Source: a virus. From it: a stretch of 41,335 nucleotides of DNA. The notes beneath the pieces were generated by a model. That model saw only the letters and a list, made by a program, of their open reading frames with translations. It searched no databases and was not told the DNA's origin. The stretch is taken from positions 1 to 41,335 of IMG/VR virus record IMGVR_UViG_3300044627_004500; one strand, 5' to 3'. The position numbers and the translations under genes are program-made. Of the stretch, positions 1 through 41,335 are shown one piece after another (positions within the stretch are counted from its first letter, which is position 1; the number at the start of each line of letters is the position of its first letter).

Positions 1-30
1 CCATCCTCGTTTTCGTCGACTCTCTCCCGA

Positions 31-2127
31 ATGCCACAAACTCCGCCAGCCACCGACGCCAAGCGCCGCCAGGACATCGAGCGGTCCCGCGAGCGGACAC
101 GTCTTGGCAGCGACATCGGCGAGGTGCCCGGCGTCGTCGATCCAGCGCGCCGCGCCGCCTGCCGGCTCGACCTCGAGCGTTTTTTGATCACGTACTTCCC
201 GATGTCGACGGGCCTGACTCCGTTCAGCCCAGACCACCGACGCGTCATCGAGCGGATTCAAGGTTGCATCATCGGCGGCGGCCGGTTCGTCAACGCGGTC
301 TACCGCGGCTTCGCCAAGTCAACGATTAGCGAGAACGCGATCATCTGGGCGACGCTGTATGGGCACCGTCGGTTCTGCGCGATCTTTGCCGGCGAAGGCG
401 GACTGGCAGCCAAGGCCATCGCCAGCGTCAAGCTCGAACTGGCCGAGAACGACCTACTGCACGACGACTTCCCGGAGGTGTGTCACGCGATCCGCGCGCT
501 CGAGGGCAAGGTGCAGCGGTGCAACTCCCAGACGCACCAGGGCGAGCAGACGCACATCCGCTGGCAGGCGGACTCGATCGTCATGCCGACGATCCCTGGC
601 TCGGTGGCGTCCGGCTCGATCGTGATGTCCCGCGGCCTGACCGGCTCGATCCTCGGCCTGCGTCACAAGAGCCCCGACGGCTCGCAGCTGCGTCCCGACT
701 TCGTCATCGTCGACGACCCGCAGACCCGCGAGAGCGCCGCCAGCCCGATGCAGTGCAGCAAGCGGCTGGAGATCCTGTCGAAATCGGTGATGAAGTTGGC
801 CGGCCACAGGTCGAGCATCGCGTGCGTGGTCAACGCCACGGTCATCCAGCACGACGACATGGTCGACCAGCTGCTCGACACGAAGAGGTACCCAGCGTGG
901 CAGGGCGAGCGGATCGCCATGGTCAAGCAGTGGGCGGACCGCCACGAGGACGACTGGCTCGGCCGGTACCGCGAGCTGCGGGTGACGTTCGACAAGGACA
1001 CGCCAGGGGACCAGGCCCGCGCGTGGGCCGAGGCCGACGCGTACTACCGCGACCACCGCGAGGCGATGGACGCCGGCTGCCAGGTGTCGTGGGAGAGCTG
1101 CTACGACCCGGAGCGGGAGCAGTCCGCAATCCAGCACGCCTACAACGCGTTCATCGACGACGGCCCGGACGTGTTCGCGTCGGAGTACCAAAACCAGCCG
1201 CTGCGTCAGGAGGCGCAGACCAACGCGATCACCAGCGAGGACGTGCGGAGCAACGTCGTCGAGGTGGCCAGGTGGGTGGTGCCCGGGCAGCTCGACACGC
1301 TGACGGCATTCATCGACGTGCAGGAAAAGGCGCTCTACTGGGCGGTGGCGGCGTGGGGTCACCAGTTCCGTGGCCACCTCGTGGCCTACGGCACGTGGCC
1401 GGAGCAGAACCGCGCGTATTTCACACTCCGTGACATCCGCCGCACCATGCAGACGGTGACGAAGCTCTCGTCGCTCGAGGCCGCCACCAACCAGGCGTTG
1501 GCGGAGGTGGCCGCCATGCTCTTGGACCGCGAGTTCGCACGCGAGACGGACGACGCGGTGCTGCGGATCTCGCAGGTCATGGTCGACGCCAATTGGGCGC
1601 AGACGCAGGGCGTGGTGCGTGACTTCGCCAGGCGGTCAACCTACGGTCCACGCGTGCTGCCAAGCCACGGCCGGTTTGTCGGTGCGTCCGGCTCGACCTT
1701 GTCGGACAAGCGGCCTGACCGCGGCGAGCGCGTCGGCAGCAACTGGCGGACGTCGACGATCCAAAAGCAGCGACACGTGCTCTACGACACCAACGCCTGG
1801 AAGACACTGATTGCGGCGCGGCTGAAGCTGCCGGCCGCCGACCCGCAGGCGTTCACAATTCACGCCGGCGACCACGCCATGCTGCTCGAGCACTTGGCCG
1901 CCGAGTACCCAGTGCGCACTGAGGCACGCGGCCGTGTCGTTGACGAGTGGCGGACGCTGCCAGGCCGTGACAACCACTGGCTCGACTGCGTGGTGGGTGC
2001 GGCCGTGGCGGCCAGCTACGCCGGCGTGACGGCGGTGGGCGTGAACACGCCGAGAAACCATCGCCGCAAGGTCACCATCCCGACGGCACCAGTCCGCAAG
2101 ATCGAGCTGCGGAGGATGGGTGCATGA
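31..2127 (+). CDS. terL: Terminase large subunit (TerL)
   Basis: DNA-packaging motor: an ATPase plus nuclease that cuts concatemeric DNA and drives it through the portal. The 698-residue length fits large terminases. A Walker A-like loop reads RGFAKST at about residues 92-98. Walker B is DFVIVDDP at about 223-230, ending in the expected acidic pair. The C-terminal half has RNase H-fold nuclease features, with FIDVQ near residue 427, VMVDANW further on, and HWLDC near the end as probable metal-binding acids. It is followed by portal and capsid genes in the usual order. The stop overlaps the next start in ATGA. No small terminase subunit was recognised nearby. The fold assignment is from motifs only. 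Sure of function, less of the exact terminase family. Confidence 0.9.
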   Translation: MPQTPPATDAKRRQDIERSRERTRLGSDIGEVPGVVDPARRAACRLDLERFLITYFPMSTGLTPFSPDHRRVIERIQGCIIGGGRFVNAVYRGFAKSTISENAIIWATLYGHRRFCAIFAGEGGLAAKAIASVKLELAENDLLHDDFPEVCHAIRALEGKVQRCNSQTHQGEQTHIRWQADSIVMPTIPGSVASGSIVMSRGLTGSILGLRHKSPDGSQLRPDFVIVDDPQTRESAASPMQCSKRLEILSKSVMKLAGHRSSIACVVNATVIQHDDMVDQLLDTKRYPAWQGERIAMVKQWADRHEDDWLGRYRELRVTFDKDTPGDQARAWAEADAYYRDHREAMDAGCQVSWESCYDPEREQSAIQHAYNAFIDDGPDVFASEYQNQPLRQEAQTNAITSEDVRSNVVEVARWVVPGQLDTLTAFIDVQEKALYWAVAAWGHQFRGHLVAYGTWPEQNRAYFTLRDIRRTMQTVTKLSSLEAATNQALAEVAAMLLDREFARETDDAVLRISQVMVDANWAQTQGVVRDFARRSTYGPRVLPSHGRFVGASGSTLSDKRPDRGERVGSNWRTSTIQKQRHVLYDTNAWKTLIAARLKLPAADPQAFTIHAGDHAMLLEHLAAEYPVRTEARGRVVDEWRTLPGRDNHWLDCVVGAAVAASYAGVTAVGVNTPRNHRRKVTIPTAPVRKIELRRMGA

Positions 2128-2381
2128 CCGACATCGTGACCCGCCTGCGCCGGTGGACGCACGACGTGAACGCCGCACCGGCGAGCGACCTGATGGACCA
2201 GGCGGCAAACGAGATCGAGCGGCTGCGGCTCACCGACGCGGAGCGCGAGGCGCTGTCGTCGGTGCTGGCTCGTCTGTGCTGCGAGATGACCGACGACGAG
2301 CGGCGGTTGATGTTCAGAATATGCCGCACACAAGGCGATCCGCGAAACGGTTCACAAGAAGGCAGCGAAACGGTTCAGTGA
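2124..2381 (+). CDS. Small hypothetical protein, possibly frameshifted at its 3' end
   Basis: An 85-residue charged, helical protein whose ATG overlaps the terL stop (ATGA), so it is probably translationally coupled. The stretch DLMDQAANEIERLRL is a short helical segment of a type common in small phage proteins. No function is known to me. After about residue 64 (MFRICRTQGDP) the sequence loses coding character. The +1 frame from about 2317 reads EYAAHKAIRETVHKKAAKRF, which looks like a natural continuation. A one-base indel near 2313-2316, real or from sequencing, is therefore possible. Confidence 0.6.
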   Translation: MTDIVTRLRRWTHDVNAAPASDLMDQAANEIERLRLTDAEREALSSVLARLCCEMTDDERRLMFRICRTQGDPRNGSQEGSETVQ

Positions 2382-2489
2382 GATCGCCATCGAACAGCGA
2401 CCCCGGCGGGCAGGCACCGGCCCGATAATCCGGCACGCCGAACCCGCCGTGGTCGTTTTTGGTGAAACTACGTAACACGCAGCAGCACC

Positions 2490-2633
2490 ATGTCCGCTCC
2501 GCTCATCCTCGGCGTCGGCGTCGTCTACCTCGCGGTGGCCTGCGACCAGTGGTCGAAGGGCAGCACCGGCATGGCCATCGCGTGGGCCGGCTACGCGCTG
2601 GCCAACATCGGCCTGGCTATGGCTGCCAAGTAG
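2490..2633 (+). CDS. Small two-helix membrane protein
   Basis: A 47-residue ORF beginning MSAPLILGVGVVYLAVACDQ and ending NIGLAMAAK. It has two hydrophobic segments, about residues 3-18 and 27-44, separated by a short polar turn (DQWSKGSTG), so it is probably a hairpin membrane peptide. Codons keep the high G/C third-position bias of neighbouring genes, which supports it as real coding. No strong Shine-Dalgarno sequence is visible (AGCAGCACC precedes the ATG). The function is unknown. A holin-like role is conceivable from size and topology, but its place among head genes gives no support for that. Confidence 0.55.
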   Translation: MSAPLILGVGVVYLAVACDQWSKGSTGMAIAWAGYALANIGLAMAAK

Positions 2634-2640
2634 GCCACAC

Positions 2641-2674
2641 CCCCTGCGGTCTGCGCTCGCGCGCGCTCTATCGT
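2641..2674 (+). promoter_or_regulatory. Candidate promoter for a leaderless transcript, copy A
   Basis: CCCCTGCG at 2641-2648, then TATCGT at 2669-2674, then 7 nt to the ATG at 2682, with no Shine-Dalgarno sequence in between. The same CCCC to YAnnnT spacing (27-28 nt) recurs before other non-overlapping genes in this window. This is an inference from recurrence. Confidence 0.45.
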
Positions 2675-2681
2675 CGCCACT

Positions 2682-2879
2682 ATGAGCGACGCCATCGAGC
2701 AGGCCATCGAAGACACCGCCACCGGCCCCAAGCGCGTCCGCACGGACGCCGGCGAGGTAGAGGCGCAGTCCATCCAGGACCAGATCGCCGCGGACAAGTA
2801 CCTGACAGGCAAGGCGGCCGCATCGACCTCGAGGCGTGGCCTGCGGTTTAACCAGCTCACACCATCGCCGTACTCCTGA
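2682..2879 (+). CDS. Small head-tail connector-like protein upstream of portal
   Basis: A 65-residue protein. It is acidic at the N-terminus (MSDAIEQAIEDTATG) and ends in the basic segment SRRGLRFNQLTPSP. Its position directly before a lambda-type portal, its size and its helix-then-basic-tail shape recall the small gpW-like joining proteins of lambdoid phages. The similarity is loose. Its stop overlaps the portal start as TGATG (2877-2881), implying coupled translation. Its own start lies 7 nt after a promoter-like hexamer, so it may be the first gene of a leaderless head transcript. Confidence 0.6.
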   Translation: MSDAIEQAIEDTATGPKRVRTDAGEVEAQSIQDQIAADKYLTGKAAASTSRRGLRFNQLTPSPYS

Positions 2880-4303
2880 TGGCATTCCTCGACTTCTTCC
2901 GTGCCAAGGCCAAGCCGCGCCCCGTCGCGGCTCCGGTCGTGCGCGGGCGGTACGAGGCGTCGCAGCTGGGCGACGACTACAAGCACTGGCAGGTCGCGGA
3001 CGCATTCTCTGCCGACGCGCAGCTTTCGCCGGTCGTGCGTCGCACGATCCGCAACCGCGCGAGGTATGAGCGCAACAACAACTCGTACCTGGCCGGCATC
3101 TCGGCCACGCTCGCAAGCGACCTGGTCGGCACCGGCCCGCGGCTGCAGCTCGACGTCCAGGACGACGCCGCGCGTGTCGTCGAGCGGGCGTTCTACGACT
3201 GGGGCACGACGATCGACCTGCCGGCGAAGCTCAGGACGATGCGCGAGGCGCTCGTCGTCGACGGCGAGGCGTTCGCACTGATGGTCAACAACGCCCGCCT
3301 GCCGGGCGTGCAGTTGGACCTGCGGCTCGTCGAGGCCGAGATGGTCGCAACCCCGACCGAGCTGATGCGGCAGACGATCACGCCCGAGGGCAACACGGTC
3401 GACGGTCTGGAGTTTGACGCCACCGGCAACGTGGTTGCCTACCAGGTGCTCAACTTCCACCCGGGCAGCAACTACCGCGTAAACAACCTGCAGTTCCAGC
3501 GCGTGCCGGCAGCAGCGGTCATCCACTGGTTCCGCCGGCAGCGTCCCGGCCAGAACCGCGGCATGCCCGAGGTGGCACCCGCGCTCCGGCTCTTCGGCCA
3601 GCTGCGTCGGTACACCGAGGCCGTGATTGCGGCCGCTGAGACGGCCGCGGATTTCGCGGCGTTCATTCATTCGAACAGTCCGGCCGCCGAGGTGGACGAG
3701 GTCGACGCGTTCGCCGAGATGGAGATCCGCAAGCGCAGCCTCGTGACCCTGCCGGAAGGCTGGGACATCTCGCAGCTCAAGGCCGAGCAGCCGACGAGCA
3801 CCTACAAGGACTTCAAGCGCGAGATCCTCAACGAGATCGCCCGCTGCATGCAGCTGCCGTACAACGTCGCCGCGCTCGACAGCTCGTCCTACAACTACGC
3901 CAGTGGCCGCATGGACCACCAGGTCTACGGCCTGATGCAGCGCGTCGACCGCGACCAGCTCGAGCGGGTCTGCCTCGACCGCGTGCTGGCCGCGTGGGTC
4001 AACGAGGCCAGCCTGGCCGGCGTCATCCCGGACGGCCTTCCGCCGTTCTCGGAGTGGAACTGGGCTTGGGTCTGGGACGGCCGCGAGCACGTCGACCCCG
4101 GCAAGGAGGCGTCGGCTGCCGAGGTGCGGTTGCGTACGCACACGACGACGCTCGCGAGCGAGTACGCCCGCCAGGGCAAGCGGTGGGACGTCGAGCTGCG
4201 GCAGCGTGCGGCCGAGCTGGAGCTGATGCGTGAGCTGGGGCTGCCGATCGACCTGGGTGGTGCGGCGCAGCCCATGCAGGAGGGCAATCCACAGGAGGCG
4301 TGA
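2879..4303 (+). CDS. Portal protein, lambda family
   Basis: The dodecameric ring at the capsid vertex through which DNA enters and leaves, and on which the head is built. At 474 residues it is within the portal range. Its sequence has the lambda/SPP1-type pattern: an N-terminal wing (LSPVVRRTIRNRARYERNN), a central YNVAALDSSSYNYASGRMD segment, and a stem and crown rich in Trp and Arg (PFSEWNWAWVWDGREHVDPGK). Its place between terminase and prohead protease is diagnostic. It starts on TGATG overlapping the previous stop. A strong AGGAGG lies just before its stop and serves the following micro-ORF. Confidence 0.9.
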   Translation: MAFLDFFRAKAKPRPVAAPVVRGRYEASQLGDDYKHWQVADAFSADAQLSPVVRRTIRNRARYERNNNSYLAGISATLASDLVGTGPRLQLDVQDDAARVVERAFYDWGTTIDLPAKLRTMREALVVDGEAFALMVNNARLPGVQLDLRLVEAEMVATPTELMRQTITPEGNTVDGLEFDATGNVVAYQVLNFHPGSNYRVNNLQFQRVPAAAVIHWFRRQRPGQNRGMPEVAPALRLFGQLRRYTEAVIAAAETAADFAAFIHSNSPAAEVDEVDAFAEMEIRKRSLVTLPEGWDISQLKAEQPTSTYKDFKREILNEIARCMQLPYNVAALDSSSYNYASGRMDHQVYGLMQRVDRDQLERVCLDRVLAAWVNEASLAGVIPDGLPPFSEWNWAWVWDGREHVDPGKEASAAEVRLRTHTTTLASEYARQGKRWDVELRQRAAELELMRELGLPIDLGGAAQPMQEGNPQEA

Positions 4304-4304
4304 C

Positions 4305-4358
4305 GTGGACGACTTCGACCACGACGAAGACCTCGAGGAGCTGATCGACTTCCTATGA
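4305..4358 (+). CDS. 17-residue acidic micro-ORF coupled to the capsid gene
   Basis: A GTG at 4305 sits 6 nt after a perfect AGGAGG (4293-4298) and opens a 17-codon frame, VDDFDHDEDLEELIDFL. Its TGA overlaps the ATG of the capsid gene (ATGA, 4355-4358). The peptide is almost entirely acidic and hydrophobic. It may act only to load ribosomes onto the capsid gene by translational coupling, or it may be a small scaffold-like peptide. The reading frame and ribosome site are seen; the role is inferred. Confidence 0.4.
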   Translation: MDDFDHDEDLEELIDFL

Positions 4359-6208
4359 ACACTCTGAAACTCGACACCAGCGTGACGTTTCTCCAGGCCG
4401 CCGATGGCGAGGCTGCGGCCTCCCCGCGTCGGTTCACGATCGAGGCCTACACCGGCGCTCCGATCCGTCAGGGCTGGAGCCGCGAGCCGGTCGTGATCGA
4501 CCTGGCCGGCATGCAAACCAAGCAGCGTATCCCGATCGTTCTCGGTCACGACTACGGGCTCGGGTCGATCCTCGGGCAGACGGACAGCGTCCGCGTCGAG
4601 GGATCCAAGCTGATCGTCGAGGGCGAGATCATGGCCGACACCGACACGGCCCGCCAGGTGCTCGCCCTGGCCGAGCGAGGCTACGCCTGGCAGGCCAGTG
4701 TCGGCGCCGACGTCCGCCGCCACCAGAAGGTCGACGCCGACGCCGTCGCCGCCGCAAACGGGCAGACCCACATGGGGCCTGTCCGCATCGTAAGGGCCTC
4801 CGCTCTCCGCGAGGTCTCGTTTGTCACCTTGGGCGCTGACGCGGAGACCAGCGTCGCCATCGCGGCCGAAGAGGCCGTCGAGGAGGAAACCATGGCGGCT
4901 GACGCCACCACCAAGCCCACGGACGAGGTCGTGTCGACCCCGGCCGTGGCGGCCACGGCGGAGGTCGCCGTGGAGTCCGATCCTGCACCGGCTGTCGACC
5001 TGGCCAAGCTCATCGCCACCGTCGACGTCCTCAACAAGAAGGTCACCGACATGGAGAACCTCAAGGCGGCCCGCGACGAGCGGCCGGCGGCCCCGGCCGT
5101 GCACATCGTCGAGCACGCCCCGCCTTCGGCGGACGTCATCCAGGCCTCGTTCGCCATGCAGGGTGGCCTGCCGGGCGTCGAGCAGAAGTACGACGCCAAG
5201 GTGCTCGAGGCGGCGCACAAGGCCCGCGGGCAGATCACGCTCGGCGAGGTGATCCTGCAGGCGGCCGTGGCCAACGGCTACGACGGCCCGCAGAAGATCA
5301 CCAGCTCGACGCTGCGTCCGGTGCTGCAGGCGGCCTGGTCGACGCACTCGATCAGCGGCATCCTGTCGGCGACGGTCAACAAGTTCCTCCTGGCCGGCTT
5401 CGACAGCGTCGAGTCGGCGTGGCGGAGCATCTCGGCGGTGCGTGCGGTCAACGACTTCAAGACGTTGACGTCGTACCGGCTCAACGGCGGCATGAAGTTC
5501 GAGGCCGTGGCGAACGGCGGCGAGCTGAAGCACGCGGCGACGAGCGACGAGTCGCGGACGATCTCGGCGAGCACCTACGGCATCATGACGTCGGTCACCC
5601 GCACCGACCTCATCAACGATGACCTGGGTGCGCTCACCGCGGTGCCGCAGCGGATCGGTCGTGGTGGTGCGCTCAAGCTCAACGACGTGTTCTGGACGGC
5701 GTTCCTCGACGACGCGTCGTTCTTCACGACCGCCCGCAAGAACCTCATGACGTCCGGCACCACGCCGGCGTCGGCGGCGCTGTCGGTGTCGAGCCTCAAG
5801 AACGTGGTGACCACTTTCAGGAAGTTGAAGGACCCCGACGGCAACCCGCTGGCGGTGACGCCGCGGATCCTGCTCGTGCCGGTCGACCTCGAGGTCGCCG
5901 CGCTGGAGATCATGGGCTCCGCCCTGATCCAGAGCGGTGCCACCACGGGTCAGCCGGAGCGGAACGTGCTGGCCGGTCGCTACGAGGTGGTGGCTTCCAC
6001 CTACCTCACCAACGTGACCGACCACTACCTCCTCGCCTCGCCGGCCGACCTGCCGGTGATGGAGGTGGCGTTCCTCAACGGCGTGCAGAGCCCGGTGGTG
6101 GAGACGGCAGAGGCCGACTTCAACGTGCTCGGGGTCCAGATGCGTGGCTACTACGACTTCGGCGTGTCGAAGGCGGAGTACCTCGCGGGCGTCAAGGTCG
6201 ACGTCTGA
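4355..6208 (+). CDS. Prohead protease fused to major capsid protein
   Basis: A 617-residue polyprotein. The N-terminal ~160 residues resemble herpesvirus/HK97-type prohead serine proteases, with candidate catalytic His65 in VLGHDYG and Ser115 in QASVGAD. Residues ~165-250 form an acidic, Ala/Val-rich linker with a short coiled coil (VLNKKVTDMENLKAARDE) that could act as scaffold. The rest has the pattern of the Mu gpT-like/HK97-fold major head protein, ending with RNVLAGRYEVVASTYLTN and YYDFGVSKAEYLAG. Fusion implies self-cleavage during head maturation. A GC-rich hairpin follows the stop. Function is confident; the catalytic residues are inferred. Confidence 0.85.
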   Translation: MNTLKLDTSVTFLQAADGEAAASPRRFTIEAYTGAPIRQGWSREPVVIDLAGMQTKQRIPIVLGHDYGLGSILGQTDSVRVEGSKLIVEGEIMADTDTARQVLALAERGYAWQASVGADVRRHQKVDADAVAAANGQTHMGPVRIVRASALREVSFVTLGADAETSVAIAAEEAVEEETMAADATTKPTDEVVSTPAVAATAEVAVESDPAPAVDLAKLIATVDVLNKKVTDMENLKAARDERPAAPAVHIVEHAPPSADVIQASFAMQGGLPGVEQKYDAKVLEAAHKARGQITLGEVILQAAVANGYDGPQKITSSTLRPVLQAAWSTHSISGILSATVNKFLLAGFDSVESAWRSISAVRAVNDFKTLTSYRLNGGMKFEAVANGGELKHAATSDESRTISASTYGIMTSVTRTDLINDDLGALTAVPQRIGRGGALKLNDVFWTAFLDDASFFTTARKNLMTSGTTPASAALSVSSLKNVVTTFRKLKDPDGNPLAVTPRILLVPVDLEVAALEIMGSALIQSGATTGQPERNVLAGRYEVVASTYLTNVTDHYLLASPADLPVMEVAFLNGVQSPVVETAEADFNVLGVQMRGYYDFGVSKAEYLAGVKVDV

Positions 6209-6226
6209 GCCGTGTCGTGATCATTC

Positions 6227-6259
6227 GCCGGCGGGCGGGCAGCGTGTCCGCCCGCCGGC
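6227..6259 (+). terminator. GC-rich hairpin after the capsid gene
   Basis: A perfect 12-bp inverted repeat, GCCGGCGGGCGG (6227-6238) and CCGCCCGCCGGC (6248-6259), with a 9-nt loop, lies in the 84-nt gap between the capsid and decoration genes. No T-tract follows. It could be a partial terminator, an RNA stabiliser protecting the capsid mRNA 3' end, or a processing site. Confidence 0.5.
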
Positions 6260-6292
6260 ACCCACACCCATCAGCAGCAGAGGACCAGTTCC

Positions 6293-6622
6293 ATGGCAGA
6301 TACGGTTCAGAATGGCTACTACCTCGACCACACGGCCAGCGGCGCGATCGCCGCCGGCGACGTGGTCGTGATCGGCTCGCTCGTCGGTGTCGCGCCGCGC
6401 CCCATCGCCAACGGTGCGGTCGGTGTCGTCGCCGTCGAGGGCGTCTACAGCGTGCCGAAGCACTCCTCGGGTGCGAACAGCGAGACCATCGCGGCCGGTG
6501 CGCAGGTCAAGTGGTACGCCACCAGCGGCGTCGCCACGACCGTCACCGGCGTGAACATGGGCTACGCCGTCGCGCAGGCCGTGACGGGTGCGTCCACGGT
6601 GAGCGTCAAGCTCGAGCGCTGA
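6293..6622 (+). CDS. DUF2190-type capsid decoration/stabilisation protein
   Basis: A 109-residue, Gly/Ala/Val-rich beta protein beginning MADTVQNGYYLDHTASGAIAAGDVVVIGS. Its short repeating segments (AAGDVVVIGSLVGVA, then GAQVKWY and VGVVAVEGVYSVPK) match the DUF2190 family. Members lie directly after major capsid genes and, where studied, are trimeric head decoration proteins. Position and length fit. AGAGGA upstream may act as ribosome site. It ends before a second hairpin. Confidence 0.75.
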   Translation: MADTVQNGYYLDHTASGAIAAGDVVVIGSLVGVAPRPIANGAVGVVAVEGVYSVPKHSSGANSETIAAGAQVKWYATSGVATTVTGVNMGYAVAQAVTGASTVSVKLER

Positions 6623-6653
6623 TCCGACGCGAGTCCGAGACCTGCCGCAACCC

Positions 6654-6688
6654 GCCGCCGGCGCGTATCCACGACGCGCCGCGGCGGC
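6654..6688 (+). terminator. Second GC-rich hairpin between decoration and head-tail joining genes
   Basis: GGCGCGT (6660-6666) pairs with ACGCGCC (6674-6680) around a 7-nt loop. The stem can extend, with a 2-nt bulge, through GCCGCC (6654-6659) with GGCGGC (6683-6688). No T-run follows. It is probably an mRNA-end or attenuation structure. Confidence 0.35.
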
Positions 6689-6711
6689 GTTGTGGCGCCG
6701 TGGAGTGACCG

Positions 6712-7401
6712 ATGTCCGACATGCTCGCCGTAGGTGCGTCCTGGCTGGCTGACCGGCTGGCGACCTCGGCCGGGCGGACGGTGCGGTACGTGCGCGGTGC
6801 GACGACTGTGAACCTCACGGCGACGGTCGGCAGCTCCGTCTTTGAGGCTGCCGACCAGAACGGCGTCGTCGAGCGGTGGGAGTCTCGGGACTTCGTGATC
6901 AAGACGGCCAGTTTTCCGCTGGGCGTGCCGCAGCGGCACGACCGCGTGGTCGACACGCAGAGCGGCTCCGACGTGACGTACGAGGTGGCGGCACCTCGAG
7001 GTATCCCGGTCTGGCGGTACGGCGACGGGTTCCGAGCCACGATGCGCGTCCACACGAAGGCCGTCGCGGACGACACGGCCACCTCCCCTGCCCTGCTATT
7101 GCGGTGGTGGGGCGCGAGCACGGCCGCGGCGATCACGGACGGCCAGATTGCGTCGCAGCTGACGAGCGACATGGCCGACGGCCGCAGCCAGACGCGCACG
7201 ATCGTGGCGACGGCCGCCTACCTGCACTTTGTGCTCCCGGCGTCGTTCGGCTCGCCCACGTTTACGGTCGGCGGCTTGGTCAACTCTGCCTGGGAGACGA
7301 CGACCAGGTCGATCACGTTTACGGCGCAGGCCGCACGTAGCTACACGATCTACCGCAGCACGTACCCGATCACCGGCACCGTCGTCGTGGTGGTGAGCTG
7401 A
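6712..7401 (+). CDS. Head-tail joining (head closure) protein with C-terminal extension
   Basis: A 229-residue protein. Residues 1-110 have the beta-rich pattern of small head-tail joining or stopper proteins: [20 protein letters not shown], then YEVAAPRG, then [16 protein letters not shown]. The latter two blocks are typical of gpFII/stopper-like proteins. Residues ~110-229 form an added Thr/Ser-rich beta domain ([20 protein letters not shown]) that could be an immunoglobulin-like decoration module. It sits after head genes, but the tail terminator-like gene that normally follows is 9.3 kb away. Its stop overlaps the fibre start (TGATG). The family call is inferred from pattern and position. 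Confidence 0.6.
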
Positions 7402-10400
7402 TGGCCAACATTAAGGGCACGAACGTCGCCGCGCCGGTCGTGCCGTTCGACACGACCGACGTGCACCCGAGCCACGAGGCGCTCTACGGCAAGGGCGGCT
7501 ACCGCACGGTCGCCAGCAATGCGGACAGGGACGCGATCCCGTCCGCACGACGCGAGGCCGGCATGCTCGTGCACGTCACGGCCACGGGCCTGCTGTGGCA
7601 GCTGGGCAGCGACCTGACGACGTGGACGGAGTTCTCGACCTCAGGTGCGACCGGGCCAACCGGCCCGCAAGGATCGACGGGCGGCGTCGGTGCCACGGGC
7701 GTTGCCGGTGCGACCGGGCCAACTGGCGCCCAGGGCGAATCGATCACCGGACCGCAGGGCGTCCAAGGCGCGACAGGCCCGACCGGAAGCGTGGGTGCCA
7801 CAGGCTCGGTCGGCTCCACGGGCGCCGTCGGATCGACAGGACCGACAGGACCGCAAGGCGACATCGGAGGCACAGGTGCAACAGGCCCGACCGGTGCACA
7901 GGGCAGCTCGGGCGCGCAGGGCGCCACGGGAGCGACGGGGCCGACCGGCTCGTCTGGAGCCGTCGGCGACACCGGCGCTACCGGCCCGACAGGTGCCACA
8001 GGCGCCCAAGGCGAGCAAGGCCTGATCGGATTGACTGGGCCGACCGGTAGCCAAGGCGACGTCGGCGCGACGGGACCGCAAGGCATCCAAGGCGTTACCG
8101 GGCCAACCGGGTCGCAGGGTGTGCAGGGTGTCACCGGGCCAACAGGCGAGACAGGCGCGACAGGCCAGACCGGAGCGCAAGGCGTCGCCGGCGACACGGG
8201 CGCACAAGGCTCGACAGGGCCGACGGGGCCAACCGGCGCCCAAGGCGTGGTCGGCGACGTTGGCCAGACAGGCCCGACGGGAGCCGTCGGTGACGTTGGC
8301 AGCACCGGACCGACTGGCGCGCAAGGCCAGCAAGGCGTCACTGGCCCGACCGGACCAACCGGTGCCGTTGGCGCGCAGGGCGACGTTGGGTCGACAGGCG
8401 CAACAGGCCCGACGGGTGCCCAAGGTCTTATCGGCGAGACCGGCCCAACGGGTGCCCAAGGTGAGCAAGGCGTCACCGGACCAACCGGTGCCAGCGGCAC
8501 CCAAGGTGTGACAGGCCCAACCGGGTCGCAAGGTGAGCAAGGCGTGACAGGCCCAACTGGTGCCACTGGCGCGCAGGGCGACATCGGCAACACAGGGCCA
8601 ACAGGGCCAACGGGATCAGAGGGTGACGTGGGCGCAACCGGCGCGACCGGGCCGACAGGCGCTGTCGGTGGCCAGGGCGTGACTGGGCCGACGGGTGCGA
8701 CCGGCGCCCAGGGTGACGAGGGCGTGACCGGCCCGACAGGCGCCACTGGTGATCAAGGCGTGACAGGGCCAACAGGTGCCGTTGGTAGCCAAGGTGAGGT
8801 CGGTGCCACTGGCCCGACCGGCTCGCAGGGTGAGCAAGGTGTCACCGGGCCAACTGGCAGCACAGGGCCGCAGGGATCCGTTGGCGCGACAGGCGCCACC
8901 GGCCCGACCGGTGCCCAAGGTGACCAAGGCGTCACTGGGCCAACGGGCGCTGTCGGTGCACAAGGCGAAGTCGGGTCGACCGGGCCTACTGGGCCGACAG
9001 GCAGCACCGGGCCGCAAGGCATCGTCGGTGACACGGGATCCGTCGGTGCCACCGGCGCGACAGGACCGACAGGAGCTGTCGGATCGCAAGGCGTGCAAGG
9101 CGACGTGGGTGCGACTGGGCCAACAGGCGCGACGGGTGCCCAAGGCGACGTCGGATCGACCGGCGCAACAGGGCCAACCGGAGCGCAGGGCGCGACTGGC
9201 GACACGGGATCCGTGGGCGCGACCGGCGCCACAGGCCCGACCGGCTCCACCGGCAGTCAAGGCTCCCAAGGCGTGACAGGGCCAACCGGCGCAACCGGCC
9301 CGACAGGCGTGGCCGGCGTCGGGTTTAGCGACGGCGACAAGGGCGACATCACGATCTCGAGCACCGGCACGGTGCTGACGATCGACAACGACGCCGTCAC
9401 CTACGCCAAAATCCAAAACGTCTCCGCCACCGACCGCCTGCTCGGTCGCTCGTCTGCTGGTGCTGGCGACGTGGAGGAGATCACCTGCACGTCGTTTGGG
9501 CGCAGTCTGATTGACGACGCCAACGCGGAGGCGGCGCGTACCACGCTCTCGGTGCAGCCGACGGCTGGCCCCTCGTTCACTGCTGGCATCACTGTGACGC
9601 AGGCGATGGCCTCACCTACGGTAGTTCTGCGAAATACAGCCGCCGACGCAACAGACAAGGCGGCGCAGGTCGTCGGGGCACATTACACGGCGACCGAAGA
9701 GACCGTCCAAGGCATCGGCATCTACAGCACCGCGACGGAAAACCTAGTTGCGATCGGCGGCGGGTCGGCGCTCAGCAATGCGGCGAGTGAGGTAAGACTC
9801 TATACCGCAGCAAATGCCACTACTACCACCGGCACCATTCGCCTCACCATCTCCTCCACCGGCACCGCCACGTTCGCGGGGCAGATCGTCGGGCAGTCGG
9901 GGGCGGCGATTACAGGCAACGCCACCATCACGGCATCCAGCGGCATACCCCTCACGTTGAACGGCAACAGCACTGCACTACGGATCGAAGAGGGTGCGGG
10001 CGAGACAATCGACATATACCGAAACGTCTCTGATGGTTTGTGCTACTTCGACGCGAATCAGCAGACGTTCAGCGGGTTTGTGTTTCGCACCACGCCGACA
10101 GGTGGCAGCGTCACCACCCGCCTCACCATCTCCTCCACCGGCACCGCCACGTTCGCGGGGCAGATACTCGCGGACGACATCGACACGGCAAACAGCGTCG
10201 CCTATGGGTTCGATGGTGACCCCGACACAGGCATTGGCCGCAGAGGCGCGAACATTCTGACGTTCGTCACCAACGGCACCGAGCGGGTGCGCGTGGATGC
10301 GTCGGGGAATGTGGGGATTGGGGGATCGCCTTCCAGTCCGTGCCACATTAGGGCAAATAACGCCGACGACGGCGTGCTGCACGTAGAGCAGGACGGCACC

Positions 10401-10952
10401 GGGTCGGCGTCTGTGCGATGCGATTACGACGGCACCGGCGCGCGTTCATGGATTTTCGGCACCGCCGGGAGCGGGTATCGCGGCGGCGGATTTGGCGGTG
10501 AGTTTTTCCTGTATGACGAAACTGCTACGGCCGAGCGCATTCGCGTCAATAGCACGGGCGAGGTCATCGTCGGCGTCACCGACCAAGGCGCATACAACCT
10601 CCAATGCAACGGCACCGGAGTGTGGGGTGCTGGCGCGTATGTCAACGGCTCCGACGAACGAATCAAGAACGACATCGCTCCGCTGTCGTCATGCACCGAC
10701 GTGATAGAGGCTCTGCGGCCCGTGACATTCCGTTACAAGGAGTCATGGAGCAAGGATCAGAGCATCCAGCCGGGCTTCATTGCACAAGACCTTCAACAGG
10801 CATTGGCTGGTCAGCCGTACCTAGACGGCGTTGTCCAGCAGGGCACGGAGTATCTGTCTGTCGCGTACCAGACGCTGATCCCGCTGCTCGTCAAGGCACT
10901 GCAAGAGTCCAACGCACGCATCGCCGCACTAGAGGAGAGGATCAATGGCTGA
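7401..10952 (+). CDS. Collagen-like fibre with S74 intramolecular chaperone
   Basis: An 1183-residue fibre. The N-terminal ~80 residues ([20 protein letters not shown]) are probably the virion anchor. Residues ~81-640 are almost unbroken Gly-X-Y triplets dominated by GPTG, GATG and GAQG, a collagen-like trimeric stalk. Beta-rich modules follow, including the repeated [16 protein letters not shown]. The last ~100 residues are a peptidase S74 chaperone ([28 protein letters not shown]), which trimerises the fibre and cleaves itself, probably at the Ser of [25 protein letters not shown] forms its terminal coiled coil. The abundant Thr in the Y position could carry O-glycans, and sugar-handling genes follow. 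The gene lies at the head-tail junction, so the fibre may be a neck or head fibre. Confidence 0.85.
9840..9886 (+). repeat. 47-bp direct repeat, copy 1, inside the fibre gene
   Basis: Identical to 10119-10165. The two copies lie 279 bp (93 codons) apart in the same frame and encode [15 protein letters not shown]. They mark a duplicated fibre module and could recombine to change fibre length in 93-residue steps. Confidence 0.85.
10119..10165 (+). repeat. 47-bp direct repeat, copy 2, inside the fibre gene
   Basis: Second exact copy of the repeat at 9840-9886, in the same reading frame within the beta-rich part of the fibre. Confidence 0.85.
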
Positions 10953-11259
10953 CATCCCCACGCTGTACGCCGCCGAACCGCTGTCTTACGCAGCCACGTA
11001 CGACCGCCTGTGGGTCCGTGAGATCGTTGTGTCAAGCGTGACAGGCGGCGACGCCGAAGCCCGCGTGACCCTCGTCCGATTCAGGACGACCGAGACCGGC
11101 GTCGAAGAGGCACCAGCCGAGCCGGTGCGGCTCCATGTGCGCGACCTGCTCGCGGGAGCGGAGGCCGACGCGGACCTCGCGGCGGCGGTGGGGGCGCTCA
11201 TGGCATACGTGGCGAAGGTGGGCGTTGAGCAGGGCGTGGTCGCTGGGCCGGACGCGTGA
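10945..11259 (+). CDS. Hypothetical protein after fibre
   Basis: A 104-residue protein overlapping the 3' end of the fibre gene by 8 nt, with GAGGAGAGG just upstream as ribosome site. Residues 1-60 look beta-rich ([28 protein letters not shown]); the rest is an acidic helix ([25 protein letters not shown]). Coupling to the fibre suggests a fibre-associated or chaperone role, as for small genes that follow tail fibres in other phages. I do not recognise the family. Confidence 0.65.
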
Positions 11260-11265
11260 CCGCAC

Positions 11266-11298
11266 CCCCTCACCTCGAGGCCGCCCACAGGGCAAAGT
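11266..11298 (+). promoter_or_regulatory. Candidate promoter for a leaderless transcript, copy B
   Basis: CCCCTCAC from 11266, CAAAGT at 11293-11298, then 6 nt (GATGCC) to the ATG at 11305. Spacing agrees with the other copies, but the hexamer is a weaker match (CA instead of TA). No Shine-Dalgarno sequence is present. Confidence 0.35.
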
Positions 11299-11304
11299 GA
11301 TGCC

Positions 11305-11912
<608 letters not shown>

Positions 11913-11914
11913 TC

Positions 11915-12292
11915 ATGGCTGCCCCCAACATCGTCGGACCCACGACCATCACTGCGAAGACCGCGTACTTGTCCGCGGTCACGGGCGCCACGGGCACGGT
12001 GCTGCTCAACAACGCCGCCAGCTCGGGCAAGGCGCTGCAGGTGCAGTCGCTCTACGTGGCCAACGTCGACGGGTCTCTTAACTGTGATGTGACGGTGAAG
12101 CTGCACAGCCAAGATGACGGCGGCGGCACCGGTCACGCTATCTGCTCGACAGTAACTGTCCCGGCCGACGCCACGCTCGTCGTCGTCAGCAAGGACACCA
12201 CGATATGGCTGGAGGAGGATCGTTCAATCGTCGTCACGCCGAGCGCGTCGAACGACCTCGAGTTCGTGTGCAGCTATCTGGAGATTTCTTGA
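11915..12292 (+). CDS. Beta-rich structural protein of the fibre cassette
   Basis: A 125-residue beta-rich protein (TAYLSAVTGATGTVLLNNAASSGKALQVQSLYVANVDGS, then CDVTVKLHSQDD) starting 8 nt after the collagen-like gene, with a weak AGGTG ribosome site. Jelly-roll-like spacing of short strands and its position suggest a virion appendage or fibre-tip protein. Length and pattern resemble generic phage surface proteins with a VTVKL core. No specific family was recognised. Confidence 0.6.
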   Translation: MAAPNIVGPTTITAKTAYLSAVTGATGTVLLNNAASSGKALQVQSLYVANVDGSLNCDVTVKLHSQDDGGGTGHAICSTVTVPADATLVVVSKDTTIWLEEDRSIVVTPSASNDLEFVCSYLEIS

Positions 12293-12296
12293 CGCT

Positions 12297-13097
12297 ATGG
12301 GGCGCATACCAGGCGGGTACATCGGGATCGGTCCGCCAGCCCCCAGCACGTCGAGTGCTGTTGGTGTTTGGCCGCTGCACTTGCACTACTGGTACAAGCG
12401 CAACTCGATGTGGCCGCCGTCTAATGCAACCGATCAAGACTTCAGTAGCGTGTCGCTGCTCTTGCACATGGACGGCTCCAACGCGAGCACGACGTTTACA
12501 GACTCGTCATCAAATGCGTTCTCAGCGACGGCCAACGGCAACGCACAGATCAGTACGACCCAAAGCAAGTTTGGCGGCGCCAGCGGCAAGTTTGACGGCA
12601 GCGGCGACTACGTGCAGATCACGTCGGCCAACGCGCTCGAACTAGGGTCAGGCGATTTCACGATCGAGCTGTGGTACTACCACGACGGTGGCAATCAACA
12701 ATTCGCCGGACTGGTCGGCAAGGGTCCTGTAGGAAGCACCCCATCGGACGCGTGGACGCTGGAATTTGGTGGGAGTGGGATCATTTTCGTGCCTTGGGCT
12801 GCAAACACCGAAACGGTCACAACGACTGAGCCCACCCAGAACGCATGGCACCACGTCGCCGTCACACGCAGCGGATCGACACTGCGGCTTTTCATTGACG
12901 GCGTGCAGTCTGCTTCCAACACCGTGTCATTCACGGTGAGCACCAACAACAGCGGGCCGCTCGTGATCGGTGGCGGTGCGTTCGCTCCGTCGACACGATC
13001 GTTTTCTGGGTACATCGACGACCTCCGCATCACCAAAGGTGTCGCTCGGTACACGGCAGGGTTCACGCCACCCACGGCAGCGTTCCCCGACTCATGA
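12297..13097 (+). CDS. LamG/concanavalin-like lectin domain protein
   Basis: A 266-residue protein. After a ~50-residue Pro/aromatic N-terminus, residues ~55-262 form a LamG-like jelly roll: SLLLHMDGSNASTTFTDSS, then SKFGGASGKFDGSGDYVQI, ELGSGDFTIELWYY, NAWHHVAVTRSGSTLRLFIDG and the closing GYIDDLRITKGVARYT. These blocks are characteristic of the LamG_3 family found in phage tail and surface proteins, which usually bind carbohydrate. It probably recognises or displays sugars at the virion surface. It overlaps the epimerase start by 4 nt (ATGA), linking the lectin to the sugar genes. Confidence 0.8.
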   Translation: MGRIPGGYIGIGPPAPSTSSAVGVWPLHLHYWYKRNSMWPPSNATDQDFSSVSLLLHMDGSNASTTFTDSSSNAFSATANGNAQISTTQSKFGGASGKFDGSGDYVQITSANALELGSGDFTIELWYYHDGGNQQFAGLVGKGPVGSTPSDAWTLEFGGSGIIFVPWAANTETVTTTEPTQNAWHHVAVTRSGSTLRLFIDGVQSASNTVSFTVSTNNSGPLVIGGGAFAPSTRSFSGYIDDLRITKGVARYTAGFTPPTAAFPDS

Positions 13098-14044
13098 TCC
13101 TCGTCACCGGCGGAGCCGGTTTCATCGGCAGCCACGTCGTCGACCAGCTGCGCGAGGCGGGCAGGCGAGTCGCAGTTCTCGACGACATGTCGACCGGCAG
13201 CCGCGCCAACGTGCCGCCAGGCGTTCCTGTGCACGTCGTCGACGTGCGGGACGCCGGCAACGTCGAGCGAGTCGTCCGGGAGGTGCGACCGACGGCCATC
13301 TGTCACCAGGCTGCGCAGATCAGCGTGAGTCGGTCGGTGCGAGACGTGGCATTCGACGCCGAGGTCAACGTGGTCGGGCTGATCAATGTCGTGTCGGCCG
13401 CCGTGCGGCATGACTGCCGGCGGATTGTGTTCGCCTCGTCCGGCGGCGTCGTCTACGGCAACGTGCGCGAGCCGGCCGTCGAAGAGGCCGTCCGAGACCC
13501 GGTCAGCCCGTACGGCTTGGCCAAACTGACGGCGGAGCGGTACCTGGCGTGGCACGCACACTGGTACCACATGCAGGCCGTGGCGCTGCGGTACGCGAAC
13601 GTCTACGGGCCACGGCAGAACCCGCACGGCGAGGCCGGCGTCGTGGCGATCTTCTGCCGGGCAGCGATGGAGGGTCGGCCGTGCCAGATCCACGGCGTCG
13701 GCAGCCAAGTGCGTGACTACGTGCACGTGCGGGACGTGGCGGCAGCCAACGTGCTGGCACTGACTGCAGAGCTGCCCTACGGCAGGCTTTTCCCGGTCAA
13801 CGTGGGCACCGGCGTGGGCACGAGCGTGGCCCAGCTCGAGCAGCTGGTGCGGGGAGAGGTCGAGGCCGTCACGGGCCGTGGCCTGCCGCCGCCGGTGCAC
13901 GGCAATCCACGAGCCGGCGACCTTGGAAGCAGCCTGGTCGACGCAGCCTTTGCCGAGCACCTGCTGGGCTGGCGGCCATCCGTCACCCTGGCCGCCGGCA
14001 TCCGGGAGACGGTGCGGTACGCGGCCGTCCACGCGGCTGCCTGA
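13094..14044 (+). CDS. NAD-dependent sugar-nucleotide epimerase/dehydratase (extended SDR)
   Basis: A 316-residue extended short-chain dehydrogenase. The NAD-binding loop is GGAGFIG at residues 6-12. Catalytic Tyr140 and Lys144 lie in YGLAK, with the preceding Ser in FASSGGVVYG. Further family marks are RYANVYGPRQNPHGEAGVVAIF and DYVHVRDVAAANV. Closest known activities are UDP-glucose 4-epimerase and related C4 epimerases acting on NDP-sugars; the exact substrate cannot be told. The ATG overlaps the lectin stop. It probably supplies an activated sugar to the glycosyltransferase three genes downstream. Confidence 0.85.
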   Translation: MILVTGGAGFIGSHVVDQLREAGRRVAVLDDMSTGSRANVPPGVPVHVVDVRDAGNVERVVREVRPTAICHQAAQISVSRSVRDVAFDAEVNVVGLINVVSAAVRHDCRRIVFASSGGVVYGNVREPAVEEAVRDPVSPYGLAKLTAERYLAWHAHWYHMQAVALRYANVYGPRQNPHGEAGVVAIFCRAAMEGRPCQIHGVGSQVRDYVHVRDVAAANVLALTAELPYGRLFPVNVGTGVGTSVAQLEQLVRGEVEAVTGRGLPPPVHGNPRAGDLGSSLVDAAFAEHLLGWRPSVTLAAGIRETVRYAAVHAAA

Positions 14045-14045
14045 C

Positions 14046-14078
14046 CCCCTCGGCCGCCAGCCGGCCGCTGGTCACGAT
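14046..14078 (+). promoter_or_regulatory. Candidate promoter for a leaderless transcript, copy C
   Basis: CCCCTCGG from 14046, CACGAT at 14073-14078, then GGCGGC and the ATG at 14085. A CGGCC/GGCCG inverted repeat lies between the elements. Spacing matches the other copies and there is no Shine-Dalgarno sequence. Confidence 0.35.
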
Positions 14079-14084
14079 GGCGGC

Positions 14085-15161
14085 ATGGTGGAGCACCTGG
14101 CCGGGCTTTTGCAGCACGCCTTCTATTGCGACGAGATCGCCGCCGGCCGCCGCGCGGCCGAGCAACTGCTGGCCGTGCCCGGCCTGGCTGTCGAGACCGA
14201 GCAGCTCGCCCGCAGCAACCGCGCGTGGTACACGCCGCTCCTGGCCGAGCTGGTGCCAGCGGTTCGGCACGTCAGGATTGCCGTGGAGCCGGTGCACGAC
14301 GGGTGGTCGACCTTCAACCCGACGATCGCGGTCGTGGCCGGCGACCTGATCGGGATCGTGCGGTCAAGCAACTACCAGATCTTCGACCATCAGTACCGAA
14401 TGCCCGAGGCAGACGGCGGCGTCATCCGCACCGAAAACATCCTGGTTCGGTTCAACCAGGACCTCGGCGTCGTCAGTCAGCGGCACATCGTCGCCCCGGA
14501 GTACCCGACGAGCGGCTACCCGGTGCACGGCCTCGAGGACTGCCGGCTGCGGCATACCGAAACCGGTCTGGGCGTGTCGGCGACCGTGCGCAACGCGGCA
14601 CCGTGGACCGACGGCCGCTGCCGCATCGCCACGGCGGACCTCGACATCCGCTCTGCGACCATGTCGCAGCTGCGGGTGCTCGACAGCGTCTCGACGCAGG
14701 AGCATGAGAAAAACTGGATGCCGTTCCTCGCGGCTCCCGGCGGATGGCTCTACGGCTGCCACCACGACGGCCACCTAGTCACGGTCGACGCCAACCCCGA
14801 GCTGCCCGGCGGCTACGTGCTGTCGAGGCGCGGTGCGACGACGCCGCTGGCCAAGCGGTTCCGGGGTGGGTCACAGCTCGTGCCATTTCGAGACGGCTGG
14901 CTCGGGTGCGTGCACGAGGTGTGCTACGTGGGCTCGCAACGTGTGTACGAGCATCGGTTCATCTGGCTCGACGCCGGCCTGCGGCTCGCGAGGGTCTCGC
15001 CCTGGTTCTCGTTCCGCGAGCTGCGGGTGATTGAGTTCGCCGCCGGCCTCGCGGTTCAGGGTGACCGCGTCGTCGTGTCCTACGGCGTGCACGACGCGGA
15101 GGCGTGGGTGTGCGAGCTGCCGGCCGCCGCCGTCTGGGAGGTGCTCGATGCCACCGAGTAG
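14085..15161 (+). CDS. GH130-like beta-propeller glycoside phosphorylase/hydrolase-related protein
   Basis: A 358-residue protein from ATG 14085. A longer in-frame ORF exists upstream, but coding character and the promoter-like signal favour this start. Five-bladed-propeller marks include NPTIAV, ENILVRFN, HGLEDCRL, EKNWMPFL, FRGGSQLVPF, a Cys-His pair in GCVHEV, YEHRFIWLD and VIEFAAGL. The order of ED, KNW, GG and H motifs resembles family GH130 mannoside phosphorylases and their uncharacterised relatives. It may cleave or transfer oligosaccharide, or act as a non-catalytic glycan binder. It overlaps the next gene by 14 nt. Enzyme class moderate, specificity unknown. Confidence 0.6.
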   Translation: MVEHLAGLLQHAFYCDEIAAGRRAAEQLLAVPGLAVETEQLARSNRAWYTPLLAELVPAVRHVRIAVEPVHDGWSTFNPTIAVVAGDLIGIVRSSNYQIFDHQYRMPEADGGVIRTENILVRFNQDLGVVSQRHIVAPEYPTSGYPVHGLEDCRLRHTETGLGVSATVRNAAPWTDGRCRIATADLDIRSATMSQLRVLDSVSTQEHEKNWMPFLAAPGGWLYGCHHDGHLVTVDANPELPGGYVLSRRGATTPLAKRFRGGSQLVPFRDGWLGCVHEVCYVGSQRVYEHRFIWLDAGLRLARVSPWFSFRELRVIEFAAGLAVQGDRVVVSYGVHDAEAWVCELPAAAVWEVLDATE

Positions 15162-15696
15162 GGAGCAGGTGCTGGCAGCCTTGGTCGACGTCTGGCGGCC
15201 GGGCGACTGGTTCCGCCTGACGGACGAGGCCGCCGGCCACTACTTCAACAAGGCCGCCGTGTGTGCCGAGTTCGCACCGGGCAGCGTGATCGAGATCGGC
15301 ACCCGAGCCGGCTACTCGCTCGCGGCGTTCGCCGTGGCGGCACCGATGGCACGGTACCTCTGCATCGACGGCGGCCTCGACGACGACTCGCCCGAGTGCC
15401 TGCGGCACTGGCACGCCGTCCGAGCCCGCCGCGGCATCGATGCCCAGCTTGTAGTCGTGGACACGCAGCACGTCCGCGAGCTGCCGCGGGCGGACTTTGC
15501 CCACGTCGACGGCGACCATTCCTACCAGGGTGCCCTGCGGGACCTGCGGCTGGTGGCCGCGTGCCCGGTGATCCTGGCGGACGACTGCGACAACCCGCAC
15601 GTGCGGCGGGCGGTGCTCGAGTTCCTCGACCAAGCCAAACGGCCTGCCAGATGGATCGACGACGGCCTGCGGCAGTGTGCGGTGATCACCACATGA
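15148..15696 (+). CDS. Class I SAM-dependent methyltransferase
   Basis: A 182-residue protein from ATG 15148 (MPPSREQVLAALVDVW). The SAM-binding motif I is VIEIGTRAGYS (E49 onwards). DGDHSY at 121-126, followed by a helix (QGALRDL), is the signature of the Methyltransf_24/cephalosporin hydroxylase-like group, often found in surface polysaccharide loci. It lies between the propeller and glycosyltransferase genes with overlaps at both ends, so it most likely methylates a sugar or sugar-linked group. The exact acceptor is unknown. Confidence 0.75.
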   Translation: MPPSREQVLAALVDVWRPGDWFRLTDEAAGHYFNKAAVCAEFAPGSVIEIGTRAGYSLAAFAVAAPMARYLCIDGGLDDDSPECLRHWHAVRARRGIDAQLVVVDTQHVRELPRADFAHVDGDHSYQGALRDLRLVAACPVILADDCDNPHVRRAVLEFLDQAKRPARWIDDGLRQCAVITT

Positions 15697-16736
15697 AAAT
15701 CGGCATCTACGCGCTCGCCAAGAACGAGGAGTCCCATGCGATCGACTGGGCCGAGTCGACCGACGGCGCCGACGTGGTGATCGTCACGGACACCGGGTCG
15801 ACCGACTCGACCCCGCAGAGGCTGCGGTCCTGCGGCATCACGGTGATGACGGGCAACGTGATCCCGTGGCGGTGGGACGACGCGCACAACCTGTCGCTGT
15901 ACCACCTGCCGGACGACGTGGACGTGTGCGTGCGGCTGGACCTCGACGAGCGGCTGCAACCCGGGTGGCGGGAGGCGATCGAGCGGGCGTGGACTGGCAA
16001 CGTCAACAACCTGCGGTACCGGTACGTGTGGTCGTGGAAGTCACCGGGCGTGCCAGGGCTGGTCTTTCTCTCGGACCGCGTCCACGCCCGCCGCGGGTTC
16101 CGGTGGTCGGCACCGACGCACGAGGGGCTCGTGTGCTGGTCAGGCGAGAAGGTGCAGGCCGTTGCCGACGGTCTGGAGATCCATCACCACCGGACGCCTG
16201 GCAAGCGGCACAAGACGGACCTCGAGCTGCTTGAGGTGGCGGTCCGCGAGGCGCCGCACGATGCCCGCGCTCACTGGTACCTAGCCCGTGAGCAGGAATG
16301 GGTCGGGCACCCGGCCGCCGCGGCGACGTTCGCACACTACCTCGGCCTGCCGGGCACGCCGACCGAGCGGTCGTACGCATACCGCGCCCTGTACCGGCTG
16401 ACGCAAGACGAGCGGCATCTGCACCGGGCAGCCTACGAGGCGAAGGCGGAGCCCGACGCGTGGCAGCAACTCGCGTGGGTGCACTACCTTCGGCAGGAGT
16501 GGCAGGAGTGCCTGACGTTCGCCGAGGCGGCCATGCAGGCCACTGGTGAGTCGACGCACGCCACCGACCCGGACGCTGTGACCAAGGCCTACGACCTGGC
16601 TGCCGTGGCTGCCTGGAATCTAGGCAAGCACCCACAAGCCCTGCGGTACGCCCGCGAGGCTGTGCGACGATGCCCGGACGACCCGCGGCTCGTGAAGAAC
16701 GTGGAGCAGATCGAGGCCCATGAGCACGCTGCTTGA
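15693..16736 (+). CDS. GT2 glycosyltransferase with C-terminal helical repeats
   Basis: A 347-residue protein starting MKIGIYALAKNEE, with its ATG overlapping the methyltransferase stop. The N-terminal GT-A domain has DTGSTDST at about residues 33-40, a metal-binding DLDERL, and a later PTHEGL. From ~190 onwards, repeated helix pairs (ARAHWYLAREQEWVGH, WQQLAWVHYLRQEW, AAVAAWNLGKHPQAL) look like TPR units, a layout seen in several protein-directed GT2 enzymes. Together with the Thr-rich collagen-like fibres upstream, it is the best candidate for a fibre glycosyltransferase. The target is inferred. Confidence 0.85.
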   Translation: MKIGIYALAKNEESHAIDWAESTDGADVVIVTDTGSTDSTPQRLRSCGITVMTGNVIPWRWDDAHNLSLYHLPDDVDVCVRLDLDERLQPGWREAIERAWTGNVNNLRYRYVWSWKSPGVPGLVFLSDRVHARRGFRWSAPTHEGLVCWSGEKVQAVADGLEIHHHRTPGKRHKTDLELLEVAVREAPHDARAHWYLAREQEWVGHPAAAATFAHYLGLPGTPTERSYAYRALYRLTQDERHLHRAAYEAKAEPDAWQQLAWVHYLRQEWQECLTFAEAAMQATGESTHATDPDAVTKAYDLAAVAAWNLGKHPQALRYAREAVRRCPDDPRLVKNVEQIEAHEHAA

Positions 16737-17175
16737 TTTAGCCGACGCCGTGCGGTCAGGCCTCGACGCGACGACGCTGTCGTCGGTCGCCACACAGCCG
16801 AGCGTGGTGCGACTGAATTGGCCCGAGTACGAGATCGAGGAACTGGCCGACGCCGTGCTCGTGGTGTCGCCTGGTGCCGTGACCATTAATCGCGTCAACC
16901 GCACCAACCATGAGTACACGTACGGAATCAACGTATTCGTCGCAAGGCACACGCCAACCGAGGAAACCGCCGACGACATGTACGAGCTGGCCGAAGAAGT
17001 TATTGACGTGCTGAGGTCGCACGTCTGGCCTGCCGGCGTCACGTTCCCTACTGGCGTCACATCGCCGTCGTCTGTCGAGATGGAGGTGAACCCGGACCAG
17101 GCCCTACAAGAGCGCAACGTTTGGAGGGCTGTCATCACAGCCAGCTACATCGTCTTCCGTGCGGTCAACACGTGA
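16720..17175 (+). CDS. Tail terminator-like protein
   Basis: A 151-residue protein overlapping the glycosyltransferase by 17 nt. Its alternating helix and strand pattern (LLDLADAVRSGLD, then TYGINVFVARHTPTEETADDMYELAEEVIDVLRS, then ITASYIVFRAV at the end) is that of tail-terminator/tail-completion proteins such as gpU and their neighbours. It lies just before the tail-tube genes. In a simpler phage it would follow the head-tail joining gene at 6712-7401 directly. Family call by pattern and position. Confidence 0.55.
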   Translation: MSTLLDLADAVRSGLDATTLSSVATQPSVVRLNWPEYEIEELADAVLVVSPGAVTINRVNRTNHEYTYGINVFVARHTPTEETADDMYELAEEVIDVLRSHVWPAGVTFPTGVTSPSSVEMEVNPDQALQERNVWRAVITASYIVFRAVNT

Positions 17176-17861
17176 TGGCGAGCATTTCGCAGCTGACCCG
17201 CGGTGGCTCCTTCACGCCCCTGCCAGGCGGTGGGTTCAAGTTCACGCTCGACCTGCCCAAGAGCAAGTTCAAAATCCAGAACGAGCGCATTCGACGCAAG
17301 GTCGGCGAGGCTCGCGCCAAAGCGTTGACCAGAGTCGGCGCCATTGTGATGCGTCGCACCCAAGGTGCGATGTCCAACCGTGTGCCGCGCAAGCGACCTG
17401 TCAACGTCACGGTTGGTACCAGGTTCAACCTCAAACTGGTCGCGCTCGTCAACCGCGTGCCACTGTCCGACAAGGTGACAAGCTGGAAGACCACGCGCAA
17501 TCCCAAGGGAATGCTGCTGTCGGACATTCAGTTCGACTACGACAGAAGATCCGAGTCGGTCGTTGTCGGGCCGGCCAAGTTTCCAAAACTCAACGCGCTG
17601 GTGGAGCGTGGCGGGTCTTCCAGACGCTGGTTCAAGCCGATCCCCAAAAGCGGAAGAGGCCGGGTGTACGGCGTGCTGACCAACACGCCGCCAAAAGAGG
17701 GCTCGTCCAAGAGACGGAGTCGTGACGGCAGGCGACGGACCATGACAGGCGCCTACTCGTTCAAGATCCGCATCAAGCGCAGGCAGTACATGCAGAAGGG
17801 CCTCAGGCTGGCGCAACCACGCATTGAGAAAGAGTTCCGCGACCAGATCCGCGGCCCCTAG
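17175..17861 (+). CDS. Tail completion/neck protein, HK97 gp10-like by position
   Basis: A 228-residue, strongly basic protein; ATG 17175 overlaps the previous stop (TGATG). Long Lys/Arg helices near residues 25-60 (KSKFKIQNERIRRKVGEARAKALTRVGAIVMRRTQGAM) and a basic end (FKIRIKRRQYMQKGLRLAQPRIEKEF) resemble the flanking helices of gp10-type tail-completion proteins, with a central beta region. It sits immediately before the tail-tube genes. No sequence motif is decisive. Confidence 0.5.
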   Translation: MASISQLTRGGSFTPLPGGGFKFTLDLPKSKFKIQNERIRRKVGEARAKALTRVGAIVMRRTQGAMSNRVPRKRPVNVTVGTRFNLKLVALVNRVPLSDKVTSWKTTRNPKGMLLSDIQFDYDRRSESVVVGPAKFPKLNALVERGGSSRRWFKPIPKSGRGRVYGVLTNTPPKEGSSKRRSRDGRRRTMTGAYSFKIRIKRRQYMQKGLRLAQPRIEKEFRDQIRGP

Positions 17862-17871
17862 TCGTCCACAC

Positions 17872-17905
17872 CCCCTGCGAGCCAGCACGGCGACGGTCGT
17901 AGTCT
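17872..17905 (+). promoter_or_regulatory. Candidate promoter, copy D (leadered)
   Basis: CACACCCCCTGCG ends near 17879 and TAGTCT is at 17900-17905, with the same 28-nt spacing as copy A. Here a 26-nt leader with a GGGAGG ribosome site precedes the ATG at 17932. It therefore resembles the other copies but would give a leadered mRNA for the abundant tail-tube proteins. Confidence 0.5.
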
Positions 17906-17931
17906 GACAAACACCGCCACGGGAGGATTCG

Positions 17932-18270
17932 ATGGCTGTAACTCTTGGCAAAGACGTGACCGTCACCGGTCTGACAGGTGCTCGGTCCATCACGATCAAC
18001 AACGCGGCCAACGAGGTCGAGTGCACGTCGTTCGCCGACGGGTCCGCTGGCTTTCGCAAGTACAAGAAGACCTTGATCGAGCAGACGATCGAGGTCGAGT
18101 GCGTCGACGACCCCGGCGTCAGCGTGGGCGCGTCGTTCACGCTTGATCACACCAATTTGAAGACCGCAGACACGATCGAATTTTTGGTGACAAACGTGGC
18201 TCGCTCGGAGCCGCTCGACGGAATCAAAACGTTCACCGTGTCCGCGACGCGGTACAAGACCCAGTCCTGA
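17932..18270 (+). CDS. Tail tube-like protein, paralogue 1
   Basis: A 112-residue beta protein beginning MAVTLGKDVTVTG and ending near SEPLDGIKTFTVSATRY. This N- and C-terminal pattern is shared with the next two genes. A short protein of paired strands in the slot between tail completion and chaperone genes fits a tail-tube (major tail protein) or tail-tube decoration role. It has its own promoter-like signal and a strong GGGAGG ribosome site, suggesting high expression. Confidence 0.65.
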   Translation: MAVTLGKDVTVTGLTGARSITINNAANEVECTSFADGSAGFRKYKKTLIEQTIEVECVDDPGVSVGASFTLDHTNLKTADTIEFLVTNVARSEPLDGIKTFTVSATRYKTQS

Positions 18271-18286
18271 TACAGAGGGTGAATAG

Positions 18287-18607
18287 ATGGCCATCGATCT
18301 TGGCAAGGACTCCGCAGCTCCTCCGTTTGGCTTGGACATCATCTCGGCGACGTTCACCGAAGAGTGTGAGGCCGTCGATGTCAGCAATCGCAGCAACATC
18401 AGCGGCACAACCGGCGGAGCCGGTTATCGCGCGTTCGATGCCGGATTTAAGACGCAGACGTGGGAGATCGAGTGCCACGACGTCACTGGCGTGATCGCGT
18501 CGCTCGAGAGCAACTCGCTCACGAGTAATTTCATGATTGTGTCTGTAACCGAGAACGCGGCGATCGACGGCCCAGTGACCTACACCATTACCGCTCGGCG
18601 GGGGTGA
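18287..18607 (+). CDS. Tail tube-like protein, paralogue 2
   Basis: A 106-residue paralogue of the preceding gene. It begins MAIDLGKDSAAPPFG and ends with MIVSVTENAAIDGPVTYTI. AGAGGGTG lies 7 nt upstream as ribosome site. The shared start (MA-x-x-LGKD) and end (T/S-x-DG-x-x-T-Y/F-x-V/I) blocks show tandem duplication. It may be a second tube ring type or an Ig-like outer domain split off as a separate gene. Confidence 0.65.
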   Translation: MAIDLGKDSAAPPFGLDIISATFTEECEAVDVSNRSNISGTTGGAGYRAFDAGFKTQTWEIECHDVTGVIASLESNSLTSNFMIVSVTENAAIDGPVTYTITARRG

Positions 18608-18610
18608 GGC

Positions 18611-18961
18611 TTGGCTATTACGCTCGGCAAAGATGCCACCCTGACGGTGGGAACGAGCGTCACGAGCGTGCGCAACGTCGAGTGGACCGCCACTGCGCGT
18701 ACGCTCGACGTCGAGGAATACGGCTCCCGGTATGCCACAGCCTATTCCACGGGCTGGGACGCTTCTGTCTCATTCGAGGTGCTGGAGTCCTCCGAGTGCC
18801 AGCTCGCCAGGCTGACGGCAGGTGAACTGGTCGCCATAAGCGGCGGCGGCGGCGGTTGGTCCTTCAGCGCGATCATCACCAGCGTGTCGGAGTCCAATCC
18901 GCTTGACGGTGTGACCAGCTACCAGGTGGAAGCTCGGATGACGAGGGCTAGTCTGAGGTAA
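18611..18961 (+). CDS. Tail tube-like protein, paralogue 3, TTG start
   Basis: A 116-residue third paralogue. The TTG at 18611 gives MAITLGKD, matching the N-terminus of the two preceding genes exactly where expected, and GGTGAGG lies just upstream, so TTG is the likely start. It ends TSVSESNPLDGVTSYQVEARM, the clearest match to paralogue 1. A GGGGGG loop in the middle (AISGGGGGWSF) is unique to it. Probably a tail-tube component. Confidence 0.65.
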   Translation: MAITLGKDATLTVGTSVTSVRNVEWTATARTLDVEEYGSRYATAYSTGWDASVSFEVLESSECQLARLTAGELVAISGGGGGWSFSAIITSVSESNPLDGVTSYQVEARMTRASLR

Positions 18962-18963
18962 CC

Positions 18964-19632
18964 ATGCAAGAGTTCAAGGACGACGAGGGCCGGCCGTGGA
19001 GACTCGCACTTACAGTGCTTGCTGCGCTACGCGTGCGAGAGATGGTCACTGTCACGGTCGACGAGCTGAACGCAGAGGGGATGCCGACCGGCAAAAAGCT
19101 GACCAAAGCATTTGACATCGTCGACATCGCATCAATCGCACAGACGCTGCAGGTCCTTCGCAGCCAGTACGCCACGACTGGCGAGGTGCTCTACGCGATC
19201 CTGGTTGCACAGGTCGAGGATCGCAAACTGACCAAGGAGCAGTTTTTGGACGGACTGCGTGGTGACTGCCTTGACGCAGCGACCAAGTCGCTCGAGGAGG
19301 AACTGATCAGTTTTTTCCCCCAACGCCTCCGTCGGATGGTCGCAACTCTCGCCCGCAAAATGCAGGAAATCACGGGCGAGCTGCTGGACCAGGCGGAGGC
19401 GAACCTGGCAACGATGGTCACGACAGTCAAGTCTGGAGAACAATCTGGGAAGCTGCCGGCATCCTCGGAGTGCACCCAGGAGACTGGACACTCCGACAGC
19501 TCATCGCCGCCCGCACGGCGCGGCTGGAGCACGACTGGTGGCACACGGCCAACCTCATCTGCCTGTACCACAACAATCACCGTGGAAGAGGCAAGCCCGC
19601 ACGAAAACCTCATGACTTCCACCCCTTCGTGA
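18964..19632 (+). CDS. Tail assembly chaperone G-like protein
   Basis: A 222-residue zero-frame product. Residues 1-155 are a helical chaperone-like domain (MQEFKDDEGRPWRLALTVLAALRVREM, then IAQTLQVLRSQYATTGEVLYAILVAQVEDRKLTKEQFLDGL). The last ~70 residues are Ser/Thr/Gly-rich because this part is read in a frame overlapping the T gene. Its place directly before the tape measure gene is that of lambda G. A slippery U-UUU-UUC at 19311-19317 lies within it and would shift ribosomes into the -1 frame encoding T. Confidence 0.75.
   Translation: MQEFKDDEGRPWRLALTVLAALRVREMVTVTVDELNAEGMPTGKKLTKAFDIVDIASIAQTLQVLRSQYATTGEVLYAILVAQVEDRKLTKEQFLDGLRGDCLDAATKSLEEELISFFPQRLRRMVATLARKMQEITGELLDQAEANLATMVTTVKSGEQSGKLPASSECTQETGHSDSSSPPARRGWSTTGGTRPTSSACTTTITVEEASPHENLMTSTPS
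19311..19317 (+). promoter_or_regulatory. Candidate -1 ribosomal slippery site
   Basis: T TTT TTC in the G reading frame (codons AGT TTT TTC CCC) is a canonical X-XXY-YYZ heptamer. A -1 slip leads into a frame open from 19275 to 19712 that has no ATG, GTG or TTG before 19470. Nearby runs CCCCCAACG follow directly. See the finding on G/T. Confidence 0.55.
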
Positions 19633-19712
19633 GTCGGCCAGCCGCCAGACAGGCTACGCCCGAGGAGATCGCCGCACTATTCGGCCCTGACTGGCACAAG
19701 GTGAGAACATGA
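19470..19712 (+). CDS. Tail assembly chaperone T-like protein (probably made as a G-T frameshift fusion)
   Basis: Read alone from GTG 19470 it gives 80 residues, HPGDWTLRQLIAARTARLEH onward, ending FGPDWHKVRT. The conserved-looking IWEAAGILGV lies just upstream in the same frame (from about 19443) with no start codon. The frame must therefore be entered from G by a -1 shift, giving a GT fusion of about 249 residues if slippage occurs at 19311-19317. GT proteins bind tail-tube subunits and the tape measure during assembly. The stop overlaps the tape measure ATG. Confidence 0.65.
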   Translation: MHPGDWTLRQLIAARTARLEHDWWHTANLICLYHNNHRGRGKPARKPHDFHPFVSRPAARQATPEEIAALFGPDWHKVRT

Positions 19713-21880
19713 GTGCTTCAGCAGTCCGGATGGGTCGTGCGTTCGTCGAGATCGGCGCGGACGCGTCGAAGCTCTACGGCACGATCGCCCAGGTCAACAA
19801 GCGCATCGGCCAAATGGGGGCGAACCTGCGGCAGGTCGGCGGCCAGATGGCGGCCGCCGGTGCCGCACTAACCGCTCCCGTCGTCGCCGCCGTCGGCGCG
19901 GCATCGCGGTTCGAAGACGTGCTCCTGTCGATGCGTGCGTCGACCGGTGCGACTGCCGAGCAGCTCGACGCTGTGCGAGCGGCTGCCATGACCATGAGTG
20001 CAGCTCTCGGCATCGGGCCGACGCAGGCGGCTCAAGGATTTTTGGAACTGCTAAAGGCGGGCGTATCGCTCGAGCAGGTTCTGGGCGGTGCCGGCCAGGC
20101 CGCCGTGCAGTTCGCGAAGGTCGCACAGATGGACGTGGCGTCGGCGGCAGTCGTGATGGCCGACGCGATGAACGTGTTCGGTGTCACAAGTGCCAAGGCC
20201 GCCGACACGCTCTCCGCTGCCGCAGACGCGTCGAGCACGTCGATCGAAGGCATAGCGCTGGCGATGTCACAAGTCAGCGCCGTGGCCGGCCTCGCCAACC
20301 AATCCATCGAGGACACGTCGGCGGCGCTCGCGCTCCTGGCCAACGCCGGCATCAAGGGTTCTGACGCCGGCACGTCGCTCAAGACGATGTTGCAACGTCT
20401 CATGGCTCCGGCCGACGAAGCCGTTGACGCGCTTGCAAGACTAAACCTCACAGTCGACTCATTCCGCGACGCCGAAGGCAAGATGCTGCCAATGGTGCAG
20501 ATCATCGGCCGGCTCAATCAGGCCATGGCCGGCATGGACCAGGCAGCCAAGGATGACGTGTTTCGGCAAATCTTCGGGTCGGATGCAATCCGTGCCGCGG
20601 CGGTGCTGACCACCGCAGGTGTCGATGGCTTTGCGGCGATGCGCGATGGCATGGCTGGTGCGCTGTCGGTCGCCGACAAGTTCGGAGTCACGATGGGCGG
20701 ATTGAGCGGCACGGGCCTCGGCCTGTTGGCGTCGCTCGAGCGACTGGCCATCGCCATTGGATCCGCCTTGGCGCCATCGCTAACGCAGGCCTTTGTGACG
20801 CTGTCGCGGTTTGCCGAAGGCGCGGCGGCGTTTGTGTCGAACAATCAAGAGACGATCGCACTGGTCGCACAGCTCACGGCTGGATTTATCGGCTTAAGCG
20901 TGGCGATCTACGCCGTTGGCGGCGGCCTTGCTGTGGTCTCCGCGACGGTGAGCGCGATCATGTCGCCGATCGTGCTCATACCTGCACTGATCGCCGCTGC
21001 GGTAGCTGGTCTGGTCGCTTTTACCGGAAATTGGTCTGCACTAAGCGACGCAGTCGCCGACGCCGACCTCGTCGGTGCCGTCGAGGTGGTGATAAACAGC
21101 ATCTTGAACATTTTCACGATGGCCGGCACGCAGCTGTACGTCGTGTGGGACCAAATGTGGAGCAATGTGGTGCAGTCAGCAAACACCGTCGGCGCTGTGC
21201 TCACGGGCATCATGGATAACATCTTGAACGGAATCATGGCGTCCTGGGATGCCATGGTCGCGACCGTGCAAAAGTCATGGAATTACGTGCAGTCTTTTCT
21301 GCAAAAGGGCTACGACCTTGCCAAAGAAAACGAAAAGGTCGACAGCGAGATGGCGGCTAGGGCCAGACAGCGCGAACAGGACCGGCCAGGCGTGGCAGGC
21401 AGGATGGCTCAGGCTGACAAGGAGAATCAACAAACTGCGGCCGACTCCGACCGTCGTGTGAGAGCGGCTCAAGATGCCGCACAGGACAAGGTTCAGGAGC
21501 GCGCGGACAGTGTCGAGCGACGCCGACAGCAGAGAGAAGCCGACAGAAAGGCCGCTGCAGAGGCCAGGAAGCCAGCACCAGGGGCCGAGCCGGCGCCAGC
21601 GTCGAATCCGGCACGCGACGCGGCCAATCGTCAGGCCGAGGACCTGTCGAATCCGAGCGTGGCTGCCGACTCACAGCCGGCCGACGCTTCGGCCATGCAA
21701 GCCGGAATGCAAAACGAGGAACGCAGTCGCACGGACATAGCCGGCACGTTTTCGGCTGCTGCGATCGGCGGCCTCGGCGTCGGATCAAGCCTTTCGCAGC
21801 GCCAGATCGACCTGCTTACGGCCATTGACAAGGGCATAGTCAAGCTGGTCGACCAAGGCACAGACGCAGTCGCAACGTAG
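19709..21880 (+). CDS. Tape measure protein
   Basis: A 723-residue protein that sets tail length and probably helps DNA pass into the cell. Residues 1-330 have the PhageMin_Tail/TMP core pattern: VEIGADASKLYGTIAQVNKR, LLSMRASTGATAEQLDAVR, QAAQGFLELLKAGVS, LANAGIKGSDAGTSLKTML, IRAAAVLTTAGVDGF. Hydrophobic segments lie around 395-445 (TAGFIGLSVAIYAVGG, IVLIPALIAAAVAGLVAF). The C-terminal ~200 residues are Gln/Arg/Ala-rich coiled coil (ERADSVERRRQQREADRKA). At about 0.15 nm per residue the tail would be near 110 nm (a rule of thumb). ATG overlaps the T stop. Confidence 0.9.
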   Translation: MSASAVRMGRAFVEIGADASKLYGTIAQVNKRIGQMGANLRQVGGQMAAAGAALTAPVVAAVGAASRFEDVLLSMRASTGATAEQLDAVRAAAMTMSAALGIGPTQAAQGFLELLKAGVSLEQVLGGAGQAAVQFAKVAQMDVASAAVVMADAMNVFGVTSAKAADTLSAAADASSTSIEGIALAMSQVSAVAGLANQSIEDTSAALALLANAGIKGSDAGTSLKTMLQRLMAPADEAVDALARLNLTVDSFRDAEGKMLPMVQIIGRLNQAMAGMDQAAKDDVFRQIFGSDAIRAAAVLTTAGVDGFAAMRDGMAGALSVADKFGVTMGGLSGTGLGLLASLERLAIAIGSALAPSLTQAFVTLSRFAEGAAAFVSNNQETIALVAQLTAGFIGLSVAIYAVGGGLAVVSATVSAIMSPIVLIPALIAAAVAGLVAFTGNWSALSDAVADADLVGAVEVVINSILNIFTMAGTQLYVVWDQMWSNVVQSANTVGAVLTGIMDNILNGIMASWDAMVATVQKSWNYVQSFLQKGYDLAKENEKVDSEMAARARQREQDRPGVAGRMAQADKENQQTAADSDRRVRAAQDAAQDKVQERADSVERRRQQREADRKAAAEARKPAPGAEPAPASNPARDAANRQAEDLSNPSVAADSQPADASAMQAGMQNEERSRTDIAGTFSAAAIGGLGVGSSLSQRQIDLLTAIDKGIVKLVDQGTDAVAT

Positions 21881-21888
21881 GTAGAGCC

Positions 21889-22818
21889 ATGCCGACATAC
21901 ACATGGGTCGAGGACCGCGCCAGCAGGTCGGCGACCATTCATCGACTCAACAGGCGTTCGCAAAACACGTACAAGAAATCGTGGAAAATATTCGGCACTG
22001 ACGACGACATTGCGGTGCACGCAGACGTCAATTTGACGCTGTGGACTGACTACATGTTCTGGCAATATCCCGGGCAGCCGCTCAACAAACTGCAAGCCGA
22101 GAGCTACACGCTCGAGTACCTCGGCGACAAGGCGTGGCAACTGACGGTGACCTACGTCAGCCGAGGCGCGGACGATGACACGCAACCCCAACCGATCCGT
22201 CGGTCGAGGTCCTTCGACACCAGCGGTGCTACCACGCACATCTCGCAACAGCCGTCGTATGGTGCTGGCTCAGCCCTTGGCGGCCGCACCACGTCGCAAG
22301 AGAAGCGATACCCAGTCGGTGGAGACTCGCCGGCACCAGACCAGCAAGGCGCAATCGGCGTCGACGGCGACACTGTCCAAGGCGTTGACATTGTCGTCCC
22401 AGCGCTCCAATGGACTGAAAACTATGACGTGCCGCACCAGTACATCACTGACGATTACGTCAAGATCGTGTCCAGCTTGACAGGTACCACCAACAACCAG
22501 GCGTTCCGTAGCTTCCGGGCCGGCGAAGTGTTGTTCATGGGGGCGAACGGCTCACAGGATTGGGACGAGGACAAGGGCAATAGTCCGTGGTCGCTATCGT
22601 TCAAGTTTGTGGCGTCACCCAATGCAGACGGCACGACGCTGCCGACCCTCACCATTGGCAGCATTACAGGCATTGAAAAAAAGGGCCATGAGTACCTGTG
22701 GGTGAGGTACTGGGATCAAGTCGTTGACGCGACTTTGTTAAAGCGGCCCACGCACGTGTACGTCAATCAGGTCTACCCCGAGGCCGACTTTAGTTTGCTT
22801 GGAATCGGAGTCACCTAG
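21889..22818 (+). CDS. Tail protein following the tape measure (distal tail-like)
   Basis: A 309-residue protein in the slot of distal tail proteins. The first ~100 residues (YTWVEDRASRSATIHRLN, then DDIAVHADVNLTLWTDYMFW) and the end (KKGHEYLWVRYWDQVVDATL, VYVNQVYPEADFSLLGIGVT) are beta-rich and look conserved, whereas residues ~105-165 are a polar linker. Two beta modules joined by a linker suit a hub protein bridging tube and fibres. No known family motif was recognised; position is the main argument. It ends with TAGTG overlapping the next start. Confidence 0.6.
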   Translation: MPTYTWVEDRASRSATIHRLNRRSQNTYKKSWKIFGTDDDIAVHADVNLTLWTDYMFWQYPGQPLNKLQAESYTLEYLGDKAWQLTVTYVSRGADDDTQPQPIRRSRSFDTSGATTHISQQPSYGAGSALGGRTTSQEKRYPVGGDSPAPDQQGAIGVDGDTVQGVDIVVPALQWTENYDVPHQYITDDYVKIVSSLTGTTNNQAFRSFRAGEVLFMGANGSQDWDEDKGNSPWSLSFKFVASPNADGTTLPTLTIGSITGIEKKGHEYLWVRYWDQVVDATLLKRPTHVYVNQVYPEADFSLLGIGVT

Positions 22819-23588
22819 TGCCTACTCGTCGTGACGGCCGGGTCGAGCCAGGACAACCGGTGCGGACGGCGTTCTCGGCCGGCGCGTGGAACCGCGCGCA
22901 GGATGCGGCGGACGTCGTTCTTGGTCAGCGCGACGGGTTCGACGCAGATGGCCCGATCTATGGCAGCGCCCCGTACACGGCACTGCCGTGCAAAAACGTC
23001 AGCGGCCAGACCGTGCCACGCTGGGGCGTGCTGGCGATCACCGGGCTGGAGGTCGCACCAACTGGCGTTACTGGGCCGGCCACGGCCCAGTACGAGCAAT
23101 CACCTGTCTTGAGGGGCAGCACGCCAACCACCTCGACCAACGATTTGTTCGGCGTCGCCGTGGAGCCAATCGCCAATAACGCAATCGGCAGGCTGGCTGT
23201 GGATGGCCTTGTTCAGGTCAAGCTCGAGGTCCGCAACACGGCGGACGCGACGGCCGGCCCGAAGGCATCGACGTCCGAGCTGCAAAGCGGCGGCAACGGT
23301 GCGGCCATCATTTACAAGGAGTCCGGGACTGGTGCGAACAAATGGGCACTGGTGCGGATTGGCGCAGGGAGGGGCACCGTGCGACTGGGAACCGTCTCCG
23401 CAACGTGGAACAAAGGCGCCACTGCCACGGTGACGCAACAAGCCGGCGACGGCACGGCGTTGTCACCTGCCACAACGTTCACGGCCACCAACTATTTCGC
23501 CACGGTCACCGTATCTAGCGGCACGCGACGGGTGGCGTGTGCATTGATTGACAGCACGTGGGTACTGATTGCGGCGGAGTGTGCGTGA
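22818..23588 (+). CDS. Tail-tip protein, function unknown
   Basis: A 256-residue protein starting at GTG 22818, overlapping the previous stop. Residues 1-170 are beta-rich and Gly/Pro/Thr-rich, with short blocks of the type found in phage capsid and tail surface proteins (GQTVPRWGVLAITGLEV, DLFGVAVEPIANNAIGRLAVDGLVQVKL). A separate small domain covers residues ~185-256 (TVRLGTVSATWNKGATATV to VLIAAECA). Probably a tail-tip or fibre-adaptor protein from position. Confidence 0.55.
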   Translation: MPTRRDGRVEPGQPVRTAFSAGAWNRAQDAADVVLGQRDGFDADGPIYGSAPYTALPCKNVSGQTVPRWGVLAITGLEVAPTGVTGPATAQYEQSPVLRGSTPTTSTNDLFGVAVEPIANNAIGRLAVDGLVQVKLEVRNTADATAGPKASTSELQSGGNGAAIIYKESGTGANKWALVRIGAGRGTVRLGTVSATWNKGATATVTQQAGDGTALSPATTFTATNYFATVTVSSGTRRVACALIDSTWVLIAAECA

Positions 23589-24265
23589 TGTTTTTGGGAT
23601 GCTCGCCGTGTTGCAATCCTTGCACAGGAGACTGGAGCGTAGCCACCGATGTGATAGTGGAAATCACGGCCAACGATTACCTTTTGCAACGCACGCGAAT
23701 CTACAACACGCAGAGCGAGTTTGGAACAGCAACGCAAAAAGAGTCTGTGGCCGCAAAAACATCAATACTCGACGGTACGCATTTTTTGACGCGCATCGGC
23801 TCTCTTGGAGCGTTTACCAGGTGGTCCGTTGAAGTGCAGGGACAGCCTTCAGGGTGCGGAGCGGTAACTATTGTTGTGGATGTGTACAACAATCCAAGCA
23901 CCGCGCCGACAAATCTGTTTTATGCATTGCAACTTCTAAACGTGCGGCTTATTGGAAAAATGGAAAGGCAGTATAGCAGCGGGCAGTTATCGTGCGGCAA
24001 TTCTCAATACTACGACATTGACACCATAGGCGGGTGCACGTCCTCGTCCGCAGACTGCTCTCAAGCGTCCAATGCAGTCAACGACAGGTCTGTTGTGTCC
24101 CAGTGCATCAACGGGCAGTTCACAAACCCAATGCCGTACGCTCCATTGTTTGGGCAGCCAGGCTTCTCCATCGGTTCGGATTGGCAGCTTATTTCAAGCG
24201 TGACTGATGCAGACACGACAATGGATAGCGTTGTCGTTCAATCAGTGGACATCGTCCTCCCATGA
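23588..24265 (+). CDS. Cysteine-rich tail-tip region protein
   Basis: A 225-residue protein from ATG 23588 (overlapping the previous stop, GTGATG). The N-terminus is striking: MFLGCSPCCNPCTGDWS, five cysteines (counting GC, PCC, PC) in about ten residues. More Cys pairs follow (LSCGNSQYYDIDTIGGC, SADCSQ, SQCING). Cys clusters suggest disulfide or metal binding in an extracellular virion protein. It uses more A/T at third positions than its neighbours, hinting at different origin. No signal peptide or known domain was recognised. Confidence 0.6.
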   Translation: MFLGCSPCCNPCTGDWSVATDVIVEITANDYLLQRTRIYNTQSEFGTATQKESVAAKTSILDGTHFLTRIGSLGAFTRWSVEVQGQPSGCGAVTIVVDVYNNPSTAPTNLFYALQLLNVRLIGKMERQYSSGQLSCGNSQYYDIDTIGGCTSSSADCSQASNAVNDRSVVSQCINGQFTNPMPYAPLFGQPGFSIGSDWQLISSVTDADTTMDSVVVQSVDIVLP

Positions 24266-24579
24266 CGGCGTGCGCGTTCGTGTGCACTGACGCCGATCAC
24301 ATGCATGACTGCACGTGCAACCGGTGCGGCCGTCGCGTGCGCGTCCGTCGGCTGCCGGTGAACGCAGAGTGTGCACCCGCTCCCGGCCTTGGTGATCGCG
24401 TCGCCGCCGCGCTGGACTCCGCAGGCATCACCAAGGAACGTGTGGCCGCTGCGCTAGGCGTCAAGGACTGCGGATGCCAGCAGCGCCAGCAATGGCTCAA
24501 CGAGGTTGGCTACAGAATCGGCATCGGCACACCAAACCCTGACCACACCGGCACCACGGATTTGGACGCACATGGATAA
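24262..24579 (+). CDS. Small Cys/His-rich protein, probable zinc binding
   Basis: A 105-residue protein; ATGA overlap with the previous stop. Residues 4-24 carry CAFVCTDADHMHDCTCNRCG, with six Cys and two His plausible as a zinc site. A helical segment follows (GLGDRVAAALDSAGITKERVAAALGVKDCGC), which looks like a small coiled region with a further Cys pair. Function unknown. Its stop lies just before the promoter-like element of the next gene. Confidence 0.6.
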   Translation: MTACAFVCTDADHMHDCTCNRCGRRVRVRRLPVNAECAPAPGLGDRVAAALDSAGITKERVAAALGVKDCGCQQRQQWLNEVGYRIGIGTPNPDHTGTTDLDAHG

Positions 24580-24582
24580 GGT
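24577..24582 (+). promoter_or_regulatory. Promoter-like hexamer for a leaderless start
   Basis: TAAGGT then 6 nt (GGTGGC) then ATG 24589, as in the other candidate leaderless promoters. The upstream element is weak: ACACCGGC about 28 nt upstream instead of ACCCCCTG. GGTGG just before the ATG could alternatively act as ribosome site. Confidence 0.3.
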
Positions 24583-24588
24583 GGTGGC

Positions 24589-24855
24589 ATGGCGAGGCGA
24601 CAGCGGACGATCGAGATCGCCGGTGCCAAGTGGCACATCGTCCGGGCGCGGCTGCGCAATCTCTACGGCCTGTGCGACTACGCCACGCGCACGATCAAGG
24701 TCGACTCCCGCCTGACCGGCACCGACTACCTCGACACGCTCCTGCACGAGCTGATCCACGCCCGCTGGCCGGACATCTCAGAAGAGAGTGTCCAGGAGTT
24801 TGCCGGCATGCTCACCACCGTCCTCGAGCAGGAGGGCTTCCGACGTGACGAGTGA
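24589..24855 (+). CDS. SprT-like zinc metallopeptidase domain protein
   Basis: An 88-residue protein containing HELIH at residues 53-57, the HExxH zinc motif with Glu54 as catalytic base. The DTLLHELIHARWPDISEES context is typical of small SprT-like/phage metallopeptidases, which often lie in accessory regions. It is much shorter than cellular SprT, so substrate handling may differ. It overlaps the next gene by 11 nt. The motif is certain; activity and target are inferred. Confidence 0.75.
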   Translation: MARRQRTIEIAGAKWHIVRARLRNLYGLCDYATRTIKVDSRLTGTDYLDTLLHELIHARWPDISEESVQEFAGMLTTVLEQEGFRRDE

Positions 24856-25111
24856 CGACACGCCGTCAATCATCGACCAAGTGCTCGCCGTCGCGGCGAA
24901 CAAAGGCCCCGGGTACGCGCCGTGGTACATGCGGCTGCCGGAGGCCGACCTGCGGCAGCTCGAGGAGCTGCGGGATCGGTGGCGTGTCGGCCAGGTGCCG
25001 ATGCACAAACGGGCGCTGGCCCGGGCGATCGTCACGGTGTGCCAACAGCGTGGCCACGACATCTGCGGCATCCAAGGAGTCGAGGCGTGGATCGGACGAC
25101 GAAGCCACTAG
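24845..25111 (+). CDS. Small conserved-looking hypothetical protein
   Basis: An 88-residue protein starting at GTG 24845 behind GGAGGG. It reads MTSDDTPSIIDQVLAVAANK, then GYAPWYMRLPEADLRQLEELRDRW, then MHKRALARAIVTVCQQRGHDICGIQGVEAWI. The central helix and the C-terminal helical part suggest a small DNA-binding or adaptor protein, but no motif proves it. It overlaps the phosphoesterase gene by 25 nt, so it belongs to the same operon. Confidence 0.55.
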   Translation: MTSDDTPSIIDQVLAVAANKGPGYAPWYMRLPEADLRQLEELRDRWRVGQVPMHKRALARAIVTVCQQRGHDICGIQGVEAWIGRRSH

Positions 25112-26286
25112 CCGACGCCGTCCTGGCCGAGGCGGCAGCCGACGTGCCGCCGGGCAAGGACACCGAGCAGATCACGCAACGCACCGACGGCGACACCGTC
25201 GAGGCCCGCAGCGTCTCGCGCACGATCCGCACGGTCGAGGACCTCCTGCGGCACATCGAGGCCGACATGACCCGGTACGAGGTCGCGGCCTCGGAGGCCA
25301 CGAAGTGGGAAGGGATGTCCGTCGACCGGTCGACCGGCCAGCCGGTGGTGACCGAGCTGTTTCGCGTTTTTGTGCGGCTGAAGCCGCGCGCCGGCCCGGG
25401 CGTGCGTGAGGTCGTCGAGGCGATGATCGCAGCGGCCAGCCGCGACATCGTGCGGCCGACTCGGCCGAAGGCCAAGGTCGTCAAGGGCGACCGCTGGGCG
25501 GTGCTCGTGATAGCCGACCCGCATTTCGGCAAGTACGCGTGGGCTCGCACGACCGGCCAGCAAGACTACGACGTCGGCATCGCGGCCACGCTTATCAGGG
25601 AGGCGTCACAGGAGCTGCTGTCGATCGCCGCATCCATGCGGCCGAGCCGGCTGACAGTGGCTACGCTCGGCGACGTGTACCACTACGACACGCCGAGCGG
25701 CACCACGACGAGCGGCACGCCGCTTGAGCGGGACGGCCGGCTCCAGAAGATGATCGAGGTCGGCACCGACGAGCTGCTGCGTGTCGTGGACCTGGCCGGC
25801 GACATCGCCCCGACCGACACGCTCACGGTCCACGGCAACCACGACGAAACGCTGACATGGGCGTGGCTGCGGATCCTGCAGGAGCGCTTCCGCAAGGACC
25901 GCCGGGTGCGGGTCGAGGACACGTTCACGCCCCGCAAGTACCTGCACCACGCCGGCAACCTGCTCGGCTTCTGCCACGGCCACCGGGCCAAAAAGAAGCT
26001 GCCGCAGCTCATGGCGCTCGAGGCGGCGGAATTGTGGAGCCAGTGCCCCTACCGCGAGATTCACACCGGGCACTACCACCAGCAGTCCGCCGAGTGGAGT
26101 CGGCCGATCGAGACGATCGACGGCGTGCTCGTGCGGGTCGCCCCTGCCCTGTGTCCGCCGGACGAGTGGCACGCGCAGCAGGGCTTTGTCGGCAACAGGC
26201 AGGCGATGGAGTTGTTCGTGTACGAGCGCGGCGGCGGGCTGTCGAGCATGCACGTATCTGGACCACCACCAGGAGGACGACGGTGA
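25087..26286 (+). CDS. Metallophosphoesterase
   Basis: A 399-residue protein from GTG 25087 (AAGGAG upstream). Residues ~10-130 are helical, perhaps a DNA- or partner-binding extension. The catalytic calcineurin-like domain follows, with metal ligands in VIADPHFGK, GDVYHYD, HGNHDE, GFCHGH and IHTGHYHQ in the usual order. Phage enzymes of this kind act on nucleic acid or nucleotides, often as repair-type exonucleases or phosphatases. The N-terminal extension is unusual. It overlaps the next gene by 4 nt (GTGA). Confidence 0.85.
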   Translation: MDRTTKPLADAVLAEAAADVPPGKDTEQITQRTDGDTVEARSVSRTIRTVEDLLRHIEADMTRYEVAASEATKWEGMSVDRSTGQPVVTELFRVFVRLKPRAGPGVREVVEAMIAAASRDIVRPTRPKAKVVKGDRWAVLVIADPHFGKYAWARTTGQQDYDVGIAATLIREASQELLSIAASMRPSRLTVATLGDVYHYDTPSGTTTSGTPLERDGRLQKMIEVGTDELLRVVDLAGDIAPTDTLTVHGNHDETLTWAWLRILQERFRKDRRVRVEDTFTPRKYLHHAGNLLGFCHGHRAKKKLPQLMALEAAELWSQCPYREIHTGHYHQQSAEWSRPIETIDGVLVRVAPALCPPDEWHAQQGFVGNRQAMELFVYERGGGLSSMHVSGPPPGGRR

Positions 26287-26849
26287 CACTGGACGAGAGC
26301 AACGCTGCCCTGCGGGCGGCTGTGACGGCACGACACGAGGGCATGGCAGCGTCGCTGGCGGGCTGCCCGCCGGCGCAGGCCGCGGCGGCGAGCGTGCTGT
26401 CGGACCCGTCGCCGTGTTGCGACGGCGGCCGCACGATCCCGGTCGACTACATCCTGCGTGGCGAGGCCGAACTGCGTGCGGCGGCCGCCGGCTGGAAGCA
26501 GACGGTCGAGGACGCCAAGCCGGCACGGCTGGCACGGGAGTCGTCGCTGCGGCCTGGCTCGGCCGAGTTCCTCGCCGTGCTCGACGAGCTGCGTGAGCTG
26601 CACCTGCGCAAGACACTCGACTACGGCGTCGACGAGGACGCGCTGTCGAACATTCGCACGAGCGCCGACTACGTGAACGTGCCGGCGTGGGCGGGCTGCG
26701 TGATCAGGCTGGCCGACAAGATGCACCGTCTGCGGGCCTACTTTCGCCGTGGCAAGGTGGAGTTCGACGGCATCCCTGACACGCTGCTCGACATGGCGGC
26801 CTACAGCATCATCGCCCTAGTGCTGTACCGCGAGTCCGAGCGTCCATAA
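26283..26849 (+). CDS. MazG/DUF1599-like all-alpha nucleotide pyrophosphatase-like protein
   Basis: A 188-residue protein from GTG 26283. Residues ~1-90 are a Cys-bearing N-terminal part (SDPSPCCDGG). Residues ~95-185 have the pattern of DUF1599/nucleotide-modification-associated proteins: LDELRELHLRKTLDYGVDED, then ALSNIRTSADY, VIRLADKMHRLRAYFRRG and DTLLDMAAYSIIALVLY. Conserved acids (DELRE, DK, DTLLD) resemble the metal site of MazG-fold NTP pyrophosphatases. Phage members hydrolyse or sanitise nucleotides and in some phages support base-modified genomes. Whether that holds here is unknown. Confidence 0.6.
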   Translation: MTLDESNAALRAAVTARHEGMAASLAGCPPAQAAAASVLSDPSPCCDGGRTIPVDYILRGEAELRAAAAGWKQTVEDAKPARLARESSLRPGSAEFLAVLDELRELHLRKTLDYGVDEDALSNIRTSADYVNVPAWAGCVIRLADKMHRLRAYFRRGKVEFDGIPDTLLDMAAYSIIALVLYRESERP

Positions 26850-26883
26850 CCCCTGCCGACCGACCGCCGTCCTGCCGTACCGT
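26850..26883 (+). promoter_or_regulatory. Candidate promoter for a leaderless transcript, copy E
   Basis: CCCCTGCC at 26850-26857, TACCGT at 26878-26883, then GACGGC and the ATG at 26890. It occupies the whole 40-nt gap between genes and leaves no room for a leader. Confidence 0.45.
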
Positions 26884-26889
26884 GACGGC

Positions 26890-27135
26890 ATGGAGGACGG
26901 CAGCGTGATCGCCCACTACCGGCACCGCAGCGGCCAGCGCGAGGCGATCCCGTCGCCGTCCGACGCTGTGTCGCTGGCCGCGGTCTACACGCCGACGCAG
27001 CAGACGTGGGGAAAGCTCACGTCCAAGAAGCCGGCCAGGCTGTCGCCCGAGGACATCGCCCTGGCCGCGTTCCGTCTGGGCGTCAAGCCCGCGGTCGCCC
27101 GTCAGGCCATCGAGATGGGGCTTTTCGATGGCTGA
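26890..27135 (+). CDS. Hypothetical protein (81 residues)
   Basis: Starts with ATG directly behind a promoter-like hexamer. The first half is beta-like (SVIAHYRHRSGQREAIPSP); the second half (LSPEDIALAAFRLGVKPAVARQAIEMG) resembles a short helix-turn-helix unit. No family was recognised. It overlaps the next gene by 8 nt and may be the first gene of the 26890-32110 accessory operon. Confidence 0.55.
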   Translation: MEDGSVIAHYRHRSGQREAIPSPSDAVSLAAVYTPTQQTWGKLTSKKPARLSPEDIALAAFRLGVKPAVARQAIEMGLFDG

Positions 27136-27631
27136 CACACTGACCGCGACGATGCGGACCGTGATGATCTGGGACCGCACGGTCGACCAGGACATCGGCA
27201 CGACCGTGTCCGCGAAGACCGACCAGAACACCTACGCGATCACCGACGGCAGCGGCAGCCGGCAGGCGGACCTCGTCTATGCGGCCAACCGCACCATCGC
27301 CGCAAACACGCTCGAAGAGATCGACCTGCGGGCAATCACGCAGACCACGCTCGGCGTCACCGTGAACTACGACTTCCGCCAGCTGCGGCTGGTGCGCGTG
27401 GTCAACAACGAGACGACAAGCGGTCGCAAGATCCGCGTCGGCTGCGACCCGGGCCGGCCGAGCGTCGCCTACGCGTCCGAGATCGGGCCGGGCTCGGAGT
27501 GGTTCACGATCAATCACGTCAACGCCTGGCCGGTCACGTCGACCAACCAGCTCATGTACATCGCCAACCCCAACGCCGCGGCGGTGAGCTACTCGCTGTA
27601 TTTGGTCGGCACCTCCGTGGCACCCACCTGA
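27128..27631 (+). CDS. Beta-rich virion-type protein, function unknown
   Basis: A 167-residue beta protein (ATMRTVMIWDRTVDQDIGTTV, VTVNYDFRQLRLVRVVNNET, LMYIANPNAAAVSYSLYLVG). The final block is of a type found in phage surface or structural proteins. The next gene resembles it in length and in its own closing strands, and the two are probably related or interacting. They may be minor capsid, decoration or spike proteins encoded outside the main head block. Confidence 0.5.
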   Translation: MADTLTATMRTVMIWDRTVDQDIGTTVSAKTDQNTYAITDGSGSRQADLVYAANRTIAANTLEEIDLRAITQTTLGVTVNYDFRQLRLVRVVNNETTSGRKIRVGCDPGRPSVAYASEIGPGSEWFTINHVNAWPVTSTNQLMYIANPNAAAVSYSLYLVGTSVAPT

Positions 27632-28098
27632 TGCCTCCCGTCCTCACCATCACCGGCCAACTGCGGCTCGCGGCGTCATGGGTCGACGACCTGACGCTGA
27701 CGACCGTCACCGACTCCGCGTCTGTGTTGCAGACGCTGTCGCTCGCCAACGGCACCGGCGCCGGCCAGGTCAACGGCTACTGGCGGGACGTGCGCACCGT
27801 CGGCATCTCGGCCACCGACACCATCAACACGACGGCGCTGCCGCTGTCGGTCTTCGGTACGGCCGGCACGCTCAATCTGGCGAGCGTCAAGCTGATCTAC
27901 GTCCGCAACCAGTCGGCGACGGTCACGCTGACCTACGACATCGCCGGCACCAACTGCGGGCTGCCGCCGGGTGCGGTGTTTCTGTGGACCGCCGGCACGG
28001 CGCCGACCAACAAGTGGTTCGACAGCGGCAACATCGTGATCGAAGGCGGATCGGCGTCCGCCACGTACGAGATCGTCCTGGCGGGAGTGAAGGCATGA
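27631..28098 (+). CDS. Beta-rich virion-type protein, partner of the preceding gene
   Basis: A 155-residue protein from ATG 27631 (TGATG overlap). It shares the overall strand layout with its neighbour (LKLIYVRNQSATVTLTYDIAG-type segments, here VKLIYVRNQSATVTLTYDI). The end reads SASATYEIVLAGVKA. A structural role is inferred from beta content. No known family was identified. Confidence 0.5.
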   Translation: MPPVLTITGQLRLAASWVDDLTLTTVTDSASVLQTLSLANGTGAGQVNGYWRDVRTVGISATDTINTTALPLSVFGTAGTLNLASVKLIYVRNQSATVTLTYDIAGTNCGLPPGAVFLWTAGTAPTNKWFDSGNIVIEGGSASATYEIVLAGVKA

Positions 28099-28469
28099 TC
28101 TCCGACGCACCGGTGATGGCCGCAGGCGGCGAGGCCACGCTGATGGCGCAGGTCGCCGCGTTCCTCGAGGTCGCCAAGGCCAAGGCCGCCGGCGGCATCA
28201 CGTGGGCCGAGTTTGGCGAGCTGCTGATTGCTCTCCTGCGGCTGTCCGTCGAGACGCTCGACGCCGTGCTCGGCATGAGCGGTGCCCAGAAAAAGGCGCT
28301 AGTGCTCGAGGCCGTTGCCGCGCTCTTTGACCAGCTCGCGGACAAGGCAGTCCCGGTCGTCGTCTGGCCGGTCTGGATTCTCGCCCGACCCGCCATCCGG
28401 GCGCTCGTGCTGGCGATCGCCAGCGGTGCCATCGAGATCGTCCTGCCGCTCACGAGGGCCGCTGAATGA
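28095..28469 (+). CDS. Small membrane-associated protein
   Basis: A 124-residue protein; ATGA overlap with the preceding gene. Residues 1-75 form amphipathic helices (LMAQVAAFLEVAKAKAAGG, WAEFGELLIALLRLS). Residues ~85-118 are a strongly hydrophobic segment (VPVVVWPVWILARPAIRALVLA) that probably spans or inserts in the membrane. It precedes another membrane protein and a membrane-anchored protease, suggesting a lysis or envelope-targeting cluster. Confidence 0.45.
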   Translation: MISDAPVMAAGGEATLMAQVAAFLEVAKAKAAGGITWAEFGELLIALLRLSVETLDAVLGMSGAQKKALVLEAVAALFDQLADKAVPVVVWPVWILARPAIRALVLAIASGAIEIVLPLTRAAE

Positions 28470-29008
28470 TGCCGCTCCTGCTCGTCGCCGTGGCCGCCGT
28501 GGCGCTCGCCTGGCCGTGGATTCAGGCCCACTACCACGAGTGGCGGTGGCCGCAGCTCGACAGCCGCCACCTGGCCGCAGCCGCGCTCGTCGCGGCAGCC
28601 GCGTGGTCGTACGTGGCCAGCTTGCCGGCCACGCCAGCGCCGGCTCCTGCCCCGGACCCGGCGTCGTTCACGCTGCGCGGCAAGTTCGTCGGGCCGGATG
28701 CCGCCCGGGATGCGGCGCTGGTCGCCGCCCTGTGCACCGAGCTGGCCAACGAGATCGAGTGGGACTCGAGCCAGCCCGAGCCGCTCATCCGCACCGGCGT
28801 GGCGTTCGACGAGTTGCGGGTCCGCAGCCGCGTCCTCCTGTGCCGTGGCGAGTCGCTGGGGGCCAAGCACCCGCTCGCGCGTCAGGCGATCGAGGACTAC
28901 CTCAACACCGTCGCAGGCACCGCAGGAGGCCCGCTCACGCCCGAGCAGAAGGCCAAGTGGGTGGCGGCATACCGTGAGGTCGCCCGGGCAGCGGAGGCCG
29001 CCAGGTGA
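28466..29008 (+). CDS. Membrane protein with two N-terminal helices
   Basis: A 180-residue protein, MMPLLLVAVAAVALAWPWIQ at the start, then a second hydrophobic stretch (LAAAALVAAAAWSYVAS) at ~35-50. After a Pro/Ala-rich linker (TPAPAPAPDP) residues 70-180 form a charged, helical soluble domain. The topology (membrane anchor, linker, soluble domain) resembles phage spanin or envelope-protein layouts, but no lipobox or family was recognised. It overlaps the protease gene by 4 nt (GTGA). Confidence 0.5.
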   Translation: MMPLLLVAVAAVALAWPWIQAHYHEWRWPQLDSRHLAAAALVAAAAWSYVASLPATPAPAPAPDPASFTLRGKFVGPDAARDAALVAALCTELANEIEWDSSQPEPLIRTGVAFDELRVRSRVLLCRGESLGAKHPLARQAIEDYLNTVAGTAGGPLTPEQKAKWVAAYREVARAAEAAR

Positions 29009-30066
29009 GCGCTCCCAAGCATCCGTGGCGCCTCGTGGCGGCTGCGGCACTGGTCGTCTGGCTCGTGCTCTCATTCTGGTGGGCGGCCGGCGAGGTGCGG
29101 CAGCCGGCGATCCTGACCGGCTACGTGCCGGACCCCGAGGGCGTCGCCCGGTTCCTCGAGGAGCTGCCCGAGCCCTACTTCGCCCAGGCCGGCGCGGACG
29201 CCATGCGTCAGGCCGTGCCGGTCGACACGTTTCTCTACCGGCAGATGGACCGAGCGCACCGCGCCCGGTACGGCACGCCGTTCGTCGTAGGCCGCCAGGG
29301 CATTGGCGACTGCGTGTCGTGGGGCGCGATGCACGCGGTCTATTGCGCCGAGGCCGTGGACTGGGCGACGGGCAAGCTGGCCGAGCCGCCCAAGATGCCG
29401 GCGAGCGAGGCGATCTACGGCGGTGCCCGGGTTGAGGCTCGCGGCCGGGACGGCTCCGGGCGGTCGCCGGTTGGCGGGTGGAGCGACGGTGCCACCGGAT
29501 GGGGAGCGGCCCGCTGGCTGCGTGACTGGGGCGTCGTGTACCGCGAGGACGTGCTAGGGCACGACCTGCGGACGTACGACAAGGCCCGCGCCAAGGCGTG
29601 GGGCGCATACGGCTGCGGCGGCCAGGGCGACGACGGCAAGCTCGACGCGCGTGCCAAGCGGCATCCGTGCCGGCACGTCGTGGCGGTCAAGACATGGGAC
29701 GAGCTGGTAGCAGCGGTGACCTCGGGCTACCCGGTGACCATCGCCAGCTCGGTCGGCTTCAACAGCGGCAACCGCGACGCCGACGGCTTCTGTGCCGCGT
29801 CCGGCACGTGGATGCACCAGATGGCCGTCATCGGCGTGAGGTTCGGCAACCGCACGGGTGGCCTCGTCTGCAACTCATGGGGAAACTACGTGGGCGGCGG
29901 CAAGTTCCCGCCGGACCAGCCAGACGGCACATTCTGGGCCGAAAAGTCGGCCATCCAGCGAATCCTTGCACAGGGCGACAGCTACGCCATCGGTGGCGTG
30001 GACGGGTTTGCGTACCGCGAGATTCACAACGGCGACTGGCTGCAGCCGCCACCGGAGGAGCAATGA
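29005..30066 (+). CDS. Membrane-anchored papain-like cysteine protease
   Basis: A 353-residue protein from GTG 29005 with an N-terminal transmembrane helix at ~9-29 (LVAAAALVVWLVLSFWW). The rest is a C1-papain-like domain: catalytic Cys103 in GIGDCVSWG (Gln of the oxyanion hole expected a little upstream, GRQG), His271 in WMHQMAVIG, and Asn290 in CNSWGNYVGG. All three catalytic blocks are in the expected order and spacing. A membrane-anchored papain-like protease is unusual in a phage; roles in lysis, envelope passage or processing of virion proteins are possible. It overlaps its neighbours on both sides. Confidence 0.8.
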   Translation: MSAPKHPWRLVAAAALVVWLVLSFWWAAGEVRQPAILTGYVPDPEGVARFLEELPEPYFAQAGADAMRQAVPVDTFLYRQMDRAHRARYGTPFVVGRQGIGDCVSWGAMHAVYCAEAVDWATGKLAEPPKMPASEAIYGGARVEARGRDGSGRSPVGGWSDGATGWGAARWLRDWGVVYREDVLGHDLRTYDKARAKAWGAYGCGGQGDDGKLDARAKRHPCRHVVAVKTWDELVAAVTSGYPVTIASSVGFNSGNRDADGFCAASGTWMHQMAVIGVRFGNRTGGLVCNSWGNYVGGGKFPPDQPDGTFWAEKSAIQRILAQGDSYAIGGVDGFAYREIHNGDWLQPPPEEQ

Positions 30067-30317
30067 CGGACAGGCATCGCATGGTGGCCATGGTCGTGAT
30101 CGCGGTGGCCGTCGGTTGGTACGCCGGCTCCGGTGCGTCCCGCGATCCCAAGCCGCTCGACGACCGCCCAGTGCTGCGGTGGATCGCTCGGGCCGCCAAG
30201 TCGCTCTTGTGGGTGGCCGTGTTCGTCGAGGAGCCGCCCGCCGAGCAGCACGCCGAGATCCGCTCGCACATCGGCTCCGACGGATACGTGGCGGTCGATC
30301 ACGGACGAGGGTGGTGA
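30063..30317 (+). CDS. Small membrane protein
   Basis: An 84-residue protein; ATGA overlap with the protease. Hydrophobic residues ~6-23 (RMVAMVVIAVAVGWYAG) and ~43-57 (AAKSLLWVAVFVEE) form one or two membrane segments. No lipobox or holin motif was recognised. Tight coupling to the cysteine protease and the preceding membrane genes places it in the same cluster. Confidence 0.5.
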   Translation: MTDRHRMVAMVVIAVAVGWYAGSGASRDPKPLDDRPVLRWIARAAKSLLWVAVFVEEPPAEQHAEIRSHIGSDGYVAVDHGRGW

Positions 30318-30318
30318 C

Positions 30319-30627
30319 ATGTGGCGCTGGATCGTCTGGTTCCTCACGTGGCTGTCCGCAGACCCAGCCGACATCGGCCGCGAGTCGGCACGGGCAGCCG
30401 CGTCGATCGCTGCGGCACGCGCCACGATGGTCACGTCGCCCGATGTGCCGCCCGACCCGGCTCCCCCGGACGGCACGTGCTGCATCGACTGCGGCGGCAC
30501 CGGCGTGATCGTGCACGGCGACGGGCACAAGACGCCATGCCCGTGCCCGGCCTCGTGTGCGTGCAAGCGGCCACGAGCGCCGATGCCTGCGGCGTCGCCC
30601 ACGCCTGGCAAGCCGGCCACGCCATGA
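30319..30627 (+). CDS. Small protein with Cys-rich (DnaJ-like) zinc motif
   Basis: A 102-residue protein from ATG 30319. It starts with an amphipathic Trp-rich segment (MWRWIVWFLTWLSADP), then a helical Ala/Arg region. Residues ~54-85 carry CCIDCGGTGVIVHGDGHKTP and CPCPASCACK, in which CxxCxGxG is the DnaJ zinc-finger type. The terminal segment is Pro-rich. Together with the N-terminal hydrophobic stretch this suggests a membrane-associated zinc protein. Function unknown. Confidence 0.5.
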   Translation: MWRWIVWFLTWLSADPADIGRESARAAASIAAARATMVTSPDVPPDPAPPDGTCCIDCGGTGVIVHGDGHKTPCPCPASCACKRPRAPMPAASPTPGKPATP

Positions 30628-31028
30628 TGCTGGAGGCTCCCGTGGGCGACGTCGCCGGCATGGACCTGACCTGGCTGCGGGCGGAGGTACGGCACCGCGT
30701 CGGCGGCCCTGCCCTGCAGCTGCCCGACGAGGTGGCCGCGATCGTCGACGCCACGCTCGTGCACTGGCCCGAGCGCCACATGGCGGACCTGGCCAGGCGG
30801 GCGGAGGCGGCCGGCGCCGGCCGCGAGGCGCTAGATGCCATCGGCGTCATCTCCGCCAAGGTCCGCGAGGTGCTCGAGCTGCGGTGCGAGACCGAGGAGC
30901 AGGGTGAGGCCGTCAACCTGATCGTGCTGGCCTGCGTCGTCGAGGTGGCGAACCTGTGGTTTGCAAGCACCGAGCACCGGATCGGCATCCGCCGGCTGGC
31001 GTTCCAGGTGAGGACGCGGGCGGCATGA
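30624..31028 (+). CDS. Helical hypothetical protein
   Basis: A 134-residue protein. The start was taken at ATG 30624, overlapping the previous stop (ATGA). GTG 30642 behind GGAGG and ATG 30660 are alternatives. The body is all helix (DLTWLRAEVRHRVGG, HMADLARRAEAAGAG, VLELRCETEEQGEAVNLIVLACVVEVANLWF). No family was recognised. It overlaps the methyltransferase gene in ATGA. Confidence 0.5.
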   Translation: MMLEAPVGDVAGMDLTWLRAEVRHRVGGPALQLPDEVAAIVDATLVHWPERHMADLARRAEAAGAGREALDAIGVISAKVREVLELRCETEEQGEAVNLIVLACVVEVANLWFASTEHRIGIRRLAFQVRTRAA

Positions 31029-32110
31029 GCAGCTCCACCGACGCCAAGGGCCGATTCACCGGCAAAGGCGGACGGTGTCAGTCTGTGGTCGGCCTGGACG
31101 AATGGAAGGCCATGTCTGACGGCGAGCAATCGGCAGTGGTCGCCGCAATTGCCAGCCGCGCCAAACAGTCTGGGTTCCCGCACTTCAACTTGACGCGCGC
31201 AGACAGGCTGTGCCGATTCGACGAGCTGACCGCGTACGATCGTCGTCGGCTGATTCGCGAAACCGTGATTGGCACGACCGCACACGGCCTCGGCATCTGC
31301 TGGCACTATCACCCGCACCACTGGGGCGTAAAGTGCGGCACCAACCGGCCGCCCATCGATGTATGGGATGACGAGGCTAGGCTGCAATCCGCAATCCGAA
31401 AACAGATACCGCACTGCCACCGCACAGGCGGCTATAGCGTCGACAGCGACGGCCCGTACATGTCCGCCGGCGACTTGCGCAAGGCGATCAGCCGAGCCAC
31501 GGGAGTGCAGCGTGTCAGCAACTTCCGTCCGACCGCAGCGGCTGCGATCTTCGATCGGTTCTGCCGTGTAGCGTGCTGGGACCCATGCGGAGGCTGGGGC
31601 GGCCGCATGCTTGGTGCCATCGCAAGCGCGGCTGTCGAACGCTACGTATGCTGCGAGCCGTCGACGCAGACTGCGCGCGGCCTGAAAGAGCTGGCGAGGG
31701 ATTTTGCACACCTGACCAGTACGGACTGCGTCGTGCACAAGAAGTGCGCCGAAGACCACGAGCCTGACCGGCGGTCATTCGATCTTGTGTTCACGTCACC
31801 GCCGTACGGCCGCACCGAGGTGTATGCCGACGAGCCGACGCAATCGTGCCATCGGTACCCGATCGTCGCGGCGTGGACGGAAGGTTTTTTGCGTCCGCTG
31901 ATACAACGAGCCGCCTACGCGCTGGTTCGTCGCGGGTGGCTCATCCTCAACGTCGCCAACACGCGACAGCACCCTAGCCTCGTCGCAGACGTCGAGCGCA
32001 TAGCAGCGGAAGAAAGTTTTGAGCAGCACCCCGGCCTGATGCTGGCGCTGTCAAACGTTCAGTCCGGCGGACTTAAGACCGAGCCCGTGCTGGTGTTCCG
32101 TTTGCGGTGA
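31025..32110 (+). CDS. DNA methyltransferase (m4C or m6A type)
   Basis: A 361-residue protein from ATG 31025. SAM-binding motif I is WDPCGGWGGRMLGA with Asp186. The catalytic motif IV is TSPPYG at 257-262; an S/T-PP-Y motif is usual for N4-cytosine enzymes but also occurs in some N6-adenine enzymes. The N-terminal ~180 residues include Cys/His-rich parts (GICWHYHPHHWGVKC) that may bind DNA or metal. Codon use is less G/C-biased than its neighbours, which hints at later acquisition. No restriction partner is visible, so it probably protects phage DNA or alters expression. Confidence 0.8.
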   Translation: MSSSTDAKGRFTGKGGRCQSVVGLDEWKAMSDGEQSAVVAAIASRAKQSGFPHFNLTRADRLCRFDELTAYDRRRLIRETVIGTTAHGLGICWHYHPHHWGVKCGTNRPPIDVWDDEARLQSAIRKQIPHCHRTGGYSVDSDGPYMSAGDLRKAISRATGVQRVSNFRPTAAAAIFDRFCRVACWDPCGGWGGRMLGAIASAAVERYVCCEPSTQTARGLKELARDFAHLTSTDCVVHKKCAEDHEPDRRSFDLVFTSPPYGRTEVYADEPTQSCHRYPIVAAWTEGFLRPLIQRAAYALVRRGWLILNVANTRQHPSLVADVERIAAEESFEQHPGLMLALSNVQSGGLKTEPVLVFRLR

Positions 32111-32357
32111 CCCCTGCCTGACGCAACGTCCACAAGATCGCCGCGACCTGCTTGCCGACGACCTCGAGCTTCGTCGAGTCGAAGGAGCCATCGCCCTGCA
32201 TGACGGCAGCTCGCTCCAGGCTGTCGTAGCTCTCGGGCGTTTCGCAGCCCAGCAGTTCAGCCGCGACGCATTCTCGCACGACGGCGTCCGCCGACCGGTA
32301 CATCTCCAACGCGTCCACGATCCGCGCCTGCGGCGTGTTGATGACATCTGCCCACAT
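32073..32357 (-). CDS. Hypothetical protein of the integration module
   Basis: A 94-residue protein on the minus strand, with AGGAGG 5-10 nt before its ATG. It reads MWADVINTPQARIVDALEMY, then AELLGCETPESYDSLERAAV, then KLEVVGKQVAAILWTLRQAG. The body is helical and the family unknown. Its 3' end overlaps the end of the DNA methyltransferase gene on the other strand by 38 nt. It follows the 23-residue peptide gene in one transcript. Confidence 0.6.
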   Translation of the reverse strand: MWADVINTPQARIVDALEMYRSADAVVRECVAAELLGCETPESYDSLERAAVMQGDGSFDSTKLEVVGKQVAAILWTLRQAGVTANGTPARARS

Positions 32358-32369
32358 GTCCTTGTCCTC

Positions 32370-32441
32370 CTAGAAAGCCTGACCGGCTGCCAAAATCCTG
32401 AACACCAGCAACACCAACTCTACCCACACTTGGATCGACAT
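32370..32441 (-). CDS. 23-residue hydrophobic membrane peptide
   Basis: Minus-strand ORF, MSIQVWVELVLLVFRILAA then GQAF. A GGAGGG ribosome site lies 6 nt before the ATG and the stop (TAG) overlaps the AGGAGG of the next gene. A single membrane helix of this size resembles small toxins or membrane regulators, but it could also serve as a leader for the 94-residue gene. Supported by ribosome site and spacing rather than by similarity. Confidence 0.45.
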   Translation of the reverse strand: MSIQVWVELVLLVFRILAAGQAF

Positions 32442-32462
32442 GGTGGCCCTCCATAGCCTTGG

Positions 32463-32476
32463 TTGTCAAGTGACAA
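32463..32476. promoter_or_regulatory. Operator-like palindrome 1 (TTGTCA-N2-TGACAA)
   Basis: TTGTCAAGTGACAA has perfect 6-bp arms around a 2-nt centre. It shares its arms with the palindrome at 32491-32506, 28 bp away. It lies in the gap downstream of the excisionase-like gene and upstream of the 23-residue peptide gene. Confidence 0.55.
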
Positions 32477-32481
32477 TCTGC

Positions 32482-32661
32482 TCATCGGCCGTTGTCACGT
32501 GACAACTTGAGGGCGTCGGCTCGGTGCACGAACAGCAGGCCGTCGATCACGACCGACCGCACCTTCCCGTCCTCGGCCAGCCGCCGCATCCACTGCCGCG
32601 ACACGCCGGCCAGCTCGGCGGCGTGGGTGCAGGTCACGTAGTCGTCGGTGTCGATCCGCAT
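32482..32661 (-). CDS. Excisionase/MerR-like HTH protein
   Basis: A 59-residue protein from ATG at 32659-32661 (MRIDTDDYVTCTHAAELAG). A helix-turn-helix of the excisionase/MerR type reads HAAELAGVSRQWMRRLAEDG, followed by a short wing (VRSVVIDGLLFVHRADALKL). Size and position next to the integrase suggest a recombination directionality factor. A longer ORF extends upstream but the ATG shown lies at the natural domain start. CAGACT lies 6 nt before the ATG, so it may also be leaderless. Confidence 0.7.
   Translation of the reverse strand: MRIDTDDYVTCTHAAELAGVSRQWMRRLAEDGKVRSVVIDGLLFVHRADALKLSRDNGR
32491..32506. promoter_or_regulatory. Operator-like palindrome 2 (perfect 16 bp)
   Basis: GTTGTCACGTGACAAC is a perfect palindrome with the same TTGTCA/TGACAA arms as the site at 32463-32476. 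It overlaps the last codons of the excisionase-like gene. Two matching palindromes suggest a dimeric regulator, possibly that gene's own product. Confidence 0.6.
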
Positions 32662-32720
32662 GGCGGCAGTCTGGCCTTGGCCGGCACGACCCGCAAGGAT
32701 GGACGCAGGGGATCGCAACT

Positions 32721-32734
32721 CCGGACCCGTCCGG
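32721..32734 (-). terminator. Weak hairpin downstream of integrase
   Basis: CCGGA and TCCGG arms with a 4-nt loop (CCCG), starting 14 nt beyond the integrase stop on the minus strand. No T-run follows, so it may only weakly terminate integrase transcription. Confidence 0.3.
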
Positions 32735-32747
32735 GGACGCTACTGGC

Positions 32748-33650
32748 TCACGCAGTGCGAGCCGGCGGCTCGTGGTCATCAGGCTTGAATATTCGCGGCA
32801 TGGCCTGCCACGCCTTGGGGCGATGAGCATCGACCACGCGAGGATCTAGGTAGCTACGCCGAGTGATGCGGTCGGACGAGTGGCCGAGAAATGCCGTGGC
32901 GTCGAAGCCGGCCGCTGCGAGATGCGACGCCGTCGACCGACGCAGAGCGTGGAACTGAACGTCGCGTCCGTCGCCAAGGCCGGCGCGCCTCGTGATGGTC
33001 TTCCAGCGTTTTCGCAGGGCCGTCCCGCTGGCGACCCACCAGAACACCGTCGGACCGTTGTGAGCCGCCACGCGGTCGACCAGGTCGCAGGCCTCGGGCG
33101 ACAGCTCGTAGACACGTTCCTGGCGTCCGCCTTTCCGGACGTGGGCCGGCACGGTGAGCGTCGGCCGTCGCCAGCACATGCGGGGCGTCGACAGGATCGC
33201 GTTTATGCGCTCGCCGGTTTCCAGTGCCACAGCGACGAGCGCCGGGAAGAAAACCGCCGCCGGCACAGGCCCGACCCAGCCGCTCGAATGCCGTGCGGCG
33301 TCGGCGAGCCTGGCCAGCTCGTCCGTCGTGAACGCTCGCGGCATCGCCTGCGGCACCAGCTCGGGCGCGACCGACGGCCGAAGCTTCACGAGGCCGCGGC
33401 CTTGGGCGAGGTTCCACAGGGCCAAGAGCCCTGACCGCTCGCGGGCCACGCTGTTGGGCGAAAGCCGCTGGCCGCGCACTGCGAGGAACTGGCTGACGGT
33501 CAGGTCCTCGAGGTCGTCGAGGAGCGCGGCTCGTCCGAGCCACTTGGAAAACTGCGTGATGGCGTGCCGCAGCAGGCGGACACTTTCGCGCGACCTGCCG
33601 CGCAGGCGGAGCGGCACGTACACGGTGTCGAGAAACGCGTCGAGAGTCAT
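32748..33650 (-). CDS. int: Tyrosine recombinase (phage integrase)
   Basis: A 300-residue protein on the minus strand with AGGAGG upstream of its ATG. An N-terminal SAM-like DNA-binding domain covers ~1-95. The catalytic set is complete: Arg148 in GERINA, Lys173 in the beta-hairpin (RKGG), His234 and Arg237 in HALR, His257 in GHSSD, and Tyr267 in RRSYLD. It inserts the phage genome at a host attachment site. Position between the excisionase-like gene and the repressor is typical. Attachment sites could not be identified from this sequence alone. Confidence 0.9.
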   Translation of the reverse strand: MTLDAFLDTVYVPLRLRGRSRESVRLLRHAITQFSKWLGRAALLDDLEDLTVSQFLAVRGQRLSPNSVARERSGLLALWNLAQGRGLVKLRPSVAPELVPQAMPRAFTTDELARLADAARHSSGWVGPVPAAVFFPALVAVALETGERINAILSTPRMCWRRPTLTVPAHVRKGGRQERVYELSPEACDLVDRVAAHNGPTVFWWVASGTALRKRWKTITRRAGLGDGRDVQFHALRRSTASHLAAAGFDATAFLGHSSDRITRRSYLDPRVVDAHRPKAWQAMPRIFKPDDHEPPARTA

Positions 33651-33873
33651 GGTGCGTGATCCTCCTACTCAGGGATAGGTCACGCGTCCGGGCGGGTGTG
33701 CTCCGTCCGTGGAAGGGAGTCCGGTCGTGCGGTCTGTGCGGGTCGGCCGGTTTTGCGGGGTTTCATCCTGTCCCCGCCACTTTCAAACGTTGCAATCCCG
33801 ACGGGATCGCAACCCTGTCCCCGGTAGACCCACTGCAACCATCGGGACCTACGCCAAGGAAGGCAAAGCGCTG
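33651..33873. promoter_or_regulatory. Divergent integrase/repressor control region
   Basis: A 223-bp gap between the divergently read integrase and repressor. It holds a near-perfect 23-bp palindrome at 33790-33812 (TTGCAATCCCG, A, CGGGATCGCAA; one mismatch) and a 10-bp direct repeat CCTGTCCCCG at 33767-33776 and 33814-33823. The half-site GGGATCGCAAC also occurs at 32709-32719 beyond the integrase. It is a likely site for repressor or integrase binding, possibly including attP. Confidence 0.55.
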
Positions 33874-34134
33874 ATGGGAGTGTCCGCAAAAAAGCCGAAG
33901 CGCACCGGTCGGCCACGCACCATGTCCTACGGGCCGTTTGGGCAGCGGCTCGCCGCCAAACTGTCCGATCGCGGCTGGACGAGGAAGACGCTGGAGGAGA
34001 AGACCGGCGTCAACGAAAAGTCGATCTGGCGATGGATGGCCGGCAAGAACCGGCCAGACCCTGACGGCGTGGCCGCTATCGCCAAGGTGCTAGCGTGCTC
34101 CCCCAGCTGGCTGCTGTGGGGCAAAGCTGCCTAA
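33874..34134 (+). CDS. Cro/CI-type HTH repressor
   Basis: An 86-residue protein from ATG 33874 (AAGGAAGG upstream); an in-frame ORF extends further upstream, but the palindromic control region argues against that start. After a basic N-terminus (KKPKRTGRPRTM), residues 27-80 form an HTH_3 domain: FGQRLAAKLSDRGWTRKTLE, then EKTGVNEKSIWRWMAGKNRP, then VAAIAKVLACSPSWLLWG. This is the classic XRE fold. There is no C-terminal dimerisation/autocleavage domain, so it may be a Cro-like protein or a minimal repressor. It probably acts at the neighbouring palindromes. Confidence 0.8.
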   Translation: MGVSAKKPKRTGRPRTMSYGPFGQRLAAKLSDRGWTRKTLEEKTGVNEKSIWRWMAGKNRPDPDGVAAIAKVLACSPSWLLWGKAA

Positions 34135-34154
34135 AAAGGCCCTGTTCGCACATC

Positions 34155-34184
34155 TGAGATAAGTCCTCTTGACGACTTATCTCA
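34155..34184. promoter_or_regulatory. Operator-like inverted repeat over a -35-like box
   Basis: TGAGATAAGTC (34155-34165) and GACTTATCTCA (34174-34184) are perfect 11-bp inverted repeats around an 8-nt spacer. TTGACG (34169-34174), a good -35 box, lies in the spacer; no clear -10 is seen 17 nt later (GATTCG). It lies 21 bp after the repressor stop and before the early genes, where an early-promoter operator is expected. A hairpin terminator for the repressor is the alternative. Confidence 0.6.
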
Positions 34185-34261
34185 CTTCTGCGATTCGTAT
34201 CCCCCGTCACGCCACGACGGCGTGCGGCGGAGGGATACGCCAATGCCGACCGGTGTTGCCG

Positions 34262-34567
34262 ATGGGCCGCGGATTCGCGCACGTCACGGATACGCAGCTC
34301 CTCGAGTGGGCGGCGGATATGCCCTTGGAGCGCATCGCCGCAATCACGGCGTCGACTACCTCGTTGATCTTGCGCCGGCTACGGGCGCTCGGCTGGACGG
34401 ACCCTCGGCCAGGACCAACGGACCCGGACGAGGCGACCATACGCCAGCGGTCGTTGGAAGTGCAGTCGCGCTGGTCCGAGCAGGAGCGACGCAGGAGAGC
34501 CGGGCTGCGGCGAGCGAACGTAACCGTCGTACGCGCATCCGATCTCGGGCTTGCCAGCTTCTGGTGA
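34262..34567 (+). CDS. Early HTH-like hypothetical protein
   Basis: A 101-residue protein; start at ATG 34262 by domain position, with no good ribosome site. Residues 8-45 (DTQLLEWAADMPLERIAAIT, then STTSLILRRLRALGW) look like a homeodomain-like HTH for DNA binding. The rest is a basic, charged helix (SRWSEQERRRRAGLRRAN). It is the first gene after the operator, so it may be an early regulator. It overlaps the next gene in GTGA. Confidence 0.5.
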   Translation: MGRGFAHVTDTQLLEWAADMPLERIAAITASTTSLILRRLRALGWTDPRPGPTDPDEATIRQRSLEVQSRWSEQERRRRAGLRRANVTVVRASDLGLASFW

Positions 34568-34917
34568 GGTGGCTGCACCGCGTCGCTCGCTGCCACGCGC
34601 ATCTGTGCGCCATTGTGCGGCTGTACGGCGATCCATCGAAGGCCGGCGGACAGTCAAACGCCGGCGAGACGTACCAGGCCCGCGCGGCTCGCGGCGACCG
34701 GACGCTGCTCTACGACGCGCTGACGGTGACGATCGACGAGCTGATCGAGGTCCGCGACGAGATCGGCGCGACCATGGACGCGGCCGAGCCGACGACGGCC
34801 GCGCCGGGCACGCAAGACAAGGTCGAGGAGATGTGTCGCCGCGCCGAGCGTGGCGAGAGCCTCTTCGTCGATGGCGATACGCAAGGACGCGAGGTCGGCG
34901 ACGGATCGCTGGCCTGA
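34564..34917 (+). CDS. Early hypothetical protein
   Basis: A 117-residue protein taken from GTG 34564, which overlaps the previous stop. The first ~20 residues are basic and Cys/His-rich (RWLHRVARCHAHLCAIVRLY). The middle is helical (LLYDALTVTIDELIEVRDEIGATMDAAEP) and the end acidic. No family was recognised. A 38-codon ORF starting inside it (34871-34987) overlaps the csrA start but lacks a ribosome site. Confidence 0.45.
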   Translation: MRWLHRVARCHAHLCAIVRLYGDPSKAGGQSNAGETYQARAARGDRTLLYDALTVTIDELIEVRDEIGATMDAAEPTTAAPGTQDKVEEMCRRAERGESLFVDGDTQGREVGDGSLA

Positions 34918-34980
34918 TCACGGATGGTTTTTTGCGGTCGGTCGTGACGGAGTGCGGCCGGCCGCGCTAAGGAGGGCTAC

Positions 34981-35190
34981 GTGCTAGTGCTCACGCGAGC
35001 GGAGGGCGAGCGTGTCGTCGTGCCGCATGCACGGATGGAAATCGTGGTGCAGGAGATCCGCGGCAACGTCGTCCGCCTGGCGTTTCGAGCGCCACAGCGT
35101 GTCGACATCTTCCGCGGCGAGGTGTTCGACAGGATCGCGATGGATCAGTGGGACGAGGACGAACCAACTCAAGAGGAGGACGTGAAGTGA
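34981..35190 (+). CDS. csrA: CsrA-family RNA-binding regulator
   Basis: A 69-residue protein from GTG 34981 with AAGGAGG 6 nt upstream. The N-terminus MLVLTRAEGERVVV and the later VRLAFRAPQRVDIFRGEVFD match CsrA beta strands 1 and 5. The two RNA-contact regions are present, Leu4/Arg6 and Arg45 (equal to the conserved Arg44). The acidic tail (DQWDEDEPTQEED) is longer than usual. CsrA dimers bind GGA in 5' leaders and usually block translation or change mRNA stability; a phage copy could redirect host carbon metabolism or motility, or tune phage mRNAs. Its own leader contains an AGGAGG. Confidence 0.85.
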   Translation: MLVLTRAEGERVVVPHARMEIVVQEIRGNVVRLAFRAPQRVDIFRGEVFDRIAMDQWDEDEPTQEEDVK

Positions 35191-36113
35191 AGATCGTGAA
35201 AGGCAAGCAGGCTGCACCGGTGCGGTGCGTGCTCTACGGCGTCGAGGGCATCGGTAAGACGACGCTGGCGGCGCAGTTTCCGACGCCGCTGTTTCTCGAC
35301 ACCGAGGACGGCACCAAGCAGCTCGAGGTCGACCGTGTCGCGTGCCAGGACTGGCCGAGCCTGCGGGGCGCGGTGGCCGAGCTGGCCGTCGAGAAGCACG
35401 GCTACCAGACGATCGTCATCGACTCGATCGACTGGGCGGAGCGGGCGCTAGTCGAGTTCGTCTGCAAGCAGGACGGCAAGAAGTCCATTGAGGACTACGG
35501 CTTCGGCAAGGGCTACACGGTCGTGGCCGAGCATATGGGTCGGTTTGTCGAGGGCCTCGACAACCTGCACCGCGCCGGCCTGCACGTGCTGCTCGTGGCC
35601 CACGCCAAGGTGCAACGGACGAGCCCGCCAGACCAGACGGACGGCTACGACCGGTACGAGCTGCGGCTGTCGAAGCAGGTCAGCCCGATCGTCAAGGAAT
35701 GGGCGGACGCATTGTTATTCGCCAACTACCGCATGCGGCTCATCGAGGGCAGCGACGGGAAGCGCAAGGCGATCGGCGGCAAGGACCGCGTCGTCTACGC
35801 CGAGCGTGCTGCGGCCTACGACGCCAAGAACCGGTACGGGCTGGGCGAAGAGCTGCCCATGACCATCGAGGCTCTGGCCCCGCTGTTCACCGGCACGGGT
35901 GCCAGGCCGGTCGACACCGAGCTGTACGACCAGGTGGTGCGGTACATCGCCGAGGCCAAGAGCGTGCGGACGCTCGGCAAGATCGGCGACCGCATCGACG
36001 CACTGCTCTCGGACGGCCAGCTGACGGCCGAGCAGGGCGAGGCGTTGACAGTACTGGTCAAGGAGCGGCACGACGCGATCGAGCCGCAGGAGGTGACCGA
36101 TGGCGTGGCATGA
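35187..36113 (+). CDS. Sak4-like RecA-fold ATPase (phage recombination/nucleotide-binding)
   Basis: A 308-residue protein from GTG 35187, overlapping the csrA stop, with GAGGAGG upstream. Walker A is GVEGIGKTT at residues 18-26; Walker B is TIVIDSIDW with Asp79. The pattern (FLDTEDGTKQLEVDR, GLHVLLVAHAKVQRT, DRYELRLSKQVSPIVKEWAD) is that of phage AAA_24/Sak4 proteins, RecA-like single-strand annealing or loading factors. The SSB-like gene two genes down, a usual Sak4 partner, supports this. Confidence 0.8.
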   Translation: MKIVKGKQAAPVRCVLYGVEGIGKTTLAAQFPTPLFLDTEDGTKQLEVDRVACQDWPSLRGAVAELAVEKHGYQTIVIDSIDWAERALVEFVCKQDGKKSIEDYGFGKGYTVVAEHMGRFVEGLDNLHRAGLHVLLVAHAKVQRTSPPDQTDGYDRYELRLSKQVSPIVKEWADALLFANYRMRLIEGSDGKRKAIGGKDRVVYAERAAAYDAKNRYGLGEELPMTIEALAPLFTGTGARPVDTELYDQVVRYIAEAKSVRTLGKIGDRIDALLSDGQLTAEQGEALTVLVKERHDAIEPQEVTDGVA

Positions 36114-36297
36114 CGTGCCGCCGTGGACCGCCAAGCGGGCCGAGTCGGAGGAGCTGATGCAGCAGGTAGCCGAGGTGGTGCGTCGGTGGCACGTCCGCCG
36201 CATCTCGGGCACGAAGGCTGTGGATCAGGTGCGCGAGCTGCTGGAGCCGCTGCGCGTGAGGGTGGGCCAGGCACACGAACCGGAGATCAAGTCATGA
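36100..36297 (+). CDS. Small helical protein between Sak4 and SSB-like genes
   Basis: A 65-residue protein overlapping the Sak4-like gene by 14 nt and the next by 4 nt. It reads MAWHDVPPWTAKRAESEELM, then QVAEVVRRWHVRRISG, then VRELLEPLRVRVGQAHEP, probably two helices. No family was recognised. The coupling with recombination genes suggests an accessory role in that complex. Confidence 0.5.
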   Translation: MAWHDVPPWTAKRAESEELMQQVAEVVRRWHVRRISGTKAVDQVRELLEPLRVRVGQAHEPEIKS

Positions 36298-36809
36298 ATT
36301 TTGACGCGTGGTGGAACTGGGACGAGGAGCCACGAGCCGCCGTGGACCACGGGCACACGCAGAAGGTGCCGACGGGTCGGCACACGGGCGACATCGTCAA
36401 GGCCGAGATCAAGGACCTCAAGTTCAAGATCGCGGACGACAACCCGACGGGTACGTCGCTCGTCGTGACGTGGAGCAGGTCCGGGTACTACCCGGTCGAG
36501 GCCATCGTCAACCTGCGGTGGCGTGGCCTGCTCGAGGCGGTGTGCCGGTCGGCTGGCGTGTCGCCACCAAAGCGTGGCGAGGACTGGGACGAGCAGTCGC
36601 TGGTCGGGCGAGTTGCCACCGTGGACATCGAGAACAAGGTGGCGCAGGCCACGGGTACAGAGTACCAGCGGATCACGCGGTGGCATGCGTCGCCGCAGAA
36701 GCCGCTGCCGGCCGAGTCGAAGCCGAAGCGGGCGCCGGCCCGGACGCCGGCTGCCAAGACGCATGCGGAGTTCCAGGAGCGGGCCGATGCCGACGACATC
36801 CCTTTTTGA
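36294..36809 (+). CDS. Single-stranded DNA-binding-like protein with SSB tail
   Basis: A 171-residue protein from ATG 36294 (ATGA overlap). Residues ~25-125 are beta-rich (GRHTGDIVKAEIKDLKFKI, TSLVVTWSRSGYYPVEAIVNL, SLVGRVATVDIENK), compatible with an OB-type fold or DUF669-like recombination protein. It then has a Pro/Lys-rich linker and ends DADDIPF, which matches the conserved acidic tip (DDIPF) by which SSB recruits partners. Next to Sak4, this is best explained as the phage's own ssDNA-binding protein. The exact fold is unproven. Confidence 0.65.
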   Translation: MNFDAWWNWDEEPRAAVDHGHTQKVPTGRHTGDIVKAEIKDLKFKIADDNPTGTSLVVTWSRSGYYPVEAIVNLRWRGLLEAVCRSAGVSPPKRGEDWDEQSLVGRVATVDIENKVAQATGTEYQRITRWHASPQKPLPAESKPKRAPARTPAAKTHAEFQERADADDIPF

Positions 36810-37008
36810 CGACGACCGCACCATCCAGTTCTACGGCGGTCCGTGGGACGGGATGCCGTACACGCCGAGGCGTGGCGAGCAGTACCCGGCCAGGCTGGAC
36901 ATGCCGTGGAGCGGGCAGCTGCACCACTACCGACTCGTGCAGCACGGCGGCGTCGTGCAGCTCTTGTACATGGGCAAGGCATTACCAGACGGAGCACGCA
37001 TTGCATGA
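36787..37008 (+). CDS. Small beta-rich early protein
   Basis: A 73-residue protein from ATG 36787, overlapping the SSB-like gene by 23 nt. It reads MPTTSLFDDDRTIQFYGGPW, then DGMPYTPRRGEQYPARLDMP, then HYRLVQHGGVVQLLYMGKAL. FYGGPWDGM is a recurrent opening of small phage proteins of unknown function. No catalytic residues are visible. It overlaps the next gene in ATGA. Confidence 0.55.
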   Translation: MPTTSLFDDDRTIQFYGGPWDGMPYTPRRGEQYPARLDMPWSGQLHHYRLVQHGGVVQLLYMGKALPDGARIA

Positions 37009-37256
37009 CGGTCTACAAGGGATGGCGTGCGGATCGCGTGACCAGCGACGGCGTGTTCGTCAGCACCTACTCCGGGAGGGTGTCCGAGTGCGGTCAGTGG
37101 GTCGAGTGCGGCGAGACCAGGCACCGGATCTCTCCGCAGTGGCACGCACGTGCCGTCGACGCCGAGGCCTCGATGGCCGGCGAGATCGAGGAGATCGGCC
37201 GGAGGCTGCTCGAGCAGGCGGCCAAGTTGCGAGAGGCGGCGGAGGTGGTGGCGTGA
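37005..37256 (+). CDS. Early hypothetical protein with coiled-coil end
   Basis: An 83-residue protein. The N-terminal half is beta-like with two Cys residues (SECGQWVECGETRHRISP); the second half is a coiled helix (AEASMAGEIEEIGRRLLEQA, AKLREAAEVVA). No family was recognised. It overlaps both neighbours. Confidence 0.5.
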   Translation: MTVYKGWRADRVTSDGVFVSTYSGRVSECGQWVECGETRHRISPQWHARAVDAEASMAGEIEEIGRRLLEQAAKLREAAEVVA

Positions 37257-37558
37257 GCGACTACTACCGCGAGCCCGAGGCCGTGCTGCCGCTGTTCGCG
37301 GCGGCCAGGCGGATGGATCCGCCAACGTCGCACAAGGCCGCCCAGCGTGCGCCGGTGGCCGGTCACCGTCGCCTGGTGCTCGAGGCCTTGGCGGCCGGGC
37401 CGGCTGGGCAGACGGAGATCGCACAGCGGGCCGGCATCACGGTGGCCGCGGTGTCCAAGCGGCTGCCCGAGCTGCGGCGTGCTGGGCTCATCGAGAAGAC
37501 GGGGCGCGAGGTGGCGTATGGGGAGTGTGAATATCGGTTGAGGCCGGCGTCGCGTTGA
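37253..37558 (+). CDS. Winged-helix DNA-binding protein
   Basis: A 101-residue protein from GTG 37253 (GTGA overlap). After an N-terminal segment with ARRMDPPTSHKAAQ, a winged helix follows: RLVLEALAAGPAGQTEIAQR, then AGITVAAVSKRLPELRRAGL, then a wing IEKTGREVAYGECEYRL. It resembles MarR/ArsR-like regulators and the small HTH proteins that sit next to phage replication genes. Probably controls early transcription or binds the origin. Confidence 0.65.
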   Translation: MSDYYREPEAVLPLFAAARRMDPPTSHKAAQRAPVAGHRRLVLEALAAGPAGQTEIAQRAGITVAAVSKRLPELRRAGLIEKTGREVAYGECEYRLRPASR

Positions 37559-37608
37559 CGTGCGGCGAGGTCGGGTAAATGTAACTGACGAAGTAAAGGA
37601 GCCGATGA

Positions 37609-38460
37609 ATGTCAACAGCAGCAACACAACAGCACGAAACCTTTATGACAACCATGACGCCTGAAGAGTGGGCTTCAGTGCCAGACAATCCAAGGCAACG
37701 AGACACAGAGTGCAGGGCGGCGAAAGCAAGGCACCTAAATACTCTTGAAGCGGCCCACACGCTTGTCCATATGGCGGAATGGGGGGCTGGCAGATGCAAG
37801 CTTGAGGGCCACACACGTGCCCTCAAGTGGATGCAGTCTCCTGAAACCGCCCCGGAGTCTATTGATGTTCGAGTGTACGTCGTTGACTCCATAGAAGAGG
37901 CAAAGCGGTTATATGGGCACTTCAACAGCAAAGAAGAGGGCGAGCGATCGAATGACCGTCTTTTCGGAGCGTTGAGGGAAAACGAAATCACTCCAGTTAG
38001 CGATTTCGTTCGCAAGGCCAAGTTCAGTAATGCCGTAAGCATGGCCCACGCGTTCTACGTAGAGCATTCGCGACACAAACCGTTGTCGGTGTACGAAAAG
38101 GTGGCGTTTTTTCGTGAAGAAATAGTCCTGCTCGACAGAATTGCTGGCGCTAGCAAGCGAATGATCGGCCCAGTTGTCTGCTGTTTTCTGATGGCAGCAC
38201 ATAAGCACGGGCCAGCCGTAATGGACTTCTTTCAGCGTTACATCCTTGACGGTGGGGCAAAAGACGGCCGCAGGAAGGATTGCGTGCAGTTGTTTAGCGA
38301 CGTGATGGCGGACGTTCGTTCTGGAGGTTTTTGCGACTGGGCGACGCAAGAGAAGTCAGTGGCGAAAGGGCTCTGGTGCATTGACCGGTGGCTATCTGCA
38401 CCTACCGCAATGCTTACACGGGTCAACGAGTGCGACCCGTGGTCGTACCGAGACAAGTAA
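37609..38460 (+). CDS. ParB/Srx-like domain protein on a lower-GC island
   Basis: A 283-residue protein from ATG 37609 (AAAGGAG upstream; ATG 37605 is out of frame). Residues ~60-125 (GAGRCKLEGHTRALKWM, IDVRVYVVDSIEEAKRLYGH, FNSKEEGERSND) recall the ParB/sulfiredoxin fold, where the KLEGHTR-like motif lies at the nucleotide site. The C-terminal ~150 residues are helical (YEKVAFFREEIVLLDRIAG). Its GC content is visibly lower than its neighbours and it has its own ribosome site, so it looks like a recently gained gene. Function unknown; a nuclease or superinfection role is possible. Confidence 0.55.
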   Translation: MSTAATQQHETFMTTMTPEEWASVPDNPRQRDTECRAAKARHLNTLEAAHTLVHMAEWGAGRCKLEGHTRALKWMQSPETAPESIDVRVYVVDSIEEAKRLYGHFNSKEEGERSNDRLFGALRENEITPVSDFVRKAKFSNAVSMAHAFYVEHSRHKPLSVYEKVAFFREEIVLLDRIAGASKRMIGPVVCCFLMAAHKHGPAVMDFFQRYILDGGAKDGRRKDCVQLFSDVMADVRSGGFCDWATQEKSVAKGLWCIDRWLSAPTAMLTRVNECDPWSYRDK

Positions 38461-38530
38461 ATCGCGCCGCCCTCGTGATAGGCACGGCGCCGCTTCGACG
38501 CGGCTGGGCGGAATAGAAAGGAGGCCACGG

Positions 38531-39367
38531 ATGGCCGGTGAATGGATCGCCTACGACCTCGCCCTGCCGGCCAAACCGGAGGTGCAGGAGCTGATCGACG
38601 AGACCGGCCACCCGGTCGAGGTCGTCGTATTCCGCCTCCTGCAGTTGTGGGGCTGGGCCTCGATGCACTGCCACGACGGCGTGGCTCGGATGACGCTGCC
38701 ACGCCTTGTCAGGACGTGCGGCGGTGACGATGCCTTCTGGCGTGCCGTGGCGGCCGTCGGGTGGCTGGAGATCGACGAGACGGCCGCTACCGTCGCTGTC
38801 CCCGGATGGGACCGCCGGTTCAGCCAGGCGGCCAAGTCGAGAGCCCAGCAAGCCGACCGGGCACGGTCGTACGAGGACCGCAATCCGGCCCGAAAACGCC
38901 CCATCGGACCTTCCGATGCGCGCGCATCGGACGTTCCGGCGCTCGCGCATCGCAGAGGAGAGGAGAGGAGAGAAGAAGTTCCTCCTCCTCCGCGCGAGGC
39001 TGCGCAGACCGAGGACGGCTGGCAGCGGCTGCGGACGGCCTGGAACGCCGGCCCGGGACGTCCGTGGAAGCACCCGCAGCCCCCGGACGGCCTTGAGGAG
39101 CGGCTGGTGGAGCCAGGGTGGCTGGACGAGGCCGTCCAGGCCATCGCCCACCTGCCCAAGTGTCGATTTTTTAAAACCCCACCCACACTTGTGCAGCTCT
39201 GCGGCAGTGGCTTTGTCCGCCGGGTGCTGGGCGGCCAGTACGACGACGCCAGGCCCGAGCGTGGAGCGGCCGGTGAGCAGCCCAAGCGGCAGCTCGACCC
39301 GGAGTTCTCAGCCGCCGTGCGTCGCACCGAGGCCGCGCTGGCCGCCAAACGCCGGGAGGCCTCGTGA
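38531..39367 (+). CDS. Replication initiation/primosome-like protein
   Basis: A 278-residue protein from ATG 38531 behind AAAGGAGG. Residues 1-110 resemble the winged-helix N-terminus of phage replication proteins (MAGEWIAYDLALPAKPEVQE, VVFRLLQLWGWASMHCHDGV, VGWLEIDETAATVAVPGW). An Arg/Pro/Ser linker follows (RKRPIGPSDARASDVP), then a C-terminal region (WQRLRTAWNAGPGRPWKHPQ, LVQLCGSGFVRRVLGGQY) like the helicase-loader side of DnaD-type proteins. Location in the early block fits. Inference from layout and pattern. Confidence 0.6.
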   Translation: MAGEWIAYDLALPAKPEVQELIDETGHPVEVVVFRLLQLWGWASMHCHDGVARMTLPRLVRTCGGDDAFWRAVAAVGWLEIDETAATVAVPGWDRRFSQAAKSRAQQADRARSYEDRNPARKRPIGPSDARASDVPALAHRRGEERREEVPPPPREAAQTEDGWQRLRTAWNAGPGRPWKHPQPPDGLEERLVEPGWLDEAVQAIAHLPKCRFFKTPPTLVQLCGSGFVRRVLGGQYDDARPERGAAGEQPKRQLDPEFSAAVRRTEAALAAKRREAS

Positions 39368-39373
39368 CCACAG

Positions 39374-39406
39374 CCCCGCTCGACGACCGCCGGCCGCCGG
39401 TACGGT
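39374..39406 (+). promoter_or_regulatory. Candidate promoter for a leaderless transcript, copy F
   Basis: CCCCGCTC from 39374, TACGGT at 39401-39406, then CAGGGC and the ATG at 39413. The 27-nt spacing and 6-nt gap to ATG match the other copies. The element overlaps the final codons of the preceding gene only slightly. Confidence 0.45.
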
Positions 39407-39412
39407 CAGGGC

Positions 39413-40195
39413 ATGCGAGCCCTGGTCGTGATCCTCGCGCTAGCCCTGACGCACCCAGCCGTCGCTGGGACCAGGGACGACGGCGTGCCGGATGCCCGGT
39501 ACCTCGAGCTGGGTCGGCAGATGCGGCCGTACACGGCCGCGGTCAGCTGCCGCAGCCCCGAGGGGCATCGGCACACGGCCACGGCGGTGGTCATCGCCGG
39601 CCGCTGGGCGCTGACGGCGGCACACGTCGTGGCCGGCTGCGACGACGTGCGGCTGGCGTTCGCGGACACGTCACGGGACGTCGACCTGGTCGTCGTGCAC
39701 CCGGGCTGGGAGCGGCTGGCCATGGCCAGCGAAGACCTGGCGATCCTGCGGACGACCGAGGACTGTGCCCTGCCCTGGTACCCGGAGATTGCCGAGACGG
39801 TCACGGCCGGCGAGGCCTGCATCGTCGCCGGCTACGGCGTGACGGGCACCATGTGGCGAGGCTACGAGATCGCAGACGGCCGGCTCCGAGCCGGCACGCA
39901 GACGATCGACTCGATCGACGGGCCGATCGTCACCTGCTCGGCACGGGCCAAGTCGTCGCCGCTCGAGTACATGATCGCCCCGGGCGACAGTGGCGGGCCG
40001 CTGTTCGTTGGGTCTGGGTCACACGCCAAACTGGCCGCCATCAACTCGCATCAGGTCGGGCCACGTGGGCCACTGCGTTCACGTTACGGCGAGGAGAGCG
40101 GGCACGTGCTGCTGCACCCTGTGCGTGCGTGGATGACGTCCGTCATGGAGGCCAACCATGGGACGCATGAGCCGCCAGAAGGGCAAGCGCGGTGA
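39413..40195 (+). CDS. Secreted trypsin-like serine protease
   Basis: A 260-residue protein with an N-terminal signal peptide, MRALVVILALALTHPAVAG, cut near Ala17-Gly19. The trypsin/chymotrypsin triad is complete: His71 in LTAAHVV, Asp108 in EDLAILRT, and Ser193 in PGDSGGPL. Secreted or periplasmic proteases of this kind are unusual in phage early regions. It may modify the host surface, degrade extracellular proteins or act in superinfection exclusion. It has its own candidate promoter and overlaps the next gene by 38 nt, so it may be a morphologically independent cargo gene. Confidence 0.85.
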   Translation: MRALVVILALALTHPAVAGTRDDGVPDARYLELGRQMRPYTAAVSCRSPEGHRHTATAVVIAGRWALTAAHVVAGCDDVRLAFADTSRDVDLVVVHPGWERLAMASEDLAILRTTEDCALPWYPEIAETVTAGEACIVAGYGVTGTMWRGYEIADGRLRAGTQTIDSIDGPIVTCSARAKSSPLEYMIAPGDSGGPLFVGSGSHAKLAAINSHQVGPRGPLRSRYGEESGHVLLHPVRAWMTSVMEANHGTHEPPEGQAR

Positions 40196-40490
40196 GCGCG
40201 AGTGTGCGGCCGAGTTGGCTGCTGTGCTAGGTGTGACCGCACGTCGTGGTGTGCAGTACCAAGGCGGGCCGGATTCGCCTGACGTCGTGCTCGATGGCGT
40301 GCCTATACACGTCGAGTGCAAACGCACAGAGCGGTTGTCGCTGTGGGAAGCCATTGAACAGGCAAAGGCCGACGCACCAGATGGCAAGGTGCCGATCGTG
40401 TGGCATCGCGCAAACAACAGGCACAGCGTGGTGATTGTCGAGACGGTGAGATTGGCAGAACTCGCAACGATTGTGGCAAGGCAACGATGA
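40158..40490 (+). CDS. Holliday junction resolvase-like PD-(D/E)XK nuclease
   Basis: A 110-residue protein. Motifs of Hjc/phage resolvases are visible: RQKGKRGERECAAELAA (helix with Arg and Glu), QYQGGPDSPDVVLDG, and VECKRTERLS, where the Asp, Glu and Lys form the D...ExK active site. It resolves branched DNA in recombination or packaging. It is next to the HNH gene and shares the recombination theme of the early region. It overlaps the next gene by 4 nt (ATGA). Confidence 0.8.
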   Translation: MGRMSRQKGKRGERECAAELAAVLGVTARRGVQYQGGPDSPDVVLDGVPIHVECKRTERLSLWEAIEQAKADAPDGKVPIVWHRANNRHSVVIVETVRLAELATIVARQR

Positions 40491-41098
40491 TCCGGGTCGA
40501 ACGTGTCACCTTTACCGTTGTTGATTTGGCAGACCGTGTCAAGATCCTGGACGCATCTGGTCAAACGGTTGCCATGGTTGATAAAGGCGTAGCTTGCGCG
40601 ATGCCCCAAGCCGAAGAAAAAAGGCTTGAATTGGCTTTGCAATGGCAAAAGCGACTCCAGTTATTAGCGTGGAATTTCACATCTCGTGTAAAGCGCAAGG
40701 GCGAAAACAAGTGGTCTAAAAAGTGCACCGTGTGGTTGCGTTCGTTGAGGTGGAGGCGAAACAGAAAGCGTCACCTGCGTAAATCTAATGCCCTCACCGG
40801 GGTGGTCAGGGAGAGCGGACTTGAATGGGAGGCGACGTGCCGACTTCTGCTATCTCAATACGCATATCGCTACTACGAGAAGCGCAAGCGGGTCGAGCAG
40901 CCTTGGAGGTTGTGGGCTCAAACCGTGTATTCCAACTTGAACAAACGAAAGGACATTCGTAATGAGCGGTTGCAAGACAATGCGTTTGAAGCACGTTGGC
41001 AAGGTCACAATCAAAGACCTCATGCAAATCGTCGAGCGTCAGGGTTTCAAGTGTGCTTTGACTGGTATCGAGATCACTCCGAAACTGTCGTCGCTTGA
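40487..41098 (+). CDS. Basic hypothetical protein, possibly frameshifted into the HNH gene
   Basis: A 203-residue protein from ATG 40487. It is Lys/Arg/Trp-rich (WNFTSRVKRKGENKWSKKCT, LRSLRWRRNRKRHLRKSNA, YYEKRKRVEQPWRLWAQTVY), so likely nucleic acid-binding. The last ~40 residues (from about residue 159) overlap the HNH gene in another frame and look less coding-like. The basic region followed by the HNH domain would make a sensible single endonuclease, so an indel near 40960-40985 is possible. GC content is lower than in the neighbours. Confidence 0.5.
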   Translation: MIRVERVTFTVVDLADRVKILDASGQTVAMVDKGVACAMPQAEEKRLELALQWQKRLQLLAWNFTSRVKRKGENKWSKKCTVWLRSLRWRRNRKRHLRKSNALTGVVRESGLEWEATCRLLLSQYAYRYYEKRKRVEQPWRLWAQTVYSNLNKRKDIRNERLQDNAFEARWQGHNQRPHANRRASGFQVCFDWYRDHSETVVA

Positions 41099-41282
41099 CC
41101 ACAAAGATCCACGAAGCCTTGGCGGCACAGACGACGTTGAGAACTTGCAGGTTGTGCTACCGATGGTGAACAGAGCCAAAACAAACATGAACGAGCGTCA
41201 GTTTGTCTCAATGTGTCACGCCGTGGCTCGTCATTCGCCAGATTACGGCGACACAACATGGATACAAGGGACGATTGACTAG
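40962..41282 (+). CDS. HNH endonuclease
   Basis: A 106-residue protein from ATG 40962 with GAAAGGA upstream. The HNH fold is clear: KCALTG (first strand), SLDHKDPRSLGGTDDVEN with His47 and Asn in VENLQVV, and the closing NRAKTNMNERQF. HNH proteins are common beside terminase genes and are needed for packaging cleavage in some phages. If this genome is circular, it would lie immediately before the large terminase at 31. Overlaps the preceding ORF by 137 nt. Confidence 0.8.
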   Translation: MSGCKTMRLKHVGKVTIKDLMQIVERQGFKCALTGIEITPKLSSLDHKDPRSLGGTDDVENLQVVLPMVNRAKTNMNERQFVSMCHAVARHSPDYGDTTWIQGTID

Positions 41283-41335
41283 GCCACTGTGCTGCAGCAG
41301 CAAAAAGGTACTTCGCCGCTGTGCCAGCGGTACAC
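41283..41335. other. Window end, no gene
   Basis: Fifty-three bases after the HNH stop, with nothing recognised. No overlap with the first bases of the window was seen, so neither a terminal repeat nor circularity can be shown from the sequence itself. Confidence 0.6.

Follow-up and report, generated by a model that had tools for sequence, protein, structure and literature searches.

Organization of the gene block

The window, by which we mean the whole 41,335-nucleotide stretch of DNA analysed (IMG/VR record IMGVR_UViG_3300044627_004500), carries five consecutive genes, here named A to E, the third of which encodes a papain-like protease (Table 1). Neighboring reading frames overlap by four bases each at the S2-A (28095/28098), A-B (28466/28469), B-C (29005/29008) and C-D (30063/30066) junctions. 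The original prediction had described four small membrane proteins set around the protease, within a cluster extending from 28095 to 30317; the products of A, B and D, encoded in this interval, are indeed membrane proteins, but the number four is reached only if the protease itself is counted, and the fifth gene, E, had been missed. The pair S1/S2, which is translationally coupled to the cassette in the group of the window phage, was found in 39 of the loci searched and is missing beside the cassette in others.

Table 1. Coordinates of the genes and features discussed in the text.
Feature	Record	Position	Strand	Description
S1	window	27128-27631	+	beta-rich protein related to S2; phrog_22694; outside the core module
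S2	window	27631-28098	+	beta-rich protein related to S1; phrog_22694; overlaps A; outside the core module
A	window	28095-28469	+	124 aa; holin-like small membrane protein; two hydrophobic segments; no family match
B	window	28466-29008	+	180 aa; N-terminal membrane helices (two hydrophobic segments), Pro-rich linker, conserved helical domain
C	window	29005-30066	+	353 aa; membrane-anchored papain-like (C1A-type) cysteine protease; Q98, C103, H271, N290
D	window	30063-30317	+	84 aa; single-pass membrane protein; conserved C-terminal ...DHGRGW
E	window	30319-30627	+	102 aa; hydrophobic/amphipathic N-terminus; Cys-rich CxxCGGxG...CPCPxxCxCK motif
Collagen-repeat protein	window	7401-10952	+	1183 aa; tail-fibre-like; in tail region; Pfam Collagen 5e-78
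CsrA-like	window	34981-35190	+	RNA-binding regulator
Trypsin-like protease	window	39413-40195	+	secreted serine protease; signal peptide, TAAHV and GDSGGP motifs; Pfam Trypsin 1.6e-16
A-B fusion	pPLIM01 (L208)	21-1133		holin-like segment, lipobox, Pro-rich part and helical protein
C homologue	pPLIM01 (L208)	1184-2218		
Small membrane protein	pPLIM01 (L208)	2215-2622		Cys-containing
CsrA-like	pPLIM01 (L208)	26404-26613		RNA-binding regulator
Thioredoxin-like	L085	11364-11933		secreted; at the position of E
Thioredoxin-like	M337 (L102/L103 join)	20610-21182		secreted; at the position of E
Thioredoxin-like	M303 (L110/L111 join)	16692-17777		secreted; at the position of E; also bears the Cys-rich motif of E
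Locus of anchorless C homologue	L117	8552-10881		with lipoprotein-like and small membrane proteins

A homologue of A is present in a Blastopirellula prophage, and in pPLIM01, a replicon of Planctopirus limnophila described below, A is fused to B. The AlphaFold2 model of B (pLDDT 87) found no match in the PDB, and in the distant relatives M303 and L115 the protein takes a lipobox form. The Cys-rich motif of E is zinc-like. In Blastopirellula prophages a secreted thioredoxin-like protein stands in place of E, and such proteins, with CPYC, CPHC or CGPC motifs, were located at this position in three planctomycete prophage loci (Table 1).

A papain-like protease with a membrane anchor

The reading frame of C is open throughout its 353 codons, and its GTG start overlaps the stop codon of B. 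The protein has a single strong hydrophobic segment, rich in Ala, at residues 10-28 (Kyte-Doolittle 2.2), and because this segment is preceded by a charge of +2, the catalytic part should lie on the periplasmic side of the membrane. Its active-site set consists of Gln98 (at the oxyanion position), Cys103, His271 and Asn290, with Trp292 contained in an NSWG motif; the Gln-Cys spacing is 5, that of papain being 6. A scan of IMG/VR returned 125 relatives of C. In an alignment of 163 homologous sequences, drawn from contigs that partly overlap and with some entered twice, the residue counts, gaps being left out, were 161/161 for Q98, 160/160 for C103, 155/155 for H271 and 152/155 for N290. Both the single N-terminal transmembrane helix and the Cys103/His271/Asn290 triad read from the window earlier are therefore borne out, the triad at exactly those numbers and nearly invariant. 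Between C and seven relatives dN/dS amounted to 0.085-0.25, and purifying selection acts on the gene.

The AlphaFold2 model of C (pLDDT 83.5, pTM 0.82) was compared with the PDB using Foldseek, a structure-based search that had been proposed with the original prediction. The best match was xylellain (3ois; E 2.2e-10, target TM 0.70), followed by procathepsin B, cathepsins and papain (E 1e-10 to 1e-6). Since the active site is conserved, dN/dS is low and the model matches papain-family structures, we regard the papain-type identity of C as going beyond chance. In BFVD, the matches of the model include phage proteins annotated as N-acetylmuramidase fragment and as peptidoglycan-binding-like, as well as, weakly, a viral cathepsin. 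The Pfam profile of Peptidase_C1 (PF00112) gave no match to C and, among 27 relatives, one at E 0.14, while a sequence profile of C reached cathepsin L2 in the PDB only at E 0.19, over the His-Asn half. Because PF00112 does not recognise it, C is best placed outside the curated C1 family, as a remote relative that, judging from its sequence and model, would work like a C1A protease. Counted from full frames, the hydrophobic anchor is present at 77 of 90 distinct N-termini of C; it is absent from some distant homologues (M303, L114 and L117).

Conservation, exchange and genomic position of the block

Of 80 viral loci examined, 69 span A to D, the remaining 11 being cut by contig ends. The A-B-C-D genes occur in identical order and on the same strand in 69/69 of the spanning loci, and E follows D in 63 of these. 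In a second scan, for which B served as the query, C adjoined B in all 68 further loci with room for it, and none of these showed gene displacement, in which another gene beside B would replace C. A set of loci (L028/L032, L034-L037 and L061) has the block in common with the window, C being 55-70% identical, and shares no other window gene with it at E<1e-5; an HK97-type phage, G404 (L131/L132), carries the block along with a capsid and a terminase that differ from those of the window phage. The block therefore passes between phages as one unit, and a cassette common to phages without other shared genes is what an exchangeable lysis module would show.

In the window the block is located near the integrase. 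In several other phages it lies beside the terminase. In pPLIM01, the A-B fusion, C and the small Cys-containing membrane protein are followed by HNH and TerL, so that the block is directly upstream of HNH-TerL. In G404, A-B-C-...-HNH and TerS-TerL lie at opposite ends of the record, and the block counts as upstream of HNH-TerS/TerL when the record is taken as circular. The Blastopirellula prophage shows A-B-C-D, the thioredoxin-like secreted protein, and then TerL and the portal, and in L114 the block is next to TerL/portal. The distant forms in L115 and L118 consist of a small membrane protein, a lipoprotein, C and another small membrane protein, and then come portal or other structural genes. 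Exchange between unrelated phages and a place by the terminase or late genes, both of which would be expected of a lysis cassette, are thus found together in this block.

Carriers and hosts

The named carriers are Planctomycetota, a restriction that rests on a genome scan of low sensitivity and on a plasmid search. The genome scan, which used two peptide patterns on one genome for each of 84,980 species, yielded four relatives of C: Blastopirellula marina DSM 3645, a Pirellulales MAG, a Planctomycetaceae MAG and one further MAG. In a sample of Planctomycetota, 12 of 392 genomes gave matches; in one of these 12, the second contig agrees with pPLIM01 at every one of the 3,375 bases compared. Among 72,556 plasmids, pPLIM01 from P. 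limnophila DSM 3776 was the sole match, and a tblastn search of 50,697 records of isolated phages with C and two distant homologues returned none.

The closed 37-kb replicon pPLIM01 is annotated as a plasmid (NC_014149.1, 1-37010), but its genes for packaging and the head (terminase, portal, ClpP-type protease, capsid, connector) and for the tail (tail tube, tape measure), together with those for an integrase, ParB and Gam, make it a complete HK97-type phage-plasmid. Its C gene was matched by the C profile with an hhalign probability of 98.8. A second C homologue sits in a prophage on the P. limnophila chromosome (L118), making two copies in all. Both the window and pPLIM01 also carry a CsrA-like gene (Table 1). 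On another planctomycete chromosome (L117), an anchorless C homologue lies with its small neighbors amid apparent host genes; this locus would be either a prophage remnant or a domesticated lysis module.

Search for lysis families and a classical endolysin

No gene of the cassette is named in any library searched: none has a counterpart among the holin, spanin or endolysin families of Pfam, PHROGs or NCBIfam (for spanins, nothing above chance), and C has no lysin family in any of the three. As regards the features of such proteins, (i) A is small and has two hydrophobic segments, which might make it a holin, and (ii) B is membrane-anchored with a Pro-rich linker and, in distant relatives, a lipobox, which might make it a spanin.

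In the remainder of the window, which may be incomplete, Pfam and PHROGs recognised families of head and tail proteins, recombination, CsrA and trypsin, among others, and no peptidoglycan hydrolase among the ORFs scanned, 47 further ones in Pfam included. A classical endolysin among the unassigned window genes was therefore rejected within these two libraries, in agreement with the original prediction, which had recognised none. Likewise, the near-complete genome G404, which has an integrase and a complete set of structural genes, matched 25 Pfam families, none of them a lysin; pPLIM01 showed no lysin among its 54 annotated CDS nor, four weak families aside, among the Pfam matches displayed; and Amidase_2 was absent from 17 records. 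Almost nothing in G400 matched Pfam, and this genome is too divergent for the absence of a lysin to count.

Comparison with known systems

With xylellain and other C1A enzymes (cathepsin B/L, papain), C shares the fold, the Gln-Cys-His-Asn order and the NSWG motif. It differs from them in an identity of 19% or less, the missing Peptidase_C1 match, the N-terminal membrane anchor, the lack of a recognised propeptide and its place in a five-gene phage block. The block itself resembles the SAR endolysin-holin cassettes (P1 Lyz, Mu gp22, N4), where the N-terminal helix of the enzyme serves for its export and small membrane proteins adjoin it in a similar module position. C, too, has an N-terminal anchor with a catalytic domain that would lie outside, and in both cases relatives occur with and without the anchor. 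In contrast, SAR endolysins are muramidases or transglycosylases, their helix is weakly hydrophobic and able to leave the membrane while the anchor of C, although Ala-rich, is strongly hydrophobic and may differ in this, and the partner genes of the two cassettes are unrelated in sequence. Overall, the block would function as membrane-anchored endolysin cassettes do, with an enzyme acting in the manner of a papain-family protease, but C falls under neither the curated C1 profile nor a lysis family.

Two further viral systems are alike in one respect each. PeiW and PeiP of Methanothermobacter (pro)viruses are pseudomurein endoisopeptidases and, compared by description, resemble C as cysteine-peptidase lysis enzymes fitted to an unusual cell wall, but they belong to family C71, have no membrane anchor and act on pseudomurein. 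The v-cathepsin of baculoviruses is, like C, of the papain family (a viral cathepsin being among the weak fold matches) and serves the break-up of the host at the end of infection, but in a eukaryotic virus, at the level of tissue and without a cassette of membrane proteins.

A candidate lysis cassette of planctomycete phages

The block is real and conserved, and it most likely represents a novel form of phage lysis cassette: we estimate at about 0.6 the probability that A to E serve a group of tailed Planctomycetota phages for lysis (egress), with C in the place of the endolysin. The reading is drawn from a pattern, no cassette gene matching a lysis family, since the late-gene position, the adjoining small membrane protein and the occurrence of C in anchored and soluble forms are traits of lysis enzymes. 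In such a cassette, C would sit in the inner membrane in N-in orientation, and its papain-like domain would project into the large host periplasm. B would be anchored beside it as an obligate partner (a holder, a regulator or a substrate adaptor); it may be considered a dedicated partner because it always adjoins C and, in pPLIM01, forms a fusion with A. Of the small membrane proteins A and D, the former would probably be a holin-like trigger, and E, or its thioredoxin-like substitute, may prevent oxidation of the catalytic Cys or of disulphide-rich targets. Once triggered, C would cut peptide bonds of the envelope until the envelope fails, the substrate being either an envelope protein or a peptidoglycan peptide, or else host hydrolases would be unleashed.

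Planctomycetes possess lysozyme-sensitive peptidoglycan sacculi (PMC4432640), and because lysozyme disrupts their peptidoglycan, lysis without a classical peptidoglycan hydrolase needs an extra explanation: C would have an unusual activity or recruit hydrolases of the host, or one of the hypothetical genes would encode an enzyme that went unrecognised. The presence of C-like genes amid apparent host genes (L117) also speaks against lysis. The inference first made from the window, a non-standard lysis or envelope-passage module for a host with a proteinaceous or unusual envelope, thus survives as to the module, which is conserved, self-contained, specific to planctomycete phages as far as carriers are named, adjacent to the terminase in several of them and accompanied by no recognised classical endolysin in the best-covered genomes; it lacks support as to a proteinaceous wall, which echoes an older view of planctomycetes that the same work disproves for the whole wall (PMC4432640).

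Two versions of the lysis reading differ in the target. That C cuts envelope proteins (of a protein-rich outer layer, or outer-membrane or periplasmic ones) or proteolytically activates host autolysins, lysis being the result, is a tentative proposal with the odds against it. It accords with the papain-type fold and active site, with the thioredoxin-like partner of some cassettes, which would fit disulphide-rich targets, and with the secreted trypsin-like protease also encoded by the window phage and common to its relative G396, but this last gene is missing from the other loci compared, and the disproof of a purely proteinaceous wall (PMC4432640) weighs against the proposal as well. The other version, which we find rather doubtful, takes C for a true peptidoglycan endopeptidase, that is, a new papain-like class of endolysin cutting stem or cross-link peptides within an otherwise ordinary holin-endolysin system. 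Other papain-fold enzymes (CHAP, NlpC/P60) do cut peptidoglycan, and the muramidase-fragment and peptidoglycan-binding-like phage proteins among the BFVD matches point the same way, as does the possession of peptidoglycan by planctomycetes (PMC4432640); yet the Gln-Cys-His-Asn set and the closest folds are those of protein-cutting C1A proteases, not of CHAP or NlpC, and no peptidoglycan-binding domain was detected in C. The general proposition that phages of this phylum lyse their hosts by regulated, redox-assisted proteolysis of envelope proteins, through a membrane-anchored papain-like protease and with no peptidoglycan hydrolase, is speculative and, in our judgement, rather unlikely.

A role in non-lytic egress is possible, because a cultured planctomycete phage is described as leaving its host chronically, without lysis (PMC10945688). 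A lysogenic-conversion or superinfection-exclusion module, acting from the membrane to degrade proteins of incoming phages or of the host surface, would suit the temperate carriers (an integrase in the window; prophages), the proximity of the block to that integrase and its membrane proteins, which are typical of exclusion systems; it is nevertheless improbable, as the block runs in the late-gene direction, is adjacent to the terminase in several phages and keeps its order in every spanning locus, where exclusion genes are usually patchy, and as no other lysis genes were found in the best-covered phages. That C is a virion or assembly protein, such as a tail- or head-associated protease or an entry enzyme, is suggested by its location after the probable structural genes S1/S2 (phrog_22694) in the window and is very improbable given its membrane anchor, its travelling without head or tail genes and the presence of a separate prohead protease.

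The route by which phages leave planctomycetes, a phylum with a long-disputed cell envelope, seems undescribed: the papers searched on phage exit from these bacteria yielded only the chronic, non-lytic phage (PMC10945688) and no lysis gene, and both papain and planctomycetes go unmentioned in a 2025 survey of lytic proteins from prokaryotic viruses (PMC12596118). If the lysis reading is true, a cassette built on a papain-like protease would represent a new enzymatic route of lysis and a means of finding out what keeps the planctomycete envelope intact, as well as a marker by which uncultured phages could be assigned to planctomycete hosts. P. limnophila lends itself directly to a test, since it has two copies of C and since gene deletion and an inducible promoter are available for it (PMC11958385).

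Two other genes of the window are of note (Table 1). The trypsin-like protease has a 97.7% identical copy in G396 (L136), the sole one among the loci compared, and the tail region contains the gene for a large collagen-repeat protein resembling a tail fibre.

Follow-up and report, generated by a model that had tools for sequence, protein, structure and literature searches.

Does a phage that carries csrA also carry the means of keeping this regulator in check? The question is raised by a 41,335-base viral record, a complete IMG/VR entry that was analysed over its whole length and is referred to here as the window. Judged by its gene content, which includes structural genes (terminase, portal, head protease/capsid, tape measure and tail fibres) as well as an integrase, a CI-like repressor, Sak4, a replication initiation protein, a trypsin-like protein and a RusA-like resolvase, the window is a temperate siphovirus-like phage. 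The tyrosine integrase expected of such a phage is encoded on the minus strand (32748..33650; phrog_1, E 2.9e-25; PF00589), and the CI-like repressor, a helix-turn-helix (HTH) protein, on the plus strand (33709..34134; phrog_4, E 5.4e-12; HTH_3). Two other genes were noted in passing: a nucleotide-sugar epimerase (13094-14044; phrog_540, E 9.5e-64) lies 3' of the tail genes, and a trypsin-like serine protease (39413-40195; PF00089, E 1.6e-16) sits unexpectedly in the early region, beside the replication genes.

The csrA gene (34981..35190, plus strand) starts with GTG and encodes 69 amino acids in a frame free of internal stops. Its product matches the CsrA family PF02599 (48-53.2 bits, E 2.8e-14, cut-off 27) and phrog_9500, 'CsrA-like regulator' (E 2.3e-10), and its best sequence matches in the PDB are solved CsrA/RsmA structures (E 5e-6). 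An AlphaFold model of the monomer was weak (mean pLDDT 66); the 14 best PDB matches of this model are CsrA-family chains, at E 2e-3 or worse and mostly with an rmsd near 5-6 Å. The real CsrA fold is a swapped dimer. In an alignment with the solved structures the phage protein keeps the first strand (L2, L4, T5, R6), G9-E10, A37-P38 and R45, the last of which corresponds to R44 of E. coli CsrA, shifted by a one-residue insertion. L4, R6 and R45 are invariant in 15/15 aligned phage homologues, and R6 is an RNA-contact residue. The available part of a review names L4 and R44 as critical RNA contacts of CsrA (PMC7652899). Scoring 53.2 bits where the cut-off is 27, and with L4, R6 and R45 retained, the product is the clear CsrA with RNA-contact residues that a preliminary description of this DNA had recognized. 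The gene is under purifying selection, with changes that are mostly silent: dN is 0.222 and dS 1.507 between the window and locus L043; the corresponding values against locus L028 are 0.052 and 0.267.

That phages can carry csrA is not new. The preliminary description held such copies to be scarce, which is only partly right: E. coli CsrA is matched by 85 of 50,697 phage records (E ≤ 1e-3) and the accessible text of a 2020 survey gives 30 of 2,517 phage genomes with csrA (PMC7366521). The temperate Pseudomonas phage AUS531phi likewise encodes a CsrA-domain protein, Bci, and according to the part of the report available its deletion lowers infection and alters motility and biofilm (PMC7546807); the Bci locus (L179) differs in having one A(N)GGA in a 150-nt leader and an annotated gene of 372 nt. 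In coliphage PTXU04, knockdown of a csrA homologue shrinks plaques, so this phage csrA also helps infection (PMC11879866, available in part). RsmQ is another CsrA-family regulator on a mobile element, but one that is plasmid-borne (pQBR103), and the portion of its description at hand has it acting mostly on host proteins (PMC9928087). By analogy with Bci, the PTXU04 homologue and RsmQ, the CsrA encoded in the window may have effects on the host.

The gene is the third in an early cassette of four, in the order HTH-like gene, 117-aa gene, csrA, sak4. The first gene (34262..34567, plus strand) is HTH-like by inspection, although its product had no match among Pfam and PHROG families. The second (34564..34917, plus strand) encodes a 117-aa protein with no Pfam match and weak PHROG matches only; this protein has a highly conserved core starting WLHRVARCHAHLCAIVRLYG. 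The fourth (35187..36113, plus strand) encodes a Sak4-like ssDNA annealing ATPase (phrog_124, E 9.1e-48; AAA_24, E 7.8e-54). As had been described, csrA precedes the Sak4-like gene and overlaps it by the four nucleotides GTGA, and because of this overlap sak4 is probably translationally coupled to csrA.

We scanned viral contigs for CsrA (28 loci), for Sak4 (80 loci kept of 104), with a CsrA alignment (48 loci) and for the upstream protein (58 loci), these four sets overlapping heavily. All four cassette genes are present in 15 of the 16 loci L043-L058, the exception being L048, which is without the upstream two. In L048, a phage with sak4 and a different CsrA, there is a weak leader match at 3757-3840 (13.6 bits), and its csrA was perhaps a separate acquisition. 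At the divergent loci L229-L241, where the upstream protein is 62-71% identical, csrA comes next and then sak4 in 13/13, and the 117-aa protein accompanies csrA at all loci checked in this phage group. These searches found neither csrA nor the upstream gene among 37 loci with more distant Sak4 relatives (L059-L095).

The csrA leader is unusually rich in A(N)GGA. Motifs start at 34883, 34901, 34920, 34947 and 34969 (-98, -80, -61, -34 and -12 from csrA), the fifth being the strong AAGGAGG of the preliminary description, found at 34969..34975 on the plus strand, 5 nt before the GTG start. The mean on the plus strand of the window is 0.36 per 120 nt; five in 120 nt occur in the csrA leader only, the densest spot on either strand. 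Five or more motifs arose in 0.1% of 4,000 trials under a first-order Markov model of the leader and in 0/4,000 under a first-order Markov model of the whole window. Among 18 orderings of its letters ANGGA ranks first in the leader, with 13-fold enrichment, followed by two at about 7-fold (highest 7.3-fold). One other spot in the window has four A(N)GGA within 120 nt, at 10726-10856, where a long tail-fibre/collagen-like repeat gene ends, and this cluster is likely coding.

The motifs recur in the leaders of related phages. Our initial count covered 46 rows, 26 of them distinct, with leaders of fewer than 150 nt upstream excluded, L002 not listed and L029, L030 and L142 being cut fragments. 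Between -120 and -1 of csrA, 39 distinct leaders hold five motifs in 21 cases, four in 17 and three in one, spaced 12-43 nt apart (median 19 nt). A GGA stands 8-11 nt before the csrA start in 19/19 leaders listed, and the Shine-Dalgarno site is without the A of A(N)GGA in 13/13 leaders listed from L136 on. The fifth site alone says little because GGA is common in Shine-Dalgarno sequences, and we rejected AGGAGG alone as proof of autoregulation since many Shine-Dalgarno sequences contain it. In twelve further phage csrA leaders, 150 nt contain 0-3 A(N)GGA, and the four csrA leaders of a planctomycete metagenome-assembled genome (MAG) contain 1-2 over the same length.

Four of the five motifs fall in predicted hairpins on the plus strand. 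Hairpin 1 (34880..34891) presents AAGGA at 34883 in the loop of a 3-bp stem with covarying C-G/G-C and G-C/U-A pairs, and hairpin 2 (34892..34915) holds ACGGA at 34901 on a covarying 10-bp stem, its GGA having an unpaired probability of 1.0 in the predicted fold; both lie inside the upstream gene. Hairpin 3 (34916..34929), with ACGGA at 34920, is the weakest of the four, a 5-bp stem with GU pairs and A-U/C-G covariation. Hairpin 4 (34933..34966) carries ACGGA at 34947 in the loop of a GC-rich 14-bp stem, and this motif is conserved in the aligned leaders. When leaders were folded singly, 51 of 79 A(N)GGA sites fell in apical loops, compared with 14 of the 118 ANGGA elsewhere in the window; the remaining 28 of 79 leader sites lie outside apical loops, and in L043 just one of four is within a loop in the predicted folds. 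Some leader stems are predicted to be very stable, whereas most CsrA ligands from SELEX have four or fewer contiguous pairs in the available text of the review (PMC7652899).

Support for these hairpins comes from covariation in a MAFFT alignment of 20 of the 26 distinct leaders. The four-hairpin structure, as we specified it, leaves 93.1% of cells paired compared with 79.9% after shuffling. Double changes affect 11 pairs and 65 cells (28.2 in shuffled alignments), a number that none of 500 shuffles reached, although the aligned leaders are related and such shuffle counts (0/500) are not probabilities. The covariation score of 0.360 dropped to 0.106 or less when the partner was slid by 1-3 columns, and RNAalifold recovered hairpins 1, 2 and 4 unaided. 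The GGA cores of the four upstream motifs are invariant in 20/20 aligned leaders, and the N varies. A covariance model of the whole leader (R1) spans 34866..34983 on the plus strand with 116 bits (cmsearch), the next best match in the window scoring 10.6, with the window itself among the source sequences of the model; unseen leaders of the divergent loci scored 47-92 bits. The result holds in a wider alignment of 23 rows, to which L129 contributes a partial match on the minus strand and L048 a weak one: it has 77 double-changed cells compared with 29.3 after shuffling, but being fitted to the model it leans towards the structure.

Similar designs are known. According to the available sections of the review, CsrA bound to a hairpin of glgC bridges to the Shine-Dalgarno sequence across a distance of 10-63 nt, and the csrA gene of E. 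coli is repressed by its own product at four sites in the leader (PMC7652899). The E. coli csrA leader likewise has several GGA sites with one on the Shine-Dalgarno sequence, but the gene studied here is phage-borne, its covarying hairpins are regularly spaced, its array lies partly inside the upstream gene and a recombinase gene is coupled to it. As in autoregulated leaders, there are several GGA sites, one of them on the Shine-Dalgarno sequence and one or more in hairpin loops.

Because the leader shares this known arrangement of hairpins and Shine-Dalgarno site, in a more regular form, we interpret it as a brake that phage CsrA applies to itself: with a probability of roughly 0.7, it is a CsrA-binding array through which the phage CsrA would shut off translation of its own gene and of the coupled sak4. 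The gene would make a functional CsrA, and up to four stem-loops would present A(N)GGA ahead of the GGA in the Shine-Dalgarno sequence. As CsrA accumulates, dimers would dock on the hairpins, bridge to the Shine-Dalgarno sequence and block the ribosome, lowering translation of csrA and, via the GTGA overlap, of sak4, which would amount to negative feedback on the early operon. Since hairpins 1 and 2 lie within the upstream gene, ribosomes completing that gene would open them, and its translation may tune the brake. The suggestion in the preliminary description that the leader could be autoregulated thus gains support from a conserved, covarying hairpin array, beyond AGGAGG alone. The array, the upstream gene and csrA occur together at all upstream-gene loci checked, so the data fit an array of csrA or of the upstream gene.

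The leader array is the new part of the finding; the literature searched, most subscription journals and bioRxiv apart, held no report of a covarying array of CsrA sites before a phage csrA. At other starts in the window, on both strands, a search for A(N)GGA leaders retrieved no hairpin comparable to those of csrA. We rejected further phage targets in the window, as A(N)GGA falls in hairpins of at least five pairs in 11/124 cases on the plus strand and 7/65 on the minus strand; near called starts, such sites comprise the two of csrA and one weak case at 38275.

The CsrA that binds the array might instead be that of the host. The closest portal, 77% identical and the sole relative found in a genome collection, is on an 8,654-base MAG contig (L096). 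This MAG has 21 matches to PF07596, which is absent from 14/14 control genomes and which we take to be a marker of Planctomycetota. The host is probably a member of this phylum, a probable rather than proven assignment because the 8.7-kb portal contig might be binned free phage. Sak4 relatives are present in 41 of 392 genomes of the phylum, and csrA was not found beside them among the 30 loci listed. The leader model also matched 27 of the 392 genomes, which we attribute to chance since these matches score 29.3 bits or less and phage leaders at least 47; HMM and phmmer searches detected no csrA, upstream gene or sak4 at the 12 such loci listed.

It is accordingly conceivable, if unlikely, that host CsrA restrains the early operon, that the phage thereby senses host physiology in the choice between lysogeny and lysis, and that its own CsrA is secondary. 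In the probable host phylum csrA is present in 38 of 99 sampled genomes, reaching 9 to 17 matches in four of these, and the MAG whose portal is closest carries four; CsrA proteins in general recognise A(N)GGA, as the available part of the review states (PMC7652899). However, 61 of the 99 genomes have no csrA match, the identity of the host rests on one 8.7-kb contig, and the array tracks the phage csrA: R1 had no match at E ≤ 1 in the 30 csrA-less Sak4 relatives searched out of the 37 above.

We give about the same low weight to a two-way role, in which the array would be a brake on csrA and sak4 in cis and a CsrB-like sponge in trans that would draw host CsrA proteins off their targets; supplying its own CsrA, the phage would thereby put its own Csr network in place of that of the host. 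The phage mRNA could act as a sponge because CsrA proteins read similar motifs and the leader has five sites. The sponge RNAs RsmX, RsmY and RsmZ are rows of stem-loops with GGA in the loops. CsrB and CsrC are built likewise, according to the accessible text of the review (PMC7652899). Unlike these RNAs, the phage array lies in an mRNA leader and has 4-5 motifs. The leader had no Rfam match at E ≤ 1, and neither a separate sigma-70 promoter nor a terminator was found at the array by consensus scan, a scan that is weak in this phylum.

A brake worked by phage CsrA also has to be weighed against hairpins that serve as DNA operator repeats, protection from RNA decay or a ribosome stand-by structure, with incidental GGA loops. 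The repeats are near-palindromic as DNA too, and the consensus scan offered no promoter or terminator by which to place them. However, a DNA operator would keep its arms over its centre, and here the stems show compensatory changes while the N varies and the GGA cores are invariant; moreover, where the motifs fall in the final part of the upstream gene, glycine is preferentially encoded by GGA. We therefore regard such a role as improbable, more so than a target of host CsrA.

The codon evidence comes from the final codons of the upstream gene, in which the first and second motifs of the array are embedded. Across 44 distinct upstream genes, GGA is used in 94 of 135 tail glycine codons that are preceded by a codon with A in the middle, and in 7 of their remaining 402 glycine codons; in 13 window genes it accounts for 34 of 437 glycine codons, and for 3 of 122 after a middle-A codon. 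Both array slots are GGA in all 17 tails listed although the residue before them differs between tails (D, E, Q or K), which points to selection on the RNA and not on the protein. That the upstream protein simply needs a Gly-Asp-Gly rich tail, with csrA following by chance, is very unlikely: the tail does have several conserved residues and does encode the first two motifs, but GGA is far commoner in the tail slots than among the other glycine codons of these genes, and further sites of the array lie outside the gene.

Phage csrA genes are known, but the circuits in which they act have hardly been studied. The conserved cassette described here brings its own predicted RNA target, so that a binding site can be tested at once, and the leader model R1 provides a marker for finding such phages. 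Selection at the RNA level also appears to have left its mark on the tail of the neighbouring upstream gene. If phage CsrA acts on the array as proposed, the array would offer a model of the way in which a phage restrains a global regulator.
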